A DNA stretch of 49,287 bases from Patescibacteria group bacterium (GTDB taxonomy: Bacteria > Patescibacteriota > Minisyncoccia > Phycocordibacterales > UBA918), in contig JABAZV010000016.1 in assembly GCA_018608435.1 (NCBI GenBank), forward strand, positions 783 to 50,069, written 5' to 3'. Shown here piece after piece: positions 1 to 49,287 of this stretch. Position numbers and translations under genes: made by a program. The notes under the pieces are model-generated. The model saw only the letters and a program-made list of their open reading frames with translations, had not been told where the DNA came from and searched no databases. How positions within the stretch are numbered: the stretch's first letter is position 1; each line of letters starts with the position of its first letter.

Positions 1-17
1 GGTTAGCATAGCTAACC
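1..17. terminator. Possible terminator hairpin at window edge
   Basis: GGTTAGC-ATA-GCTAACC is a perfect 7-bp inverted repeat followed by GGTCTTTATTATTT. It could end a plus-strand gene outside the window. The stem may be longer to the left, so this is only a possible terminator. Confidence 0.35.
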
Positions 18-93
18 GGTCTTTATTATTTAATAACTTGCAAAAATTGTGTTTCGTGTTGTTTAAAATTATACAAGGTTTATTTGTGAAGTA

Positions 94-121
94 TTGACAA
101 AACTGAATTATGCTGTAGAAT
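94..121 (+). promoter_or_regulatory. Promoter for the first membrane-protein gene
   Basis: TTGACA (94-99), a 16-base spacer and TAGAAT (116-121) form a near-consensus sigma70-type promoter. The ORF-track start TTG at 94 is the first codon of this -35 box, so that start is an artefact. Transcription would begin near 128, leaving a short leader with an AAAGGGG ribosome binding site before ATG 154. Confidence 0.7.
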
Positions 122-153
122 ATAAAGAGTTCCATAAACAAAAGGGGTTTTGT

Positions 154-636
154 ATGTCAAATTTTGATGAGGATGTTAGCTTCAAAAAAGTTTTTAAAGC
201 TACACTGAACCTTAGTCCTTGGAAGGTTATTTTTATTCTAAGTTGTTATGTAACAAACATAGTATGCCTGAACTACGCAGTAGGTAAAGGTGTCGGGGAG
301 TTAGAGTATCTTAGCTGGATGATTTGTGCGGCTATTATTCTAAGCCAACCATTTTTGGCTGTTGACCGCGCTCATCTTTTAGCACTAGATGAACAATTTA
401 AACTGGCAAATACTCATATACAAGGATCTGTTTCCGTTTCACAGAAGTCGACTTTTAAAAATAAAGCAAATCGTCGACTGATTGCCTCTTGCCTTGTCGC
501 GTTTGTTTCAATACTGACTACGCAATTCACTATAATGACATTGCGAGACGAAAGCATAATAGGATCAGTAAGAACAACACCCTTGTACGAAGCCAAAGCA
601 GAAGTATTAGCTGAACTAAAAAAACCAAACCTCTAA
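154..636 (+). CDS. Hypothetical membrane protein
   Basis: I do not recognise this protein (160 residues from ATG 154). The start is chosen because AAAGGGG lies about 8 bases upstream and the longer ORF-track start overlaps the promoter. Two hydrophobic stretches follow a polar N-terminus (about residues 20-45 and 55-75), and a third occurs near residues 110-130, so it is probably an inner-membrane protein with three helices. The C-terminus is charged. A second small gene follows 28 bases later and probably shares the transcript, which ends at the 1036 terminator. No function can be assigned. Confidence 0.65.
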   Translation: MSNFDEDVSFKKVFKATLNLSPWKVIFILSCYVTNIVCLNYAVGKGVGELEYLSWMICAAIILSQPFLAVDRAHLLALDEQFKLANTHIQGSVSVSQKSTFKNKANRRLIASCLVAFVSILTTQFTIMTLRDESIIGSVRTTPLYEAKAEVLAELKKPNL

Positions 637-664
637 TCGGGATTTTCTCATCCATGGAGAAAGG

Positions 665-1018
665 ATGGCAATAGAGAATGTACAGCCGGTGAACAGAGGA
701 TTATTTCGTACCCGTCTTATTGAAAGAGCAGATAAAGCTCGTGCTGATATTGCCAAGAACGATGCTGACATCAACACAAGGCTTGCTCTCATCGGAGAGA
801 TGGAACAAGCTGAGAAAGAAGGCACAGGATCAGCTTATGCTACGATGATGAAAAAGAATAATTTGTTAATTAACATTTTATTTGCTTTTATATCAGCGAT
901 GCTGGATCTGATACCCTACCTGCTTATTAGCAGTCACATCAGCCGAGAGCTGGCTGAAAACGGAAACAAGGATCGTAATTACAGTTTCAACACTGTAAAA
1001 GTTCCAAATGTTCATTAA
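665..1018 (+). CDS. Hypothetical small membrane protein
   Basis: 117 residues from ATG 665 with GGAG five bases upstream. The first 60 residues are charged and helical-looking (many Ala, Glu, Asp, Lys), possibly a coiled coil. They are followed by one hydrophobic segment around residues 67-85 (FAFISAMLDLIPYLLI) and a short polar tail. The ribosome binding site lies in a small hairpin (TTTCTC...GAGAAA), which could damp translation. It sits in the same unit as the preceding membrane protein and just before a strong terminator. Family unknown. Confidence 0.6.
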   Translation: MAIENVQPVNRGLFRTRLIERADKARADIAKNDADINTRLALIGEMEQAEKEGTGSAYATMMKKNNLLINILFAFISAMLDLIPYLLISSHISRELAENGNKDRNYSFNTVKVPNVH

Positions 1019-1035
1019 GATATAATTGTAAACGC

Positions 1036-1061
1036 CTCCCGAGTTCGCTCGGGAGTTTTTT
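1036..1061 (+). terminator. Strong intrinsic terminator
   Basis: CTCCCGAG-TTCG-CTCGGGAG is a perfect 8-bp stem closed by a TTCG tetraloop and followed by TTTTTT, a textbook intrinsic terminator for the two genes upstream. Confidence 0.93.
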
Positions 1062-1107
1062 AATGCACAACCTCGCACACGAATATACTTCGATTTGCTT
1101 TTATGTC

Positions 1108-1136
1108 TTGACAATCGTAGTATTCTGTGAAATAAT
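1108..1136 (+). promoter_or_regulatory. Promoter for lipoprotein gene
   Basis: TTGACA (1108-1113), 17-base spacer, AATAAT (1131-1136). An AAGGAG at 1141 has no suitable start after it. The used site is probably AAAGAGG, about 10 bases before ATG 1191. Confidence 0.6.
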
Positions 1137-1190
1137 AATAAAGGAGTACAAAAAAGTTCATCAAAATAAACCAAAAAGAGGTACGAAATC

Positions 1191-1655
1191 ATGAAAAATC
1201 TTAACCGTTTTTTCTTTGTTGTTTTTATTGTCTCTTTGCTGCAAGGCTGCGGTTCGAGCGGTGGCAATATTCCATTCGTGAATTACGATCCATTGGCAAC
1301 CACACATCTAATGAACATCAACACTGGGTGCGTGATACAAGAAAAGTGGAACAACATATACTCAACCAACCACTACACAAAAAGTACTTGCGAACAGCAG
1401 AACGAAATATTGCGAGCAGATCCTAGTTACCGCTATACATTTTATGACAATGCGCAAAAGTCCTATGGCAAGGCGGCAGAATCTGCAAACAGAGTGCGCG
1501 AAAACGACCTAAGGTTCCGCAGAGGACAATCTATGGGAAGCAGCCAAGAAGTAACCGACGGTTATCTTATCGACAATTCGGCCGGTAGCAGAAATCGAGA
1601 GGTAGCGCCTAGAAAACCAACCCATTCTGGGAATTGCTTACCACCTTTGTGCTAA
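1191..1655 (+). CDS. Small lipoprotein, function unknown
   Basis: 154 residues. The N-terminus is a classical lipoprotein signal: a basic start, a hydrophobic core and the lipobox LLQGC, so Cys20 should be lipidated and the protein anchored outside the cytoplasmic membrane. The mature part is polar, rich in Asn, Arg and Ser, has a few scattered cysteines and ends in CLPPLC. I know no family that matches. It is followed 13 bases later by a membrane-protein gene and probably co-transcribed with it. AAAGAGG precedes the start. Confidence 0.7.
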   Translation: MKNLNRFFFVVFIVSLLQGCGSSGGNIPFVNYDPLATTHLMNINTGCVIQEKWNNIYSTNHYTKSTCEQQNEILRADPSYRYTFYDNAQKSYGKAAESANRVRENDLRFRRGQSMGSSQEVTDGYLIDNSAGSRNREVAPRKPTHSGNCLPPLC

Positions 1656-1668
1656 CGGGAGAATAACC

Positions 1669-2184
1669 ATGCATGAGTTACTGTGGCAGCTAATGCGCTG
1701 CATATTCATTGTCATAGGCTTTCCTTACCTTCTGCTTCATATCGACAAATTCGACGCTTGGATGGTTGAAGCCTTTGTTTTTTTACCCAGCTATGTGTTG
1801 AATTGGTTGGTCATGTCTTCGGAAGCTTTTCTGACAACAACAATTGTTTTTTTCTTGGTCTGGATTACAGAAGATCGAAAAGTTAACATAGACAACAGCT
1901 TCAAAAACACGTTGGTCAAGTACGGATGGATAATATTTTTGTATCCATTAATTCTATACCGGGTATTTCCTTCTATAGAGACAGAGGTTTTTGAATTTAT
2001 ATTGTTTTACACAAACCAGTACATTGCCGAGCACGTAATACAAAGCGTTCCTTTGCTAATAACTGTGAATGTTACTTGGATCTTTTTGCTCATGATTAAA
2101 TTCGCAAACGAAGAAAAGAATAAAAGAAAAGAAAAAGTTTCTCCAAACTTTAAGCCACCTTGGCGAAGAAGCCGAGAAGAATGA
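1669..2184 (+). CDS. Hypothetical multi-pass membrane protein
   Basis: 171 residues with about four hydrophobic segments (roughly residues 8-25, 35-65, 85-105, 125-148) and a strongly basic cytoplasmic tail (KNKRKEKV...PPWRRSREE). GGGAG lies about 8 bases before ATG 1669. It is the second gene of the unit started by the lipoprotein. I cannot name a family. The pairing of a lipoprotein with a membrane protein suggests a joint envelope role, which is inference only. Confidence 0.6.
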   Translation: MHELLWQLMRCIFIVIGFPYLLLHIDKFDAWMVEAFVFLPSYVLNWLVMSSEAFLTTTIVFFLVWITEDRKVNIDNSFKNTLVKYGWIIFLYPLILYRVFPSIETEVFEFILFYTNQYIAEHVIQSVPLLITVNVTWIFLLMIKFANEEKNKRKEKVSPNFKPPWRRSREE

Positions 2185-2206
2185 TCCTTTAGCAGTTCTG
2201 TACCCA

Positions 2207-2242
2207 CCCTCCGTCACACGCAAGTGTTTCGGGGGGGTTTTA
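2207..2242 (+). terminator. Terminator with wobble stem
   Basis: CCCTCCG pairs with CGGGGGG (one T-G wobble), with an inner CAC/GTG pairing, followed by TTTTATAT. It ends the plus-strand lipoprotein unit. Confidence 0.7.
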
Positions 2243-2283
2243 TATATAGTGCTGTGTTTGGATCGTGCATAAAATAAGATATA

Positions 2284-2304
2284 GGTGGGCGCGAAGCGCC
2301 CACC
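2284..2304 (-). terminator. Terminator of the HEPN-like protein gene
   Basis: GGTGGGCGC-GAA-GCGCCCACC is a perfect 9-bp hairpin. Read on the minus strand it is followed by a T-rich stretch, so it ends the convergent minus-strand gene that stops at 2388. Confidence 0.75.
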
Positions 2305-2387
2305 CACTCCGCCGTCTTTACTGCGCCAATCCCTCAGCTGATCGCCCTCACTATTTTACTACTTACGCTAAAAGTAAATTTAATACT

Positions 2388-3164
2388 TTACGTCACTCCA
2401 AGTTCTCCCAGTACTCTTTGATAACGCACTATAGTTTCTCTCGCCAAACCGTGAGTTAGTATAAAATCACTTCCGTCATGGGCAATTCTGTTTCGTACTT
2501 TATGAGCTTCCCAGGCGTCATTTAAAGACGGCAGCTGATTAGTCGTCAATCCTCTGAGCCGCTCACCAAGCGAACCGCCTTTATGACCAAGATCAATCAG
2601 AGTATTGTCTAGAATAATATCCGCTTCTACAATTGCCAGCTTCCAATCACTAGGATTTTCAGATTCAATGTGAGTCAGCACGCCATCAAGCTTATTTGTC
2701 TTTACACCTCTATATTGCTCTGCGTACAACGCATCATTATCGAGAACAGCCTGAACACGCAATTCTTCATACTGCTTCTTCTGCATCGCAGCATATACAT
2801 ACAAAACTAATAGTAGTATTGAAAAAAGATAAGCCAGTATTGCATAAAAAGACCACAACCAAGACAACACATCAATAAACCCACCAAAAATGTTGCCAAA
2901 CCAAGCGGACAGATTACCAAAAAATCCGCCACCTCCGTCAAATAGAGAAAATCCGTTACCAAAAGAAGAGAGGCCTTCCCCACCAAATAATCCTTCCCTT
3001 GGCAAACTGTCACCCAAGCCATCTCCCAATCCTTCACCCAACTCTCTACTGTTCAAACCTCCGGCTGAAGTATCACCGATAGAGTTACCATTAACACGCA
3101 AACCGACTGACGGAATAACAACGGATGAAGTAGATGTTGTCGCAACTATAAGGATAGGATCCAT
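2388..3164 (-). CDS. Membrane protein with C-terminal HEPN-like domain
   Basis: 258 residues. Residues 1-90 are Gly/Ser-rich with no clear fold, residues about 97-127 form one or two membrane helices, and residues about 128-258 form a soluble helical domain. That domain ends with WEAHKVRNRIAH, giving R224-x4-H229, the Rx4-6H signature of HEPN domains (many are RNases). The strict motif is visible, but assignment to HEPN is inference from this motif and the all-helical look. From memory, similar tails recur in Parcubacteria. The gene is alone between terminators. TACAAT about 28 bases before the start is a possible -10 and AAAGAG a weak ribosome binding site. Confidence 0.6.
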   Translation of the reverse strand: MDPILIVATTSTSSVVIPSVGLRVNGNSIGDTSAGGLNSRELGEGLGDGLGDSLPREGLFGGEGLSSFGNGFSLFDGGGGFFGNLSAWFGNIFGGFIDVLSWLWSFYAILAYLFSILLLVLYVYAAMQKKQYEELRVQAVLDNDALYAEQYRGVKTNKLDGVLTHIESENPSDWKLAIVEADIILDNTLIDLGHKGGSLGERLRGLTTNQLPSLNDAWEAHKVRNRIAHDGSDFILTHGLARETIVRYQRVLGELGVT

Positions 3165-3228
3165 AAAATAACTCTTTACAAATGTGTCGTAATTGTAGCA
3201 TGAGAGAAGTAGCTAGTGCGCGTGCAGC

Positions 3229-3270
3229 AAAGAACTGATCGGCTCCTTGAAGGCGCCGATCAGTTCTTTT
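3229..3270. terminator. Terminator after gatA
   Basis: AAAGAACTGATCGGC and GCCGATCAGTTCTTT are perfect 15-base arms, with an additional CCTT/AAGG pairing in the loop. The hairpin lies just downstream of the gatA stop on the minus strand. The long stem is clear, but the T tract is short in both directions. Confidence 0.75.
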
Positions 3271-3293
3271 AAAAATATATCTTATCTAGAAGA

Positions 3294-4748
3294 TTAACTA
3301 TCTAGCTTACTGTCGTACATTTCTTTTCCTAGTGCAAAGAGGCGGTCTTCCCCGCCATGAGGAGCGATGTATTGCACACCAACTGGTAATTCTATTTCTC
3401 CTTCTGCAACATTACCCATTGGGAATGTTAGAGCTGGAACTCCAGTTAAGTTTACTGGTACTGTAAACACATCTTGTTTATACATTGCTAGAGCATCTGA
3501 CTGTTCGCCAAACTTAAAGGCTGGAGTCGGTGTAGTTGGAGTAAGAATAATGTCAACCTTAGCAAACACTTCTGCCAATTCCTGACGCATTTTTTTACGC
3601 ACGAGTTCTGCCTTGCCATAATAAGCGTCATAATATCCAGAAGACAACACATAAGTACCAAGCAAAATGCGGCGCTTCACTTCTTCCCCAAATCCTTCAG
3701 CTCGACTCTTTTCATACACGTCGAGCAAATCATTACCATCGGCAGAATGTCCGTAGCGCATACCATCGAAGCGAGCAAGGTTTGACGAAACTTCCGCCGG
3801 CATAACTATGTAGTAAGCTGACAAACCTTTTTCAAAGAATGGCAGTTCAATATCAACTACTTCGTGTCCAGCTTCTTTAAGTAACTTGATATGATTTTCA
3901 AAAGTTTCAAGAATAGACGCATCTACTCCTGACTGCAGAAAACTTCGCGGTACGCCAAAGACATTTTTTTTCTTCACTTCAACTTCTCTGTACGTGTCTG
4001 GGACTATTGTTGTGGCGTCTTTTTCATCTAATCCAGAAATGACATTATGAATCAACTCAGCATCTGCCACAGTGTTTGTAAGCGGTCCAGCTTGATCTAA
4101 GCTTGATCCCATCGCAATTATCCCGTAACGCGGCACAGCACCGTAAGTTGGCTTAAAGCCGACAATACCACAGTAACTGGCTGGCTGACGAATCGATCCG
4201 CCTGTATCAGTACCAATCGCCATAGGCACTGCCCCCATAGCAACAGCCGCCGCCGAACCACCAGAAGAACCGCCAGGTACACGAGTTTCGTCGACCGGAT
4301 TTTTAGTAACACCGAACGCTGAGTTTTCGGTCGATCCACCCATAGCGAATTCATCCATATTAGTGGCACCTACAATAATCGCTCCAGCATTTTTAAGCCT
4401 CTCGACAATAGTTGCATTATAAACAGCCGTGTAGTTTTCAAGCATCTTTGAGCCAGCAGTCGCCTTTTTTCCTTTTATCAAAATATTGTTTTTGATCGCA
4501 ATCGGCACACCTAGGAGAGGTTTGTTTTCAGTTTCAGAATTTGCATAAGCTTTAGTAGCCGCTTTTGCCTCAGCTTTTGCGTCTTCATACACTGCTAAAA
4601 AGGCGTGGATACTACCGTCCTTTTCTTCGATTGTTTTAAAAGCTTCTGCAACTGCGTCAGTTGGAGTAAAGTCTCCTGCCACAAATTTGGCACGCAGGTC
4701 GAGAATGGTTGATTTTTGGATTTTGTTTTCTTTATTCATAAACAACAC
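3294..4748 (-). CDS. gatA: Asp/Glu-tRNA amidotransferase subunit A
   Basis: GatA of the GatCAB complex hydrolyses glutamine to ammonia, used to turn Glu-tRNA(Gln) or Asp-tRNA(Asn) into the amide form. The amidase signature is complete: Lys86 (VPIAIKNN), cis-Ser161 (GGSSGGSAAA) and nucleophile Ser185 (GTDTGGSIRQP), with the spacing of known GatA proteins. The length of about 484 residues is normal. The track start is a GTG directly after the gatC TAA. ATG nine bases later (MNKENK) is equally possible, and neither has a clear Shine-Dalgarno sequence. gatC lies immediately upstream. gatB is not in this window, as is usual when subunit genes are scattered. Confidence 0.97.
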   Translation of the reverse strand: MLFMNKENKIQKSTILDLRAKFVAGDFTPTDAVAEAFKTIEEKDGSIHAFLAVYEDAKAEAKAATKAYANSETENKPLLGVPIAIKNNILIKGKKATAGSKMLENYTAVYNATIVERLKNAGAIIVGATNMDEFAMGGSTENSAFGVTKNPVDETRVPGGSSGGSAAAVAMGAVPMAIGTDTGGSIRQPASYCGIVGFKPTYGAVPRYGIIAMGSSLDQAGPLTNTVADAELIHNVISGLDEKDATTIVPDTYREVEVKKKNVFGVPRSFLQSGVDASILETFENHIKLLKEAGHEVVDIELPFFEKGLSAYYIVMPAEVSSNLARFDGMRYGHSADGNDLLDVYEKSRAEGFGEEVKRRILLGTYVLSSGYYDAYYGKAELVRKKMRQELAEVFAKVDIILTPTTPTPAFKFGEQSDALAMYKQDVFTVPVNLTGVPALTFPMGNVAEGEIELPVGVQYIAPHGGEDRLFALGKEMYDSKLDS

Positions 4749-5045
4749 TTAAGAACTTTGATCAATAATCTTTTTTACTTTCATATATCGACCTTCCGTG
4801 TGCGGCATTTCAGCCAAAATATCAGCCGTAAACTGATCTGGTTTGTTAGTCACTTCGTCTTGCCTGAAGACATTAAAGCGCGGAGTAAGCTCGGGAGCTT
4901 GATCTTTCTCATCAGCAGCAACCTCACTCACGTCTTGTACGTATTCTAAAATAGCTGGTAATTCTTTTGCGTATTCATCAAGTTCCGAATCGGAAAGACG
5001 AATGCGAGCCAAGCCCGCCAAGTGGACAATGTCATCTTTTTTCAT
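4749..5045 (-). CDS. gatC: Asp/Glu-tRNA amidotransferase subunit C
   Basis: GatC is the small subunit that wraps GatA and GatB together. The conserved GatC pattern is seen: an N-terminal helix with VHLAGLARIRLSDSEL, the middle ILEYVQDV, and a C-terminal LxPRFNVFRQDEV segment. I start it at MKKDD (ATG 5045), giving 98 residues, the usual size. The 23 extra residues in the ORF track are not GatC-like. A TATACT -10 box lies at 5081-5086 on the minus strand. It abuts gatA directly, so the two are one operon. Confidence 0.93.
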   Translation of the reverse strand: MKKDDIVHLAGLARIRLSDSELDEYAKELPAILEYVQDVSEVAADEKDQAPELTPRFNVFRQDEVTNKPDQFTADILAEMPHTEGRYMKVKKIIDQSS

Positions 5046-5127
5046 GGAAGTTAGCATACCACCAAGTGGCCGCTGAGCAAAGTATAAAAACCACTTAAAA
5101 AGCAGCATTTGCACTTACTATTAAAAC

Positions 5128-5160
5128 AAACAGCAGGCACTTCGCACTTGCCGTCTGTTT
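5128..5160 (-). terminator. Terminator after ligA
   Basis: AAACAG-ca-GGCA pairs with TGCC-gt-CTGTTT around a nine-base loop. It lies downstream of the ligA stop and upstream of gatC, separating the two transcripts on the minus strand. Confidence 0.6.
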
Positions 5161-5179
5161 TTATGTCAGAACATAAAAA

Positions 5180-7222
<2,043 letters not shown>

Positions 7223-7250
7223 TTAAGGAGTGTGGAGAGTTTTAACTGAA

Positions 7251-7281
7251 GAAAGGGCGGACGCAAAGCGTCCGCCCTTTC
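7251..7281 (-). terminator. Terminator of the type IV pilus operon
   Basis: GAAAGGGCGGACGC-AAA-GCGTCCGCCCTTTC is a perfect 14-bp stem just after the last minor pilin gene. On the minus strand it continues into TTC, giving a T-rich end. Confidence 0.88.
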
Positions 7282-7298
7282 TTCAAATCACCCGTAAA

Positions 7299-7907
7299 CT
7301 AATACCGCAACAACACCTCACGTTCAATAGTTCCAGGTAAAGATGTATTTGTGCATGGTCGATTATATCCTCGCACAGACAAAAGAGTACAACGACTTCC
7401 AGCCTCACAAATCTTTTCGTTATCAGGGAAGCCAGGAATGTATGTCGGCACGTTAGATAGAGTCAGGCCACTTCCGGCTAGATCAGCATTGATCACAATT
7501 GTATTTATCATACTACACCGCGAACCACCGGCCCAAGTAAAATCATATAAATACTGGTATACATCACCAACCCCTGCAGTATCGCCAGACCCAGGCGGAG
7601 GTTCAATCACAACATTTTGAGCCGGTCGACCAAAGCAGCTGGCCGAAATGTCTTCACCTAGCTCCATCAGTGCTTCATCATCAGAATTTATTTCTGATCG
7701 TCTTATGTATTGCCCACACTCCGCTCCTGCATTAGCCGCATGAAAAGCTATTTCTGACTGCTTAGCATTACTCGCCAAACGAACTTGCTTAACAGACAAA
7801 TCCAAAAGTGACAACCCAACAGACAAAACTACTCCCACTATTATGAGCGTCATGAGCAAAGCAAAACCTTGCTGGTTTTTTTTGTTTGGTTTAATTTCCA
7901 TAAACAT
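7299..7907 (-). CDS. PilX-like minor pilin
   Basis: 202 residues. The short basic leader ends at QQG, followed by FALLMTLIIVGVVLSVGL, a hydrophobic helix as in PilX/GspK-type pilus assembly proteins, and then NAGAECGQYIRRSE, recalling the PilX N-terminal region (AA-AGxE). The rest is a variable, disulfide-capable head with many cysteines (at least six). Expected role: initiation or tip of the type IV pilus after PilD processing. It overlaps the preceding pilin gene by 17 bases and is the last gene of the operon. Confidence 0.75.
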   Translation of the reverse strand: MFMEIKPNKKNQQGFALLMTLIIVGVVLSVGLSLLDLSVKQVRLASNAKQSEIAFHAANAGAECGQYIRRSEINSDDEALMELGEDISASCFGRPAQNVVIEPPPGSGDTAGVGDVYQYLYDFTWAGGSRCSMINTIVINADLAGSGLTLSNVPTYIPGFPDNEKICEAGSRCTLLSVRGYNRPCTNTSLPGTIEREVLLRY

Positions 7908-8487
7908 TGTATAAAGATGTTTCTACGACAGCCTCCTGATCATTTCTTTGTGATCCGGTACGCCAAGTAACAGTCGACCGCACATAAACCTCGTCTGATG
8001 ATATCCACTCCAACTTTACCGATCGGTTGTAAGGTGTGGGAGTATTGCCAGCTGAGTCGTAGGTATATTTCTGACGGCCACCAGAGTCACTGTAGTAGAG
8101 GTCACAGTTATCACCGTTAGCTTCACAGCCGATACTCGATGCTTTAACTCTACCGGTTGCCGTATCAATCTCAAGCGCACAGCCATACGTACTAAACGTA
8201 CTAAAACAATTACTGTACTCAGAACCCGTAGAAAAATCTTCCCAACCGTCATCTGGATCAGAGAGAAAAGACCCTAATACTTCAGCATCTCTCATGTTCT
8301 GTGCCAACTCTGAGCCTTCCTGCGCCAAGAAGAACGCTGTCACCTGCTCACTAGAAAAACTAGTACTCTTAGCTGTTTGTGAGCTTATCTTTAAAGGGCC
8401 AACGATTACGATCAGCAAAATCGTAATCGCCACTAAAGTTTCAACTAAAGTAAAGCCCTTTTCTTTTGTGTGTAATTGCGAAATCAT
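7891..8487 (-). CDS. Minor prepilin
   Basis: 198 residues with a canonical prepilin signal: EKG/FTLVETLVAITILLIVIV, cleavage after Gly and Glu at +5. The head domain contains several cysteines and TG/SG-rich loops. It is a PilV/GspI-like minor pilin by position and signal, though the head is not diagnostic. It overlaps its neighbours on both sides (4 bases upstream, 17 bases downstream), so it is translationally coupled within the minor-pilin block. Confidence 0.85.
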   Translation of the reverse strand: MISQLHTKEKGFTLVETLVAITILLIVIVGPLKISSQTAKSTSFSSEQVTAFFLAQEGSELAQNMRDAEVLGSFLSDPDDGWEDFSTGSEYSNCFSTFSTYGCALEIDTATGRVKASSIGCEANGDNCDLYYSDSGGRQKYTYDSAGNTPTPYNRSVKLEWISSDEVYVRSTVTWRTGSQRNDQEAVVETSLYNVYGN

Positions 8488-9209
8488 ATATCAATTGCTC
8501 TTTGCGTGACTGAAGTTTGAATCTGATACGTTTTATCTGTATCAGGGTTACCACCATCTTCGATTGCTTCAATAAATATTGTCACCTGCGGCTGTCTTGT
8601 GTCATTAACACCTCTAAGTGTTTCGGTGCCAGTCACAAAGAACTCGGCATTTATAATATCAATTCCAGAAGATACGATCGACCGCGCTTCTTCACCATCG
8701 ATACGGCGCATTATTTGACCATCATTAGGATCACTGGGGCTACCAGCATCAAAGAAATAAACAATACGATTACCTTCAGTGCCGGTCACACTCTTTCCCC
8801 CTTCGATAAATGCCAAGCCTTGAAATCGATGGTTACTATCATTTCCATTTTCACAATCTCTGCTGGAAAATTCCATCGGGTTTTGAGGATGGTCAGTAAG
8901 GACACTATCATCTTTAAAAATAAGATAAGGCCGCCCTGAGACTATCTCCGTGTTCACACTAGGAGAAGAACCACAGTAATACCGCGTCCCGGTGCGAATC
9001 TCACGCGTCATACTGTCGAGAGCGAAAGACAGGTTGGTCATTACGCTTTGCTCATCCTGCAGCTGCTTGTTGGTGCCAATAAGCATAAGCAAAGCGCCAA
9101 CAGCAATTGTCGCCACAAAAGAAAATACTGCCAGAGAAACAATCATCTCTATTAGGGTAAAGCCTTGCTTTTTGTTTTGTCTTGCTTGCATAAGTCTATT
9201 GTACGGCAA
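8484..9209 (-). CDS. Minor prepilin (PilW/GspJ-like)
   Basis: 241 residues with prepilin signal KQG/FTLIEMIVSLAVFSFVATIAVG. The larger head and the MTREIRTG sequence after the helix resemble PilW/GspJ-type minor pilins. The start could be the track start (MPYNRLMQ...) or the inner Met of MQARQNKK; the latter gives a normal short leader. It lies in the minor pilin block, overlapping the upstream gene by 14 bases. Confidence 0.83.
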   Translation of the reverse strand: MPYNRLMQARQNKKQGFTLIEMIVSLAVFSFVATIAVGALLMLIGTNKQLQDEQSVMTNLSFALDSMTREIRTGTRYYCGSSPSVNTEIVSGRPYLIFKDDSVLTDHPQNPMEFSSRDCENGNDSNHRFQGLAFIEGGKSVTGTEGNRIVYFFDAGSPSDPNDGQIMRRIDGEEARSIVSSGIDIINAEFFVTGTETLRGVNDTRQPQVTIFIEAIEDGGNPDTDKTYQIQTSVTQRAIDI

Positions 9210-9807
9210 TTTGCCCGGTTGAAGTTATCTCAAGTGTGCGCACTATGTTTACCCCAGTTCCGGTTTCTCCCACTCTAGCAATATCAATTTCAATCGATGA
9301 TATATTGTTCTGTTCGCCAGAGATGTCATCTATGTAAAAGTGGCCGTCGAAGTTTGGTCTTTCAAAAACAACTGAAACCTGACTTACGTTTGGACCTCCT
9401 ACAGCCCTTACATCTCTAATCACAAACCTTGGATCTATATTACCTTGAATCCCGTAATGCTCTGTAACTACAGGCCAACCGTTTGGGGTAGTGTCAGAAA
9501 AAATAGTGAAACCGTCGTCTCCAGTACTAAATTGTAAACCTCGTCTGGTACGAAAAGTTGCACTGGAATCGTTACTGGCGCTAACAGCACTAAACTGAAC
9601 CTCTCTGGCAGTCAAAGCAATGTCGTACACTTCGTTTCGCAACAACAAAGAGCCGTTGAAAGAATCTTGGCGAGTCATAATGATTGCCGAAATAATCGCC
9701 ATGACTGAAATACTAATTAAAAGCTCAATCATTCCAAAGCCAGAATTTGTAGCTCGCCTATTTTGAGGCAACGATTTTTTATTAAAAACTGAAAAGTGAG
9801 AGGGCAT
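9196..9807 (-). CDS. Minor prepilin (GspH/FimT-like)
   Basis: 203 residues. The leader is longer than usual (about 23 residues) and ends at NSG/FGMIELLISISVMAIISAI, with Glu at +5. The head includes TAREVQFSAVSA and repeated beta-strand-like segments, consistent with a GspH/FimT-type minor pilin. It overlaps the pilD gene upstream by 26 bases, so translation is coupled. Confidence 0.8.
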   Translation of the reverse strand: MPSHFSVFNKKSLPQNRRATNSGFGMIELLISISVMAIISAIIMTRQDSFNGSLLLRNEVYDIALTAREVQFSAVSASNDSSATFRTRRGLQFSTGDDGFTIFSDTTPNGWPVVTEHYGIQGNIDPRFVIRDVRAVGGPNVSQVSVVFERPNFDGHFYIDDISGEQNNISSIEIDIARVGETGTGVNIVRTLEITSTGQIAVQ

Positions 9808-10624
9808 TGAAGTGTGTAAATATGATGATGAGACAGCTTACTATCAAAAACGGAGCAAACGGTACAGCACTCTTCATTGTAAGTCGCCGACCGCTTAAAT
9901 GTAAGTGTTTTTTTCCCCGATTGTACAACCAGTAGCCAGCCATGATACCAAGGCTAATAGCCGCACCAACCCAAAACGACAACACCACAAAGCTAAATAC
10001 CGCCGAGGGACCAACCAAAAGCCCAAGCGGAACAGCCAGCTTAACATCGCCGAAGCCGAGCCACTTTCCTTTTGAGTACAGCCACAGAGCAAGGAAAAAG
10101 GCTGAACCAAGCAGTGCGGCAATTGTGTGACTAAGAAGGAGATCAAAAACTTCAGACCAACCTCTACCCCAATTCTCAAGCATGATCAGCGACGCAGCTG
10201 CAAAGGTGAGCGCGATTGTCAGTTCATCGGGAATAATTAAATGGTACAAATCATAAACTGTAATAACTACCAAAACCGAAAGGATAAACCACCACAGTAA
10301 AACTTCAGACAAATTTGTCGTAAGAGTAACAGTAAGCGCAAACAATATTCCGGTTAACGCTTCAACTAAAAAGTATCGAGCAGGTATACGGCAACCGCAA
10401 GTACGACACCGGAAGCGTAAAGCAAGGTAGGAAATGAGTGGGAACAATTCATACCATTTCAAAGTTCGCCCACACGATAAGCAGTGAGAGTGTCCAGCCA
10501 GCGACTTTCCGGTATGGAAACGATAGATATAGACATTCAAAAAACTACCAATCACAACACCAAAGCAAATTGCCAATACATACCACCACCAAAATGGAAT
10601 TAATAAGTCGGTAAGCTCTAGCAT
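9782..10624 (-). CDS. pilD: Prepilin peptidase / N-methyltransferase
   Basis: Membrane aspartyl protease that cuts prepilin leaders and methylates the new N-terminus. Seen: GSFLNVYIYRF near the N-terminus; the zinc-binding tetracysteine C-x2-C ... C-x2-C (CLSCGRTLKW, FRCRTCGCRIP) of the methylase loop; an Asp in VYDLYHLIIPDE; and the second catalytic Asp in GFGDVKLAVPLG (GxGD motif). About eight membrane helices over 280 residues, the family norm. It sits between the pilins and the minor-pilin block it processes. Confidence 0.95.
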   Translation of the reverse strand: MLELTDLLIPFWWWYVLAICFGVVIGSFLNVYIYRFHTGKSLAGHSHCLSCGRTLKWYELFPLISYLALRFRCRTCGCRIPARYFLVEALTGILFALTVTLTTNLSEVLLWWFILSVLVVITVYDLYHLIIPDELTIALTFAAASLIMLENWGRGWSEVFDLLLSHTIAALLGSAFFLALWLYSKGKWLGFGDVKLAVPLGLLVGPSAVFSFVVLSFWVGAAISLGIMAGYWLYNRGKKHLHLSGRRLTMKSAVPFAPFLIVSCLIIIFTHFNALSLFSF

Positions 10625-10630
10625 AATTTA

Positions 10631-11044
10631 TTACTCACAAGAAAGCTGACCAGCTGGAAGTGCCGCCACGTAAGTATCTTTTTTTCCCGTACTGTCGATG
10701 CACCAAAATCCATCATCTACCGGTACTGATATTGCGTACCCCAATAAACCACTATTACAACGGACAGGACTTAAAGCAAAATCATTAATCGAAGCAATCG
10801 ACCTTACAATATATGTCGAGGTTGCTTGACCATTAGAACCACACACCGAGTCATAAGAAAGAGACTCAGCGTGCTCGACAGTGGCTCTCTTAGAGATGGC
10901 GTCCATTTCGGTTTTGACCTTGGCGTCGATTCCTTGTACGCGAGCATCGTTTAAAGCAGCCAAAATTGTAGCAGCTAGAATACCAATAATGGCAATGGTT
11001 GTTAGGAGCTCTATTAAAGAAAAGCCTGATTGCGCCTTTTTCAT
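10631..11044 (-). CDS. Type IV pilin
   Basis: 137 residues with prepilin signal QSG/FSLIELLTTIAIIGILAATIL and Glu at +5. The first helix continues into ALNDARVQGIDAKVKTEMDA and the C-terminal disulfide region has Cys residues near WCIDSTGKKDTY. It is clearly paralogous to the neighbouring major pilin (shared ALNDAR, AISVPVD, WCIDSTG). It is separated from that gene by a terminator hairpin, so it is probably made in lower amounts by read-through. Confidence 0.88.
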   Translation of the reverse strand: MKKAQSGFSLIELLTTIAIIGILAATILAALNDARVQGIDAKVKTEMDAISKRATVEHAESLSYDSVCGSNGQATSTYIVRSIASINDFALSPVRCNSGLLGYAISVPVDDGFWCIDSTGKKDTYVAALPAGQLSCE

Positions 11045-11091
11045 ATGGATATTATAACAGATTAGAAATTATTATTTAAATAATTACAAAC

Positions 11092-11121
11092 AAAAAACAC
11101 TTCCTGAAGGAAGTGTTTTTT
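11092..11121 (-). terminator. Terminator/attenuator between the two pilin genes
   Basis: AAAAAACACTTCC-TGAA-GGAAGTGTTTTTT is a perfect 13-bp stem with T runs on both strands. It lies between two same-direction pilin genes and would cap the major pilin transcript while letting some polymerase continue. Confidence 0.88.
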
Positions 11122-11133
11122 GTAATACTTATT

Positions 11134-11595
11134 CTATTGACAAGTAATGTCAGCAGCACCTAATGTTGCGTATGTTGCGACTGGGCCAGCAAATCCTGTA
11201 CTATCCACACACCAAGATTCTCCTGCTGTTGTTACGTTAAGTGGAGCAGAAATAGCGTAACCCACACCTGAGTCATTACAGGTAACATTCAAAGTGTCTC
11301 CTGCATCGTTGTATTCAATACCTGTAGTTTCAGCTCGGTTGTCAGCCGCTGCTTGCATCAAAGTAGCGATTGGTGTCCCAGCCGTACACACAGAATCGTA
11401 TGTATATCCAGTCTGATTATAAACCAGTTCTGCTTGTGCCCTAGCGTTTCCAATCGATTGTTTAATCGATGCATCTTGTCCACTGTCTCGTGCGTCGTTT
11501 AGTGAGGCTAACACTACCGCCGCCAAGATACCAATAATTGCGATCACAACGAGAAGCTCAATAAGTGTGAAGCCTCGTTCTAACATTTTTTTCAT
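11134..11595 (-). CDS. pilA: Probable major type IV pilin
   Basis: 153 residues with the textbook signal RG/FTLIELLVVIAIIGILAAVVL. The helix is followed by ASLNDARDSGQDASIK and a globular head with three Cys residues (SVCTAG, VTCNDS, SWCVDS) plus a near-terminal DITCQ, able to form two disulfides. It is judged the major pilin because it is the first pilin after pilC, has its own upstream leader region and is followed immediately by a strong terminator. The paralogue at 10631 is the alternative. The 3-base AT-rich spacing gives no clear Shine-Dalgarno sequence. Confidence 0.85.
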   Translation of the reverse strand: MKKMLERGFTLIELLVVIAIIGILAAVVLASLNDARDSGQDASIKQSIGNARAQAELVYNQTGYTYDSVCTAGTPIATLMQAAADNRAETTGIEYNDAGDTLNVTCNDSGVGYAISAPLNVTTAGESWCVDSTGFAGPVATYATLGAADITCQ

Positions 11596-11822
11596 AATAC
11601 TTTATACTTTATGTAATTACCTATAAAACTTTCGTCTCTTCAGATATCAGCTGCGTATCTGAAAAAACGCAATTCCTACGTTGTACGTAGTCATACTCAC
11701 AATTATACGATGATTTAGTTGACTTGCCTTAACACTTTTGGTGGAGTTGGGGAAAAGTTTTAGCTTCTTGTTTTGCGTGCAAACTGTAGCCAACAGCCGT
11801 TCTTCACAAGCTTGAAGTTGGT
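11596..11822 (-). promoter_or_regulatory. Leader region of the major pilin
   Basis: About 230 bases without a credible gene. On the minus strand there is TATAAT (11702-11707), then hairpins CTACG-TTGTA-CGTAG and CAGATA...TATCTG, then an AT-rich run to the pilin ATG. A second possible -10 (TATAAA) sits 5 bases before the ATG. The region could carry a structured leader of about 100 bases, or a proximal leaderless promoter. Confidence 0.45.
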
Positions 11823-11862
11823 ATTTATAAAACCTGCTACTAAAGTAGCAGGTTTTATAAAT
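11823..11862 (-). terminator. Terminator after pilC
   Basis: ATTTATAAAACCTGCTAC and its exact complement 18 bases long flank TAAA, making a long perfect hairpin with T-rich end (TTTTATAAAT) directly downstream of the pilC stop on the minus strand. Confidence 0.88.
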
Positions 11863-11882
11863 CATCATTCCAAGCAAGTTTT

Positions 11883-13100
11883 CTAAATCGTACTAGTCAA
11901 ATTGTAAATCGGCATCAAAACTGAAGCGAGTAAAACCCCAACTCCCAAGCCAAGCAGCACAATCATGATTGGTTCAATCAAACCAATCAGAGTGTCGACC
12001 GCGTTGTTTACCTCACGGCGATAGAAGTTTGAAAGCGTGGTGAGAATGTTACCCAAACTACCAGTTTCTTCACCCACCTTTGCCATCTGCGCCATCACTC
12101 CTGGAATTTCCGGATACTCAGAAATAGAATCTGCAAACGACCGACCGCCTTTCACTTCAATCAAGGCCGATTCAATAATTTCTTTATAAACTGAGTTATC
12201 AACCACGTCAGCCGTTACTTCGAGAGACTGCACGATAGACACACCACTACTAAGCATTGTAGACATGTTGTCGCAGATGCGAGTCAGGAGGAGTTTTTGC
12301 TGCAAGTCTCCCAAGTACGGGACTGAAAGAATAAATTCATCAATCGCACGCTCTCCAACCGGAGTTTTTGAAAACTTCCAAAATGCAAATCCTCCACCGG
12401 CGAGTGCAATCAATATAAGACCGATATAATTCTGCATAAACTCCGACAAACCGATTACAATCTTTGTGTAAATTGGCAGCTCTTGACCGGAGTCAATTAA
12501 GATTGCGGCAATACTTGGAATCACCAAAGTAAGCATGAGACCCATCACAACAATAAAGATACCAATCACAAAAGCAGGATAAACCAAAGCATTACGGGCT
12601 TTTGAAATAACTTCATACTGTCGATCAAGATAATCTGCCAAGTAATCAAAAGCTTTTTCGAGCGAGCCTGAATCTTCACCCGCGCGAACAAGGTTGACGT
12701 AGAAAGAAGAGAAAACTTCAGGGTGCGCAGCCAAGGCGCGCGAGATAGAACTACCTCCCTGCAAATCATCAACCACTTGATTGAGTATAGTTTGCAACTG
12801 AGGGTTCTCCACTTCAGCTGAAAGCAACCTGAAGATACGAAGTGGTGAAACTTGCGCCTGAAACAAAGTAGCAATCTGCCTTGAAAGAATAACTATCTCT
12901 TTGTTTGAAACAGACTGGAAAAATGAAAATTCAATATTAAGGAGTCCAGCAATTCCACCTTCGGCACCTTCTTGATCGATAGAAACAATCGTATAACCAC
13001 GTTTTTGCACTGCTGATATAGCTGCGTCAACCGAAGAAGCTTCGACTGTTCCTTCGCGTTGCACATTAGACTTATCGACTGCTTTGTAATTGAAAATCAT
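11883..13100 (-). CDS. pilC: Type IV pilus inner-membrane platform protein
   Basis: PilC/GspF family platform that couples the PilB and PilT motors to pilin assembly. 405 residues. Two tandem GspF domains are seen, each with a cytoplasmic helical part and membrane helices: the first has RQIATLFQAQVSPLRIF and VRAGEDSGSLEKAF, the second TRICDNMSTMLSSGVSIVQ and VGEETGSLGNILT. The hydrophobic C-terminus (LIEPIMIVLLGLGVGVLLAS) is typical. It lies 10 bases after pilT and ends the front half of the operon at a terminator. Confidence 0.96.
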   Translation of the reverse strand: MIFNYKAVDKSNVQREGTVEASSVDAAISAVQKRGYTIVSIDQEGAEGGIAGLLNIEFSFFQSVSNKEIVILSRQIATLFQAQVSPLRIFRLLSAEVENPQLQTILNQVVDDLQGGSSISRALAAHPEVFSSFYVNLVRAGEDSGSLEKAFDYLADYLDRQYEVISKARNALVYPAFVIGIFIVVMGLMLTLVIPSIAAILIDSGQELPIYTKIVIGLSEFMQNYIGLILIALAGGGFAFWKFSKTPVGERAIDEFILSVPYLGDLQQKLLLTRICDNMSTMLSSGVSIVQSLEVTADVVDNSVYKEIIESALIEVKGGRSFADSISEYPEIPGVMAQMAKVGEETGSLGNILTTLSNFYRREVNNAVDTLIGLIEPIMIVLLGLGVGVLLASVLMPIYNLTSTI

Positions 13101-13110
13101 ATTATAAATT

Positions 13111-14178
13111 TTAGATCAAACGCTCAAGGCCCTTTGGATTTACCGAATAAGTGAAGGCGTTTTCAACTGTGATATCACCATTTTGAACCAAACGAGCTAA
13201 CGAACGATTCATGTCAATCATTCCTTGTTCTAGTCCAGTTTCAATGACTGACGGAATTTCATGAATACGGTTCTCGCGAATAAGGTTGCTAACTGCAGTA
13301 TTATTTATAAGAAGTTCGTAAGCCGGCACCATTCCTCCAGCAATATGCGGAATCAAACGTTGAGAAAAAATAGCTACCAATGAAGACGCCAGCTGCACGC
13401 GAATTTGATCTTGCTGATTACCCGGGAAAGAGTCAACAATACGGTTGATGGTTTGCGCAGCGTCGTTTGTGTGCAGAGTTGAGTACACCAAGTGACCAGT
13501 TTCAGCCGCTGTCACAGCTGCTTCGATTGTTTCTGTGTTACGCATTTCTCCAACCAAGATAACGTCTACGTCTTGCCTAAAAGCCGCGTTAAGTGCGGTT
13601 GCAAAAGACTGTGAGTCAATCCCCACTTCACGTTGATCTATAAGGGCTTTCTCTTCGTGGTAAACGTACTCAATCGGATCTTCAATTGTAACGATGTGCT
13701 CTGCTCGAGTTTTATTGATCGTGTTGACCATTGCCGCGAGAGTCGTAGACTTACCTTGCCCCACAGGACCAACACAAAGGAAGAAACCTTGATTTCTTTG
13801 TGTAAAACTCTCAAGAATTGGCGGTAGATTTAACTCTGCAAAATCTCTTATTACATTGGGGATCAAACGTAAAGCAATTCCCACTTTACCGCGCTGATGA
13901 AAAGCATTACCACGAAATCGCACGCCTTCGGTATTCTCAAACGAGAAATCAACTTCGTTGTACTGAAGGTATTTTTCAAACTGATCTTTGCGCATAAGTA
14001 ATTTAGCAAAAGCTTCAGCATCACCCTCGGTCAAAATCGGCTTGCGGACTAATGGAATAAGCGTGCCAGAAACCCTAATCAGGGGATGAGCGCCGACTGA
14101 CAAGTGAAGGTCAGAAGCATCTTCCTGAATGATAAGTTCTATCAACGCGTTCAATTCTCTTTTGTAGTCTACAGCCAT
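13111..14178 (-). CDS. pilT: Pilus retraction ATPase
   Basis: Hexameric ATPase driving pilus disassembly and twitching. 355 residues. Seen: an N-terminal PAS-like part (SDLHLSVGAHPLIRV), Walker A GPVGQGKST, the Asp box (TIEDPIEYVY), Walker B VILVGEMRN and the His box (GHLVYSTLHTND). The C-terminal SNLIRENRIHEI corresponds to the AIRNLIRE motif needed for retraction. The gene follows the CheY-like regulator by 2 bases and precedes pilC by 10. Confidence 0.95.
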   Translation of the reverse strand: MAVDYKRELNALIELIIQEDASDLHLSVGAHPLIRVSGTLIPLVRKPILTEGDAEAFAKLLMRKDQFEKYLQYNEVDFSFENTEGVRFRGNAFHQRGKVGIALRLIPNVIRDFAELNLPPILESFTQRNQGFFLCVGPVGQGKSTTLAAMVNTINKTRAEHIVTIEDPIEYVYHEEKALIDQREVGIDSQSFATALNAAFRQDVDVILVGEMRNTETIEAAVTAAETGHLVYSTLHTNDAAQTINRIVDSFPGNQQDQIRVQLASSLVAIFSQRLIPHIAGGMVPAYELLINNTAVSNLIRENRIHEIPSVIETGLEQGMIDMNRSLARLVQNGDITVENAFTYSVNPKGLERLI

Positions 14179-14180
14179 AA

Positions 14181-14555
14181 TTATTCTTTAATTAATTTTT
14201 CAACTCGTTCCACCACTTCACTCGGCACAACTTCAGCTTTGATAATGTACCCAATTGCCCCTGCAGCCTTGGCTGCATTTATGTCTGACTCTTGACCCTG
14301 ATTAGACAAAACGATGCATTTAGCTTTGCTGTCAGGAAATTGTTCTTTGATAGCTTTAATAATCTCTATTCCGCTCATCGTCGGCATAATCATATCAAGC
14401 AAAACAACATCAAAATCACCTTGCTGCTGCATTTCCCTGAAAGCTACACTGGCTCTGTCTGCAGTAAATACTTTGTATCCACTTTCAGTAAATTTCATTG
14501 CGTACATGTCACGCAAAAACTGATCGTCATCAATTAGAAGTAATTTCATCATCAT
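14181..14555 (-). CDS. CheY-like response regulator in the pilus operon
   Basis: A single receiver domain of 124 residues with no output domain. Seen: the acidic pocket LIDDDQ, phospho-acceptor Asp54 (VVLLDMIMPTMSG), Ser84 at the Thr/Ser switch position (CIVLSNQ) and Lys106 (GYIIKAE). All residues needed for phosphorylation are present. Its start overlaps the pilB 3' end by 26 bases and pilT follows 2 bases later, so it is made together with both motors. Likely role (inference): tuning extension or retraction, as single-domain regulators do in twitching systems. No histidine kinase is in the window. Confidence 0.93.
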   Translation of the reverse strand: MMMKLLLIDDDQFLRDMYAMKFTESGYKVFTADRASVAFREMQQQGDFDVVLLDMIMPTMSGIEIIKAIKEQFPDSKAKCIVLSNQGQESDINAAKAAGAIGYIIKAEVVPSEVVERVEKLIKE

Positions 14556-16365
14556 TCATTATAGCTTCTGCGATCTCAAGTTCAGGCAAGTTATCGACAG
14601 CACTGAATTCTTCCTCAGTCAGAATTTCTTCCGTGCTAACCTTAGAGCTGAATACATTCATTTCTTCATAAGGAATTTCATGTTTAAGAGCTTTGATGAT
14701 AGCGTCTTCATGCAGCGTAATAAAGCCTTTTTTTCTAGCTGAATGGAAAAATTCCTCTTCCGAAGCATTCTTAAGAATAAGTTCGCGAATTTCATCATTT
14801 ACTTCTAAAACTTCTGTAACCGCTGTTCGTCCTCTATAACCAGTCGCACAACCTGGAGTGGGTTCTGGATGCACGACAGTTTTACTTTCCGGAATACGGT
14901 CACGGTATTTACTCGGCAATGATTTAAAGGTGTCATGGATGCGCTCGTAAGTACTACCGTCAATTTTTTCTTTTTTTCCCGTGTCTTTCTTTAAAGTACG
15001 AGCAAGACGTTGAGCAATTGCCATCTTAAGAGTTGGAGCAATCAAGTACGGATCAATTCCCATATCAATAAGTCGAGGAATAACTCCGATTGCATTATTC
15101 GTGTGAATGGTTGAGAAAACCAAGTGACCAGTAAGCGCAGCCTGAATGGCGAGCTGGGCAGTTTCCCGGTCGCGGATCTCACCAACCATAATTACATCAG
15201 GGTCTTGTCGGAGTGCTGCACGTAATCCTTTAGCAAAAGTGTAGTCAATTTCAGGTCTTACCTGAGACTGGCTAACTCCAGGCATGTCATACTCAACCGG
15301 ATCCTCAAGCGACATAACGTTCTTGGTTAAGAGATCAATTTCTTGAATCATTCCACGCAAAGTCGTAGACTTACCAGAACCAGTTGGGCCAGATATCAAG
15401 ATAATTCCAAACGGTTCCTGAGCTACTCTTTCAATAATTTCATAGTTAGAGTCCGTGATTCCACTCTCTTTTAAGGTACGAACACCTTTGCTAGTATCAA
15501 GGATACGCATAACCACCTTCTCGCCATGGTTAGTTGGCAAAATAGAAACTCGAAAATCAATCTTTCGGTCATCAAAAGTAGCGGAGAAACGACCGTCTTG
15601 CGGCTTCCTCCTTTCATCGAGCCTGACAGATGAAAGAATTTTTACACGAGCTACAACTGCCATATGAATATTCCTTGGTAGCTCCAAGCTAGTTGCCAAA
15701 TCTCCATCAACGCGAAAACGCACGCTAACTTTCTCGGGGTTGGGCTCAATATGAATATCAGACGCGCTGCCATCAACCGCATAACGCAAAATCGTTGCGA
15801 CAATTTTAGTTACCGGAGCGTCTTCCTCAATATTATCTGCTAATTCTTCGGCTCCACCAGAAACCTCTTCCAAATTAGAGGCAATCTCTGCGTCCAGCTC
15901 AGTTTCAAGAGTTTCCAAAGCGTCACCCACATCGCCTTTTAAGTTGGAATAAGACTCTAGAAGTTTTGTGACGTCTTCATCTAGCAAGTAAACCAAGCGA
16001 TAAGGAATATTAAATTTTGTGCTAATGAAGTTTAATGCCTCACGCATCTGAAGATTGTCAGGATTGTTTACTCCAACCACCAAAACATCATCCTCAGTTT
16101 TAATCGGTGTCATTCTGTAGTGCTCTGCTGAACTTTCAGAGATATATTTTAGAACCTCTTGGTTTATTGTAAAAGCTTCTGGAATTTCAAACGCTGGAAC
16201 TTGGTAAAAGTCTGCCATTACCTCACGAATGGTTTCGTCAGATAATCCAAGTTCAGAAAAGACTGACTCGTATGGACGGTCAGTTTCGCTCACGATACTT
16301 TCAGCTTCCGCGATAAAAGCGCTATCGACCTCACTTCGATTTTTTAATGTCTCAAGAGGATTCAT
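14530..16365 (-). CDS. pilB: Pilus assembly ATPase
   Basis: Hexameric ATPase that powers pilus extension. 611 residues. An N-terminal MshEN-like domain (about 1-135, MTPIKTEDDVLVVGVNNP), an Asp/Glu-rich linker, the N2 domain (SASDIHIEPN), Walker A GPTGSGKST, the Asp box (SLEDPVEYD), Walker B VIMVGEIRD and the His box (GHLVFSTIHTNN). The usual four-cysteine zinc site before GYRGR is missing (only one Cys, TPGCATGYRGR). The C-terminal tail of about 50 residues is acidic. It overlaps the response regulator by 26 bases. Confidence 0.96.
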   Translation of the reverse strand: MNPLETLKNRSEVDSAFIAEAESIVSETDRPYESVFSELGLSDETIREVMADFYQVPAFEIPEAFTINQEVLKYISESSAEHYRMTPIKTEDDVLVVGVNNPDNLQMREALNFISTKFNIPYRLVYLLDEDVTKLLESYSNLKGDVGDALETLETELDAEIASNLEEVSGGAEELADNIEEDAPVTKIVATILRYAVDGSASDIHIEPNPEKVSVRFRVDGDLATSLELPRNIHMAVVARVKILSSVRLDERRKPQDGRFSATFDDRKIDFRVSILPTNHGEKVVMRILDTSKGVRTLKESGITDSNYEIIERVAQEPFGIILISGPTGSGKSTTLRGMIQEIDLLTKNVMSLEDPVEYDMPGVSQSQVRPEIDYTFAKGLRAALRQDPDVIMVGEIRDRETAQLAIQAALTGHLVFSTIHTNNAIGVIPRLIDMGIDPYLIAPTLKMAIAQRLARTLKKDTGKKEKIDGSTYERIHDTFKSLPSKYRDRIPESKTVVHPEPTPGCATGYRGRTAVTEVLEVNDEIRELILKNASEEEFFHSARKKGFITLHEDAIIKALKHEIPYEEMNVFSSKVSTEEILTEEEFSAVDNLPELEIAEAIMNDDEITSN

Positions 16366-16370
16366 GAAAA

Positions 16371-16685
16371 TTATATTTCGTCAGACTTGTTAACAGAAAA
16401 ACCAACCGGATCAAAAGGATTTGGTCTACCAACAGACTGCTCCACAATTGGCTCAGCAAAGCTCTGCAAGGACCGGAATTTAATGTCTTCAAGTAAAGAA
16501 ACATCCATATTAACTCCATCCAAAATTTGCCTACGCTCGATAAAAACTTGTGTATTAGCAAGCATATTTTCCAAAGTGGCATCACTCGGCATATTTGAAG
16601 AAGGCTGAGCATAAAGGTAGTAACCAATGTATGCCAAAGTTGCCAGCAAAAGAACGATTGAAATGTTTACAGATGTTTTTCCCAT
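16371..16685 (-). CDS. PilP-like small pilus membrane protein
   Basis: 104 residues: a short cytoplasmic start, one membrane helix (ISIVLLLATLAYIGYYLYA), a polar extracytoplasmic region and the motif VGRPNPFDPVGF near the end. The xGRxNPFxP motif is familiar from pilus accessory proteins (PilP-like) of monoderm clusters. The position between pilO and pilB supports a role in the PilMNOP assembly frame. There is no lipobox, unlike proteobacterial PilP. Name by context and motif only. Confidence 0.65.
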   Translation of the reverse strand: MGKTSVNISIVLLLATLAYIGYYLYAQPSSNMPSDATLENMLANTQVFIERRQILDGVNMDVSLLEDIKFRSLQSFAEPIVEQSVGRPNPFDPVGFSVNKSDEI

Positions 16686-16708
16686 ACGAATAACTAATTA
16701 AATTTAAC

Positions 16709-17275
16709 TTATATAGTTCCAAAATAATCTTCCAGGTACGCGTATGAAAATATGCTTATATTAACACCAAGAAAATCGACACCTTGTCTATCAATGGAAA
16801 CTCCCTGCACCTCAAGAGGATAATCATTTTGCTCCATTAACTTAAATAAGTTCTTAATTTCTTCGTATGAACCTTCAGCCGACAAATCAAATGAAACAGC
16901 TTGTGGCCTAGGATTCATAGGATCTGGATCCTTTTCTATATTTTCTGCCAGTCCATTTGATTCCACGTTCATGTACTGGGCGCCAGATAAATCGGTGATA
17001 TTTTTGAGATCACGCGCTACTGCAATTTCATCTATCTCATTAGGAAGATACGTGAGCAATCTGCGCTTATCATCTATTGAGACACCGTCCATGCTTGCAA
17101 CATGTTTCGCCAGCTGAGAATTAACATAGACAACTCCAGATAATTCTGTCTGATATTTTGCAATGTCGTCTTGAATTTTTCCGATCTCATCAAAAGTAGG
17201 CTTAACGTAGGTAAAAGCAATCGCAACAGCGAGAACGATCATACTAATTTGTGAAAAAAGACCTTTCGGAATCAT
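16709..17275 (-). CDS. pilO: PilO-like pilus alignment protein
   Basis: 188 residues: an N-terminal membrane helix (ISMIVLAVAIAFTYVKP), a coiled-coil stretch (GKIQDDIAKYQTELSGV...) and a C-terminal ferredoxin-like domain with SAEGSYEEIKNLFKLMEQNDYPLEV, characteristic of PilO (GxYxxxxxFlxxLE). It pairs with PilN to form the bridge between PilM and the pilus. It lies 3 bases after pilN, so coupled. Confidence 0.83.
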   Translation of the reverse strand: MIPKGLFSQISMIVLAVAIAFTYVKPTFDEIGKIQDDIAKYQTELSGVVYVNSQLAKHVASMDGVSIDDKRRLLTYLPNEIDEIAVARDLKNITDLSGAQYMNVESNGLAENIEKDPDPMNPRPQAVSFDLSAEGSYEEIKNLFKLMEQNDYPLEVQGVSIDRQGVDFLGVNISIFSYAYLEDYFGTI

Positions 17276-17278
17276 ATA

Positions 17279-18037
17279 TTAATTATTATCTACATCACTA
17301 TCATTTTCTTCTTCATTGACATCTTCGGCTGAAACAAATTCCTGCACTTCATTTTGCTCGTCCGTGGCAATGTCTATAGTTTCAAGACCAGTGTATAAAA
17401 TGGAAGACACTGGGATAATAATCTCTGCCACGAAAGCTACTGGAGCTGTAGAGTCAAGCACACTTGACTCTACACCAGTTGTTACACTAGCCCTCTGAGT
17501 CTCACGCGACCTTTCTTGCGAACGATTTATTGAAGCATTTACTTCAGTGATGTCTATACCTTCAACAGCTTCATTTTGTCTATACATACCGCGTTGAAAG
17601 ATAGTTGAATCGAAGGAATCAGTACCTATTTCTGCAGACATTAGATAATGTTCATCCATTTGACGATTGAGTTCAAACTGCTCAATTTGTACAGTTTTGA
17701 TAGTTGAATCTTCAATTGATAAAAATAATGAGTTTATAGACACGTTTGCATCTACTCTTCCTTTAGCTTGTTTGAGTCTTTTTTCGAAAGCTAGCACCTC
17801 TTGCATCTTATTTTCATCAAAGCTATTTATTGCCTTATATAGGGCTGAAACACTATCAGTCTTTTGTTTGTCTAAATAAGTTTTATACAGAAAAGACCCG
17901 CCTGCTGAAAGGAGCGCAGCAAAAAGAAGTACATAACTCACTATAGTGAAAAAATATACTTTCTGGGTTTTGTTTACCTTAGTGCGCTTGGCTGGATTGC
18001 GCTTTGGTATAAAGGAACTGTTTGGTGAACTTTGCAT
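17279..18037 (-). CDS. pilN: PilN-like pilus assembly protein
   Basis: 252 residues. A polar, basic N-terminus (cytoplasmic, where PilN binds PilM) precedes one membrane helix (YFFTIVSYVLLFAALLSAGG), then a coiled coil and a domain of mixed strands (SINSLFLSIEDSTIKTVQIEQFEL). The C-terminus is long, acidic and low in complexity (EEENDSDVDNN), an unusual extension. Identity comes mainly from position between pilM and pilO and the topology. No Shine-Dalgarno sequence is seen; TATAAT lies about 22 bases upstream. Confidence 0.72.
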   Translation of the reverse strand: MQSSPNSSFIPKRNPAKRTKVNKTQKVYFFTIVSYVLLFAALLSAGGSFLYKTYLDKQKTDSVSALYKAINSFDENKMQEVLAFEKRLKQAKGRVDANVSINSLFLSIEDSTIKTVQIEQFELNRQMDEHYLMSAEIGTDSFDSTIFQRGMYRQNEAVEGIDITEVNASINRSQERSRETQRASVTTGVESSVLDSTAPVAFVAEIIIPVSSILYTGLETIDIATDEQNEVQEFVSAEDVNEEENDSDVDNN

Positions 18038-18054
18038 AAAAAGAAAATAACTTA

Positions 18055-18065
18055 ATTATATTATA
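18055..18065 (-). promoter_or_regulatory. Possible internal promoter before pilN
   Basis: Two overlapping TATAAT-like boxes on the minus strand, 18-28 bases before the pilN start, in the 137-base pilM-pilN gap. No good -35 is visible. The gap suggests separate expression of pilM and the rest of the operon. Confidence 0.4.
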
Positions 18066-18174
18066 AGCTTTACTTGCTTAAAAATTTTTTTGTACTGTGG
18101 AAAGGTCAATACCTGCTTTATATACAACAGTAAGACAAATAATAATCAAATCGTCACTGTGGGACAAACACTTC

Positions 18175-19260
18175 TTACTCAAATGCGCGCAAGGCGGCAC
18201 CTAGTGCGACTGTAAAAGTTGGACCGACTTCATGCATCGTATCTTCCATAAAAGCAGGGTATGAAATCTTCGAAAAAGGATTAGATTTGAATACAGGTTT
18301 TTCAAGAGAATTCTGCAGGTGGGAATCTATACCCGGAAACAACGCACCTCCGCCAGAAAGATAAACCGTATCAATACTGACACCAGATCTCTTTTCATAC
18401 TCGGCAATAACTTGCCTAAACTCACGAAAAGCTCGATCGTAACTTCGGTTATGCGCACTTTTAATCTTAGAGAACTGATCTTCGTCGCTACTGGCCATAT
18501 ACTTCTTGTCTTCAGCGGTAGCAAAATCTATTTCCAGATCATCCGCAATAGCTTTAGTTGCTAAAGTACCTCCAGCACGAATACGATACATACGCATAAG
18601 AAGACCTTTTTGCGCTATATAAAGCTTAGCCGAAGAAGCACCCAAGTCTACAATTGCGACATGATCTTCACTTTTCCTATATAAACTACGAATAGTACTA
18701 AAGCATTCTATTTCAGTTGGAGGATTTTTCATTCCAGCGAATTGCATGAGTATTTTAAAACGCTCTAGAGCATTGTTTTGAATAGCTGCGATCAAAACGT
18801 TGTGTTTTTCATCATTAGAATCCTCAAGCTTATCAAGACCAACCTCAGCCCAGTCTAGAGTAACCTCGCTAAGAGAAGCCGGTATAACCTTACGTGCTTC
18901 AACACGAACCATGGAAGACAAATCTGAATCAGGTGGGGCATCGATACTGACATTAGTAACAAAACTAGATGACAGTGGCATAGCAAAAACTCCACTACGT
19001 GACTTTACTGCAGACTCACGAATAACATCAACCAAAGCCTGCTGCTCTTCTTTGGGTTCTAAATTTACCGATTTACCGATTTCTTTACCAACATAGGGAC
19101 CGAGCTGTATTTCACCGTACGTGAGCAAAGTTAGAACATCTTTACGATCCTCAATCTCAACTACTTTTACCGAAGAAGAACCAATATCAATACCAACAAC
19201 ACTGCTGGCTGACTGCTGGCTTTCTTTAATGGAAGAAACTATGTTGTTTAAAAAACTCAT
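18175..19260 (-). CDS. pilM: Actin-like pilus assembly protein
   Basis: Cytoplasmic actin-fold ATPase that binds PilN and organises the pilus machine. 361 residues. Seen: the phosphate-1 loop VVGIDIGSSSVKVVEIE, a second phosphate loop AIVDLGASSAKLYI and the adenosine motif VYLSGGGALFPGID, all as in PilM. An extended -10 (TGCTAAAAT on the minus strand) lies 11 bases upstream of the ATG, divergent from comF. It starts the pilus locus. Confidence 0.95.
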   Translation of the reverse strand: MSFLNNIVSSIKESQQSASSVVGIDIGSSSVKVVEIEDRKDVLTLLTYGEIQLGPYVGKEIGKSVNLEPKEEQQALVDVIRESAVKSRSGVFAMPLSSSFVTNVSIDAPPDSDLSSMVRVEARKVIPASLSEVTLDWAEVGLDKLEDSNDEKHNVLIAAIQNNALERFKILMQFAGMKNPPTEIECFSTIRSLYRKSEDHVAIVDLGASSAKLYIAQKGLLMRMYRIRAGGTLATKAIADDLEIDFATAEDKKYMASSDEDQFSKIKSAHNRSYDRAFREFRQVIAEYEKRSGVSIDTVYLSGGGALFPGIDSHLQNSLEKPVFKSNPFSKISYPAFMEDTMHEVGPTFTVALGAALRAFE

Positions 19261-19271
19261 ATGTTGATGTT

Positions 19272-19297
19272 ATTTTAGCACGGCGAGTTGTTATACT
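19272..19297. promoter_or_regulatory. Divergent pilM / comF promoter region
   Basis: On the minus strand TGCTAAAAT is an extended -10 for pilM. On the plus strand TATACT (19292-19297) is 8 bases before the comF ATG. The two transcripts would start almost back to back, with very short leaders. Confidence 0.55.
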
Positions 19298-19305
19298 TTT
19301 ATTTA

Positions 19306-19917
19306 ATGTTGAAGTTACTCACAGTACTGTTAGACGAAATATTTCCACCAAGCACAGAAGAGGGACTGCTTCGTGATGCTTCAAAAACTGATCTCAACCG
19401 AACCTTTCAACCAGACTGGTACAAGGGCGTACAATTTTTGGCACATTATGGAGATCCTTTAATACGTGCAGCAGTCACTGAAAATAAGTTTGGCGGGAGT
19501 GAGCGAGCAGCTTTTCTATTGTCTAGTCTATTAGAAAGATGGATTTGTTCGCACGAAAAAGCAAGCTTTACTTTTATTCCCATACCGCTTGGAAAAAAAC
19601 GTATGCGCGAGCGTGGCTATAATCAGGTAGAAAGCATACTGGATCAACTACCGGTAAATGTTACGGTAAATCGTAAATGCTTAATACGCAAAAAAGAAAC
19701 AGCACCGCAGGCAGACTTAAAGCGAAAAGAAAGATTGAGTAATTTGATTGACGCTTTTGAATGCACTATTTATGAGTCAAATTTACCAACTCCACACCAC
19801 GTCGTATTGCTCGATGATGTTGTCACTACTGGCGCAACGATGGCGGCGGCACGAGCTTCGCTCGCGCCGCACGTACCACCAAATTGTAAAATACACTGCC
19901 TTGCCATTGCACACTAA
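19306..19917 (+). CDS. comF: ComF-family phosphoribosyltransferase
   Basis: 203 residues. ComF proteins act with the DNA-uptake machinery in competence; the biochemical role is still vague. Seen: FIPIPLGKKRMRERGYNQVE, the ComF core, and the PRPP-binding loop VVLLDDVVTTGATM. The N-terminal zinc ribbon of longer ComF proteins is absent (only LDEIFPPS). I start at ATG 19306 because the track start TTG 19288 lies upstream of and overlaps the -10 box. Its divergent placement beside the pilus genes fits DNA uptake by a type IV pilus. Confidence 0.88.
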   Translation: MLKLLTVLLDEIFPPSTEEGLLRDASKTDLNRTFQPDWYKGVQFLAHYGDPLIRAAVTENKFGGSERAAFLLSSLLERWICSHEKASFTFIPIPLGKKRMRERGYNQVESILDQLPVNVTVNRKCLIRKKETAPQADLKRKERLSNLIDAFECTIYESNLPTPHHVVLLDDVVTTGATMAAARASLAPHVPPNCKIHCLAIAH

Positions 19918-20038
19918 ATCAAACACAAACAGCAACCTGAAACAAACCATGCACCGAAACTCTTCTTTAATCTTGCGAAACATCACTCGTCCTGTTTCTG
20001 ATTAGCTGAATAGATTTTGACCTCAACTATTTGACGGA

Positions 20039-20500
20039 TCATTCTTTTGTGCCGTCAATTATTTTTTTCGCCACGCCATAACTGCGTGTATCTTTTTTTA
20101 AATTGTATACCTTATAGATTTTGAATATCTGCAAAAAGCGTAGCAAAGCCAAACTACCAATAAAATGCGGTGCCAGCAGTGAAACGATCACCATGGCGTT
20201 GATAATAGAATATAAAGAAAGGAATTTTTTATCGGGAATGTAAACAAACACTGAACGCAAAGTAAACTCCATCAAAAAAATAATACCAAATATAATTTCA
20301 GCGTTGCGGATTAATACATGGAACGACTCACCCGCATGCAAGTAGTCAAGCGATTCAGCGACATCAAGTGCAAAAACAGCTAGCAAAAGAACATTAATAA
20401 AAAGCAATAAGTGATTGAGTAAGTAATTTTCTTTGGTGCCAATATCAAACGCTCGATCAACTGCTTCCAGAACGCGAAGCTGATTTTCAGGGAAATACAT
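20039..20500 (-). CDS. Small voltage-sensor-like membrane protein
   Basis: 153 residues, four membrane segments. The third part EIIFGIIFLMEFTLRSVF resembles S2 of voltage-gated channels. The last segment (LALLRFLQIFKIYKVYNLKKD) has Arg/Lys at roughly every third position, like an S4 voltage-sensing helix, and there is no pore domain afterwards. So it is an isolated S1-S4 module, or a truncated channel. The S3 Asp of canonical sensors is not evident (IINAMVIV). An AT-rich TTAAAAT lies just before the start. Assignment from pattern only. Confidence 0.55.
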   Translation of the reverse strand: MYFPENQLRVLEAVDRAFDIGTKENYLLNHLLLFINVLLLAVFALDVAESLDYLHAGESFHVLIRNAEIIFGIIFLMEFTLRSVFVYIPDKKFLSLYSIINAMVIVSLLAPHFIGSLALLRFLQIFKIYKVYNLKKDTRSYGVAKKIIDGTKE

Positions 20501-20616
20501 AAAAAATATTTTAACACGCTGAAACTATTTGAGACACAGTTAAGCTTTAGAGTATTCATTAATATTATTTACGTAATTAGCCAGCAAACTGTTGATTAAC
20601 CCAAATAACCAGATAA

Positions 20617-20625
20617 TGCTACTAT
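20617..20625 (+). promoter_or_regulatory. Extended -10 promoter, leaderless ltrA
   Basis: TGC-TACTAT is an extended -10 box and only six bases separate it from the ATG at 20632, so the transcript should start at the A of the start codon. Confidence 0.6.
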
Positions 20626-20631
20626 ACCCAA

Positions 20632-21852
20632 ATGACAAATCTGTACGTCAAAACATTCAGAAGTTGGTGGCAAAAACCAAAGCGCATTGCCGCTATTGAG
20701 GAAGAGCGCTCGATTAGTTTCCTTGAGATATTTAACGATTTGGCTTACGTGGTGATCGTAATTCAACTCACACATTCATTAGTTGGTCATTTGTCGTGGG
20801 AGAATGTTATTGGTTACGTTGGATTATACGCCGCTGTTTGGTTTGCCTGGGTTAATGGCAGCTTGTATCACGAGCTGCACGGCAACAACGATATTCGCTC
20901 TCGCTTTTTCACTTTTCTACAAATGTTTTTGCTTTTGTGGATGGCGGTTTTTGTGCATTCCGCACTAACACCTGAAGGCTATCAAGGATTTGCTTTTGCT
21001 TATGCAAGCTTCCTTGCCACCCTCACTTATCTTTGGTGGCGCACCGGAGTACACGATAAAGATCACCGCGAATTATCCTATCCTTACACTTTTGCTTTTT
21101 TGGGTACCACTTTGGCCATTTTGTATTCAACACAACTGCCAGTAGCGGTCGCTCATCAGGTATGGCTTGGGGCAATCGTGTTTTCTTTATGTGTCCCGTT
21201 TGTATTAATGAATCAGAAGCGAAATGTCAGCGCCGAACAAATCGAAAGCGCTCAACGAATACGATCATCGCTAGTAGAAAGATTCGGACTCCTTACCATT
21301 ATTCTACTCGGAGAGAATCTGATCTCGATTGTCACGGGAGCAACTCATATTAAATATTTCACTGCAGAATTAGTGGCGACGGTTTCACTTAGCTTAATGA
21401 TAGTCTTCGCGCTCTGGTGGGTGTACTTTGATTTCATTTCTCATCGCAAGCCAAGACAAAAAACCAACACTAGATTGACGTGGATTTATTTACACTTACC
21501 GCTCACAACCAGTATCGGTCTGACCGCCGTCGGCCTTTTAAATGTAATTGAACACCCTGATCATTTTACGCACATAGACAGATGGTTTGTGGTTGGTCCG
21601 GTAACGTTATTTTTAACTGTAGCAATGCTACTCATAAAAACGCTTGATGTGCAGAAAGAAAACTTTCCATTGTATGAGAAAGGTATCATTATGTCGTTTG
21701 TTTCAGCCATATTATTGATCCTGCTTGGAATATCAAATGCTTCACTATTACCTACCCTTGGTCTCACTCTCCTTTTCCTAATGCTGCCAGTATTCGGCGG
21801 CTTTAAGGTTTGGATAAAAAGAGCAGCGGCAAGAAAGCAGTCTGTGCAGTAA
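20632..21852 (+). CDS. ltrA: Low temperature requirement protein A family
   Basis: 406 residues with about twelve hydrophobic segments. The N-terminal signature EEERSISFLEIFNDLAYVVI followed by AAVWFAWVNGSLYHE and FGLLTIILLGENLISIV matches the LtrA family (named from a Listeria cold-growth mutant). The true function is unknown; it is a polytopic membrane protein. It is alone, faces a convergent ABC gene and appears to be leaderless. Confidence 0.88.
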   Translation: MTNLYVKTFRSWWQKPKRIAAIEEERSISFLEIFNDLAYVVIVIQLTHSLVGHLSWENVIGYVGLYAAVWFAWVNGSLYHELHGNNDIRSRFFTFLQMFLLLWMAVFVHSALTPEGYQGFAFAYASFLATLTYLWWRTGVHDKDHRELSYPYTFAFLGTTLAILYSTQLPVAVAHQVWLGAIVFSLCVPFVLMNQKRNVSAEQIESAQRIRSSLVERFGLLTIILLGENLISIVTGATHIKYFTAELVATVSLSLMIVFALWWVYFDFISHRKPRQKTNTRLTWIYLHLPLTTSIGLTAVGLLNVIEHPDHFTHIDRWFVVGPVTLFLTVAMLLIKTLDVQKENFPLYEKGIIMSFVSAILLILLGISNASLLPTLGLTLLFLMLPVFGGFKVWIKRAAARKQSVQ

Positions 21853-21947
21853 GACAAAGCATTCAGCGTATCGGGAGTAGACAGCGGTGTTCAATTAAAA
21901 CAATACAACCAGATCGTGTCTTGACTGCAGAATTATGAGCAAATTTA

Positions 21948-23444
21948 TTAACCATTAGCAGTACCCACCCCGCTCTGACTAGCCCAAAGCTTTTGGTAGG
22001 CGCCGCATGAATTTAATAATTCTTCGTGAGTACCTTCTTCTATAACCTTACCTTTATCAAGGACAACAATCTTATCAAAATCAACAATCGTTGAAAGTCG
22101 GTGAGCTATCGCGATAGTTGTTTTACCTCCTTTGGAAATCGTCTTAATCGCTTCTTGAATGCTTTGTTCAGATTTTGTATCGAGTGAAGCAGTCGCTTCA
22201 TCAAAAAGCAAAATTGGTGGATTCTTTAGCAGCATGCGTGCAATCGCAACGCGTTGTTTCTCTCCGCCTGAAAGCTTTACACCGCGCTCCCCAACTTCAG
22301 TGTCGTAGCCTTGCGGCAAACCTTCGATTAGCTCATTAATGCTCGCAAGCTTGGCTGCTTCATACACTTCTTCTTTGGTAGCGTCTGGTTTGCCGTACTG
22401 AATATTTTTAAAGATCGATTCATTGAAGAGAATACTGTCTTGCGCAACCACTCCGATGTTATTGCGCAAAGAAGTTTGGGTGATGTCTCTAATGTCGGTT
22501 CCGTCTATCGTTACCATTCCTTGATCAACATCGTAAAGACGCAACAGTAACTTTGAAACTGTCGACTTACCAGAACCAGACGCCCCAACTAGAGCCACGC
22601 TCGTGTGTGAAGGAATATCGATAGAAATACCTTTGAGAATTTGTCTGTCTTTCTTGTACGCAAACTCAACGTTCTTGATTTGTATATGACCTTTGGTGCA
22701 GCACAGTTCTGAAGCTCCTTCTTTGTCGACTACATCGTTTTCTACTTCCATCAATTTAAACATTTCATCCACGTTGGCGAGTGATTGCTTTAAACTTCGG
22801 TATAAAGCTCCGAGGAAAGAAAGTGGAATAGCCACTCGATTGAGATAGGTGGTGATGAGGACAAAATCTCCCAGTGTAGCAGCTCCGTTAAGATACTCTC
22901 GGACCGCAAGCGCCAAAAGAGCAGTTAGGTCAGCGGTAAGAATAAGACCTTGTCCCATGTTGAGATTAGCTCCTTTCTTGTTTGAGACGATTGCTGTGTC
23001 AGCCCATTTTTCGAGAGTGGATTGATATCGCTTTGATTCAAAATCTTCATTCGTAAAATACTTTACCGTTTCGTAATTCATCAAAGCATCGATCGACTGC
23101 TCACTTCCCTTATCATCACGCTTATTGGTCTCAAGCAATAATTTTTGCCGGCGGTTAGTGACAACCACCGTAAAAGTTACGTACACCAACACAAACACTC
23201 CAAAGACGGCCGCAAATATTGGCGGAAAAAACTTAATAAAAATAGCGATCACCAAACCGATTTCAATTACGGTCGGCAAGATGTTTCCTGTAAGGAAAAA
23301 GCTCAACGAACTTAAAGCGCCAGTTCCTCTGGTTACTTTTCGCGATACTCCTCCAGTAGCTTGATCGGTGTGGAACTCAACCGGCAAACTCAAAAGATGA
23401 TTAAAGACATCGAGTGAAATGAGCTGCTTTATGCCGACTGTCAC
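21948..23444 (-). CDS. ABC exporter, main part (membrane end plus ATPase)
   Basis: 498 residues. The first part continues an ABC membrane domain (HLLSLPVEFHTDQATGG, typical of the Atm1/ABCB7-like half transporters) and lacks TM1. The ATPase has Walker A GASGSGKST, Q-loop VVAQDSILFN, signature LSGGEKQR, Walker B ILLFDEATASLD and His AIAHRLST. Its GTG start overlaps the TGA of the upstream 96-codon ORF (GTGA). Together they give the usual 595-residue exporter, so one gene is split by a frame change. It is either a pseudogene, a sequencing error or a genuinely split, coupled pair. Confidence 0.85.
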   Translation of the reverse strand: MTVGIKQLISLDVFNHLLSLPVEFHTDQATGGVSRKVTRGTGALSSLSFFLTGNILPTVIEIGLVIAIFIKFFPPIFAAVFGVFVLVYVTFTVVVTNRRQKLLLETNKRDDKGSEQSIDALMNYETVKYFTNEDFESKRYQSTLEKWADTAIVSNKKGANLNMGQGLILTADLTALLALAVREYLNGAATLGDFVLITTYLNRVAIPLSFLGALYRSLKQSLANVDEMFKLMEVENDVVDKEGASELCCTKGHIQIKNVEFAYKKDRQILKGISIDIPSHTSVALVGASGSGKSTVSKLLLRLYDVDQGMVTIDGTDIRDITQTSLRNNIGVVAQDSILFNESIFKNIQYGKPDATKEEVYEAAKLASINELIEGLPQGYDTEVGERGVKLSGGEKQRVAIARMLLKNPPILLFDEATASLDTKSEQSIQEAIKTISKGGKTTIAIAHRLSTIVDFDKIVVLDKGKVIEEGTHEELLNSCGAYQKLWASQSGVGTANG

Positions 23445-23731
23445 TTTAGAAAGACGTAGTCTTTAACACCTCCGAGCAAGTCAGTTCCCCAGCGCAGAGC
23501 GAAGAAAAGTAACACCAAGAAAACGAGATGACGTACATCAACCGGGCTTGTCGCATGCTCGGCCAGAGCGTCTACCATTTCCTTTATGACGTAAGGGTTA
23601 GCGACAGAAAGAAGTCTTCCCGCCACGATCAATACGAGCGAGATTACAATCCGCCACTTAAATTGCAACAGGTAAGGCACGATCATGTATAAGTAGGATC
23701 GCTTTTTTGTCGAGGTGTTTTTAATATCCAT
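23441..23731 (-). CDS. ABC exporter, N-terminal fragment (TM1-TM2)
   Basis: 96 residues: a basic cytoplasmic start, TM1 (IVISLVLIVAGRLLSVANPY) and the beginning of TM2 (LVFLVLLFFALRWG), ending in DYVFLK before TGA. The sequence continues naturally into the downstream ORF in the -1 frame (VTVGIKQLI...). A stand-alone protein of this kind would be unusual. The frame switch occurs inside the end of TM2, a poor place for a natural protein boundary. Confidence 0.75.
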   Translation of the reverse strand: MDIKNTSTKKRSYLYMIVPYLLQFKWRIVISLVLIVAGRLLSVANPYVIKEMVDALAEHATSPVDVRHLVFLVLLFFALRWGTDLLGGVKDYVFLK

Positions 23732-23747
23732 AATTAAATTGTAATCA

Positions 23748-23784
23748 GGCTAGCACAAAAGCATCGCCTAGCGCTAGTTCTAAG
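23748..23784 (-). repeat. Dispersed hairpin repeat, copy 1
   Basis: GGCTAGCACAAAAG...GCGCTAGTTCTAA. Read on the minus strand it begins TTAGAACTAGCGC, 13 bases shared with the copy at 47970, and ends TTGTGCTAGCC. TAGC...GCTA arms can pair. It lies between the Lpd-TVP38 gene and the ABC gene. Confidence 0.5.
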
Positions 23785-23837
23785 AAAAGTAAATACTTAC
23801 TTTCACCATAATCATACTGGTTTAATGATTTTTATTA

Positions 23838-25913
23838 CTATTCCGCTCGCCACCGCTTTAGTAATTTAGAGAGCAGGAGAGAAACCGCAAATATAACTAC
23901 CGACAACGCCAAAAAACGCGGATCGAAAGTATCGAAAGAAAGTCCATTTGCGCTGAAGTGCTCGAGGTCGAGTGCGGCGCCGAGTGCAACGAAAGTAGTA
24001 AGACCAGGAATAATACCAATAAGCGTAGCGGTGAAATAAGACGACCACTTTATCTTAAGAATACCTGAACCGTAATTAGTAAGATCAAACGGTACATAGA
24101 AAAGCCTCATAAAGAGCACGGTTCCAAACGGACGCGAACGTAAAGCTTCGACCCAATTGCCAATAACAGAATCTTCAAGCTTAATATCATGGCCGAAAAA
24201 ACGACCAATCCAATAAGCGAAGTTAGCCGAAGCGTTCTCACCAATGATGGTATAAAGCACGCCCCACCAAAAGCCAAAGAGTGTACCTGAAAGAGCTGTC
24301 AGTAACGTGGCCGGGAAAAGAATCAGAGGCCGAATTGCGTAAAGCAACATATAAGTGAGCGGACCCCAAACTGTGCTGGTGAAGAAATCGACTAGACTCA
24401 AAAGGACGTCAGAATATGAAAGCTCATTCTCAATGCGATAGTGTTGGAAAGAGTAAATAAGCGCAACCCAGAAGACAAGCGCAATCACTTTTGGCGCATG
24501 ACGCTTGAAAGCACGTTTGAGATCTGACTTTAAATCTCCCGTCTGACGCGCGAAGAATTGATCGCCGGCTTTCTTTACAATCAGTGAATACGTCGGGTAA
24601 GCGTAAATAAGCGAGCGAAGTTTCCACATTGAAATCTTCTGATCAATAGCTAGCGTAAAGAGCGCGAGCGTTTCGCCAGCAGCCGGACCGATAATATGAG
24701 CGCCGAGGACAGCTCCGCTCAAACGCCTAACAATTACAATAAGCAGCCCTGAAGTGTCGTTGTCGGTTTTGGCTCGATCGTTTCGCATAAAAGGAACTTC
24801 AATGCGCATCACACGCTCTTCACCGAATTTAGAAACAGCCTCAGACCAAGACAAACCAACCTGAGCAACTTCAGGCAAAGTGTAAGTAACCTTCGGCACA
24901 GCCTTGCGCTTGTTTACCCTAAGCAAACCATGCGAAACAACTCTGGCTACAACTTGCCGCGCAGTGTCGTCGGCGGTGTGAGTAAACTTCAACATCTGCG
25001 AAACATCGCCGACAGCGTAAACATATTTGTTGCTCGTGCGATATTGACTGTCGATCATCACGCAGTGTTTGTCGGCTTCAATACCAGCTTTTTCCAAACC
25101 TTTTGGCAGATTAGGAACTCGACCAATTGCCATTAGAACTTTATCAAACGGCACAGAAAAGGTGTCCGTTATTTCTTCACCTTCTTTACGGTCGAAAATA
25201 GCTTCGTTATTTTCAACCTTTTGAATGAAAGCATTTAGCTCAATTCTTATTCCGAGCTCTTCAAATTGCTGGCGCAAAATTGGCCTAATCGCAGAATCTT
25301 CCAAGCGTGCAAATTCAGCTTCGATGGCAGTAATAGTAACCTTGCTCCCAAGCATAGCGAGTGCTTGCCCCATCTCAAGACCGATCGGTCCAGCTCCAAT
25401 AATAAGCGTTTTTTCAGGAATTGCTTCTAGCTTAAAAATGTTTTGGTTGGTAAGAACTGTACTTTCTTCAATCCCTTGCACAGCCATCATGCGTGGGCTT
25501 GAACCGGTTGCAATGATAGCTGTCTTGTAACTATACGAATTTTCACCAACACGCACATTACATGGTGCAGTAAACTCTGCCTCGCCCATCACAACCGTTA
25601 TGCCAATCTTTTCAAAGGCGGCCGGAGTTTCTTCTTTCAAGATTTCGTCGATCTTATCTCGGACGTATGAAAACGCTGCTTTGCGGTAAGAGTCGGTTTG
25701 AGTGTTTGTGCCAGCAATCTGAGTTGCTTTGCGATAAGCTTTAGCGTGATACAAAAGAGCTTTACTTGGAATGCATCCAGAGTTCGTGCATTCACCGCCA
25801 ATATGCTCGCGCTCAACCAGTAACACACTTTTGCCAACTTTAGCAAAACCAACAGCGGCGGTAAGCCCACCCGAACCCGCTCCAATTACCACTACGTCGT
25901 ACATTGTTTTCAT
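23838..25913 (-). CDS. Disulfide oxidoreductase fused to TVP38 membrane domain
   Basis: 691 residues. Residues 1-455 are a class I pyridine nucleotide-disulfide oxidoreductase (Lpd/MerA-like): FAD loop GAGSGGLTAA, redox pair Cys42/Cys47 (GGECTNSGCIPSK), NAD loop IIGAGPIGLE, FAD motif YAVGDV. The C-terminal His-Glu dyad of lipoamide dehydrogenase is absent (YAYPTYSLI). Residues about 470-691 are a TVP38/TMEM64 (DedA-like) domain (SGTLFGFWWGVL, FMRLFYVPFDLTNYGSG, IGIIPGLTTFVALG). Known fusions usually carry the membrane domain first, so here the order is reversed. Likely membrane-bound electron transfer to a disulfide; substrate unknown. Last gene of the arsR redox operon. Confidence 0.92.
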   Translation of the reverse strand: MKTMYDVVVIGAGSGGLTAAVGFAKVGKSVLLVEREHIGGECTNSGCIPSKALLYHAKAYRKATQIAGTNTQTDSYRKAAFSYVRDKIDEILKEETPAAFEKIGITVVMGEAEFTAPCNVRVGENSYSYKTAIIATGSSPRMMAVQGIEESTVLTNQNIFKLEAIPEKTLIIGAGPIGLEMGQALAMLGSKVTITAIEAEFARLEDSAIRPILRQQFEELGIRIELNAFIQKVENNEAIFDRKEGEEITDTFSVPFDKVLMAIGRVPNLPKGLEKAGIEADKHCVMIDSQYRTSNKYVYAVGDVSQMLKFTHTADDTARQVVARVVSHGLLRVNKRKAVPKVTYTLPEVAQVGLSWSEAVSKFGEERVMRIEVPFMRNDRAKTDNDTSGLLIVIVRRLSGAVLGAHIIGPAAGETLALFTLAIDQKISMWKLRSLIYAYPTYSLIVKKAGDQFFARQTGDLKSDLKRAFKRHAPKVIALVFWVALIYSFQHYRIENELSYSDVLLSLVDFFTSTVWGPLTYMLLYAIRPLILFPATLLTALSGTLFGFWWGVLYTIIGENASANFAYWIGRFFGHDIKLEDSVIGNWVEALRSRPFGTVLFMRLFYVPFDLTNYGSGILKIKWSSYFTATLIGIIPGLTTFVALGAALDLEHFSANGLSFDTFDPRFLALSVVIFAVSLLLSKLLKRWRAE

Positions 25914-25959
25914 AAATTACTCTACTTGATTTTATCGTCTTCTAATTTTATTTAACTTC

Positions 25960-26058
25960 TCACTCCCTAACACCAAACGGCACAACTCTTTGCTTGCGCG
26001 CCACCCGTGCTGAGTTTTTTTGGCAGAGTTTACAAATTGTAGTGTTTTGTTCTGACAT
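25960..26058 (-). CDS. Tiny CxxC protein in the redox operon
   Basis: 32 residues, too short for the track. It reads MSEQNTTICKLCQKNSARVA then RKQRVVPFGVRE. The ATG is 2 bases after the TAA of the CcdA-DUF3179 gene, so translation can be coupled, and the oxidoreductase starts 46 bases after its stop. A single CxxC followed by a basic stretch suggests half a zinc knuckle (dimer) or a small redox-active peptide. It may be spurious, but the tight junction and a sensible composition argue for a gene. Confidence 0.45.
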   Translation of the reverse strand: MSEQNTTICKLCQKNSARVARKQRVVPFGVRE

Positions 26059-26060
26059 GA

Positions 26061-27704
26061 TTATGGATTAATGATAGTAAGCGTGTCTGTGTGCTGCACA
26101 GCTACGCTAAACCACATTTCAAAATAGAAAGGAAAAATGTTTCCTTCATTATCTGTAATGCCTACTTCCCCATTCTCTAAAACAAGCAGCTTGTAAGCAA
26201 CATCATCTTTTTCTATTTCTGCGCTGCCGGCTTCACGTAAAGCAAGCCACGGCGCGGCAAAGGTTTCTCCATCAACGCGGAATACCACCATAATGGCTTT
26301 GGGGTCGAAAGTTCTGTCGACGTTACTTGGCTCGAAAGCGAAACGATTATTACTTTCGTAACCAGCGTATGGATTACTTCCGTAATCGCGCACATAAGAA
26401 GTATCTTCACTTAAAACCAATGCATCTGGATAAGCCTCGCGCACTTCACCAAGCGTGAGATGTTGGAATGATTCAAGCGCAAGCTCAGCTGGATGGAATG
26501 ATCCGGCCAAAGTTTTACCTGTGCTTTGTTGCCAGAGATTTTCTGTTTCTCTGTCATACATGATCATATTGCTTTCAAGCAAACTTCCGCTTACACCAAA
26601 AGTACTAACCGTGCCGTTTGGCAAAGTACGATTAAAAACAATCGCGCTACCACAAAGCGGACAAAACGTAATCGCAACTGGCGTACCTTCGAATTCATCG
26701 TTTACAATTTCATGCCAAGTAAGAATGTTGTACGGATATACCTTAGTAACATTCTCGCCGACGAGCACTATCGCCTGCACGCTGTCAGGACGATCGAAGT
26801 CACTAAGCGGCACGAAGCTTGGCTCATCAATAGCTGGAATACCGTCTTTGGGCGGACCACCGGAAATAGCACTTTCAAGCCTAGCGTCAGCTCGGCTGAA
26901 ATCAGTTTCAGGAAAATTTAACGCCAGAGCTTCTGGCACAGCAATACTTTCTCCAGAAATAGACGAATCATTTTTCTCTTCTGTTTCACTTAACAACTGC
27001 TGCTCAAAATCAAGCACACCATCTAAGTAACCTTGATCAAGCACCCAAGTTTCAAGCTTCTTGTCGAAACCAGTCACAATAAAAAGACCGACAATTAAAA
27101 ACAAAGCGCCGATTCCACGCTTCACCCAGCCATTGCTATTAGCAACAAACTGCAGCTTGCTCGTAAGCCCTTGGCCCAAAACAGCGATCAGAGATAAGAC
27201 CATTACTAGACCAGCAATATAAGCCAGCAAGTAAACCGTTCCCAAAAGAAAGCTCGCCGGCAAAACAGTTGCAAGAATAACAAAGTAAGTCGGACTACAA
27301 GATGAGAAAACCGGACCAAGTGCAGCGCCAATCATCACATCACCCCAAATACTTTTCTTTTGGTAACCTTCGCCAACTAGCTTGTTCGCCCCAACGCCAG
27401 CCTTAGCTGTGAAAGGAACAATTTCCCAAAGCTTAGGAAAAATCAAAACCAGCCCAAAAAGAACCAAGATGCCGCCTGAGATATATCCCCACACGTATTG
27501 TGGTATGGCGATAAAAGCGGTCGAGGCTTTAAGCAAATAAGTGAACAAAAGAATCGACAGCGCCAGCGAACCGATCACAATAAAAGGCGTCGCCTTACTG
27601 CGCGATCCAACACTGCTCCCGATCACAACCGGCAGAAGCGGAAGAATACACGGAGCCAGAACAGTAAGTGCGCCAGCGATGAATGATACAAACAGTAGTG
27701 TCAT
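26061..27704 (-). CDS. CcdA/DsbD-like transporter fused to DUF3179
   Basis: 547 residues. Residues 1-212 are a CcdA/DsbD transmembrane domain that moves electrons across the membrane; both redox cysteines are present (Cys19 in LAPCILPLLP, Cys136 in FSSCSPTYF). A linker of about 65 residues leads to a DUF3179 domain (about 285-545) with DGIPAIDEPSF, ITFCPLCGSAIVFNR (Cys348/Cys351), FGVSGSLLESNMIMYDR and ENLWQQSTG. DUF3179 has unknown function; its conserved CPLC suggests a thiol or metal site fed by the CcdA part. It starts 3 bases after the thioredoxin gene. Confidence 0.9.
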   Translation of the reverse strand: MTLLFVSFIAGALTVLAPCILPLLPVVIGSSVGSRSKATPFIVIGSLALSILLFTYLLKASTAFIAIPQYVWGYISGGILVLFGLVLIFPKLWEIVPFTAKAGVGANKLVGEGYQKKSIWGDVMIGAALGPVFSSCSPTYFVILATVLPASFLLGTVYLLAYIAGLVMVLSLIAVLGQGLTSKLQFVANSNGWVKRGIGALFLIVGLFIVTGFDKKLETWVLDQGYLDGVLDFEQQLLSETEEKNDSSISGESIAVPEALALNFPETDFSRADARLESAISGGPPKDGIPAIDEPSFVPLSDFDRPDSVQAIVLVGENVTKVYPYNILTWHEIVNDEFEGTPVAITFCPLCGSAIVFNRTLPNGTVSTFGVSGSLLESNMIMYDRETENLWQQSTGKTLAGSFHPAELALESFQHLTLGEVREAYPDALVLSEDTSYVRDYGSNPYAGYESNNRFAFEPSNVDRTFDPKAIMVVFRVDGETFAAPWLALREAGSAEIEKDDVAYKLLVLENGEVGITDNEGNIFPFYFEMWFSVAVQHTDTLTIINP

Positions 27705-27707
27705 AAG

Positions 27708-28301
27708 CTAAATAGTAGCTAGCACTCCCTTAAGAGTAGAAGGATGAGTAATCTTGCTTTCAGCTACACCATTGTCACCAATCTCAATTAGAGAGTGCTG
27801 AGTAGTTACGCCGTACTTCCGCTTTAGATCAGTAGACGTATCGTAGTCAATCTTAAAGATCGCTACATTAGAAGGAATACTGCCCGCATTAGCGGTAATA
27901 TCGTTATCAAGCGATCGACAGCTCGGACACCAAGTGGCGTGAAAAAAAAGAATTTTATGCTCAGCGTCACTCTCGGCAAATTTATCTGCACTGTAAGTTT
28001 CGTAAGTGCCGGCAGTATTTACTTCTGCGACAACTGGTTTTGGTGCAGGTTTTGGAACAGTTTCAGTCACTACTGCTTTAGCCTCTTTTGTCTCAGTCAT
28101 TCCAGCTTCGACTGGAGCAGTTTCTTCGGCAATAACAGCAGCAGTTTCAGTATTCATTTCGGTTTCAATAACTTCTTCGGTTCCGATTTGAACTTCAGTT
28201 TCTTGCGTAATGGCAACAGGTGCCTCAGCTTCATTGGTCACAAAATAACCAACCACGAAAATAAGAATAAGGACTCCGACAACAATTGATGCATTTTTCA
28301 T
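27708..28301 (-). CDS. Membrane-anchored thioredoxin-like protein
   Basis: 197 residues: an N-terminal membrane anchor (SIVVGVLILIFVVGYFV), an extended linker of about 70 residues rich in Glu, Thr, Val and Pro that spans the cell wall zone, and a thioredoxin fold from about residue 97 with the active site CPSC (Cys125, Cys128; FFHATWCPSC). The cis-Pro expected in TTQHSLIEIG is replaced (no Pro directly before the strand). Likely receives electrons from the neighbouring CcdA domain outside the membrane. It lies 12 bases after arsR. Confidence 0.9.
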   Translation of the reverse strand: MKNASIVVGVLILIFVVGYFVTNEAEAPVAITQETEVQIGTEEVIETEMNTETAAVIAEETAPVEAGMTETKEAKAVVTETVPKPAPKPVVAEVNTAGTYETYSADKFAESDAEHKILFFHATWCPSCRSLDNDITANAGSIPSNVAIFKIDYDTSTDLKRKYGVTTQHSLIEIGDNGVAESKITHPSTLKGVLATI

Positions 28302-28313
28302 ACTTAATGATAT

Positions 28314-28631
28314 TTATGAAATAAGTTTAATAAGTGCTTTTACCTTCGGATGGCCTGCCAGCGGCTTGTAGCAAATGGTTTGTCCCATTCGCTCACTCTC
28401 GACCAGTCCAGACATCTCCAAAATACGTAAGTGCTGTGAAGTAGCGGACATCGAAATGCCAACAATTTTGGAAAGATCGCTTACGCAAAGTTCTTTGGCT
28501 TCAAGCAGAGTCTTCATCATGCGATAGCGATTCCAGTCTCCCAGAATCCGAAACGCTTCGCACAAAGCCAGCTCTTCCTGAGAAGGTGTGACTTTCTTTT
28601 GAACGATCTTAATTTGTGATTCTGTTAACAT
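28314..28631 (-). CDS. ArsR-family transcriptional regulator
   Basis: 105 residues with a winged-helix of the ArsR/SmtB type: LGDWNRYRMMKTLLEAKELCVSD, recognition helix SATSQHLRILEMSGLV, wing ERMGQTICYK. The metal motif ELCVCDL of ArsR is reduced to ELCVSDL (one Cys, Cys49), with other cysteines at 24 and in the wing, so the effector may be a thiol or redox signal rather than arsenite. It is the first gene of the redox operon and has a 12-10-12 palindrome just upstream, consistent with autoregulation. Confidence 0.93.
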   Translation of the reverse strand: MLTESQIKIVQKKVTPSQEELALCEAFRILGDWNRYRMMKTLLEAKELCVSDLSKIVGISMSATSQHLRILEMSGLVESERMGQTICYKPLAGHPKVKALIKLIS

Positions 28632-28667
28632 TATTTATTATTTGCGTAATTGCTTAAATACTAACAT

Positions 28668-28701
28668 ATAAATTATTTCACTAGCCAGAGAAATAATTTA
28701 T
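28668..28701. promoter_or_regulatory. Palindromic operator candidate of arsR
   Basis: ATAAATTATTTC, ten bases, then GAAATAATTTAT: a perfect 12-bp inverted repeat 37 bases before the arsR ATG. The AT-rich stem without a T tract fits an operator better than a terminator, though it also lies downstream of the yibE gene. Confidence 0.5.
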
Positions 28702-28735
28702 TATCTGTGCTTAAGTCCAATACTAATCAAGTAAC

Positions 28736-29866
28736 TTAACCGTGACTATGGCCGTGAGAATGCGAATGACCGTGTTTTGGTTTGTAGTCTTTAAGATAAA
28801 GCACTGCGAGCAAGGTAACAATTGGCACAGCCAATATCAGTCCAATACTTCCTACTATGGCACGAACTATTTCGGTGGCAAATAACTCTGTATTGATAGA
28901 CATACTCAAGCTCGACGAAGCGGTATAAAAATGAAGCAGTAGCGGCAAAGAAGCTCCAGCGTAAGCAAGCACCAAAGTATTTACTAATGCGCCAACATGC
29001 TCTCGCCCTACCCGCAAAGCCTTACGGTAAACATCCGTTCTGGTGAGAGCTGAATTACTATTAAACAACTCAGTAACTACAGCAGCCTGAGTTACCGCAA
29101 TATCATCAAGCACACCCAACACTCCGATGATCATTGCGCCAAGCAAAAGAGCCGTGAAATCGAGCGTCCCGCGCGTGTTGAAATTAAGGTAAGTAGAAGC
29201 TTCAGAAGCAAAACCAGACAAATCAGTCAGATGCACCGAAAATATCGCAAACAAACTCGTCAAGAAAACCGCAATCATAGTGCCGCCATAAGCAACCGCT
29301 GACTCCTTATTAAACCCGTGCGTAAAGAAGATCGCGGCAAACAAAATCACAGATGCAACCAACACACTAATGAGAACAGGATTTAAGCCACCTAAAATCC
29401 CCGGCATAAGAATATAGAAAATTGCAAAAAAACTTCCTGCCAAAGCAAGGAGCGAACGAACTCCTTGCCAACCACCAAAAAGAATAACAGCAAAAACAAA
29501 CACTCCAACCAAAAATAGCAATGAGCCCTTTCGGTCAACATTTATAATTCCATAATCCTCCGTGCCGTCGATATACTCATTGTGCAAGAAGTAAAACTTG
29601 TCACCCGCTTTTAGCTCAAGGTAATCATTCTCTATCGTTATAGTCTCTCCTTCTTTCGGACCGTCGAGCACTTCGGCTGTTATCGTTTGGAAAGAATGTT
29701 CCGTATCAGTGCCAGGAATTACCCTCACCTCATCACCAAGAACTTCGACCACTTGCCCGTGCCAAACGCCTTGGTTTTCGTTAAACACTTGCTGAGCTAA
29801 GCTAACCTGCGGAAGCAACAAAATGACAAAAGCTGTAAGTGACAATAAGATTGATATTCTTTTCAT
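28736..29866 (-). CDS. YibE/F family membrane protein
   Basis: 376 residues from ATG 29866; the track start (TTG 29896) overlaps the -10 region. A signal peptide (ILLSLTAFVILLLPQVSLAQ) is followed by an OB-like extracytoplasmic domain (residues 25-110, GDKFYFLHNEYIDG) and a YibE/F domain of about seven or eight membrane helices (GVRSLLALAGSFFAIFYILMPG, LDDIAVTQAAVVTEL, REHVGALVNTLVLAYAGASLP). It ends in GHSHSHGHSHG, a metal-binding His tail. Function of the family is unknown; export or transport is suspected. TAGTAT sits 7 bases before the ATG (possible leaderless start). Confidence 0.9.
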   Translation of the reverse strand: MKRISILLSLTAFVILLLPQVSLAQQVFNENQGVWHGQVVEVLGDEVRVIPGTDTEHSFQTITAEVLDGPKEGETITIENDYLELKAGDKFYFLHNEYIDGTEDYGIINVDRKGSLLFLVGVFVFAVILFGGWQGVRSLLALAGSFFAIFYILMPGILGGLNPVLISVLVASVILFAAIFFTHGFNKESAVAYGGTMIAVFLTSLFAIFSVHLTDLSGFASEASTYLNFNTRGTLDFTALLLGAMIIGVLGVLDDIAVTQAAVVTELFNSNSALTRTDVYRKALRVGREHVGALVNTLVLAYAGASLPLLLHFYTASSSLSMSINTELFATEIVRAIVGSIGLILAVPIVTLLAVLYLKDYKPKHGHSHSHGHSHG

Positions 29867-29998
29867 AAAATAAATACTATTTAGACATAATAACAAACAT
29901 TACTTATTCTGTATTTATAGCTACCTCTAATAAAAATACACACATTTTAACTTCCTCTTATATCACTGCATTAAGTAAAATACTAACCGTACAGACGT

Positions 29999-30004
29999 TA
30001 TAAT
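29999..30004 (+). promoter_or_regulatory. -10 box, leaderless phospholipase D-family gene
   Basis: TATAAT lies exactly 6 bases before ATG 30011, so transcription should start at or next to the start codon. No clear -35. Confidence 0.55.
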
Positions 30005-30010
30005 AAATGC

Positions 30011-31474
30011 ATGAAAAATAAATTATTACTTATCACTCTCTTGGTACTTATCGCAGTCGGAACATTTCACAACAAGAAGGAATTACCAGCGCAAGTTAGC
30101 TACGAAAGTCCAGTTTATCAAACAAACTCTGAGGACCTGCACTTTTTAAAAGACATTACTTATGTCGATGCAGAAGGTGTCAGAACTTCAGAACAAGAGA
30201 TTTTTGATGAGATATTTAGAATGATTGATGAAGCAAACGAATACATTCTGATCGACCTGTTTCTCTACAATGACTTTACCGGCACAGAAGCCTCTTCTTA
30301 CCGCGAGCTCTCTAGCGAGCTGACAGAAAAAATACTACAAAAGAAAAAAGACTTTCCTAGCATAACAATTCAGATAATCACTGATCCTGTTAATGAACTC
30401 TATGGCGGAATGATCTCAAGCCAGCTTGAAAAAATTCGATCGTCCGGAATTCCAGTAACCGTCACAGACCTGCGTCCTTTACGCGACAGCAATCCTATTT
30501 ATAGTGCTTTTTGGCGAACTGGTTTTCAGTGGTTTGGCAACAGCACTAAAGAAGGCTGGCTTCCAAATCCGCTCGACGAAGAAAGTCCTAAATTAGGAAT
30601 TCGCACTTATCTTAAAATACTAAACTACAAAGCCAATCATCGAAAAGTGGTTCTAGCTGATTACGAGAAAGACGATGGAACTGTTGGTTTATCTACTCTC
30701 ATTACTTCAGCCAACCCACATGACGGATCAAGCATGCACAGCAATATCGCCATCCGTGCTGACAAAGGCGTCTGGCAAGACATAATGAAAACTGAATCTG
30801 CGGTTGTAGAATTCTCTGGCGGTGAATTTATCTATCCAGACGAAACATTACTGCAGCAAATAGTCGAGGATTCTGAAGGAAATCTTAAAACCCAAATTTT
30901 AACCGAAGGAAAAATTAAAGAGAGAGCAATAAAAGAAATAGATTCCACAAAAGCAAGTGACACAATCGACATGGCTATGTTTTACATTAGCGATCGAGAC
31001 ATTGTAAAAGCTTTGGAGCAAGCAGACCAAAGAGGTGTGCAAAGCCGGCTATTATTTGACCCAAACAAAGACGCCTTTGGAAGAGAGAAAAACGGCATGC
31101 CAAATCGACAAGTAGCAAATGAGTTAATCAAAAACTCGAGCGGTAACACAATAGTCCGCTGGTGCGACACGCACGGCGAACAATGCCACAGCAAACTGCT
31201 CTTAATTACAAAAGAAAATGAAACTATCATGCTTCAAGGTTCAGGCAATTTCACCAAGCGTAATCTCCATGACTATAACCTAGAAACCAATATCATAGTA
31301 AGTGGTAATTCTGACGAACAAATTTTCTTGGATGTAAGTAATTTTTTCAAAACACAGTGGAATAATGAAGAAGGCAAATTTTATTCAGCACCTTACGAAA
31401 CTTACCAGGACGAAAGCATTTACAAAACTTATGTTTATATGATAAAAGAATTTACAGGGTTAAGCAGGTGGTAA
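30011..31474 (+). CDS. Membrane-anchored phospholipase D family protein
   Basis: 487 residues. An N-terminal anchor or signal (LLLITLLVLIAVGTF) places it outside the membrane. Two PLD domains: the first has H210-x-K212-x4-D217 (NHRKVVLAD) followed by SANPHDGSSMHSN; the second has H393-x-K395 but Thr400 in place of Asp (CHSKLLLIT), followed by GSGNFTKRN. The catalytic His-Lys pairs are both intact. Possible roles: phospholipid or cardiolipin-type synthesis or hydrolysis, or a nuclease. It stands alone between divergent yibE and convergent genes. Confidence 0.88.
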   Translation: MKNKLLLITLLVLIAVGTFHNKKELPAQVSYESPVYQTNSEDLHFLKDITYVDAEGVRTSEQEIFDEIFRMIDEANEYILIDLFLYNDFTGTEASSYRELSSELTEKILQKKKDFPSITIQIITDPVNELYGGMISSQLEKIRSSGIPVTVTDLRPLRDSNPIYSAFWRTGFQWFGNSTKEGWLPNPLDEESPKLGIRTYLKILNYKANHRKVVLADYEKDDGTVGLSTLITSANPHDGSSMHSNIAIRADKGVWQDIMKTESAVVEFSGGEFIYPDETLLQQIVEDSEGNLKTQILTEGKIKERAIKEIDSTKASDTIDMAMFYISDRDIVKALEQADQRGVQSRLLFDPNKDAFGREKNGMPNRQVANELIKNSSGNTIVRWCDTHGEQCHSKLLLITKENETIMLQGSGNFTKRNLHDYNLETNIIVSGNSDEQIFLDVSNFFKTQWNNEEGKFYSAPYETYQDESIYKTYVYMIKEFTGLSRW

Positions 31475-31563
31475 AAATTAAGAAAAAATAGACTGATTTT
31501 AAACTTAATATCAGCCGTAAATTATTGATTTGACGTAAAACGACATCGAAATTTACTAGACAA

Positions 31564-32343
31564 TCAATTTTTTGGCGGCATTGGGAAAAACGCACTTGTG
31601 CGTTTTTTGTATTCTTCAAATTTTGGATTGCCCGCAAACTTTTCTTCCAGCATCGGTATACCAGACACTTTAAGAATAAGGTACGTAATAGCAAACGGAC
31701 TAACCAGAACAAGATAGCTTAAAGGTAAAGTTACTAGCATAAGACAAATCCCCCACCACATCGTCACTTCGCCAAAATAATTTGGATGACGAGTATACTT
31801 CCACAGCCCGCTTTTAAGAACATCGCCTGGCTCAGGTTTGCCTTTTATAAAGGAATCAAGCTGCCAATCGCCAATCACTTCAAACACATACCCAACAACC
31901 CAGACAATTATTCCAAGTATAAAAAATGTTCCTACAGCTAAATTTTCTCCATAAACACTTGTGTGCACGAAAGGATATCCAACCACTATCATCAAAAAAC
32001 CTTGCAGCAAATAAACTTGAAAATAACTGCGCAAATAAAACCAAGAACCCCAAGAATCGCGCCACACTTTGTAGCGATAATCTTCAGATTTTTTAATGTT
32101 TCGCAAAAAAATACGACCAGTTAGCCTAAAACCCCAGAGGCCAGCAAGTGTGGTGATTATCAAAGTCTCAGTTGTTTGTGGTCCGTTCAAGTATCCAACT
32201 AGCGCTACGATAAATATTCCTGTACCCCAAGCGACATCTGCAACATCGTTGCGCTTAATTATGACAGACAAAACAAATAGCAAGGAAACAAAAGTGCCTA
32301 TGACAGCAGCTGTAGTTATTAAGTTTTCTAAAATCATGCTCAC
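31564..32343 (-). CDS. DUF1295 / steroid 5-alpha reductase-like protein
   Basis: 259 residues, about six membrane helices. The C-terminal LWKYTRHPNYFGEVTMWW is the RHPNYxGE motif of DUF1295 and isoprenylcysteine methyltransferase-like membrane enzymes that use NADPH or SAM. Substrate unknown. The GTG start overlaps the stop of the DUF2177 gene (GTGA); ATG six bases later is an alternative start. The two genes are coupled. Confidence 0.9.
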   Translation of the reverse strand: MSMILENLITTAAVIGTFVSLLFVLSVIIKRNDVADVAWGTGIFIVALVGYLNGPQTTETLIITTLAGLWGFRLTGRIFLRNIKKSEDYRYKVWRDSWGSWFYLRSYFQVYLLQGFLMIVVGYPFVHTSVYGENLAVGTFFILGIIVWVVGYVFEVIGDWQLDSFIKGKPEPGDVLKSGLWKYTRHPNYFGEVTMWWGICLMLVTLPLSYLVLVSPFAITYLILKVSGIPMLEEKFAGNPKFEEYKKRTSAFFPMPPKN

Positions 32344-32747
32344 AGGACAAATGTCTTAGCGAGATAGTAACTCACTGCAGCCACGCTTCCAGTAAGCACT
32401 GTACCCCAAGCAACATCAACAATAGTCACCAAAACAGGCCAGTCTTTCAAAGTCGCAAGATTGGTAAAGTCATAAGTTGCATAAGCAAAAAAACCAAACA
32501 AAGCGCCAAGCATGACTGCCTTACCAAAAGAATCCGACTGCAAAGCTGGGTATACAGCAAATATAATTATTCCTACTATGTATAAAAGATAGAAGATAAT
32601 CGCCGCTGTCCAATTAACAGGACCGAGCAAAAAACCAATTTGAGATTTATAAAATTTACTTGCCACTAAGCCGAGCCAAACCATATCAATAAAGAAGAAG
32701 GCTGGAATAGTTAGCAAATATATATAGATAAGTTGAATCGTACTCAT
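32340..32747 (-). CDS. DUF2177 family membrane protein
   Basis: 135 residues, four membrane helices. The pattern FFFIDMVWLGLVASKFYKSQIG, then ALFGFFAYATYDFTNLATLKDWP and VDVAWGTVLTG is that of DUF2177. Function unknown. From memory DUF2177 and DUF1295 genes often sit together, as here, suggesting a shared lipid-related pathway (inference). Confidence 0.9.
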   Translation of the reverse strand: MSTIQLIYIYLLTIPAFFFIDMVWLGLVASKFYKSQIGFLLGPVNWTAAIIFYLLYIVGIIIFAVYPALQSDSFGKAVMLGALFGFFAYATYDFTNLATLKDWPVLVTIVDVAWGTVLTGSVAAVSYYLAKTFVL

Positions 32748-32775
32748 AAATAATCACTAGTTTAAATAAGTAATA

Positions 32776-32828
32776 GCTATACGCAGTATAGCAGCAAACC
32801 AGAACTGCCAAAACATACTGACTTGGCA
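32776..32828. other. Gap with two small hairpins
   Basis: The 162-base gap between the DUF6122 and DUF2177 genes holds GCTATAC-GCA-GTATAGC (32776-32792) and TGCCAA...TTGGCA (32806-32828). They may end the upstream transcript or form part of the next leader. The ORF-track entries here look like shadows. Confidence 0.35.
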
Positions 32829-32909
32829 AAGATTGATTTACAACCAAGCAATCGCTCAGCCACCGCAAGTAAGGGCATACTTTATTCAGCATTATTAGCA
32901 ACCCTCAAA

Positions 32910-33230
32910 CTATTTCCACTGGCAGTCTTGCCAGTCAGTAAACATATGAAAGAGCAAACCGGTGGCTATAACTTGAATATAGAAGTTTGGTACAAAGAGC
33001 AATAAAAAATAAAAACAAATCACCGGATAACTATGTAGTGGATGAAAGCCAATACTGCATCTATCAGAGTCAAACATCGGCTTTGCTAGCAAATGATCTA
33101 TGTCGACCAGCATGGTCGCAATCATAATTACCCACGCCATTTGCCACTGTTCGTTGAAAAATACCCAAGCAAGAATTACCGGAGCAAGGAAATGTAAACT
33201 ATAGTGAGTAATGGTTCTGAGTTTTAACAC
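32910..33230 (-). CDS. DUF6122 family membrane protein
   Basis: 106 residues, three or four membrane helices. Conserved HYSLHFLAPV, then MLVDIDHLLAKPMFDSDRCSIGFHPLHSYPVI: the DxDH and FHPLHS clusters mark the DUF6122 family, related in pattern to YdjM-type membrane hydrolases with metal-binding His and Asp. The substrate is unknown. It is a single gene upstream of the DUF2177-DUF1295 pair. Confidence 0.82.
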   Translation of the reverse strand: MLKLRTITHYSLHFLAPVILAWVFFNEQWQMAWVIMIATMLVDIDHLLAKPMFDSDRCSIGFHPLHSYPVICFYFLLLFVPNFYIQVIATGLLFHMFTDWQDCQWK

Positions 33231-33291
33231 ATCTGTATTTTATCAATACAAACCATGCAAAGCCAGCATAAAACTGACTTTAACTAAATAA

Positions 33292-33732
33292 TTATAAGTC
33301 AGAAGGAACGCTGCACATTAGTGTAAGTCCTGTCTCTTCATCGTACGCTCTTTTTATTTCACCCGAGAAAGTTATAACATGCAGCTCCCCTGCGCCTGAA
33401 ATTTGCATGGAGAATATATGACCTCCAATAACCGACAAATCTCTTTTTCCAAAAGTGCCATGGAGATGAACAACAGTTTCGCCATCTTCTTTTACCCCGA
33501 CGTTTCCATTTAAGCTTAAGATTTCCAAGTCTTCGTTTATATTGTGTCGCTCGTATTCTTTTGTCTCAATATTATAGTAAGCGATTTCTAACGAACTGGC
33601 TGCCCCGAGACCTGATATATGCGCTGCCTTAATATTGTTTTGCACTAAATACTCTCTGAGAGCAGACATGACCTCCTCTCCTTTCTTAAAAGAGAAAGTA
33701 TAAAAGTTATTTTCTTTGTGAATTATTTCCAT
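33292..33732 (-). CDS. PPC (DUF296) domain protein
   Basis: 146 residues from ATG 33732 (MEIIHKENN); the track start adds three residues. A single PPC/DUF296 domain is seen: FKKGEEVMSALREYL, HISGLGAASSLEIAYY, HLHGTFGKRDLSVIGGHIFS and HVITFSGEIKRAYDEETG. Conserved His residues form the metal site of bacterial members, which form trimers. No AT-hook, so DNA binding, as in plant relatives, is not shown. The gene stands alone. Confidence 0.9.
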   Translation of the reverse strand: MEIIHKENNFYTFSFKKGEEVMSALREYLVQNNIKAAHISGLGAASSLEIAYYNIETKEYERHNINEDLEILSLNGNVGVKEDGETVVHLHGTFGKRDLSVIGGHIFSMQISGAGELHVITFSGEIKRAYDEETGLTLMCSVPSDL

Positions 33733-33798
33733 GATTAACAATTATAACAAAAGTTACAATCTGTGTAGATGTCGTATGATTAAAACTTAGATTTATCT

Positions 33799-34668
33799 TT
33801 ACTCGACATGACCTTCATCAACATGAAAATCATATTCATCTTCTTCATGTTTGTCGTGATCATCATGATCTTCTTCTCCATACTCAACGTGCTCAGCTTC
33901 GTATTCATGCTCATGACCGTGTCCGTACTGAGAGTGCGCCAAATCTATAATTAGCGACATTCCAATAAAACCAACAAGGATCGCCAAAGTTGCGTACCAA
34001 ATATTTACATAGGTTTTCAAGTTGCCGTGAATTCGCGGTAGCATGTCGCTCGCGCCCAAGAACAAAAGTGCACCGGCAGCCAAACCTGTGAGCACCCACA
34101 CCCACTCGCCTCCTTCATTTGACACAAACAACGTGAGAGCAGTACCAACCACTACAGCTGATGATGAAAGTAAGTTACGCATCGCAGCTTGCCACCTTGT
34201 ATATCCAGCACGAATAAACACACCAAACTCCACAATCTCTTGCGGAATCTCATGCAGCGCAAGACCAATAGCTGTTGCAATTCCCACAGAAGGATCGATT
34301 AAAAATGCTCCGCCGAGAATAATACCGTCAGCCAGATTATGAAACGCGTCACCTACAAGCAACAGTCCCGCTGAAGTTTTACGGTCGCACTCCTGATCAC
34401 CAAGAGCGTGAAATCGTTTGTGTAGAAACTGCGCAAATACATAAAAAGCGATGAAGCCAACTGCCACAGCTACCCCGCCCCACTTGGGCGCAGCGGCGAG
34501 TGTTTCTGGTATCAGTTCAAGCAATACTAAACTTAAGAACATGCCAACCGCCACCGGTATGACAAACCGCTCGATACCCACCAAGCCTTTGTGACCTCCA
34601 AAAACGAACGCGCCAGTAAGTGACACAGCAGCCACAGCACAAGCTGTAAGCAAAGCTTCAATAAACAT
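33799..34668 (-). CDS. ZIP-family metal transporter
   Basis: 289 residues with eight membrane helices. TM4 has HNLADGIILGGAF and TM5 has ALHEIPQEIVEFGVF, the His/Asn/Asp/Glu binuclear metal site of ZIP proteins (Zn2+, Fe2+ or Mn2+ uptake). The C-terminal tail is rich in His, Asp and Glu (HSQYGHGHEHEYEAEH...), a metal-sensing or buffering tail; such tails more often occur between TM3 and TM4. Divergent from a Fur-family gene and sharing matching operator boxes with it, so metal control is likely. Confidence 0.95.
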   Translation of the reverse strand: MFIEALLTACAVAAVSLTGAFVFGGHKGLVGIERFVIPVAVGMFLSLVLLELIPETLAAAPKWGGVAVAVGFIAFYVFAQFLHKRFHALGDQECDRKTSAGLLLVGDAFHNLADGIILGGAFLIDPSVGIATAIGLALHEIPQEIVEFGVFIRAGYTRWQAAMRNLLSSSAVVVGTALTLFVSNEGGEWVWVLTGLAAGALLFLGASDMLPRIHGNLKTYVNIWYATLAILVGFIGMSLIIDLAHSQYGHGHEHEYEAEHVEYGEEDHDDHDKHEEDEYDFHVDEGHVE

Positions 34669-34691
34669 AGAGAATGGTTAAATGTATAAAC

Positions 34692-34705
34692 GCAAATTAT
34701 TTGCA
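34692..34705. promoter_or_regulatory. Fur-type box 1 (ZIP side)
   Basis: GCAAATTATTTGCA with flanking C gives a 7-1-7 inverted repeat (CGCAAAT-T-ATTTGCA). It lies just after the minus-strand -10 TATACT (34712-34717) of the ZIP gene, over its expected transcription start. Confidence 0.7.
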
Positions 34706-34706
34706 A

Positions 34707-34735
34707 TTGCGAGTATAACAAAGTTTTGCTACAAT
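34707..34735 (+). promoter_or_regulatory. Promoter of the Fur-family gene
   Basis: TTGCGA (34707-34712), 17 bases, TACAAT (34730-34735). It overlaps the opposing ZIP promoter (TTGCAT - 16 - TATACT on the minus strand). The track start TTG 34726 lies inside this promoter, so the coding start must be later. Confidence 0.6.
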
Positions 34736-34749
34736 GCAAATCACTTGCA
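34736..34749. promoter_or_regulatory. Fur-type box 2 (fur side)
   Basis: GCAAATCACTTGCA with preceding T gives TGCAAAT-C-ACTTGCA. It matches box 1 at 12 of 14 positions and covers the predicted transcription start of the Fur-family gene. The box starts are 44 bases apart, about four helix turns. Confidence 0.7.
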
Positions 34750-34806
34750 CTAATGGAATGGTGCGAAAAACATTCTGTTGGTCACTATTTTATTATCGCA
34801 AAAGTT

Positions 34807-35184
34807 ATGAACATTAAACTCACCAAAAAACGCCAAGCCATACTCGACCTGTTAAAGTCACACCACAGCACCATGAGTGCGGCTGACATACACACGACCC
34901 TCCAAGAGATGGACCTCGTTACTATCTACCGCACCCTTGATCTATTCACCAAAGAAAAAATAATTAAACAATTTCACCTAGCAGGAGGACAGGCACAATA
35001 CGAATACCAGTCAGAGCCACACCACCACGCTGTGTGTGTCACCTGCGAAAAAGTATTGCACTTCAAAGCTCCTGACGAAAAACTAAAGAAGCTACTCGGT
35101 ATTACTGACTTTGAAGTCGACGAGATAGAAGTAACTGTCAAAGGTACGTGTACTAAGCACGAAGTTATCAAATCACAAAAATAA
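34807..35184 (+). CDS. Fur-family metal-responsive regulator
   Basis: 125 residues from ATG 34807 (MNIKLTKKRQ). Winged helix with SAADIHTTL and the Fur-type recognition helix DLVTIYRTLDLFTKE, then the metal-binding stretch HHHAVCVTCEKV. The first CxxC of the structural zinc site is present; the second is reduced to a single Cys (GTCTKH). Which metal it senses cannot be read, but the divergent ZIP gene suggests zinc (Zur-like), iron or manganese. The track start at 34726 is rejected because it lies in the promoter. It probably represses itself and the ZIP gene. Confidence 0.92.
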   Translation: MNIKLTKKRQAILDLLKSHHSTMSAADIHTTLQEMDLVTIYRTLDLFTKEKIIKQFHLAGGQAQYEYQSEPHHHAVCVTCEKVLHFKAPDEKLKKLLGITDFEVDEIEVTVKGTCTKHEVIKSQK

Positions 35185-35206
35185 ACGCAACTAATAACTA
35201 AACTAT

Positions 35207-35611
35207 ATGCAAAACAAAAAAATAATCCCTGTACTAGTGGTAATCGTAGTTATAGCTGTCGCGTATTTTCTTATATCACAAAATGAAGTAGTTGCACCCA
35301 ACGAAACAGATGTGGTGGTGGCTGAAGAAATTGATGAAAATGTAAATGAGGGGAAAAATGAACCAATAACACCAATTGATAAAGCAAGTATAGAAGCACT
35401 AGATCCGCCTCCGATTCCAGATCAAATCGGAAATAATATCATCATCGGCATGACAACCGCCGAGGCAGAAGCTTATGCAGCAGCCAAAAACATCACGTTC
35501 CGTATTGGATTAATCGATAGTGAGTTCCTTCCACTGACCGCTGAATATCTTCCTGGTCGTATAACAGCCGAGATGAACGATGGTGTAGTGACTGACTTCT
35601 CAGTGGAGTAG
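35207..35611 (+). CDS. Anchored single-module inhibitor-like protein
   Basis: 134 residues: an N-terminal membrane anchor (IIPVLVVIVVIAVAYFLI), an acidic Pro-rich linker, and a C-terminal module of about 55 residues (IGMTTAEAEAYAAAKNITF, LPGRITAEMNDGVVTDFSVE). The module resembles peptidase-inhibitor I78/potato inhibitor I-like repeats (GLTxxEAxxxA...FR...D.E...T.DY.PGRI...V.dG.V). Two more copies occur in the protein at 39431. Peptidase inhibition is inference. It follows the Fur-family gene by 22 bases and could share its transcript. Confidence 0.7.
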   Translation: MQNKKIIPVLVVIVVIAVAYFLISQNEVVAPNETDVVVAEEIDENVNEGKNEPITPIDKASIEALDPPPIPDQIGNNIIIGMTTAEAEAYAAAKNITFRIGLIDSEFLPLTAEYLPGRITAEMNDGVVTDFSVE

Positions 35612-35629
35612 CAGCTATAAATCTATAAA

Positions 35630-35666
35630 TTAACACACCGCTTAGTTCATCGAAGCGGTGTGTTAA
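35630..35666. terminator. Bidirectional terminator
   Basis: TTAACACACCGCTT and AAGCGGTGTGTTAA are perfect 14-base arms around a 9-base loop, between convergent genes. AT-rich flanks give T runs in both directions. Confidence 0.85.
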
Positions 35667-35667
35667 T

Positions 35668-36834
35668 TTATTCTTCTTTCCTTGTCTGCAATCCAACGGC
35701 ATGCCGTCTAATCAAAATTGGGCTAAGTAACACTGTTAATACACTCAGAACCACGAGCGACGTTAACAAAGTTTGGTCAATCAATCCTAAATTAAAAACC
35801 ACGAAAGCAGTTGCCAGAGTGGTAGACAGCTGAGGCAGCGACGTGGCAGCAAAAAAATTAGACTCCAGTTTATCAAACCCAACTAATCGTGCCGCAAAAT
35901 ACCCACTGAGATACTTTGAACAAACAAGCGCAAATACTAAAGCTGTCATCGTAAGCAGTACACTGCCAATATTTGTAAATACACCTAGGTCAGTCTGCAA
36001 TCCGACCACCACAAAAAATACCGGAATAAATATGCCGTAGCTAATAGTCTTTATCTTATCTTTCAAAACCTTACTCTTAATAGAATCAGCCAAAACTAAT
36101 CCCGAGAAGAAACCAGCTACGATCGGATGCAAACCAAGCAACTCAAATGCAATCACCGTCCCGATCAAGATCAAAAAAGTCGAACGGAATTCCAGCTGGA
36201 ACAAGTCCGGGGATTTTTTAGTAACGCTGACCACCCATTCGCGTAACTTAGGAATACCTAATCGCATTGCAATCAAAACTCCAAGTAGCACTGGGTAAAA
36301 CACATACAGAGGCACCTCAGTTACAGGATCAACATTTTGTAGCAACAAAGAAAGCAGTACCAAACTGGTAATATCCTGCAAAACAGTTGTCACAATAACC
36401 GACTGTCCAAGCTTAGTCCGCAGCATACCAGACACCTCAAGAGTAGGTATCACAACCGCAATCGATGAAGACACAAATATAATCCCCACAATCAATGCGG
36501 TGATAGGCTCATAGCCCAAAGCGTACACTACCGCACCACCAACCAAAAACGGCACAAAGCCATTTATAAAAGACAGTAACAGTAAGTTGGTTCTGTATTC
36601 TTTAAATTGTGAAAACTTAGTTTCGAGCCCAGCCATGAACATAAGGAAAACCAAACCAATCTGTCCCATGAAGTCTATCGTTGGATTGAGCGATATAACA
36701 TCAAGAAAACTAGGACCAACAATTATCCCACCGATAATAAGCATAACAGCCCACGGAATGTGAGTTCGGATAGAAAGCATCGAGAAAAAAACTCCCGAAA
36801 ACACAATCAAGAAAAAAGGATAAAAATCTTCCAT
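35668..36834 (-). CDS. CPA2-type cation/proton antiporter
   Basis: 388 residues with about 12-13 membrane helices, the membrane part of a KefB/NapA-type (CPA2) antiporter exchanging Na+ or K+ for H+. Seen: the early PSFLDVISLNPTIDFMGQIGLVFLMFMAGLE run, typical of the family (LGLxxLLFxxGLE), and GFFSGLVLADS in the middle. The C-terminal regulatory TrkA-N domain of KefB is absent. The gene stands alone on the minus strand between a terminator and the hydrolase gene. Confidence 0.92.
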   Translation of the reverse strand: MEDFYPFFLIVFSGVFFSMLSIRTHIPWAVMLIIGGIIVGPSFLDVISLNPTIDFMGQIGLVFLMFMAGLETKFSQFKEYRTNLLLLSFINGFVPFLVGGAVVYALGYEPITALIVGIIFVSSSIAVVIPTLEVSGMLRTKLGQSVIVTTVLQDITSLVLLSLLLQNVDPVTEVPLYVFYPVLLGVLIAMRLGIPKLREWVVSVTKKSPDLFQLEFRSTFLILIGTVIAFELLGLHPIVAGFFSGLVLADSIKSKVLKDKIKTISYGIFIPVFFVVVGLQTDLGVFTNIGSVLLTMTALVFALVCSKYLSGYFAARLVGFDKLESNFFAATSLPQLSTTLATAFVVFNLGLIDQTLLTSLVVLSVLTVLLSPILIRRHAVGLQTRKEE

Positions 36835-36916
36835 TACGTTTAGTATACCTGTTATTGATCTATAAATATCACACAGCAGTATATTTTTGTGATAAATGAA
36901 TCTTTTGTTACAACTT

Positions 36917-37732
36917 TTATTCTAGCTCTCGACTCAAGAAATCCATTGTCCTTTGCCAAGCCAACTGAGCAGCTTCTTCGTTGTAGGCTTCTTCGTTATC
37001 TTCATTGGCAAAAGCATGACCTGCATTGGGATAAATGAAAACTGAATGATCGCCTTCTAATGTCTGCAACTTTGCTTCAAACTGATTAACATCATCAACT
37101 GCAATTGACCGATCTTCTTCACCAAAGTGACCGAGGATATCAGCCCGCATCATAGACAGATCGTCTTCTAGAGAAAATCTTCCATAGTACATAACCGATG
37201 CGTCGATACCCATATTGTTGGCAGCCATGTTGTAAGCCCATTGTCCACCGAAGCACCATCCAACTGACGCTAGTCGATCTTCATCAACATTCTCAAGCTC
37301 AGCCAAATAAGCCCGAGCTGCAGCTAAGTTTGCAAACGCAGTTTCGGTATTTTCTCGCACTCCCCCTGCCAGAGCTCCCGCCTCATTTGGAGTAACTGCT
37401 ACTTCACCATCATATAAATCAACCGCCAGAGCAACGTAGCCTTGCTCAGCAAAATCATCGGCCAAATCCTTTATGTTTTCATTAAGCCCCCACCATTCGT
37501 GAACTAAAATAAGCGCCGGAAAAGGTCCACCTCCCACCGGAGTTGCCAAATAACCTGACACCTCACCATGATAAGCAACCATCTCTGACTCAACCTCAGC
37601 CACAGCATCAGGAACAGCAGTTGTTATACTGTCTACATTCTCGGCTAGGTTATTTTCTGCTCCATCAAACTGACTAGAAATAATCCAATATCCCAATCCT
37701 ACCAAAATTAGTAGTATAATAATTTTTTTCAT
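36917..37732 (-). CDS. Anchored dienelactone hydrolase family protein
   Basis: 271 residues. The N-terminus is a membrane anchor or signal (IIILLILVGLGYWII). The alpha/beta-hydrolase domain has the dienelactone hydrolase triad: Cys160 (VGWCFGGQ), Asp207 (FGEEDRSI) and His239 (NAGHAFAN), with HEWWGLNENIKDLAD as the oxyanion region. Family members hydrolyse lactones or esters; an exported version in this organism is of unknown substrate. Divergent from recQ. Confidence 0.9.
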   Translation of the reverse strand: MKKIIILLILVGLGYWIISSQFDGAENNLAENVDSITTAVPDAVAEVESEMVAYHGEVSGYLATPVGGGPFPALILVHEWWGLNENIKDLADDFAEQGYVALAVDLYDGEVAVTPNEAGALAGGVRENTETAFANLAAARAYLAELENVDEDRLASVGWCFGGQWAYNMAANNMGIDASVMYYGRFSLEDDLSMMRADILGHFGEEDRSIAVDDVNQFEAKLQTLEGDHSVFIYPNAGHAFANEDNEEAYNEEAAQLAWQRTMDFLSRELE

Positions 37733-37821
37733 ATGACTTTATTGTAACAAGCTGTACATTTATTTACAGCTTATCAACCACTTCATGTGTAACCAGAATC
37801 ATGAGATACTGAAACACCTTT

Positions 37822-39336
37822 ATGCTTCACAAAACCCTCAAAACTTATTTTGGCTATGATCAGTTCCGCCCATTGCAGGAAGAGATTGTCACGCGTGTCC
37901 TTGAGAAAGAAGACTGCTTAGTACTAATGCCAACCGGTGGCGGTAAGTCGCTTTGTTTCCAGCTCCCTACCTTGATGCAAAATGGACTTACAATCGTGAT
38001 CTCCCCGCTTATTTCGCTCATGAAAGATCAGGTCGATGCGCTCAGGGCCAATGGTGTAAATGCCGCCTACCTCAACAGCACTTTAACCCAAGACGAAAAA
38101 GTGCAAATCCTGCGCGACGTCCAGAGCGGAACAACCAAGTTGCTCTACATTGCTCCCGAAAGACTAGGCGTCCCGCAGTTTGCAGAGCTGCTGCACAAAC
38201 TTCCTGTCAGTTTGTTTGCTATCGACGAGGCACATTGCATTTCAGAATGGGGACACGACTTCAGGCCAGACTACCGCAACCTCAATCAGTTGCGCACAAA
38301 CTTCCCTTCGATTCCAATCATCGCACTCACCGCCACCGCCACGCAAAAAGTCCGCGAAGACATCGTCAAACAACTCAAACTACCAGCACCACACATATTC
38401 ACTTCAAGCTTCAACCGCGAAAACCTGAGCTACGAAGTATTACCAAAAAAGGAATCCTTTGGCACCATCCTCGCGCTTATCGAGCTGCATCCACAAGAAA
38501 GTGTCATAATCTACTGCTTCTCCCGCAAAGACACCGAGACGCTAGCGCAAAAACTAAACGAGCAAGGCCACAACGCCGGCACCTACCACGCAGGACTAAG
38601 CGCAGACCAAAGGCGTGAGAACCAGGACAAATTCATCCGCGACGAAATCCATATCATGGTTGCAACTATTGCCTTTGGTATGGGCATCGACAAGCCCGAC
38701 GTACGTCTCGTCATCCACCACAGTCTCCCCAAATCAATCGAGGGCTATTATCAAGAAACCGGCCGTGCTGGGCGCGATGGCTTACCCGCTCGTTGCGTTC
38801 TGCTGTTCTCAGTAGCAGACAAATTTAAACAAGACTTCTTCATCAGCCAAATCAGTGACGCCGAAGAAAAAGCGCAAGCGCAAAACAACCTCGACCAAAC
38901 CCTCGACTACGGGCGACTCAATTCTTGCCGGCGCAAATTCCTTTTGGAATATTTCAACGAAGAATATCCAAAGCACAACTGTGCCAATTGCGACCAGTGC
39001 GTAGAATTTGAAGAATTAGTGCCAGTCAAAAACAAAGCCGCTTCCAAAGCAGCCACCTCAGGCTACTCATACCTGGCCGAACGTGATGGTCTAATCGACA
39101 GTGACAGCGAGTACGACTCTGACCTCTTCGACATCTTAAAACAACTCCGCATGCGCGAATCCAAACGCCTCAAAGTCGCTCCGTACATTGTCTTTGGCGA
39201 CAAAACTCTGCGCGGGATGTGTGTAAGCAAACCAACCACCAAAGCTGAGTTTCTAAGGATCAATGGCGTTGGAGAAAAGAAACTAAAGAAATTCGGCGAG
39301 AAGTTTATGGAAGCGATAAGAGAGCACGAAGGGTAA
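37822..39336 (+). CDS. recQ: RecQ-like DNA helicase, short form
   Basis: 504 residues. Superfamily 2 helicase motifs: Q (YFGYDQFRPLQ), I (MPTGGGKSLCFQLP), II (AIDEAHCISEWGHDF), III (ALTATAT), and the GIDKPDVR and QETGRAGRDG region of motifs V and VI. A four-cysteine zinc site follows (Cys in NSCRRKF, then NCANCDQC). The winged-helix (RQC) domain expected between zinc and HRDC is missing; only about 35 residues link to a C-terminal HRDC-like domain (PTTKAEFLRINGVGEKK). Codon use is more C-rich than in neighbours. Start at ATG 37822. Confidence 0.94.
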   Translation: MLHKTLKTYFGYDQFRPLQEEIVTRVLEKEDCLVLMPTGGGKSLCFQLPTLMQNGLTIVISPLISLMKDQVDALRANGVNAAYLNSTLTQDEKVQILRDVQSGTTKLLYIAPERLGVPQFAELLHKLPVSLFAIDEAHCISEWGHDFRPDYRNLNQLRTNFPSIPIIALTATATQKVREDIVKQLKLPAPHIFTSSFNRENLSYEVLPKKESFGTILALIELHPQESVIIYCFSRKDTETLAQKLNEQGHNAGTYHAGLSADQRRENQDKFIRDEIHIMVATIAFGMGIDKPDVRLVIHHSLPKSIEGYYQETGRAGRDGLPARCVLLFSVADKFKQDFFISQISDAEEKAQAQNNLDQTLDYGRLNSCRRKFLLEYFNEEYPKHNCANCDQCVEFEELVPVKNKAASKAATSGYSYLAERDGLIDSDSEYDSDLFDILKQLRMRESKRLKVAPYIVFGDKTLRGMCVSKPTTKAEFLRINGVGEKKLKKFGEKFMEAIREHEG

Positions 39337-39430
39337 GCCAACAAAGACTCTGCGCTATCAGTTGTGACATGGTACGATTGTTGTATTATCTTTGATATAA
39401 ACAAACTTAATTAATTATTACTTTTAAATT

Positions 39431-40414
39431 ATGAAGTCAATCAAACTATCTCAAACTCCCTTAATACTTTTCGGCACCTGCTTAGCACTTTTGTCAGTCT
39501 TTGCACTAGCAGCTCTACCTCAACCAGCCTCAGCCCTCAGCTGCCTCAACCCGATCGAAATGATCCCTCTCTACGCAACTGACGACTCATACACAGTAGC
39601 TGTCATAGAAGCTGTTTCAATCGAAACCGAAGGCGACATGCACGATCAAGAAGTTATAGCGCAAGAAGTATTCAAAGGTGAACTAAGTACAAACGCAACA
39701 GTAAGTTTTGCTTATGATGAAACTTGGAGCTACCTATGTGCTGGTACGCCAGCTGAAGCAGGAAGCAAAGCGCTGTACGTAATACGAGACAACCAAGTTG
39801 TTCAAGTGTTTACACCAGACTCTGAATTTTCTCAAACGCTATCTACAGAAATTGAAGTTCCAATTTACAAACCAGTTGATAAGCCGGTTATGGAACCCGA
39901 GACTCCAAGCCAAACAGAAATTGATGAAGAAGAGAGAAAAGGTCTCATGAAGCAAATCATTGTTTTACTGCAAAAACTCGTAATTCTGCTCAGCGGATCA
40001 ATTGAAGAAATTAAAGTAGCAGAGCCGCTGGAAAGCTATGTCGGAATGACCACTATCGAAGCAGTAGCCTACGCTGATAGTAAGGATGAATTATTCAGAG
40101 TAGTAGAAATAGATGGCGTGCCGCAAGCAGTAACTGAAGATTACCGAATCGGCCGCATCAACGCCGCTGTTGAAAACAATGTTGTAACTTCATACACCGT
40201 CGAAGGTCAAGAAACTGAAGATACTCTCGAATACATCGGACTCACCGCAACCGAAGCAGAAGATCTAGCCGAGGCTAATGACGTAATGTTTAGAGTCGGT
40301 ATGATCGACGACGAACCACTCCTGGTCACCATGGACTACGTTCCAGGCCGCATCACCGCCACAATCAAAAACGATATTGTGGTTGACTATACGGTTGAAG
40401 GAGGAGATGTGTAA
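39431..40414 (+). CDS. Secreted protein with two inhibitor-like modules
   Basis: 327 residues. A signal peptide (FALAALPQPASA) ends near residue 36. Residues about 37-140 form a Cys-containing beta-rich domain (LSCLNPIEM, AQEVFKGELS, YLCAGTPAEAG, KALYVIRD) that looks like a TIMP/NTR-type OB fold. A helical linker (MKQIIVLLQKLVILLSG) follows, then two modules (about 196-252 and 262-322) homologous to that in the 35207 protein (YVGMTTIEAVAYAD; YIGLTATEAEDLAE ... MDYVPGRITATIKND). Both halves recall protease inhibitors; function inferred only. Own terminator downstream. Confidence 0.72.
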   Translation: MKSIKLSQTPLILFGTCLALLSVFALAALPQPASALSCLNPIEMIPLYATDDSYTVAVIEAVSIETEGDMHDQEVIAQEVFKGELSTNATVSFAYDETWSYLCAGTPAEAGSKALYVIRDNQVVQVFTPDSEFSQTLSTEIEVPIYKPVDKPVMEPETPSQTEIDEEERKGLMKQIIVLLQKLVILLSGSIEEIKVAEPLESYVGMTTIEAVAYADSKDELFRVVEIDGVPQAVTEDYRIGRINAAVENNVVTSYTVEGQETEDTLEYIGLTATEAEDLAEANDVMFRVGMIDDEPLLVTMDYVPGRITATIKNDIVVDYTVEGGDV

Positions 40415-40435
40415 ACATTCTTCGCACAAGTTAAA

Positions 40436-40471
40436 CAAAACCTCGAGATCATATCTCGAGGTTTTGTTTTT
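40436..40471 (+). terminator. Strong terminator before the E2-E1 unit
   Basis: CAAAACCTCGAGAT-CAT-ATCTCGAGGTTTTG then TTTTTA. A 14-bp perfect stem isolating the conjugation-like genes from the gene upstream. Confidence 0.92.
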
Positions 40472-40644
40472 ATATTTAAAATTTATACTAGGTAGATAAT
40501 GTCTAGCCTAGCATTGAAAAGGTGAAGTTTTCTTGCGACACACCAAATACCCTGATTTACTTGTGCTGTGGTTGCTATTTTTGGATATTTACGGTATTTT
40601 CGATTTAAATCTGATCTTTGAAACATTGACCATGGAGTTTTACA
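40472..40644 (+). promoter_or_regulatory. Leader of the E2-E1 unit
   Basis: 173 bases without a gene. It holds the imperfect palindrome CTAGGTAGA-taatg-TCTAGCCTAG (40488-40511), a possible operator, next to TATACT (40484-40489). Closer to the gene is TTGCTA-17-TATTTT, a weak promoter. GGAG (40634-40637) gives a good ribosome binding site eight bases before ATG 40645. Confidence 0.4.
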
Positions 40645-41208
40645 ATGAACACAATCATAGAAAAAGTACTCATTGATTATTTGCACTTATGCCGAAACCC
40701 CTTACGTGGGAAGGCCGCTTTAACGGAAGAATTTTTTGCTCTATTGCAACTGCCTAAAGTTATACAAGTGATGGTCACTCGAGATAGTAAACTTTTAATC
40801 GTAGACACAACCGACATTCACATTCAAGATGATGATACTGGTATCTGGCACAATCTTGGCGGCTACTCAATCTTCATTGAACGCATTAATCTTGGTCTTC
40901 CTCCAGTTTGGAAAGTAAAATTCTTCTTCCTAAAAAACGAGGACGATACGACTGAAAATGAGGCAGACCAAGTAAATGATTATATCATTCATCCCCATAT
41001 CACCCTCGATGATGACGAAGACGGTGAAATAAATGGTCGATTATGTATTAGTCAAGGAGGTTTTCCGATTGACCAATCAATTAGAAGTGGTGATCTAGCA
41101 ACAGCTGTATCATTATTACTTGAAATTTTAGGCACGTATCATAAAGATGTTCCGTACCGTCCATTGAGTGCGTGGCCAACTGTCTGCATTAATGAGAAGG
41201 CATCATGA
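40645..41208 (+). CDS. E2 ubiquitin-conjugating-like protein
   Basis: 187 residues. The C-terminal half shows the order expected of an E2/UBC fold: a beta meander (KLLIVDTTDIHI, GGYSIFIERINLG, WKVKFFFLKN), then HPH (116-118), a turn and NGRLCIS with Cys134, the layout of the E2 HPN-x(8-16)-C active site, then helices (LATAVSLLLEILGTY) and YRPLSAWP, seen in prokaryotic E2s as W near the end. Residues 100-112 are an acidic insertion. The ATG of the E1-like gene overlaps its stop (ATGA). Alternative: a non-catalytic RWD-like protein. Similar to prokaryotic E2 families by pattern, not verified. Confidence 0.62.
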   Translation: MNTIIEKVLIDYLHLCRNPLRGKAALTEEFFALLQLPKVIQVMVTRDSKLLIVDTTDIHIQDDDTGIWHNLGGYSIFIERINLGLPPVWKVKFFFLKNEDDTTENEADQVNDYIIHPHITLDDDEDGEINGRLCISQGGFPIDQSIRSGDLATAVSLLLEILGTYHKDVPYRPLSAWPTVCINEKAS

Positions 41209-41879
41209 TTAAAACAATAAACATCATTGGCTGTGGCGCCATGGGAAGCCATATCGCCACCTCGATAATCCGTGATTTTAGCTGGGGAGGCAGACTAGTA
41301 CTTATTGACTTCGATAACTACGAACCAAAAAACCTGGCCAACCAGGCCATCGCACGTTCAGCAATCTCCAAACCAAAAGTGCACGGCCTGAAACATGAGC
41401 TACTGCGCATTAATAACAAAGCCTTAATTAACTGTATCAATCGTAAAGTGGACGGTAACAAATACATCAAGGAGGCACTGAGCGGACTAGTGGTTGTGTG
41501 CGTAGACTCGATGCAGGTTCGCTATGAAATCATGCACCACTTACTGCAAGCAAACCGTCGTGTGCAGTATGTGGTTGAAACGAGAGCTGACGCTGGGGCT
41601 GGTGTATCACACGCCTTTAATCCCAACAACAAAAACCAGTGCGACTGTTGGTGGCTATACTGGCATTCAGATAATGCTGCTTGGGATCGTCTTGGGTGCA
41701 ATCAGAGCAGTCCGATTCATAGCGCAATTCTCCACACCACTGCCTTGGCGAGTAGTCAGATTAGAGCACTACTCTATGAAGAATCTGGTAATTTTAGCAT
41801 TGCTGAAAACCGGTTGTGGATGGATTTCGATTTACGACAGCAAGGCTTCGAGAACTGGCCGCTTGACAAGCCTAGGTAA
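41205..41879 (+). CDS. E1/ThiF-like adenylating enzyme
   Basis: 224 residues. Rossmann nucleotide loop IIGCGAMGSHIA, then Asp35/Asp37 (LIDFDNYEPKNLANQ, the DxDxV...NL..Q motif), Lys56/Lys58, and Asp101 with Arg106 (VVCVDSMQVRYEI), all hallmarks of ThiF/MoeB/E1 adenylation domains. The Arg of NLNRQ is Ala here. The second half ETRADAGAGVSHAF...LGCNQSSPIHS places Cys165 where related HesA-type E1s carry the transfer Cys (PCT); Cys146/Cys148 could bind zinc. No ubiquitin-fold or sulfurtransferase domain. It would adenylate a C-terminal glycine and pass it to the E2-like partner. Confidence 0.85.
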   Translation: MIKTINIIGCGAMGSHIATSIIRDFSWGGRLVLIDFDNYEPKNLANQAIARSAISKPKVHGLKHELLRINNKALINCINRKVDGNKYIKEALSGLVVVCVDSMQVRYEIMHHLLQANRRVQYVVETRADAGAGVSHAFNPNNKNQCDCWWLYWHSDNAAWDRLGCNQSSPIHSAILHTTALASSQIRALLYEESGNFSIAENRLWMDFDLRQQGFENWPLDKPR

Positions 41880-41892
41880 AATCACATACATT
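41863..41892 (+). promoter_or_regulatory. Possible internal promoter before the small protein
   Basis: A perfect TTGACA (41863-41868) at the end of the E1-like gene, 18 bases, then TACATT (41887-41892). It would allow the small protein to be made in excess over E1 and E2. Confidence 0.4.
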
Positions 41893-41927
41893 GTATATTG
41901 GTCAGCATGGTGCTGCCCGCCAACAAC

Positions 41928-41934
41928 AAAGGAG
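41928..41934 (+). promoter_or_regulatory. Strong ribosome binding site of the small protein
   Basis: AAAGGAG six bases before ATG 41941, the best Shine-Dalgarno sequence in the window. It decides the start: the longer ORF of the track (from 41524) overlaps the E1 gene. Confidence 0.75.
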
Positions 41935-41940
41935 TTCACT

Positions 41941-42132
41941 ATGTCGCTCGTACTCGAACGTAAGAAAGCTCAAGCTACAACAGCTAGTGCATCCGCTGTT
42001 ACTCAAGGCATAATTGCCGGCCTCACTGGCAGCACCACAACTACCAAAAACACTGTTGGTTCCAACAATACTTACCAACAACCTACACAGCGCACCTTTG
42101 TAGGACCAAGTCACGGTCCTCGCCTCGGCTAA
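41941..42132 (+). CDS. 63-residue disordered protein, candidate modifier
   Basis: 63 residues: MSLVLERKKAQATTASASAV, a Gly/Thr/Asn/Gln-rich middle (GSTTTTKNTVGSNNTYQQP) and the end VGPSHGPRLG. There is no hydrophobic core for a beta-grasp fold; it is likely disordered, like Pup (about 64 residues). It ends in Arg-Leu-Gly, so a C-terminal glycine is free without processing, as E1 enzymes need. It has its own strong ribosome binding site, a possible promoter, and a strong terminator after it. I infer a modifier or peptide substrate for the E1/E2-like pair; no homologue is known to me. It could instead be a RiPP-like precursor. Confidence 0.7.
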   Translation: MSLVLERKKAQATTASASAVTQGIIAGLTGSTTTTKNTVGSNNTYQQPTQRTFVGPSHGPRLG

Positions 42133-42167
42133 CCATAGTCAACGTTCTTCTGTTCTTCAACTGACCC

Positions 42168-42204
42168 GGCCCGAACACTAACACTGTTCGGGCCTTTTTA
42201 ATTT
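42168..42204 (+). terminator. Strong terminator after the small protein
   Basis: GGCCCGAACA-CTAACAC-TGTTCGGGCC followed by TTTTTAATTTT. Perfect 10-bp GC-rich stem. Confidence 0.93.
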
Positions 42205-42212
42205 TGTACATT

Positions 42213-42274
42213 ACAGCGACATGGTGAACCAAACGAAAAGTTTTCATCAGGAAGTTTGGTCGCTGACCTTTTTC
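42213..42274 (+). ncRNA. Second hairpin with T tract, possible small RNA
   Basis: CAGCGAC...CCAAAC pairs with GTTTGGTCGCTG (12 pairs, 8-base bulge), with a 19-base loop and ACCTTTTTC after it. It directly follows a strong terminator and no gene is between them. Either a tandem terminator or a short structured RNA; no promoter of its own is evident. Confidence 0.3.
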
Positions 42275-42365
42275 TTTAATCCTCATGTTAAATAACTACA
42301 AAAAACCAAGATCAGTTCCTCAAGCTCTTGAATGATCTTATTTCTATGAACCAAACACTTCTCCT

Positions 42366-42394
42366 TTGAAAATTTCGCAACGTTCCGATATACT
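42366..42394 (+). promoter_or_regulatory. Canonical promoter, leaderless methyltransferase
   Basis: TTGAAA (42366-42371), 17 bases, TATACT (42389-42394), and ATG six bases later. The clearest leaderless promoter in the window. Confidence 0.8.
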
Positions 42395-42400
42395 CCAAGC

Positions 42401-43027
42401 ATGAAAAAACAAACACTTTTATTTTGGGACTTGATGGCAAAAAAATATTCTAAGTCACCAATCGCAAACGAGGCTGCGTATCAGACGAAGCTAGCCAAGA
42501 CCAGAGAATACCTTCACGCCGAGGCAAAAGTTTTTGAATTCGGATGCGGGACTGGTTCGACTGCAATTACACATGCACCACTGGTAAAGCACATTCTAGC
42601 AACTGACGGTTCAGTCGAGATGATCAAAATTGCTAAAGACAAAGCTGACGCAGCACAATTGCAAAACATCACCTTCGAAGCGAAAACCATTGATGCGTTT
42701 ACTCCAGAGAAAGAAACCTATGACGTCGTCATGGGAATGAGCATCCTGCATCTCATTAAAAACAAAGAAGAAGTGTTTACCAAAGTACACGACATGTTAA
42801 AACCAGACGGAGTCTTTATCTCTAGTACTGCGTGCTTGGGCAATACATCAATACTTATTACCCTTCTGTCCAAAGTCAGTTGGATGATTGGTATCACCTT
42901 AGATCCCTTCACTCCAGAAGAATTAAAAGCCAGTCTGGTTAATGCAGGATTTAAAATTGAGCATGATTGGTTGCCAGATGAAGACGGAATAAAAGTAGTA
43001 TTTATAATCGCAAAGAAAGTTAACTAA
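42401..43027 (+). CDS. Class I SAM-dependent methyltransferase
   Basis: 208 residues. SAM motif I FEFGCGTGSTA, motif II LATDGSVEMIKIAKD, motif post-II FEAKTIDAF and motif III YDVVMGMSILHLI are all present, so it is a Rossmann-like methyltransferase of the Methyltransf_11/25 kind. Substrate unknown; a C-terminal part with TPEELKASLVNAGF is common to small-molecule methylases. It is the first gene of a short unit with the glycine-rich protein and starts without a leader. Confidence 0.92.
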   Translation: MKKQTLLFWDLMAKKYSKSPIANEAAYQTKLAKTREYLHAEAKVFEFGCGTGSTAITHAPLVKHILATDGSVEMIKIAKDKADAAQLQNITFEAKTIDAFTPEKETYDVVMGMSILHLIKNKEEVFTKVHDMLKPDGVFISSTACLGNTSILITLLSKVSWMIGITLDPFTPEELKASLVNAGFKIEHDWLPDEDGIKVVFIIAKKVN

Positions 43028-43033
43028 AGATAT

Positions 43034-43279
43034 ATGAAATTTTTAAAGAAATTCTACAGCTGGGAGAAGGAGCAAACTAAGAAACCGGAAACCATGTTAG
43101 CTGTTGGGATTTCTGTCGGTGTGGTGCTAGGAATAGGAATGGATAACATTGGAGCAGGCATAGCGATAGGCGTAGCAATCGGTGTCGGCATGTACACCAC
43201 AAGCAAAAAGGCTGCTGATAAAGAGAGGAGCAAAGACGTACATGAGCCAGAAAATCGGGAGGGTGATGAAGATCAGTAG
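43034..43279 (+). CDS. Small glycine-rich membrane protein
   Basis: 81 residues. A basic N-terminus, then a hydrophobic glycine-patterned segment (GISVGVVLGIGM, GAGIAIGVAIGVGMY) able to form a helical hairpin or glycine zipper, and a very polar tail rich in Lys, Glu, Asp. It lies 6 bases after the methyltransferase. Function not recognised. Confidence 0.62.
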   Translation: MKFLKKFYSWEKEQTKKPETMLAVGISVGVVLGIGMDNIGAGIAIGVAIGVGMYTTSKKAADKERSKDVHEPENREGDEDQ

Positions 43280-43349
43280 AACTAGACCGCAAGAATAAAC
43301 CATAAGGACAATGCACCCAGCGTTTGAATGGGTTTATTGCGGCGGAGTA

Positions 43350-43383
43350 AAACAAAAAGAGCCAGGACTATTGTCCCAGCTCT
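43350..43383 (-). terminator. Terminator after the VUT-family gene
   Basis: AGAGC-ca-GGAC-TATT-GTCC-ca-GCTCT followed on the minus strand by TTTTTGTTTTAC. It ends the VUT-family transporter gene. Confidence 0.75.
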
Positions 43384-43391
43384 AAGCCCTG

Positions 43392-44024
43392 TCACACGGA
43401 GCGAGTTATTTTGACGCCACGAGTTACAACTCGAAACGGCACCAGCGCAATTAGCGCCAGAGAAAACTTCACTCCCCAATCGGCCACAGCCATAGACACC
43501 CATAACGGCGCTACTGCACCAACACCAAGCAATGGAATCATTTCATTAGCCCACGACACATCATTGCTCGACTCGACAAACACTAGCATGGCTGAAAAAG
43601 CTATAGTGAAGAACAATACTGTGTCGACAGTCGATCCGATCAAACTAGACAATAGCGGCGCCTTCCACCACCTCCTTTGACGCAGTTGGTCAAAAATGGC
43701 AACGTCCAATAACTGAGCAGATAGAAATGCAATCCCAGACCCTGCCGCAATACGAAAAGTAACCAGCGGACCAAACTCGCCCACGATCTGTGTCCCAACA
43801 AAGGAACAACTCACGCCAACAAGGAAACCGGCAAATACTACCCGACGTGCAGCAGCAGCGCCGTACAGGCGGTTCATAATGTCGGTTATAAGGAACGCTA
43901 TTGGGTACGTAAACGCACCCCACGTCAGCCAGTTACCAAACAAGAACTGCACCAAAATATTAGACACAAACACAACTGTCGCCATGAGCAATACGCCAAC
44001 TGTCATACCTTTTGAAAAATGCAT
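43392..44024 (-). CDS. VUT-family (YhhQ-like) transporter
   Basis: 210 residues from ATG 44024, chosen because AAAGGGG lies seven bases upstream; the track start adds seven residues. The conserved GAFTYPIAFLITDIMNRLYG and the following AARRVVFAGFLVGV mark the VUT family, whose member YhhQ imports queuosine precursors. Six membrane helices, with STVDTVLFFTIAF late in the protein. The rest of the queuosine pathway is not in the window, so salvage of preQ0/preQ1 is inferred from the family. I do not see a preQ1 riboswitch upstream. Confidence 0.9.
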   Translation of the reverse strand: MHFSKGMTVGVLLMATVVFVSNILVQFLFGNWLTWGAFTYPIAFLITDIMNRLYGAAAARRVVFAGFLVGVSCSFVGTQIVGEFGPLVTFRIAAGSGIAFLSAQLLDVAIFDQLRQRRWWKAPLLSSLIGSTVDTVLFFTIAFSAMLVFVESSNDVSWANEMIPLLGVGAVAPLWVSMAVADWGVKFSLALIALVPFRVVTRGVKITRSV

Positions 44025-44045
44025 TGAAATACCCCTTTCTTGCAC

Positions 44046-44373
44046 TAGTTTAAAATATCAATCTGACGTCAGTAAACTACAGTGACAAAAATATGCAAGC
44101 AATTTGAACGCTAAACTTAACAATAAGCAAAAAGAGTCACCGATAATAAAATCAATGACCTTGTTTTCGTTAGAGAGGATAAAAAGATCTAAAAGTAAGC
44201 ATCTCTGCTGGCGAAAATTGTTGCGCACTTAAATGGGCAGACGCGCAAAAAAGAAGCTCTGAGCTAGTGCCTAAAACTTTTGCGTAAGTTTGTTGCTGCA
44301 TAATACAATTTTATGTGTTAACTTTTACATAGAAGTAAGATTGTCAGCAGAAGCAACCAAAAGGGTGATGGAA
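44046..44373. other. Intergenic region between divergent genes
   Basis: About 330 bases. Probably the VUT-gene promoter on the left. On the right TTGCGT-18-TACAAT (-10 at 44304-44309) serves the plus-strand gene. The middle (44100-44280) shows nothing I can name. Confidence 0.45.
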
Positions 44374-44757
44374 ATGGGACAAGAACTTGTTGTTGTAAAA
44401 AAGAGTACATCCGATATATTATTTCAAGCTAAATCTTTGATGCTACAGTATGAAAGAAAATATTCTAGTAATAAGGATCGTATACAATCTAAAGTCGGCT
44501 GGTTAATTGCCATTGGTGACATATTCACAACCAGCAATGATTTACCGCCAATAAGAAATGATCTTAGCGCTGCTGGATACAAACGTGAGCTAGACATGTT
44601 TAAAAAAGAAATATACGTTTACATCTGCGCTTCCGCCGAGACACCAGAAGAAGTCGATTATATAGTTTCACAGATATATACATGGGTGACAAACTTTATT
44701 ACCACATCTGCCGAGATTCCACACCTAAAGCGTATAAATAAAACAAACAAAATCTAA
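44374..44757 (+). CDS. Hypothetical soluble protein
   Basis: 127 residues from ATG 44374, with AAAAGGG about 9 bases upstream; the ATG six bases earlier sits too close to it, and the track start 44290 overlaps the promoter. Mixed helix and strand (QELVVVKKSTSDILFQAKSL, GWLIAIGDIFTTSN, IYVYICASAETPEEVDYI), no signal or membrane segment. No family recognised. It is alone between a promoter and a terminator. Confidence 0.55.
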   Translation: MGQELVVVKKSTSDILFQAKSLMLQYERKYSSNKDRIQSKVGWLIAIGDIFTTSNDLPPIRNDLSAAGYKRELDMFKKEIYVYICASAETPEEVDYIVSQIYTWVTNFITTSAEIPHLKRINKTNKI

Positions 44758-44787
44758 ATTCATTTTCTACCCATAATGAGCACATTT

Positions 44788-44821
44788 TACCTCGACAGCA
44801 AACACGCTGGCGAGGTATTTT
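44788..44821. terminator. Bidirectional terminator
   Basis: TACCTCG-a-CAGC pairs with GCTG-g-CGAGGTA around AAACAC, flanked by ATTTT and TTTTAT, between convergent genes. Confidence 0.82.
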
Positions 44822-44884
44822 ATATTCTGCATACACATACTATTTTTCACCAACTGCACATGTAAGTATTATAAAAAATGATTA

Positions 44885-45598
44885 CTAAAACTTATTCTTC
44901 ACATAAAGCCCAGCCGTAACAACAATCAAACCTCCAGCCAAAATCGCAAATACACTTGCACCTCCGCTTAAGTTTGCAGCAATCACGCCAACACTTGCCC
45001 AAACCAACACCCCGCCGTACCAAGCGCTGTAGCCCGTTCTCTTGAAGTGATAAAGGGTAAAGGCTGCTATACAAGCAAACAAAAAACTATTGTTGACATA
45101 ATTAATCATCTCACTAGTAACTACCAACTGATCATTAAGTAACGCCTGAATATTTAACCAACTAGCAATGCCAGTCCACGCGGCGTACGGAAATAAAATT
45201 TCTTTAGACAGCAAGGTCTGTTTACCATTTACTCCATCACCAGCTCTTACCACGTAAGTAAAAGCAATCGCCATTATGAATAGTACAGGAATAGTAAACC
45301 AGATTGTCCAATCGGTCATACCCGCAAAATAGAGCCAGGCCAAAGAACCAACAAAACCAACCAGTGCAGGCATTCTGGTTGCAGCAAGAACAGGATTATC
45401 GTTCTTAGGAATAACTTGGTACACGGCGTAAACAAACGACAACAAGTAAATCAATCCCCAAATACTGAAAGCCCAACCGGCTGGCTGAATGAACACAGGA
45501 AGAGCTCGGTCGGTATTTTCAAACGCACCTATATTTAGATAAGCTGCTCCGACCACCTGCAAGACAGAAGCAATTAAGACAGATATTTTTAAAAACAT
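44885..45598 (-). CDS. TspO/MBR-like membrane protein
   Basis: 237 residues with about seven membrane helices. The TspO-family motifs PAGWAFSIWGLIYLLSF and FPYAAWTGIASWLNIQALLN are present, in the longer form annotated as tryptophan-rich sensory protein. TspO binds porphyrins and cholesterol-like ligands in other bacteria; role here unknown. Divergence or operon partners are not obvious; the DUF1294 gene lies upstream in the same direction, 31 bases away. Confidence 0.85.
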   Translation of the reverse strand: MFLKISVLIASVLQVVGAAYLNIGAFENTDRALPVFIQPAGWAFSIWGLIYLLSFVYAVYQVIPKNDNPVLAATRMPALVGFVGSLAWLYFAGMTDWTIWFTIPVLFIMAIAFTYVVRAGDGVNGKQTLLSKEILFPYAAWTGIASWLNIQALLNDQLVVTSEMINYVNNSFLFACIAAFTLYHFKRTGYSAWYGGVLVWASVGVIAANLSGGASVFAILAGGLIVVTAGLYVKNKF

Positions 45599-45629
45599 AG
45601 ACAGACAATTAAATTAATATTAATTAAAC

Positions 45630-45935
45630 TTACCACAAGCCTATCACCATCCACACCGCATATACAGTAGCCAAATTTTGTATAATTAATAAAGGAATCC
45701 CAATCTGGAAATACCACTTCCTAGTTTTGTGGCGAAATAGAATCATACCCAAATACACCCCAACACTCCCAAACACCGTCGCCAAGAAAAACATAAAACC
45801 TTCAGGCGCTCGCTCAGCATTTTTCCCATGCACTGCCTTACGCTTATCTCGAGCCATCAAGAAAAAAGCAAAGAGGTTTATGACGGCAAACAAAGCGATA
45901 AGCACTTGTCCAGTTGTGGTGGTGAAAAACTGCAT
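45630..45935 (-). CDS. DUF1294 family membrane protein
   Basis: 101 residues, three or four membrane helices. MARDKRKAVHGKNAERAPEG, GSVGVYLGMILFRHKTRKW and a hydrophobic end are the DUF1294 signature (DKxxA...RxxE...G...M..F.HKT.K..F). Function unknown. It sits directly before the TspO-like gene and may share its transcript. Confidence 0.88.
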   Translation of the reverse strand: MQFFTTTTGQVLIALFAVINLFAFFLMARDKRKAVHGKNAERAPEGFMFFLATVFGSVGVYLGMILFRHKTRKWYFQIGIPLLIIQNLATVYAVWMVIGLW

Positions 45936-46021
45936 ATGACTTCAGTATAGCAGCTGGTAGTTTAACCCACTAAATTAAAGAACCTATCAAGTGTTTATTT
46001 GCAACTACACAATTAGAGAAA

Positions 46022-46053
46022 CTAACAAGAAACACAGTGTCTTGTGCTAAAGC
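46022..46053 (-). repeat. Dispersed hairpin repeat, copy 2
   Basis: ACAAG...CTTGT arms around AACACAGTGT. On the minus strand it reads TTTAGCACAAGACACTGTG, resembling copies at 47221 and 48705, and lies 80 bases after the ATP-grasp gene. Confidence 0.5.
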
Positions 46054-46067
46054 CTTAGCTGATCAAG

Positions 46068-46101
46068 ATAGCTCTCGCGGGTTGAGCTATTTTGTTTTTT
46101 G
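46068..46101 (+). terminator. Terminator-like hairpin
   Basis: ATAGCTC...GAGCTAT followed by TTTTGTTTTTT. It points to the plus strand where no gene precedes it; it may be a remnant or belong to an unseen transcript. Confidence 0.4.
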
Positions 46102-46128
46102 CTTACTGATTTATCGTAATCTATGTAA

Positions 46129-47010
46129 TTAGGTGCTGCAGATTTTTTCGAAGTAGTCTGCATTGAGGTTGATCAAATCTACACCAGTAGCGTCTTCCTC
46201 TATATCTCCCCAGCCTGGGTTTAGGTTGATTTCAGTAAAGTAAAACTTGTCGCTATTTTTATCGAGCATAAAATCGGCTACAAATAAATTGAATTCAAAT
46301 GCCTTATAAGTTTTCACCGCTAGTTCCATAACTTTTTGTCTGTGTTCGGGTCCAGCAGCGAGCATCAAGGCGCCTTGCGCTTCATTACTTCTAAAGTCAC
46401 CATCTGCTGGAGCTTTTTTATAAACATAATCAACAGCACCATCTGTAACATGTACTCGGTATTCAAAGTCATGTGGGATGAATGATTGATATAGCAGTTG
46501 CTTGTTTGGGTATAAGTTCTGTATCCGAACAAAATCTTTAGCATCTTTAACCATGTGTACTCCTTTTCCATTAGTTCCAAAATTATTTTTAACTATGAAA
46601 GGTAGCCCGAGTGATTCACTCAGTTTTAAAAAACTGGTCGGTAAAAAAACTGACGCTGGTATCTCCAGACCATGTTTTTTTGCTTGCTGTGCTTCGAAAG
46701 ACTTGGAGTGAATCTGCGGGTACTTTGTATAGTTCAAATTAACCATTTTAACCGAACTCTTCTTAAGGAACTCTTCCAATAAAACAATCCGGCGCGAATT
46801 ACTATTAGGGTTCAACCCGGTACGATAATAGACAACATTGTAACTAACAAGCGATTGAATTTCCTGCTGTAAAATAAAACCTTTCTCTGGCAAGTTCGAT
46901 AGATCGATAATATCAACCTCGTGTCCTCGGCCTCGCAACACAGGGGCAAGTTTTTCTGTGATAGTTACGCTGTCTAATTGTGCAAGTATGGCAATGCGTA
47001 GTAATCTCAT
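46129..47010 (-). CDS. RimK-like ATP-grasp ligase
   Basis: 293 residues. ATP-grasp fold: PFIVKNNFGTNGKGVHMV (phosphate loop), EYRVHVTDGAVDYVYKK and the metal-binding FYFTEINLNPGW at the end. The N-terminal part (IAILAQLDSVTITEKLAP...VYYRTGLNPN) matches RimK-type glutamate ligases, which add amino acids to a peptide or protein end. Candidate substrates include ribosomal protein S6 or a peptide encoded upstream. It starts at ATG 47010, 12 bases after the stop of a possible tiny ORF ending PEASEE. Confidence 0.85.
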   Translation of the reverse strand: MRLLRIAILAQLDSVTITEKLAPVLRGRGHEVDIIDLSNLPEKGFILQQEIQSLVSYNVVYYRTGLNPNSNSRRIVLLEEFLKKSSVKMVNLNYTKYPQIHSKSFEAQQAKKHGLEIPASVFLPTSFLKLSESLGLPFIVKNNFGTNGKGVHMVKDAKDFVRIQNLYPNKQLLYQSFIPHDFEYRVHVTDGAVDYVYKKAPADGDFRSNEAQGALMLAAGPEHRQKVMELAVKTYKAFEFNLFVADFMLDKNSDKFYFTEINLNPGWGDIEEDATGVDLINLNADYFEKICST

Positions 47011-47022
47011 TCTAATTATTTT

Positions 47023-47109
47023 TTATTCTTCGCTAGCTTCAGGCACACCCTCCTTCTTTCCCTTCTTACGCGTCACATAGCTTGGTATACACGGATCAAT
47101 ACCAAGCAA
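47023..47109 (-). CDS. Possible 28-residue ORF upstream of the ATP-grasp gene
   Basis: Too short for the track. From TTG: MLGIDPCIPSYVTRKKGKKE then GVPEASEE. GGGAGGAG lies just upstream (spacing about 3-5 bases, tighter than ideal), and the frame is closed by TGA further up. Its end, SEE, recalls the Glu-rich tails that RimK extends. However, most of it overlaps a perfect 9-bp hairpin, so the region may be an RNA leader rather than a gene. Confidence 0.3.
   Translation of the reverse strand: MLGIDPCIPSYVTRKKGKKEGVPEASEE
47080..47107 (-). promoter_or_regulatory. Hairpin in the leader of the ATP-grasp gene
   Basis: GCTTGGTAT, ten bases, ATACCAAGC: a perfect 9-bp stem directly downstream of GGGAGGAG on the minus strand. 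No T tract, so not a simple terminator. Confidence 0.5.
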
Positions 47110-47183
47110 AACTCCTCCCTTCTTCCAACAAGAGAAAAGGCCTCATGCTTTTGCCACTGTGCTTTTTTCCAAGTCTAGATTGT

Positions 47184-47206
47184 GTTAAAGAATTTAATTC
47201 TTTAAC
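47184..47206. promoter_or_regulatory. 23-base palindrome
   Basis: GTTAAAGAATT-T-AATTCTTTAAC is perfect (11-1-11), AT-rich and without a T tract after it. An operator upstream of the ATP-grasp unit is the likely reading. Its odd centre recalls Fur/PerR-type boxes but the sequence differs from the boxes at 34.7 kb. Confidence 0.5.
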
Positions 47207-47220
47207 ATTAAAGTAAAACT

Positions 47221-47254
47221 GGCACAAAACGCAGTGTCTCGTGCTAGCTCTAAG
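47221..47254 (-). repeat. Dispersed hairpin repeat, copy 3
   Basis: GGCACAAAACGCAGTGTCTC then GTGCTAGCTC. On the minus strand GAGCTAGCACGAGACACTGC, then TTTTGTGCC and a T-rich end. GCAC/GTGC arms. It may act as the terminator of the CxxC protein gene. Confidence 0.55.
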
Positions 47255-47289
47255 CTGCAGCGGATACAGCATTCAAACTCTTACTTCTT

Positions 47290-47940
47290 TTATTTTGTCA
47301 CTTTTTTGGCCGCCACTTTCTTTACTGTCTTCTTAGCCGGAGCAGACTTTTTTGCGACTACTTTTACCATCGCCTTCTTGGCAACTTTCTTTGCTGTTTT
47401 AGTAACAGCTTTAATTTCCGGAGCTTCTATCGCTGTTTTTTCTTCTTTAAACTTTTCAGCTAGATCCTTTGGCTGACTAATGATATCTAGAATACGATTC
47501 AAACGAGATTCAATTGTTTCTAGTTGTCGTTTAACTTCGATCATCTCTTTGTTGAGGTGAGCTTGTGCTCGATCATGCCGTGGCGAACGTTCGCTACGAG
47601 GTGGTTTAGAATTTTCATTCCGATTCCCACGGTCGTTACCACGTCGCCCTTCTCCTCGGTCATTGTCAGAGTTTTTCTTAGCAAAACAATCACTACAAAA
47701 TACTGATTTATCTGTAGCTGGTCGAAACGGCAATGTGCAGTCCTTGTGGCACTTTGAACACTCAGCTTTAAACAATTCAGTTTGTCGTCCTCCTGACTTA
47801 TTTCCACCAAATTTGCTACCTTCTGACTTATTTCCACCTCCTCTACCACTTCTGTTTCCTCGTCCTCCACCTCCAAACTTTGAGTTTCCACCAAAGTTAT
47901 TTCCTTTCTTCTTAAATCCTCCGTCTTTAAAGTTATTCAT
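47290..47940 (-). CDS. CxxC-x17-CxxC zinc protein with RGG and Lys-rich tails
   Basis: 216 residues from ATG 47940 (MNNFKDGG); the track start adds 12. Residues 1-55 are Gly/Arg/Asn-rich (GGGGRGNRSGRGGGN), like RNA-binding RGG tails. The centre has CSKCHKDCTLPF...VFCSDCF, the CxxC-x17-CxxC zinc domain common in Patescibacteria. A coiled coil follows (EMIEVKRQLETIESRLNRIL), then a histone H1-like Lys/Ala tail (AKKVAKKAMVKVVAKK). A nucleic-acid-binding chaperone is the best guess. TTGTTCGAACAA overlaps the start codon. Confidence 0.85.
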   Translation of the reverse strand: MNNFKDGGFKKKGNNFGGNSKFGGGGRGNRSGRGGGNKSEGSKFGGNKSGGRQTELFKAECSKCHKDCTLPFRPATDKSVFCSDCFAKKNSDNDRGEGRRGNDRGNRNENSKPPRSERSPRHDRAQAHLNKEMIEVKRQLETIESRLNRILDIISQPKDLAEKFKEEKTAIEAPEIKAVTKTAKKVAKKAMVKVVAKKSAPAKKTVKKVAAKKVTK

Positions 47941-47951
47941 TGTTCGAACAA
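47940..47951. promoter_or_regulatory. 12-base palindrome at the CxxC protein start
   Basis: TTGTTCGAACAA is a perfect palindrome beginning at the first base of the start codon region. It could be an operator (reminiscent of GAAC-type LexA boxes) or a small RNA stem that hides the start. Confidence 0.35.
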
Positions 47952-47969
47952 TGCCACAAAACTCTAATA

Positions 47970-47995
47970 TTAGCAATAGTTCGCGCTAGTTCTAA
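47970..47995 (-). repeat. Dispersed hairpin repeat, copy 4
   Basis: TTAGCAATAGTTCGCGCTAG then TTCTAA. On the minus strand TTAGAACTAGCGC is shared exactly with copy 1; TAGC/GCTA arms. Confidence 0.45.
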
Positions 47996-48103
47996 CACAT
48001 GAGATGTCTCGAGTTGACTTAATTTTAATGACCAGAGGTAATATAAAAATGGAAATACTCTGGTGGTGAGAAACTTAAGTGATCAAAGTAGCTTCAACTG
48101 TAA

Positions 48104-48685
48104 TTAAAGTGCATTTATTTCAGCGTAGTTGAACAGCACTCCAAATGGTACACACCAATGCATTACATATTTATACTCCATCAAATCAACGCCTGCTGGC
48201 ACTTTATAATTTATGTTCCCAGAAGTACCACGAATTTCTCCTAAATCAATAAAGTCATCTCCGGCTAAATCTTTACTCAAGTACAAATGCAAACTTGGTC
48301 CATTAATAGTTTTGAAATCCTCAAAACGAATAATCTGTCCTTCTGTCGTGTCAATTACTGTCACTGTTCCCTCTGCTGGATGTCCGGCAGTGTCCATCAC
48401 TGGTGAAGACGGATTTTCTATCGTCAATTCCTCTACCGAGGCTAAAATCTTCTCGTCCATCATTACTGGTTCTTCATTGTTCATTTCTTTCATCTGCTCA
48501 GTCATTTCCTTTTGCTCGACAACAGAGAGTGACTCAAAGCCACTTGCTGTTTTGTTATCTTGAGTAGAAGAAACTGCAATTGGTATAGCATCATTAACTT
48601 CAATAGTATTAAAAAGTGGCGAAATAGCATAATACGCGACTCCAAGTACCACAGCTATTATTATTGCAATAAAAAATTTATTCAT
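48104..48685 (-). CDS. Anchored DM13-domain protein
   Basis: 193 residues from ATG 48685 (MNKFFIAIII), chosen because the hydrophobic anchor then lies at the true N-terminus. A membrane anchor, an acidic Met/Glu-rich linker and a C-terminal DM13 domain (about 108-193: GTVTVIDTTEGQIIRFEDF, GPSLHLYLSKDL, YVMHWCVPFGVLFNYAEI). DM13 is a putative electron-transfer or redox domain with the near-invariant Cys of HWCVPFG. It probably works outside the membrane. No stable partner nearby. Confidence 0.88.
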   Translation of the reverse strand: MNKFFIAIIIAVVLGVAYYAISPLFNTIEVNDAIPIAVSSTQDNKTASGFESLSVVEQKEMTEQMKEMNNEEPVMMDEKILASVEELTIENPSSPVMDTAGHPAEGTVTVIDTTEGQIIRFEDFKTINGPSLHLYLSKDLAGDDFIDLGEIRGTSGNINYKVPAGVDLMEYKYVMHWCVPFGVLFNYAEINAL

Positions 48686-48704
48686 GTTGTAAGTATAACA
48701 AAAA

Positions 48705-48735
48705 TAGCACGAAATATAGTGTGTCGTGCTAGCTC
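48705..48735 (-). repeat. Dispersed hairpin repeat, copy 5
   Basis: TAGCACGA...TCGTGCTAGCTC: perfect 8-bp arms. On the minus strand it runs into TATTTTTGTTATAC, making it the intrinsic terminator of the hydrolase gene. Confidence 0.65.
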
Positions 48736-48761
48736 GAGAATGCGGGCAGTGTGGGACGAGA

Positions 48762-49287
48762 TTAGAATATTTTTTCAATAGCCTCTCTATATGCAGGAAA
48801 TGAAATATCGTGAGGCGCGTCTTTAACCTCTATAACTTTTACGCTCTTAGCCAACTCTTTAGTTTCCATTGCTCTGGTTTTAATTTTTGGAAACTCAGTC
48901 GCTTCTTTTTCGCCGTATAAAATAACTGTCGGAACACTAAGCTGCTTAGCCAGTTCTCTGCCGCTCCTTCTAAGACAGTCTCTCAATCTTCTAATGCCTA
49001 TATATTTTTTTATCCATTCCTGCATGTCGATTAGGTCTTCACAAAAATCCGGACTAAGGGAGCATAAGTACAGCTTATCTACCTCGAGCTTCTCTGCTGA
49101 ACTAAATGCTATAACCGCTCCATATGAAAATCCGAAAACATGATTCTCTTCTGTTTGATACTTACGATAAAAAACCTCAAACTGCTGAATGTAATCAGTC
49201 ATAGTTCTATAATTCCAAGTAATCGGAACAAGCTTTACACAGTAGCCTTTTCTTTCAAAAAATTTCTTTAAATTTTTGTAAAAGAAT
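48762..49287 (-). CDS. Alpha/beta hydrolase, 5' end beyond the window
   Basis: The reading frame stays open past ATG 49202 to the window end (FFYKNLKKFFERKGYCVKLV), which looks like the start of the fold, so the gene begins outside the window and the track start is internal. Seen: nucleophile elbow GFSYGA, a cap helix region, the strand with VPTVILYGEKEA (acid position near Glu) and HDISF near the end carrying the catalytic His. At least 174 residues. It is a small esterase/lipase-like protein; substrate unknown. Confidence 0.8.
   Translation of the reverse strand, partial: FFYKNLKKFFERKGYCVKLVPITWNYRTMTDYIQQFEVFYRKYQTEENHVFGFSYGAVIAFSSAEKLEVDKLYLCSLSPDFCEDLIDMQEWIKKYIGIRRLRDCLRRSGRELAKQLSVPTVILYGEKEATEFPKIKTRAMETKELAKSVKVIEVKDAPHDISFPAYREAIEKIF

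Follow-up and report, generated by a model that had tools for sequence, protein, structure and literature searches.

Zur, the zinc uptake regulator, is a Fur-family protein whose 7-1-7 boxes are palindromes overlapping the promoters of its targets, and genes for ZIP and ZnuABC importers and COG0523 proteins are its standard targets (PMC6103462). More than one Zur box per promoter is known, as at znuA of S. coelicolor and yciC of B. subtilis (PMC6103462). In Cupriavidus metallidurans the ZIP importer gene zupT belongs to the Zur regulon (PMC6103462, Table 3). The box of a second relevant regulator, the nickel uptake regulator Nur, is tTGCaa-N5-ttGCAA (PMC3919588). Regulation in Patescibacteria is almost unstudied, and full-text literature searches retrieved no account of a Zur-type regulon in these bacteria. 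Here we describe a 49,287-nucleotide stretch of Patescibacterial DNA (the window) in which a ZIP-family importer gene lies divergent from a fur gene, with two boxes in the 138-bp gap between them. The locus resembles Zur systems in its Fur-family protein, in palindromes that overlap promoters, and in the ZIP, ZnuABC and COG0523 genes associated with the box in relatives. It differs from them in the arm sequence of the boxes, in a protein that lacks the Cys of the N2OS site and is closer in sequence to PerR and Fur than to E. coli-type Zur, and in a regulon of one promoter region in the window's genome; whereas zupT is one of several Zur targets in C. metallidurans, ZIP-fur is here the whole recognizable regulon. 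We consider it about 75% probable that the boxes serve as the operator for an autoregulated repressor of the Fur family that is Zur-like and responds to zinc. An autoregulated Zur-type operator is a known kind of system; the protein variant is unusual.

The ZIP-fur gap: boxes and predicted promoters

The features of the locus, in window coordinates, are as follows.
33799..34668, minus strand: ZIP-family metal importer of 289 aa with a His/Asp/Glu-rich C-terminal tail (PF02535, 84.6 bits).
34691..34705, no strand: box 1, 7-1-7 operator CGCAAATTATTTGCA, at the predicted ZIP transcript start; position conserved in relatives.
34707..34735, plus strand: predicted fur promoter, TTGCGA-17-TACAAT; TTGCgA and TAnaAT largely conserved in relatives.
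34712..34740, minus strand: predicted ZIP promoter, TTTGCA-17-TATACT; AGTATA, the complement of the -10, largely conserved.
34735..34749, no strand: box 2, 7-1-7 operator TGCAAATCACTTGCA, overlapping the fur -10/start region and the ZIP -35; conserved in relatives.
34807..35184, plus strand: Fur-family regulator of 125 aa (PF01475, 74.3 bits against a cut-off of 23.1).

The box centers are 44 bp apart, and 12 of the 14 arm positions agree between the boxes, the near-identity that the first-pass annotation had reported. That annotation also placed box 2 correctly, while box 1 begins one base to the left of the 34692 it had given. The predicted promoters are sigma-70-like, face to face, and overlap one another. 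The predicted fur -10 ends on the first base of box 2, the ZIP -35 lies inside box 2, and the predicted ZIP start falls at the edge of box 1. Taken together, the two promoter positions would put the ZIP -35 and the fur start within box 2, and box 1 at the ZIP start, an arrangement that fits the earlier proposal that each box covers one of the divergent transcript starts, insofar as the starts are correctly predicted.

A scan of the whole genome for the operator had also been proposed. In the 949-kb assembly (97.9% complete) only two sites lay within one mismatch of TGCAAATNAYTTGCA, and both are the boxes in the ZIP-fur gap. The reversed pattern, used as a control, gave one site in the same genome at similar stringency. 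With a background of 1-10 such sites per genome, the chance of finding two in the 138-bp gap is about 1e-8 to 1e-6. Sites with two mismatches in this genome were mostly intragenic, and the few intergenic ones did not adjoin metal genes. Judged from these matches, the regulon in the window's genome is one promoter region.

Conservation of the boxes and their association with the importer

The best matches in named collections were from Candidatus Kaiserbacteria and other Paceibacterota; the nearest named relatives are Candidatus Kaiserbacteria, in keeping with the Patescibacterial host that had been assumed. Among the 49 genomes of the same GTDB family, a protein search turned up 25 close members of the Fur subfamily, the window's included, of which the others are 41-69% identical to the window's protein. 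Two boxes were present at every locus in these genomes with ZIP opposite fur. The first-pass annotation had staked its operator on conservation in relatives with the same gene pair, and the retention of the boxes in all such relatives supports a Fur-family operator with ZIP as its likely target. The distances between box centers, in counts that take in one znu locus (L025), were 43-45 bp at nine loci, 48 bp at two and 37-38 bp at five. Since the spacing varies, cooperative binding is not implied; with no single helical phase maintained, two dimers acting independently seem more likely than a fixed array. When eight intergenic regions were aligned, the boxes and promoter hexamers stood out as conserved islands. 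Forty-three collected sites gave the consensus TGCAAATNATTTGCA, with positions 2, 3, 5, 11, 13 and 15 invariant, a sharpness somewhat inflated by the fact that the sites were partly picked by pattern. The operator consensus put forward earlier is better written in this form, in which position 6 may be R and position 10 may be Y. Across the order, the exact two-box pattern was found in only 2 of 397 genomes, since exact matching is too stringent and the Fur subfamily is nearly confined to the family group. On this comparative evidence the two boxes are a genuine, evolutionarily conserved operator.

The presence of the box depended on the regulator. A box lies upstream of a zinc-type importer in each of the 25 Fur-subfamily genomes of the family, which belong to Candidatus Kaiserbacteria and its close relatives. 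For ZIP, a box within 200 bp upstream was found in 23/23 genomes with the Fur subfamily, versus 0/9 genomes without any PF01475 hit (Fisher, 4e-8); these counts, made within the GTDB family, allow at most two mismatches, mostly 0-1, and omit the ZIP of G047, whose upstream region is cut by a contig end. ZnuABC carries the box in the two Fur-subfamily genomes lacking a regulated ZIP, G019 and G011, where znuA-znuC-znuB occupies the ZIP slot opposite fur with its box or boxes (L096, L097). Other ZIP paralogues in Fur-positive genomes had no box. The box was also found at two more ZIP loci adjoining a more distant Fur, in G010 (L045) and in G015 (L094), where it precedes a fur-ZIP pair.

Eight genomes have fur at another place; it lacks a box there while the importer retains one or two, and therefore the box travels with the importer. 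Loci with ZIP apart from fur and with the box or boxes at ZIP are L085, L089, L090-L093 and L095, and the importer box of G038 is a two-mismatch site. The gene upstream of a displaced fur is often one that we take, from its translated sequence, to be an htpX-like protease. At L029, L032, L035 and L043, fur is apparently just downstream of such a gene and has lost its own box. Exact intragenic boxes in G018 and G039 (L080, L081, L086, L087) are taken as chance. In G033, in which neither Fur nor ZIP was detected, exact intergenic boxes were seen at two places (L083, L084).

Similar boxes near the start of fur were also seen in Fur-ZIP pairs or fur-ZIP/cobW operons at L123 (Dojkabacteria), L159 (Woesebacteria) and L173 (unclassified), the first two in Patescibacteria. 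These loci suggest a wider Patescibacterial zinc regulon.

The Fur-family protein

The regulator is the only Fur-family protein encoded in the window's genome. Its AlphaFold (AF2) model (pLDDT 85) is a confident Fur fold, nearest to PerR, Fur and Zur structures, and the predicted fold is that of the Fur/PerR/Zur group; the putative 7-1-7 inverted-repeat operator overlapping the target promoters is likewise of the Fur-family kind. The protein is short and begins immediately ahead of the winged helix's first helix. Residues invariant in the 25 members include E66, H72, H73, H74, C77, C80, H85 and C115. C77, C80 and C115 are its only Cys residues, so that the four-Cys structural zinc site (CxxC ... 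CxxC) is absent from 25/25 members, which have one CxxC and the lone C-terminal C115; a His near C115 is frequent, not invariant. Nor was the Cys-based N2OS sensor site of E. coli and actinobacterial Zur found, the sensor-loop position being Glu66. When the protein is aligned to PerR, E66 falls at Asp85, H72 and H74 at His91 and His93, and H85 at Asp104, in the ligand numbering of PerR. Among family models, those of PerR and Fur gave the protein its highest scores and that of E. coli-type Zur a poor one; the score with PRK11639, the sole Zur equivalog listed in NCBIfam, was 22.4 bits against a cut-off of 167. Given the Cys-free sensor position, the three Cys and the fold match, the protein would act as a Zur while falling outside the canonical Zur class.

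The fur ATG of most close relatives lies 1-5 bp after box 2, and therefore their fur mRNA would be nearly leaderless. The window has an in-frame insertion of its own, about 54-56 bp, after box 2 (34750-34804). An in-frame ATG at 34753 stands at the ancestral start place and would add 18 aa; the insertion being in frame, fur may carry this N-terminal extension, and its start may be ATG 34753 (143 aa) or ATG 34807 (125 aa).

It is quite possible, though we stop just short of calling it probable, that all of the following hold jointly: a distinct subfamily of Fur zinc sensors nearly confined to Kaiserbacteria-type Patescibacteria, of about 117-125 residues, with no N-terminal helix, three Cys in the structural site and a sensor site free of Cys (Glu66, His72-74, His85); control of zinc import through an operator that is nonetheless of the Nur type; a whole regulon made up of a single divergent promoter; and a fur mRNA that has almost no leader and begins within the fur operator itself.

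The metal sensed and competing readings

The metal is not readable from the box because the box core, half-site included, is that of actinobacterial Nur, and naming the metal from the box was dropped. The same box with different metals across phyla is a warning against naming any Fur-family regulator from its box. The genes that carry the box point to the metal. The PF01297 binding proteins of the GTDB family were assigned to putative zinc and manganese types from their loop and ligand pattern. A box was present at 5/6 zinc-type ZnuA genes (long His-rich loop) versus 0/8 genes for manganese-type proteins (short loop, Mn-type residues) (Fisher, 0.003); G019 has one binding protein of each type, with boxes at the zinc type only. 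This is a natural contrast within the same genomes, which indicates the metal on sequence evidence alone. Of the COG0523/CobW genes in the 26 genomes checked, the three clear ones are all box-linked, one after ZIP in G030, one after fur in G024 and one at a divergent box in G024. The box is thus found at the kinds of genes, ZIP or ZnuABC and COG0523, that Zur controls. Zinc is the best reading of these associations and the likely sensed metal.

Several points sit awkwardly with a zinc-responsive repressor: the best model scores are with PerR and Fur and that with E. coli-type Zur is poor, none of the three Cys is at the canonical Zur sensor Cys position, the operator core is identical to that of a nickel regulator, and ZIP proteins can carry several metals. 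The same operator and repressor might sense manganese, in the manner of Mur, with ZIP chiefly a manganese importer. The Glu, rather than Zur's Cys, at the position aligned to PerR Asp85 would suit such a sensor, as would the promiscuity of which ZIPs are capable, but no box was found at any of the eight Mn-type binding-protein genes, and COG0523 genes are box-linked; we regard manganese as unlikely. (The alpha-proteobacterial Mur box is similar and is not used here as evidence.) Sensing of nickel, or of another metal such as Fe or Co, draws its strength from the operator, since the core TGCAA-N5-TTGCA matches the Streptomyces Nur box (PMC3919588), and mycobacterial Nur-like loci carry TGCAAGTGACTTGCA. 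In Mycobacterium, a Fur homologue has TGCAARTNAYTTGCA or a one-mismatch copy about 140-156 bp upstream at L146, L160, L167 and L177, and an apparent NicT-type nickel transporter lies opposite at L167, so that this mycobacterial Fur and box are probably Nur and its box. Against this, the Kaiserbacteria box lies upstream of zinc-type importers and COG0523 genes, and no gene for nickel transport, Ni/Fe SOD or other nickel function was seen beside it; iron would further have to do without FeoB, which was found in none of the 25 Fur-subfamily genomes. We consider this group of metals distinctly unlikely.

A peroxide sensor of the PerR type, controlling metal import incidentally, is suggested by PerR being the top match among solved structures and NCBIfam models, though at scores well under the family cut-offs. 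The solved relative that scores best, both in sequence and in Foldseek E-value, is PerR of Bacillus subtilis (2fe3), which shares the winged-helix and dimerization domains. The window's protein, however, lacks its extra N-terminal helix, has only one C-terminal Cys, and has Glu for Asp85 and an invariant His, H85, for Asp104. PerR needs Asp104 for its iron-dependent peroxide reaction, and the one-promoter regulon includes no catalase, peroxidase or other peroxide-defense target. We find a peroxide sensor quite improbable. That the boxes are chance palindromes or merely conserved promoter sequence is scarcely credible: the boxes lie in an AT-rich region and adjoin promoter elements, but they are unique genome-wide, they accompany ZIP in 23/23 versus 0/9 genomes, and they follow ZIP to other locations and have also passed to znuA. 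Chance palindromes as such were ruled out by the genome-wide scan, the control pattern and the relatives.

Under the zinc-responsive repressor that we favor, a metal-bound dimer would sit on each TGCAAATNATTTGCA box when zinc is sufficient. Together the two dimers would cover the ZIP -35 and start and the fur -10 and start, turning zinc import off and keeping synthesis of the repressor itself in check. As zinc drops, the dimers would lose their metal and leave the DNA, and ZIP and fur would both be expressed. DNA binding, zinc as co-repressor and the transcript starts are what we infer from sequence, as is repression, from the position of the boxes. Most likely, then, the operator lets an ultra-small bacterium reduce its zinc import once the metal is in sufficient supply. 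The result is a short operator with strong comparative support and, in a genome of less than a megabase, a metal regulon of one promoter.

Two further observations concern metal genes elsewhere and the window itself. In G024, a genome of the Kaiserbacterial family with a distant Fur, exact boxes occur at 1990 and 4526 of L082 (G024:C49:3500-10500), upstream of a nicotianamine synthase gene (PF03059, 3.5e-51) and between genes for a His-rich COG0523 GTPase and a P-type ATPase; this locus may represent a Patescibacterial zinc-starvation regulon that includes a metallophore. In the window, ORFs 35207-35611 and 39431-40414 have in common a repeat unit of about 55 aa (GMTTAEAEAYA...DYxPGRITA...VVTDFTVE), one copy in the former and two in the latter, with a weak likeness to potato inhibitor I / I78 peptidase inhibitors (E 0.19-0.27).
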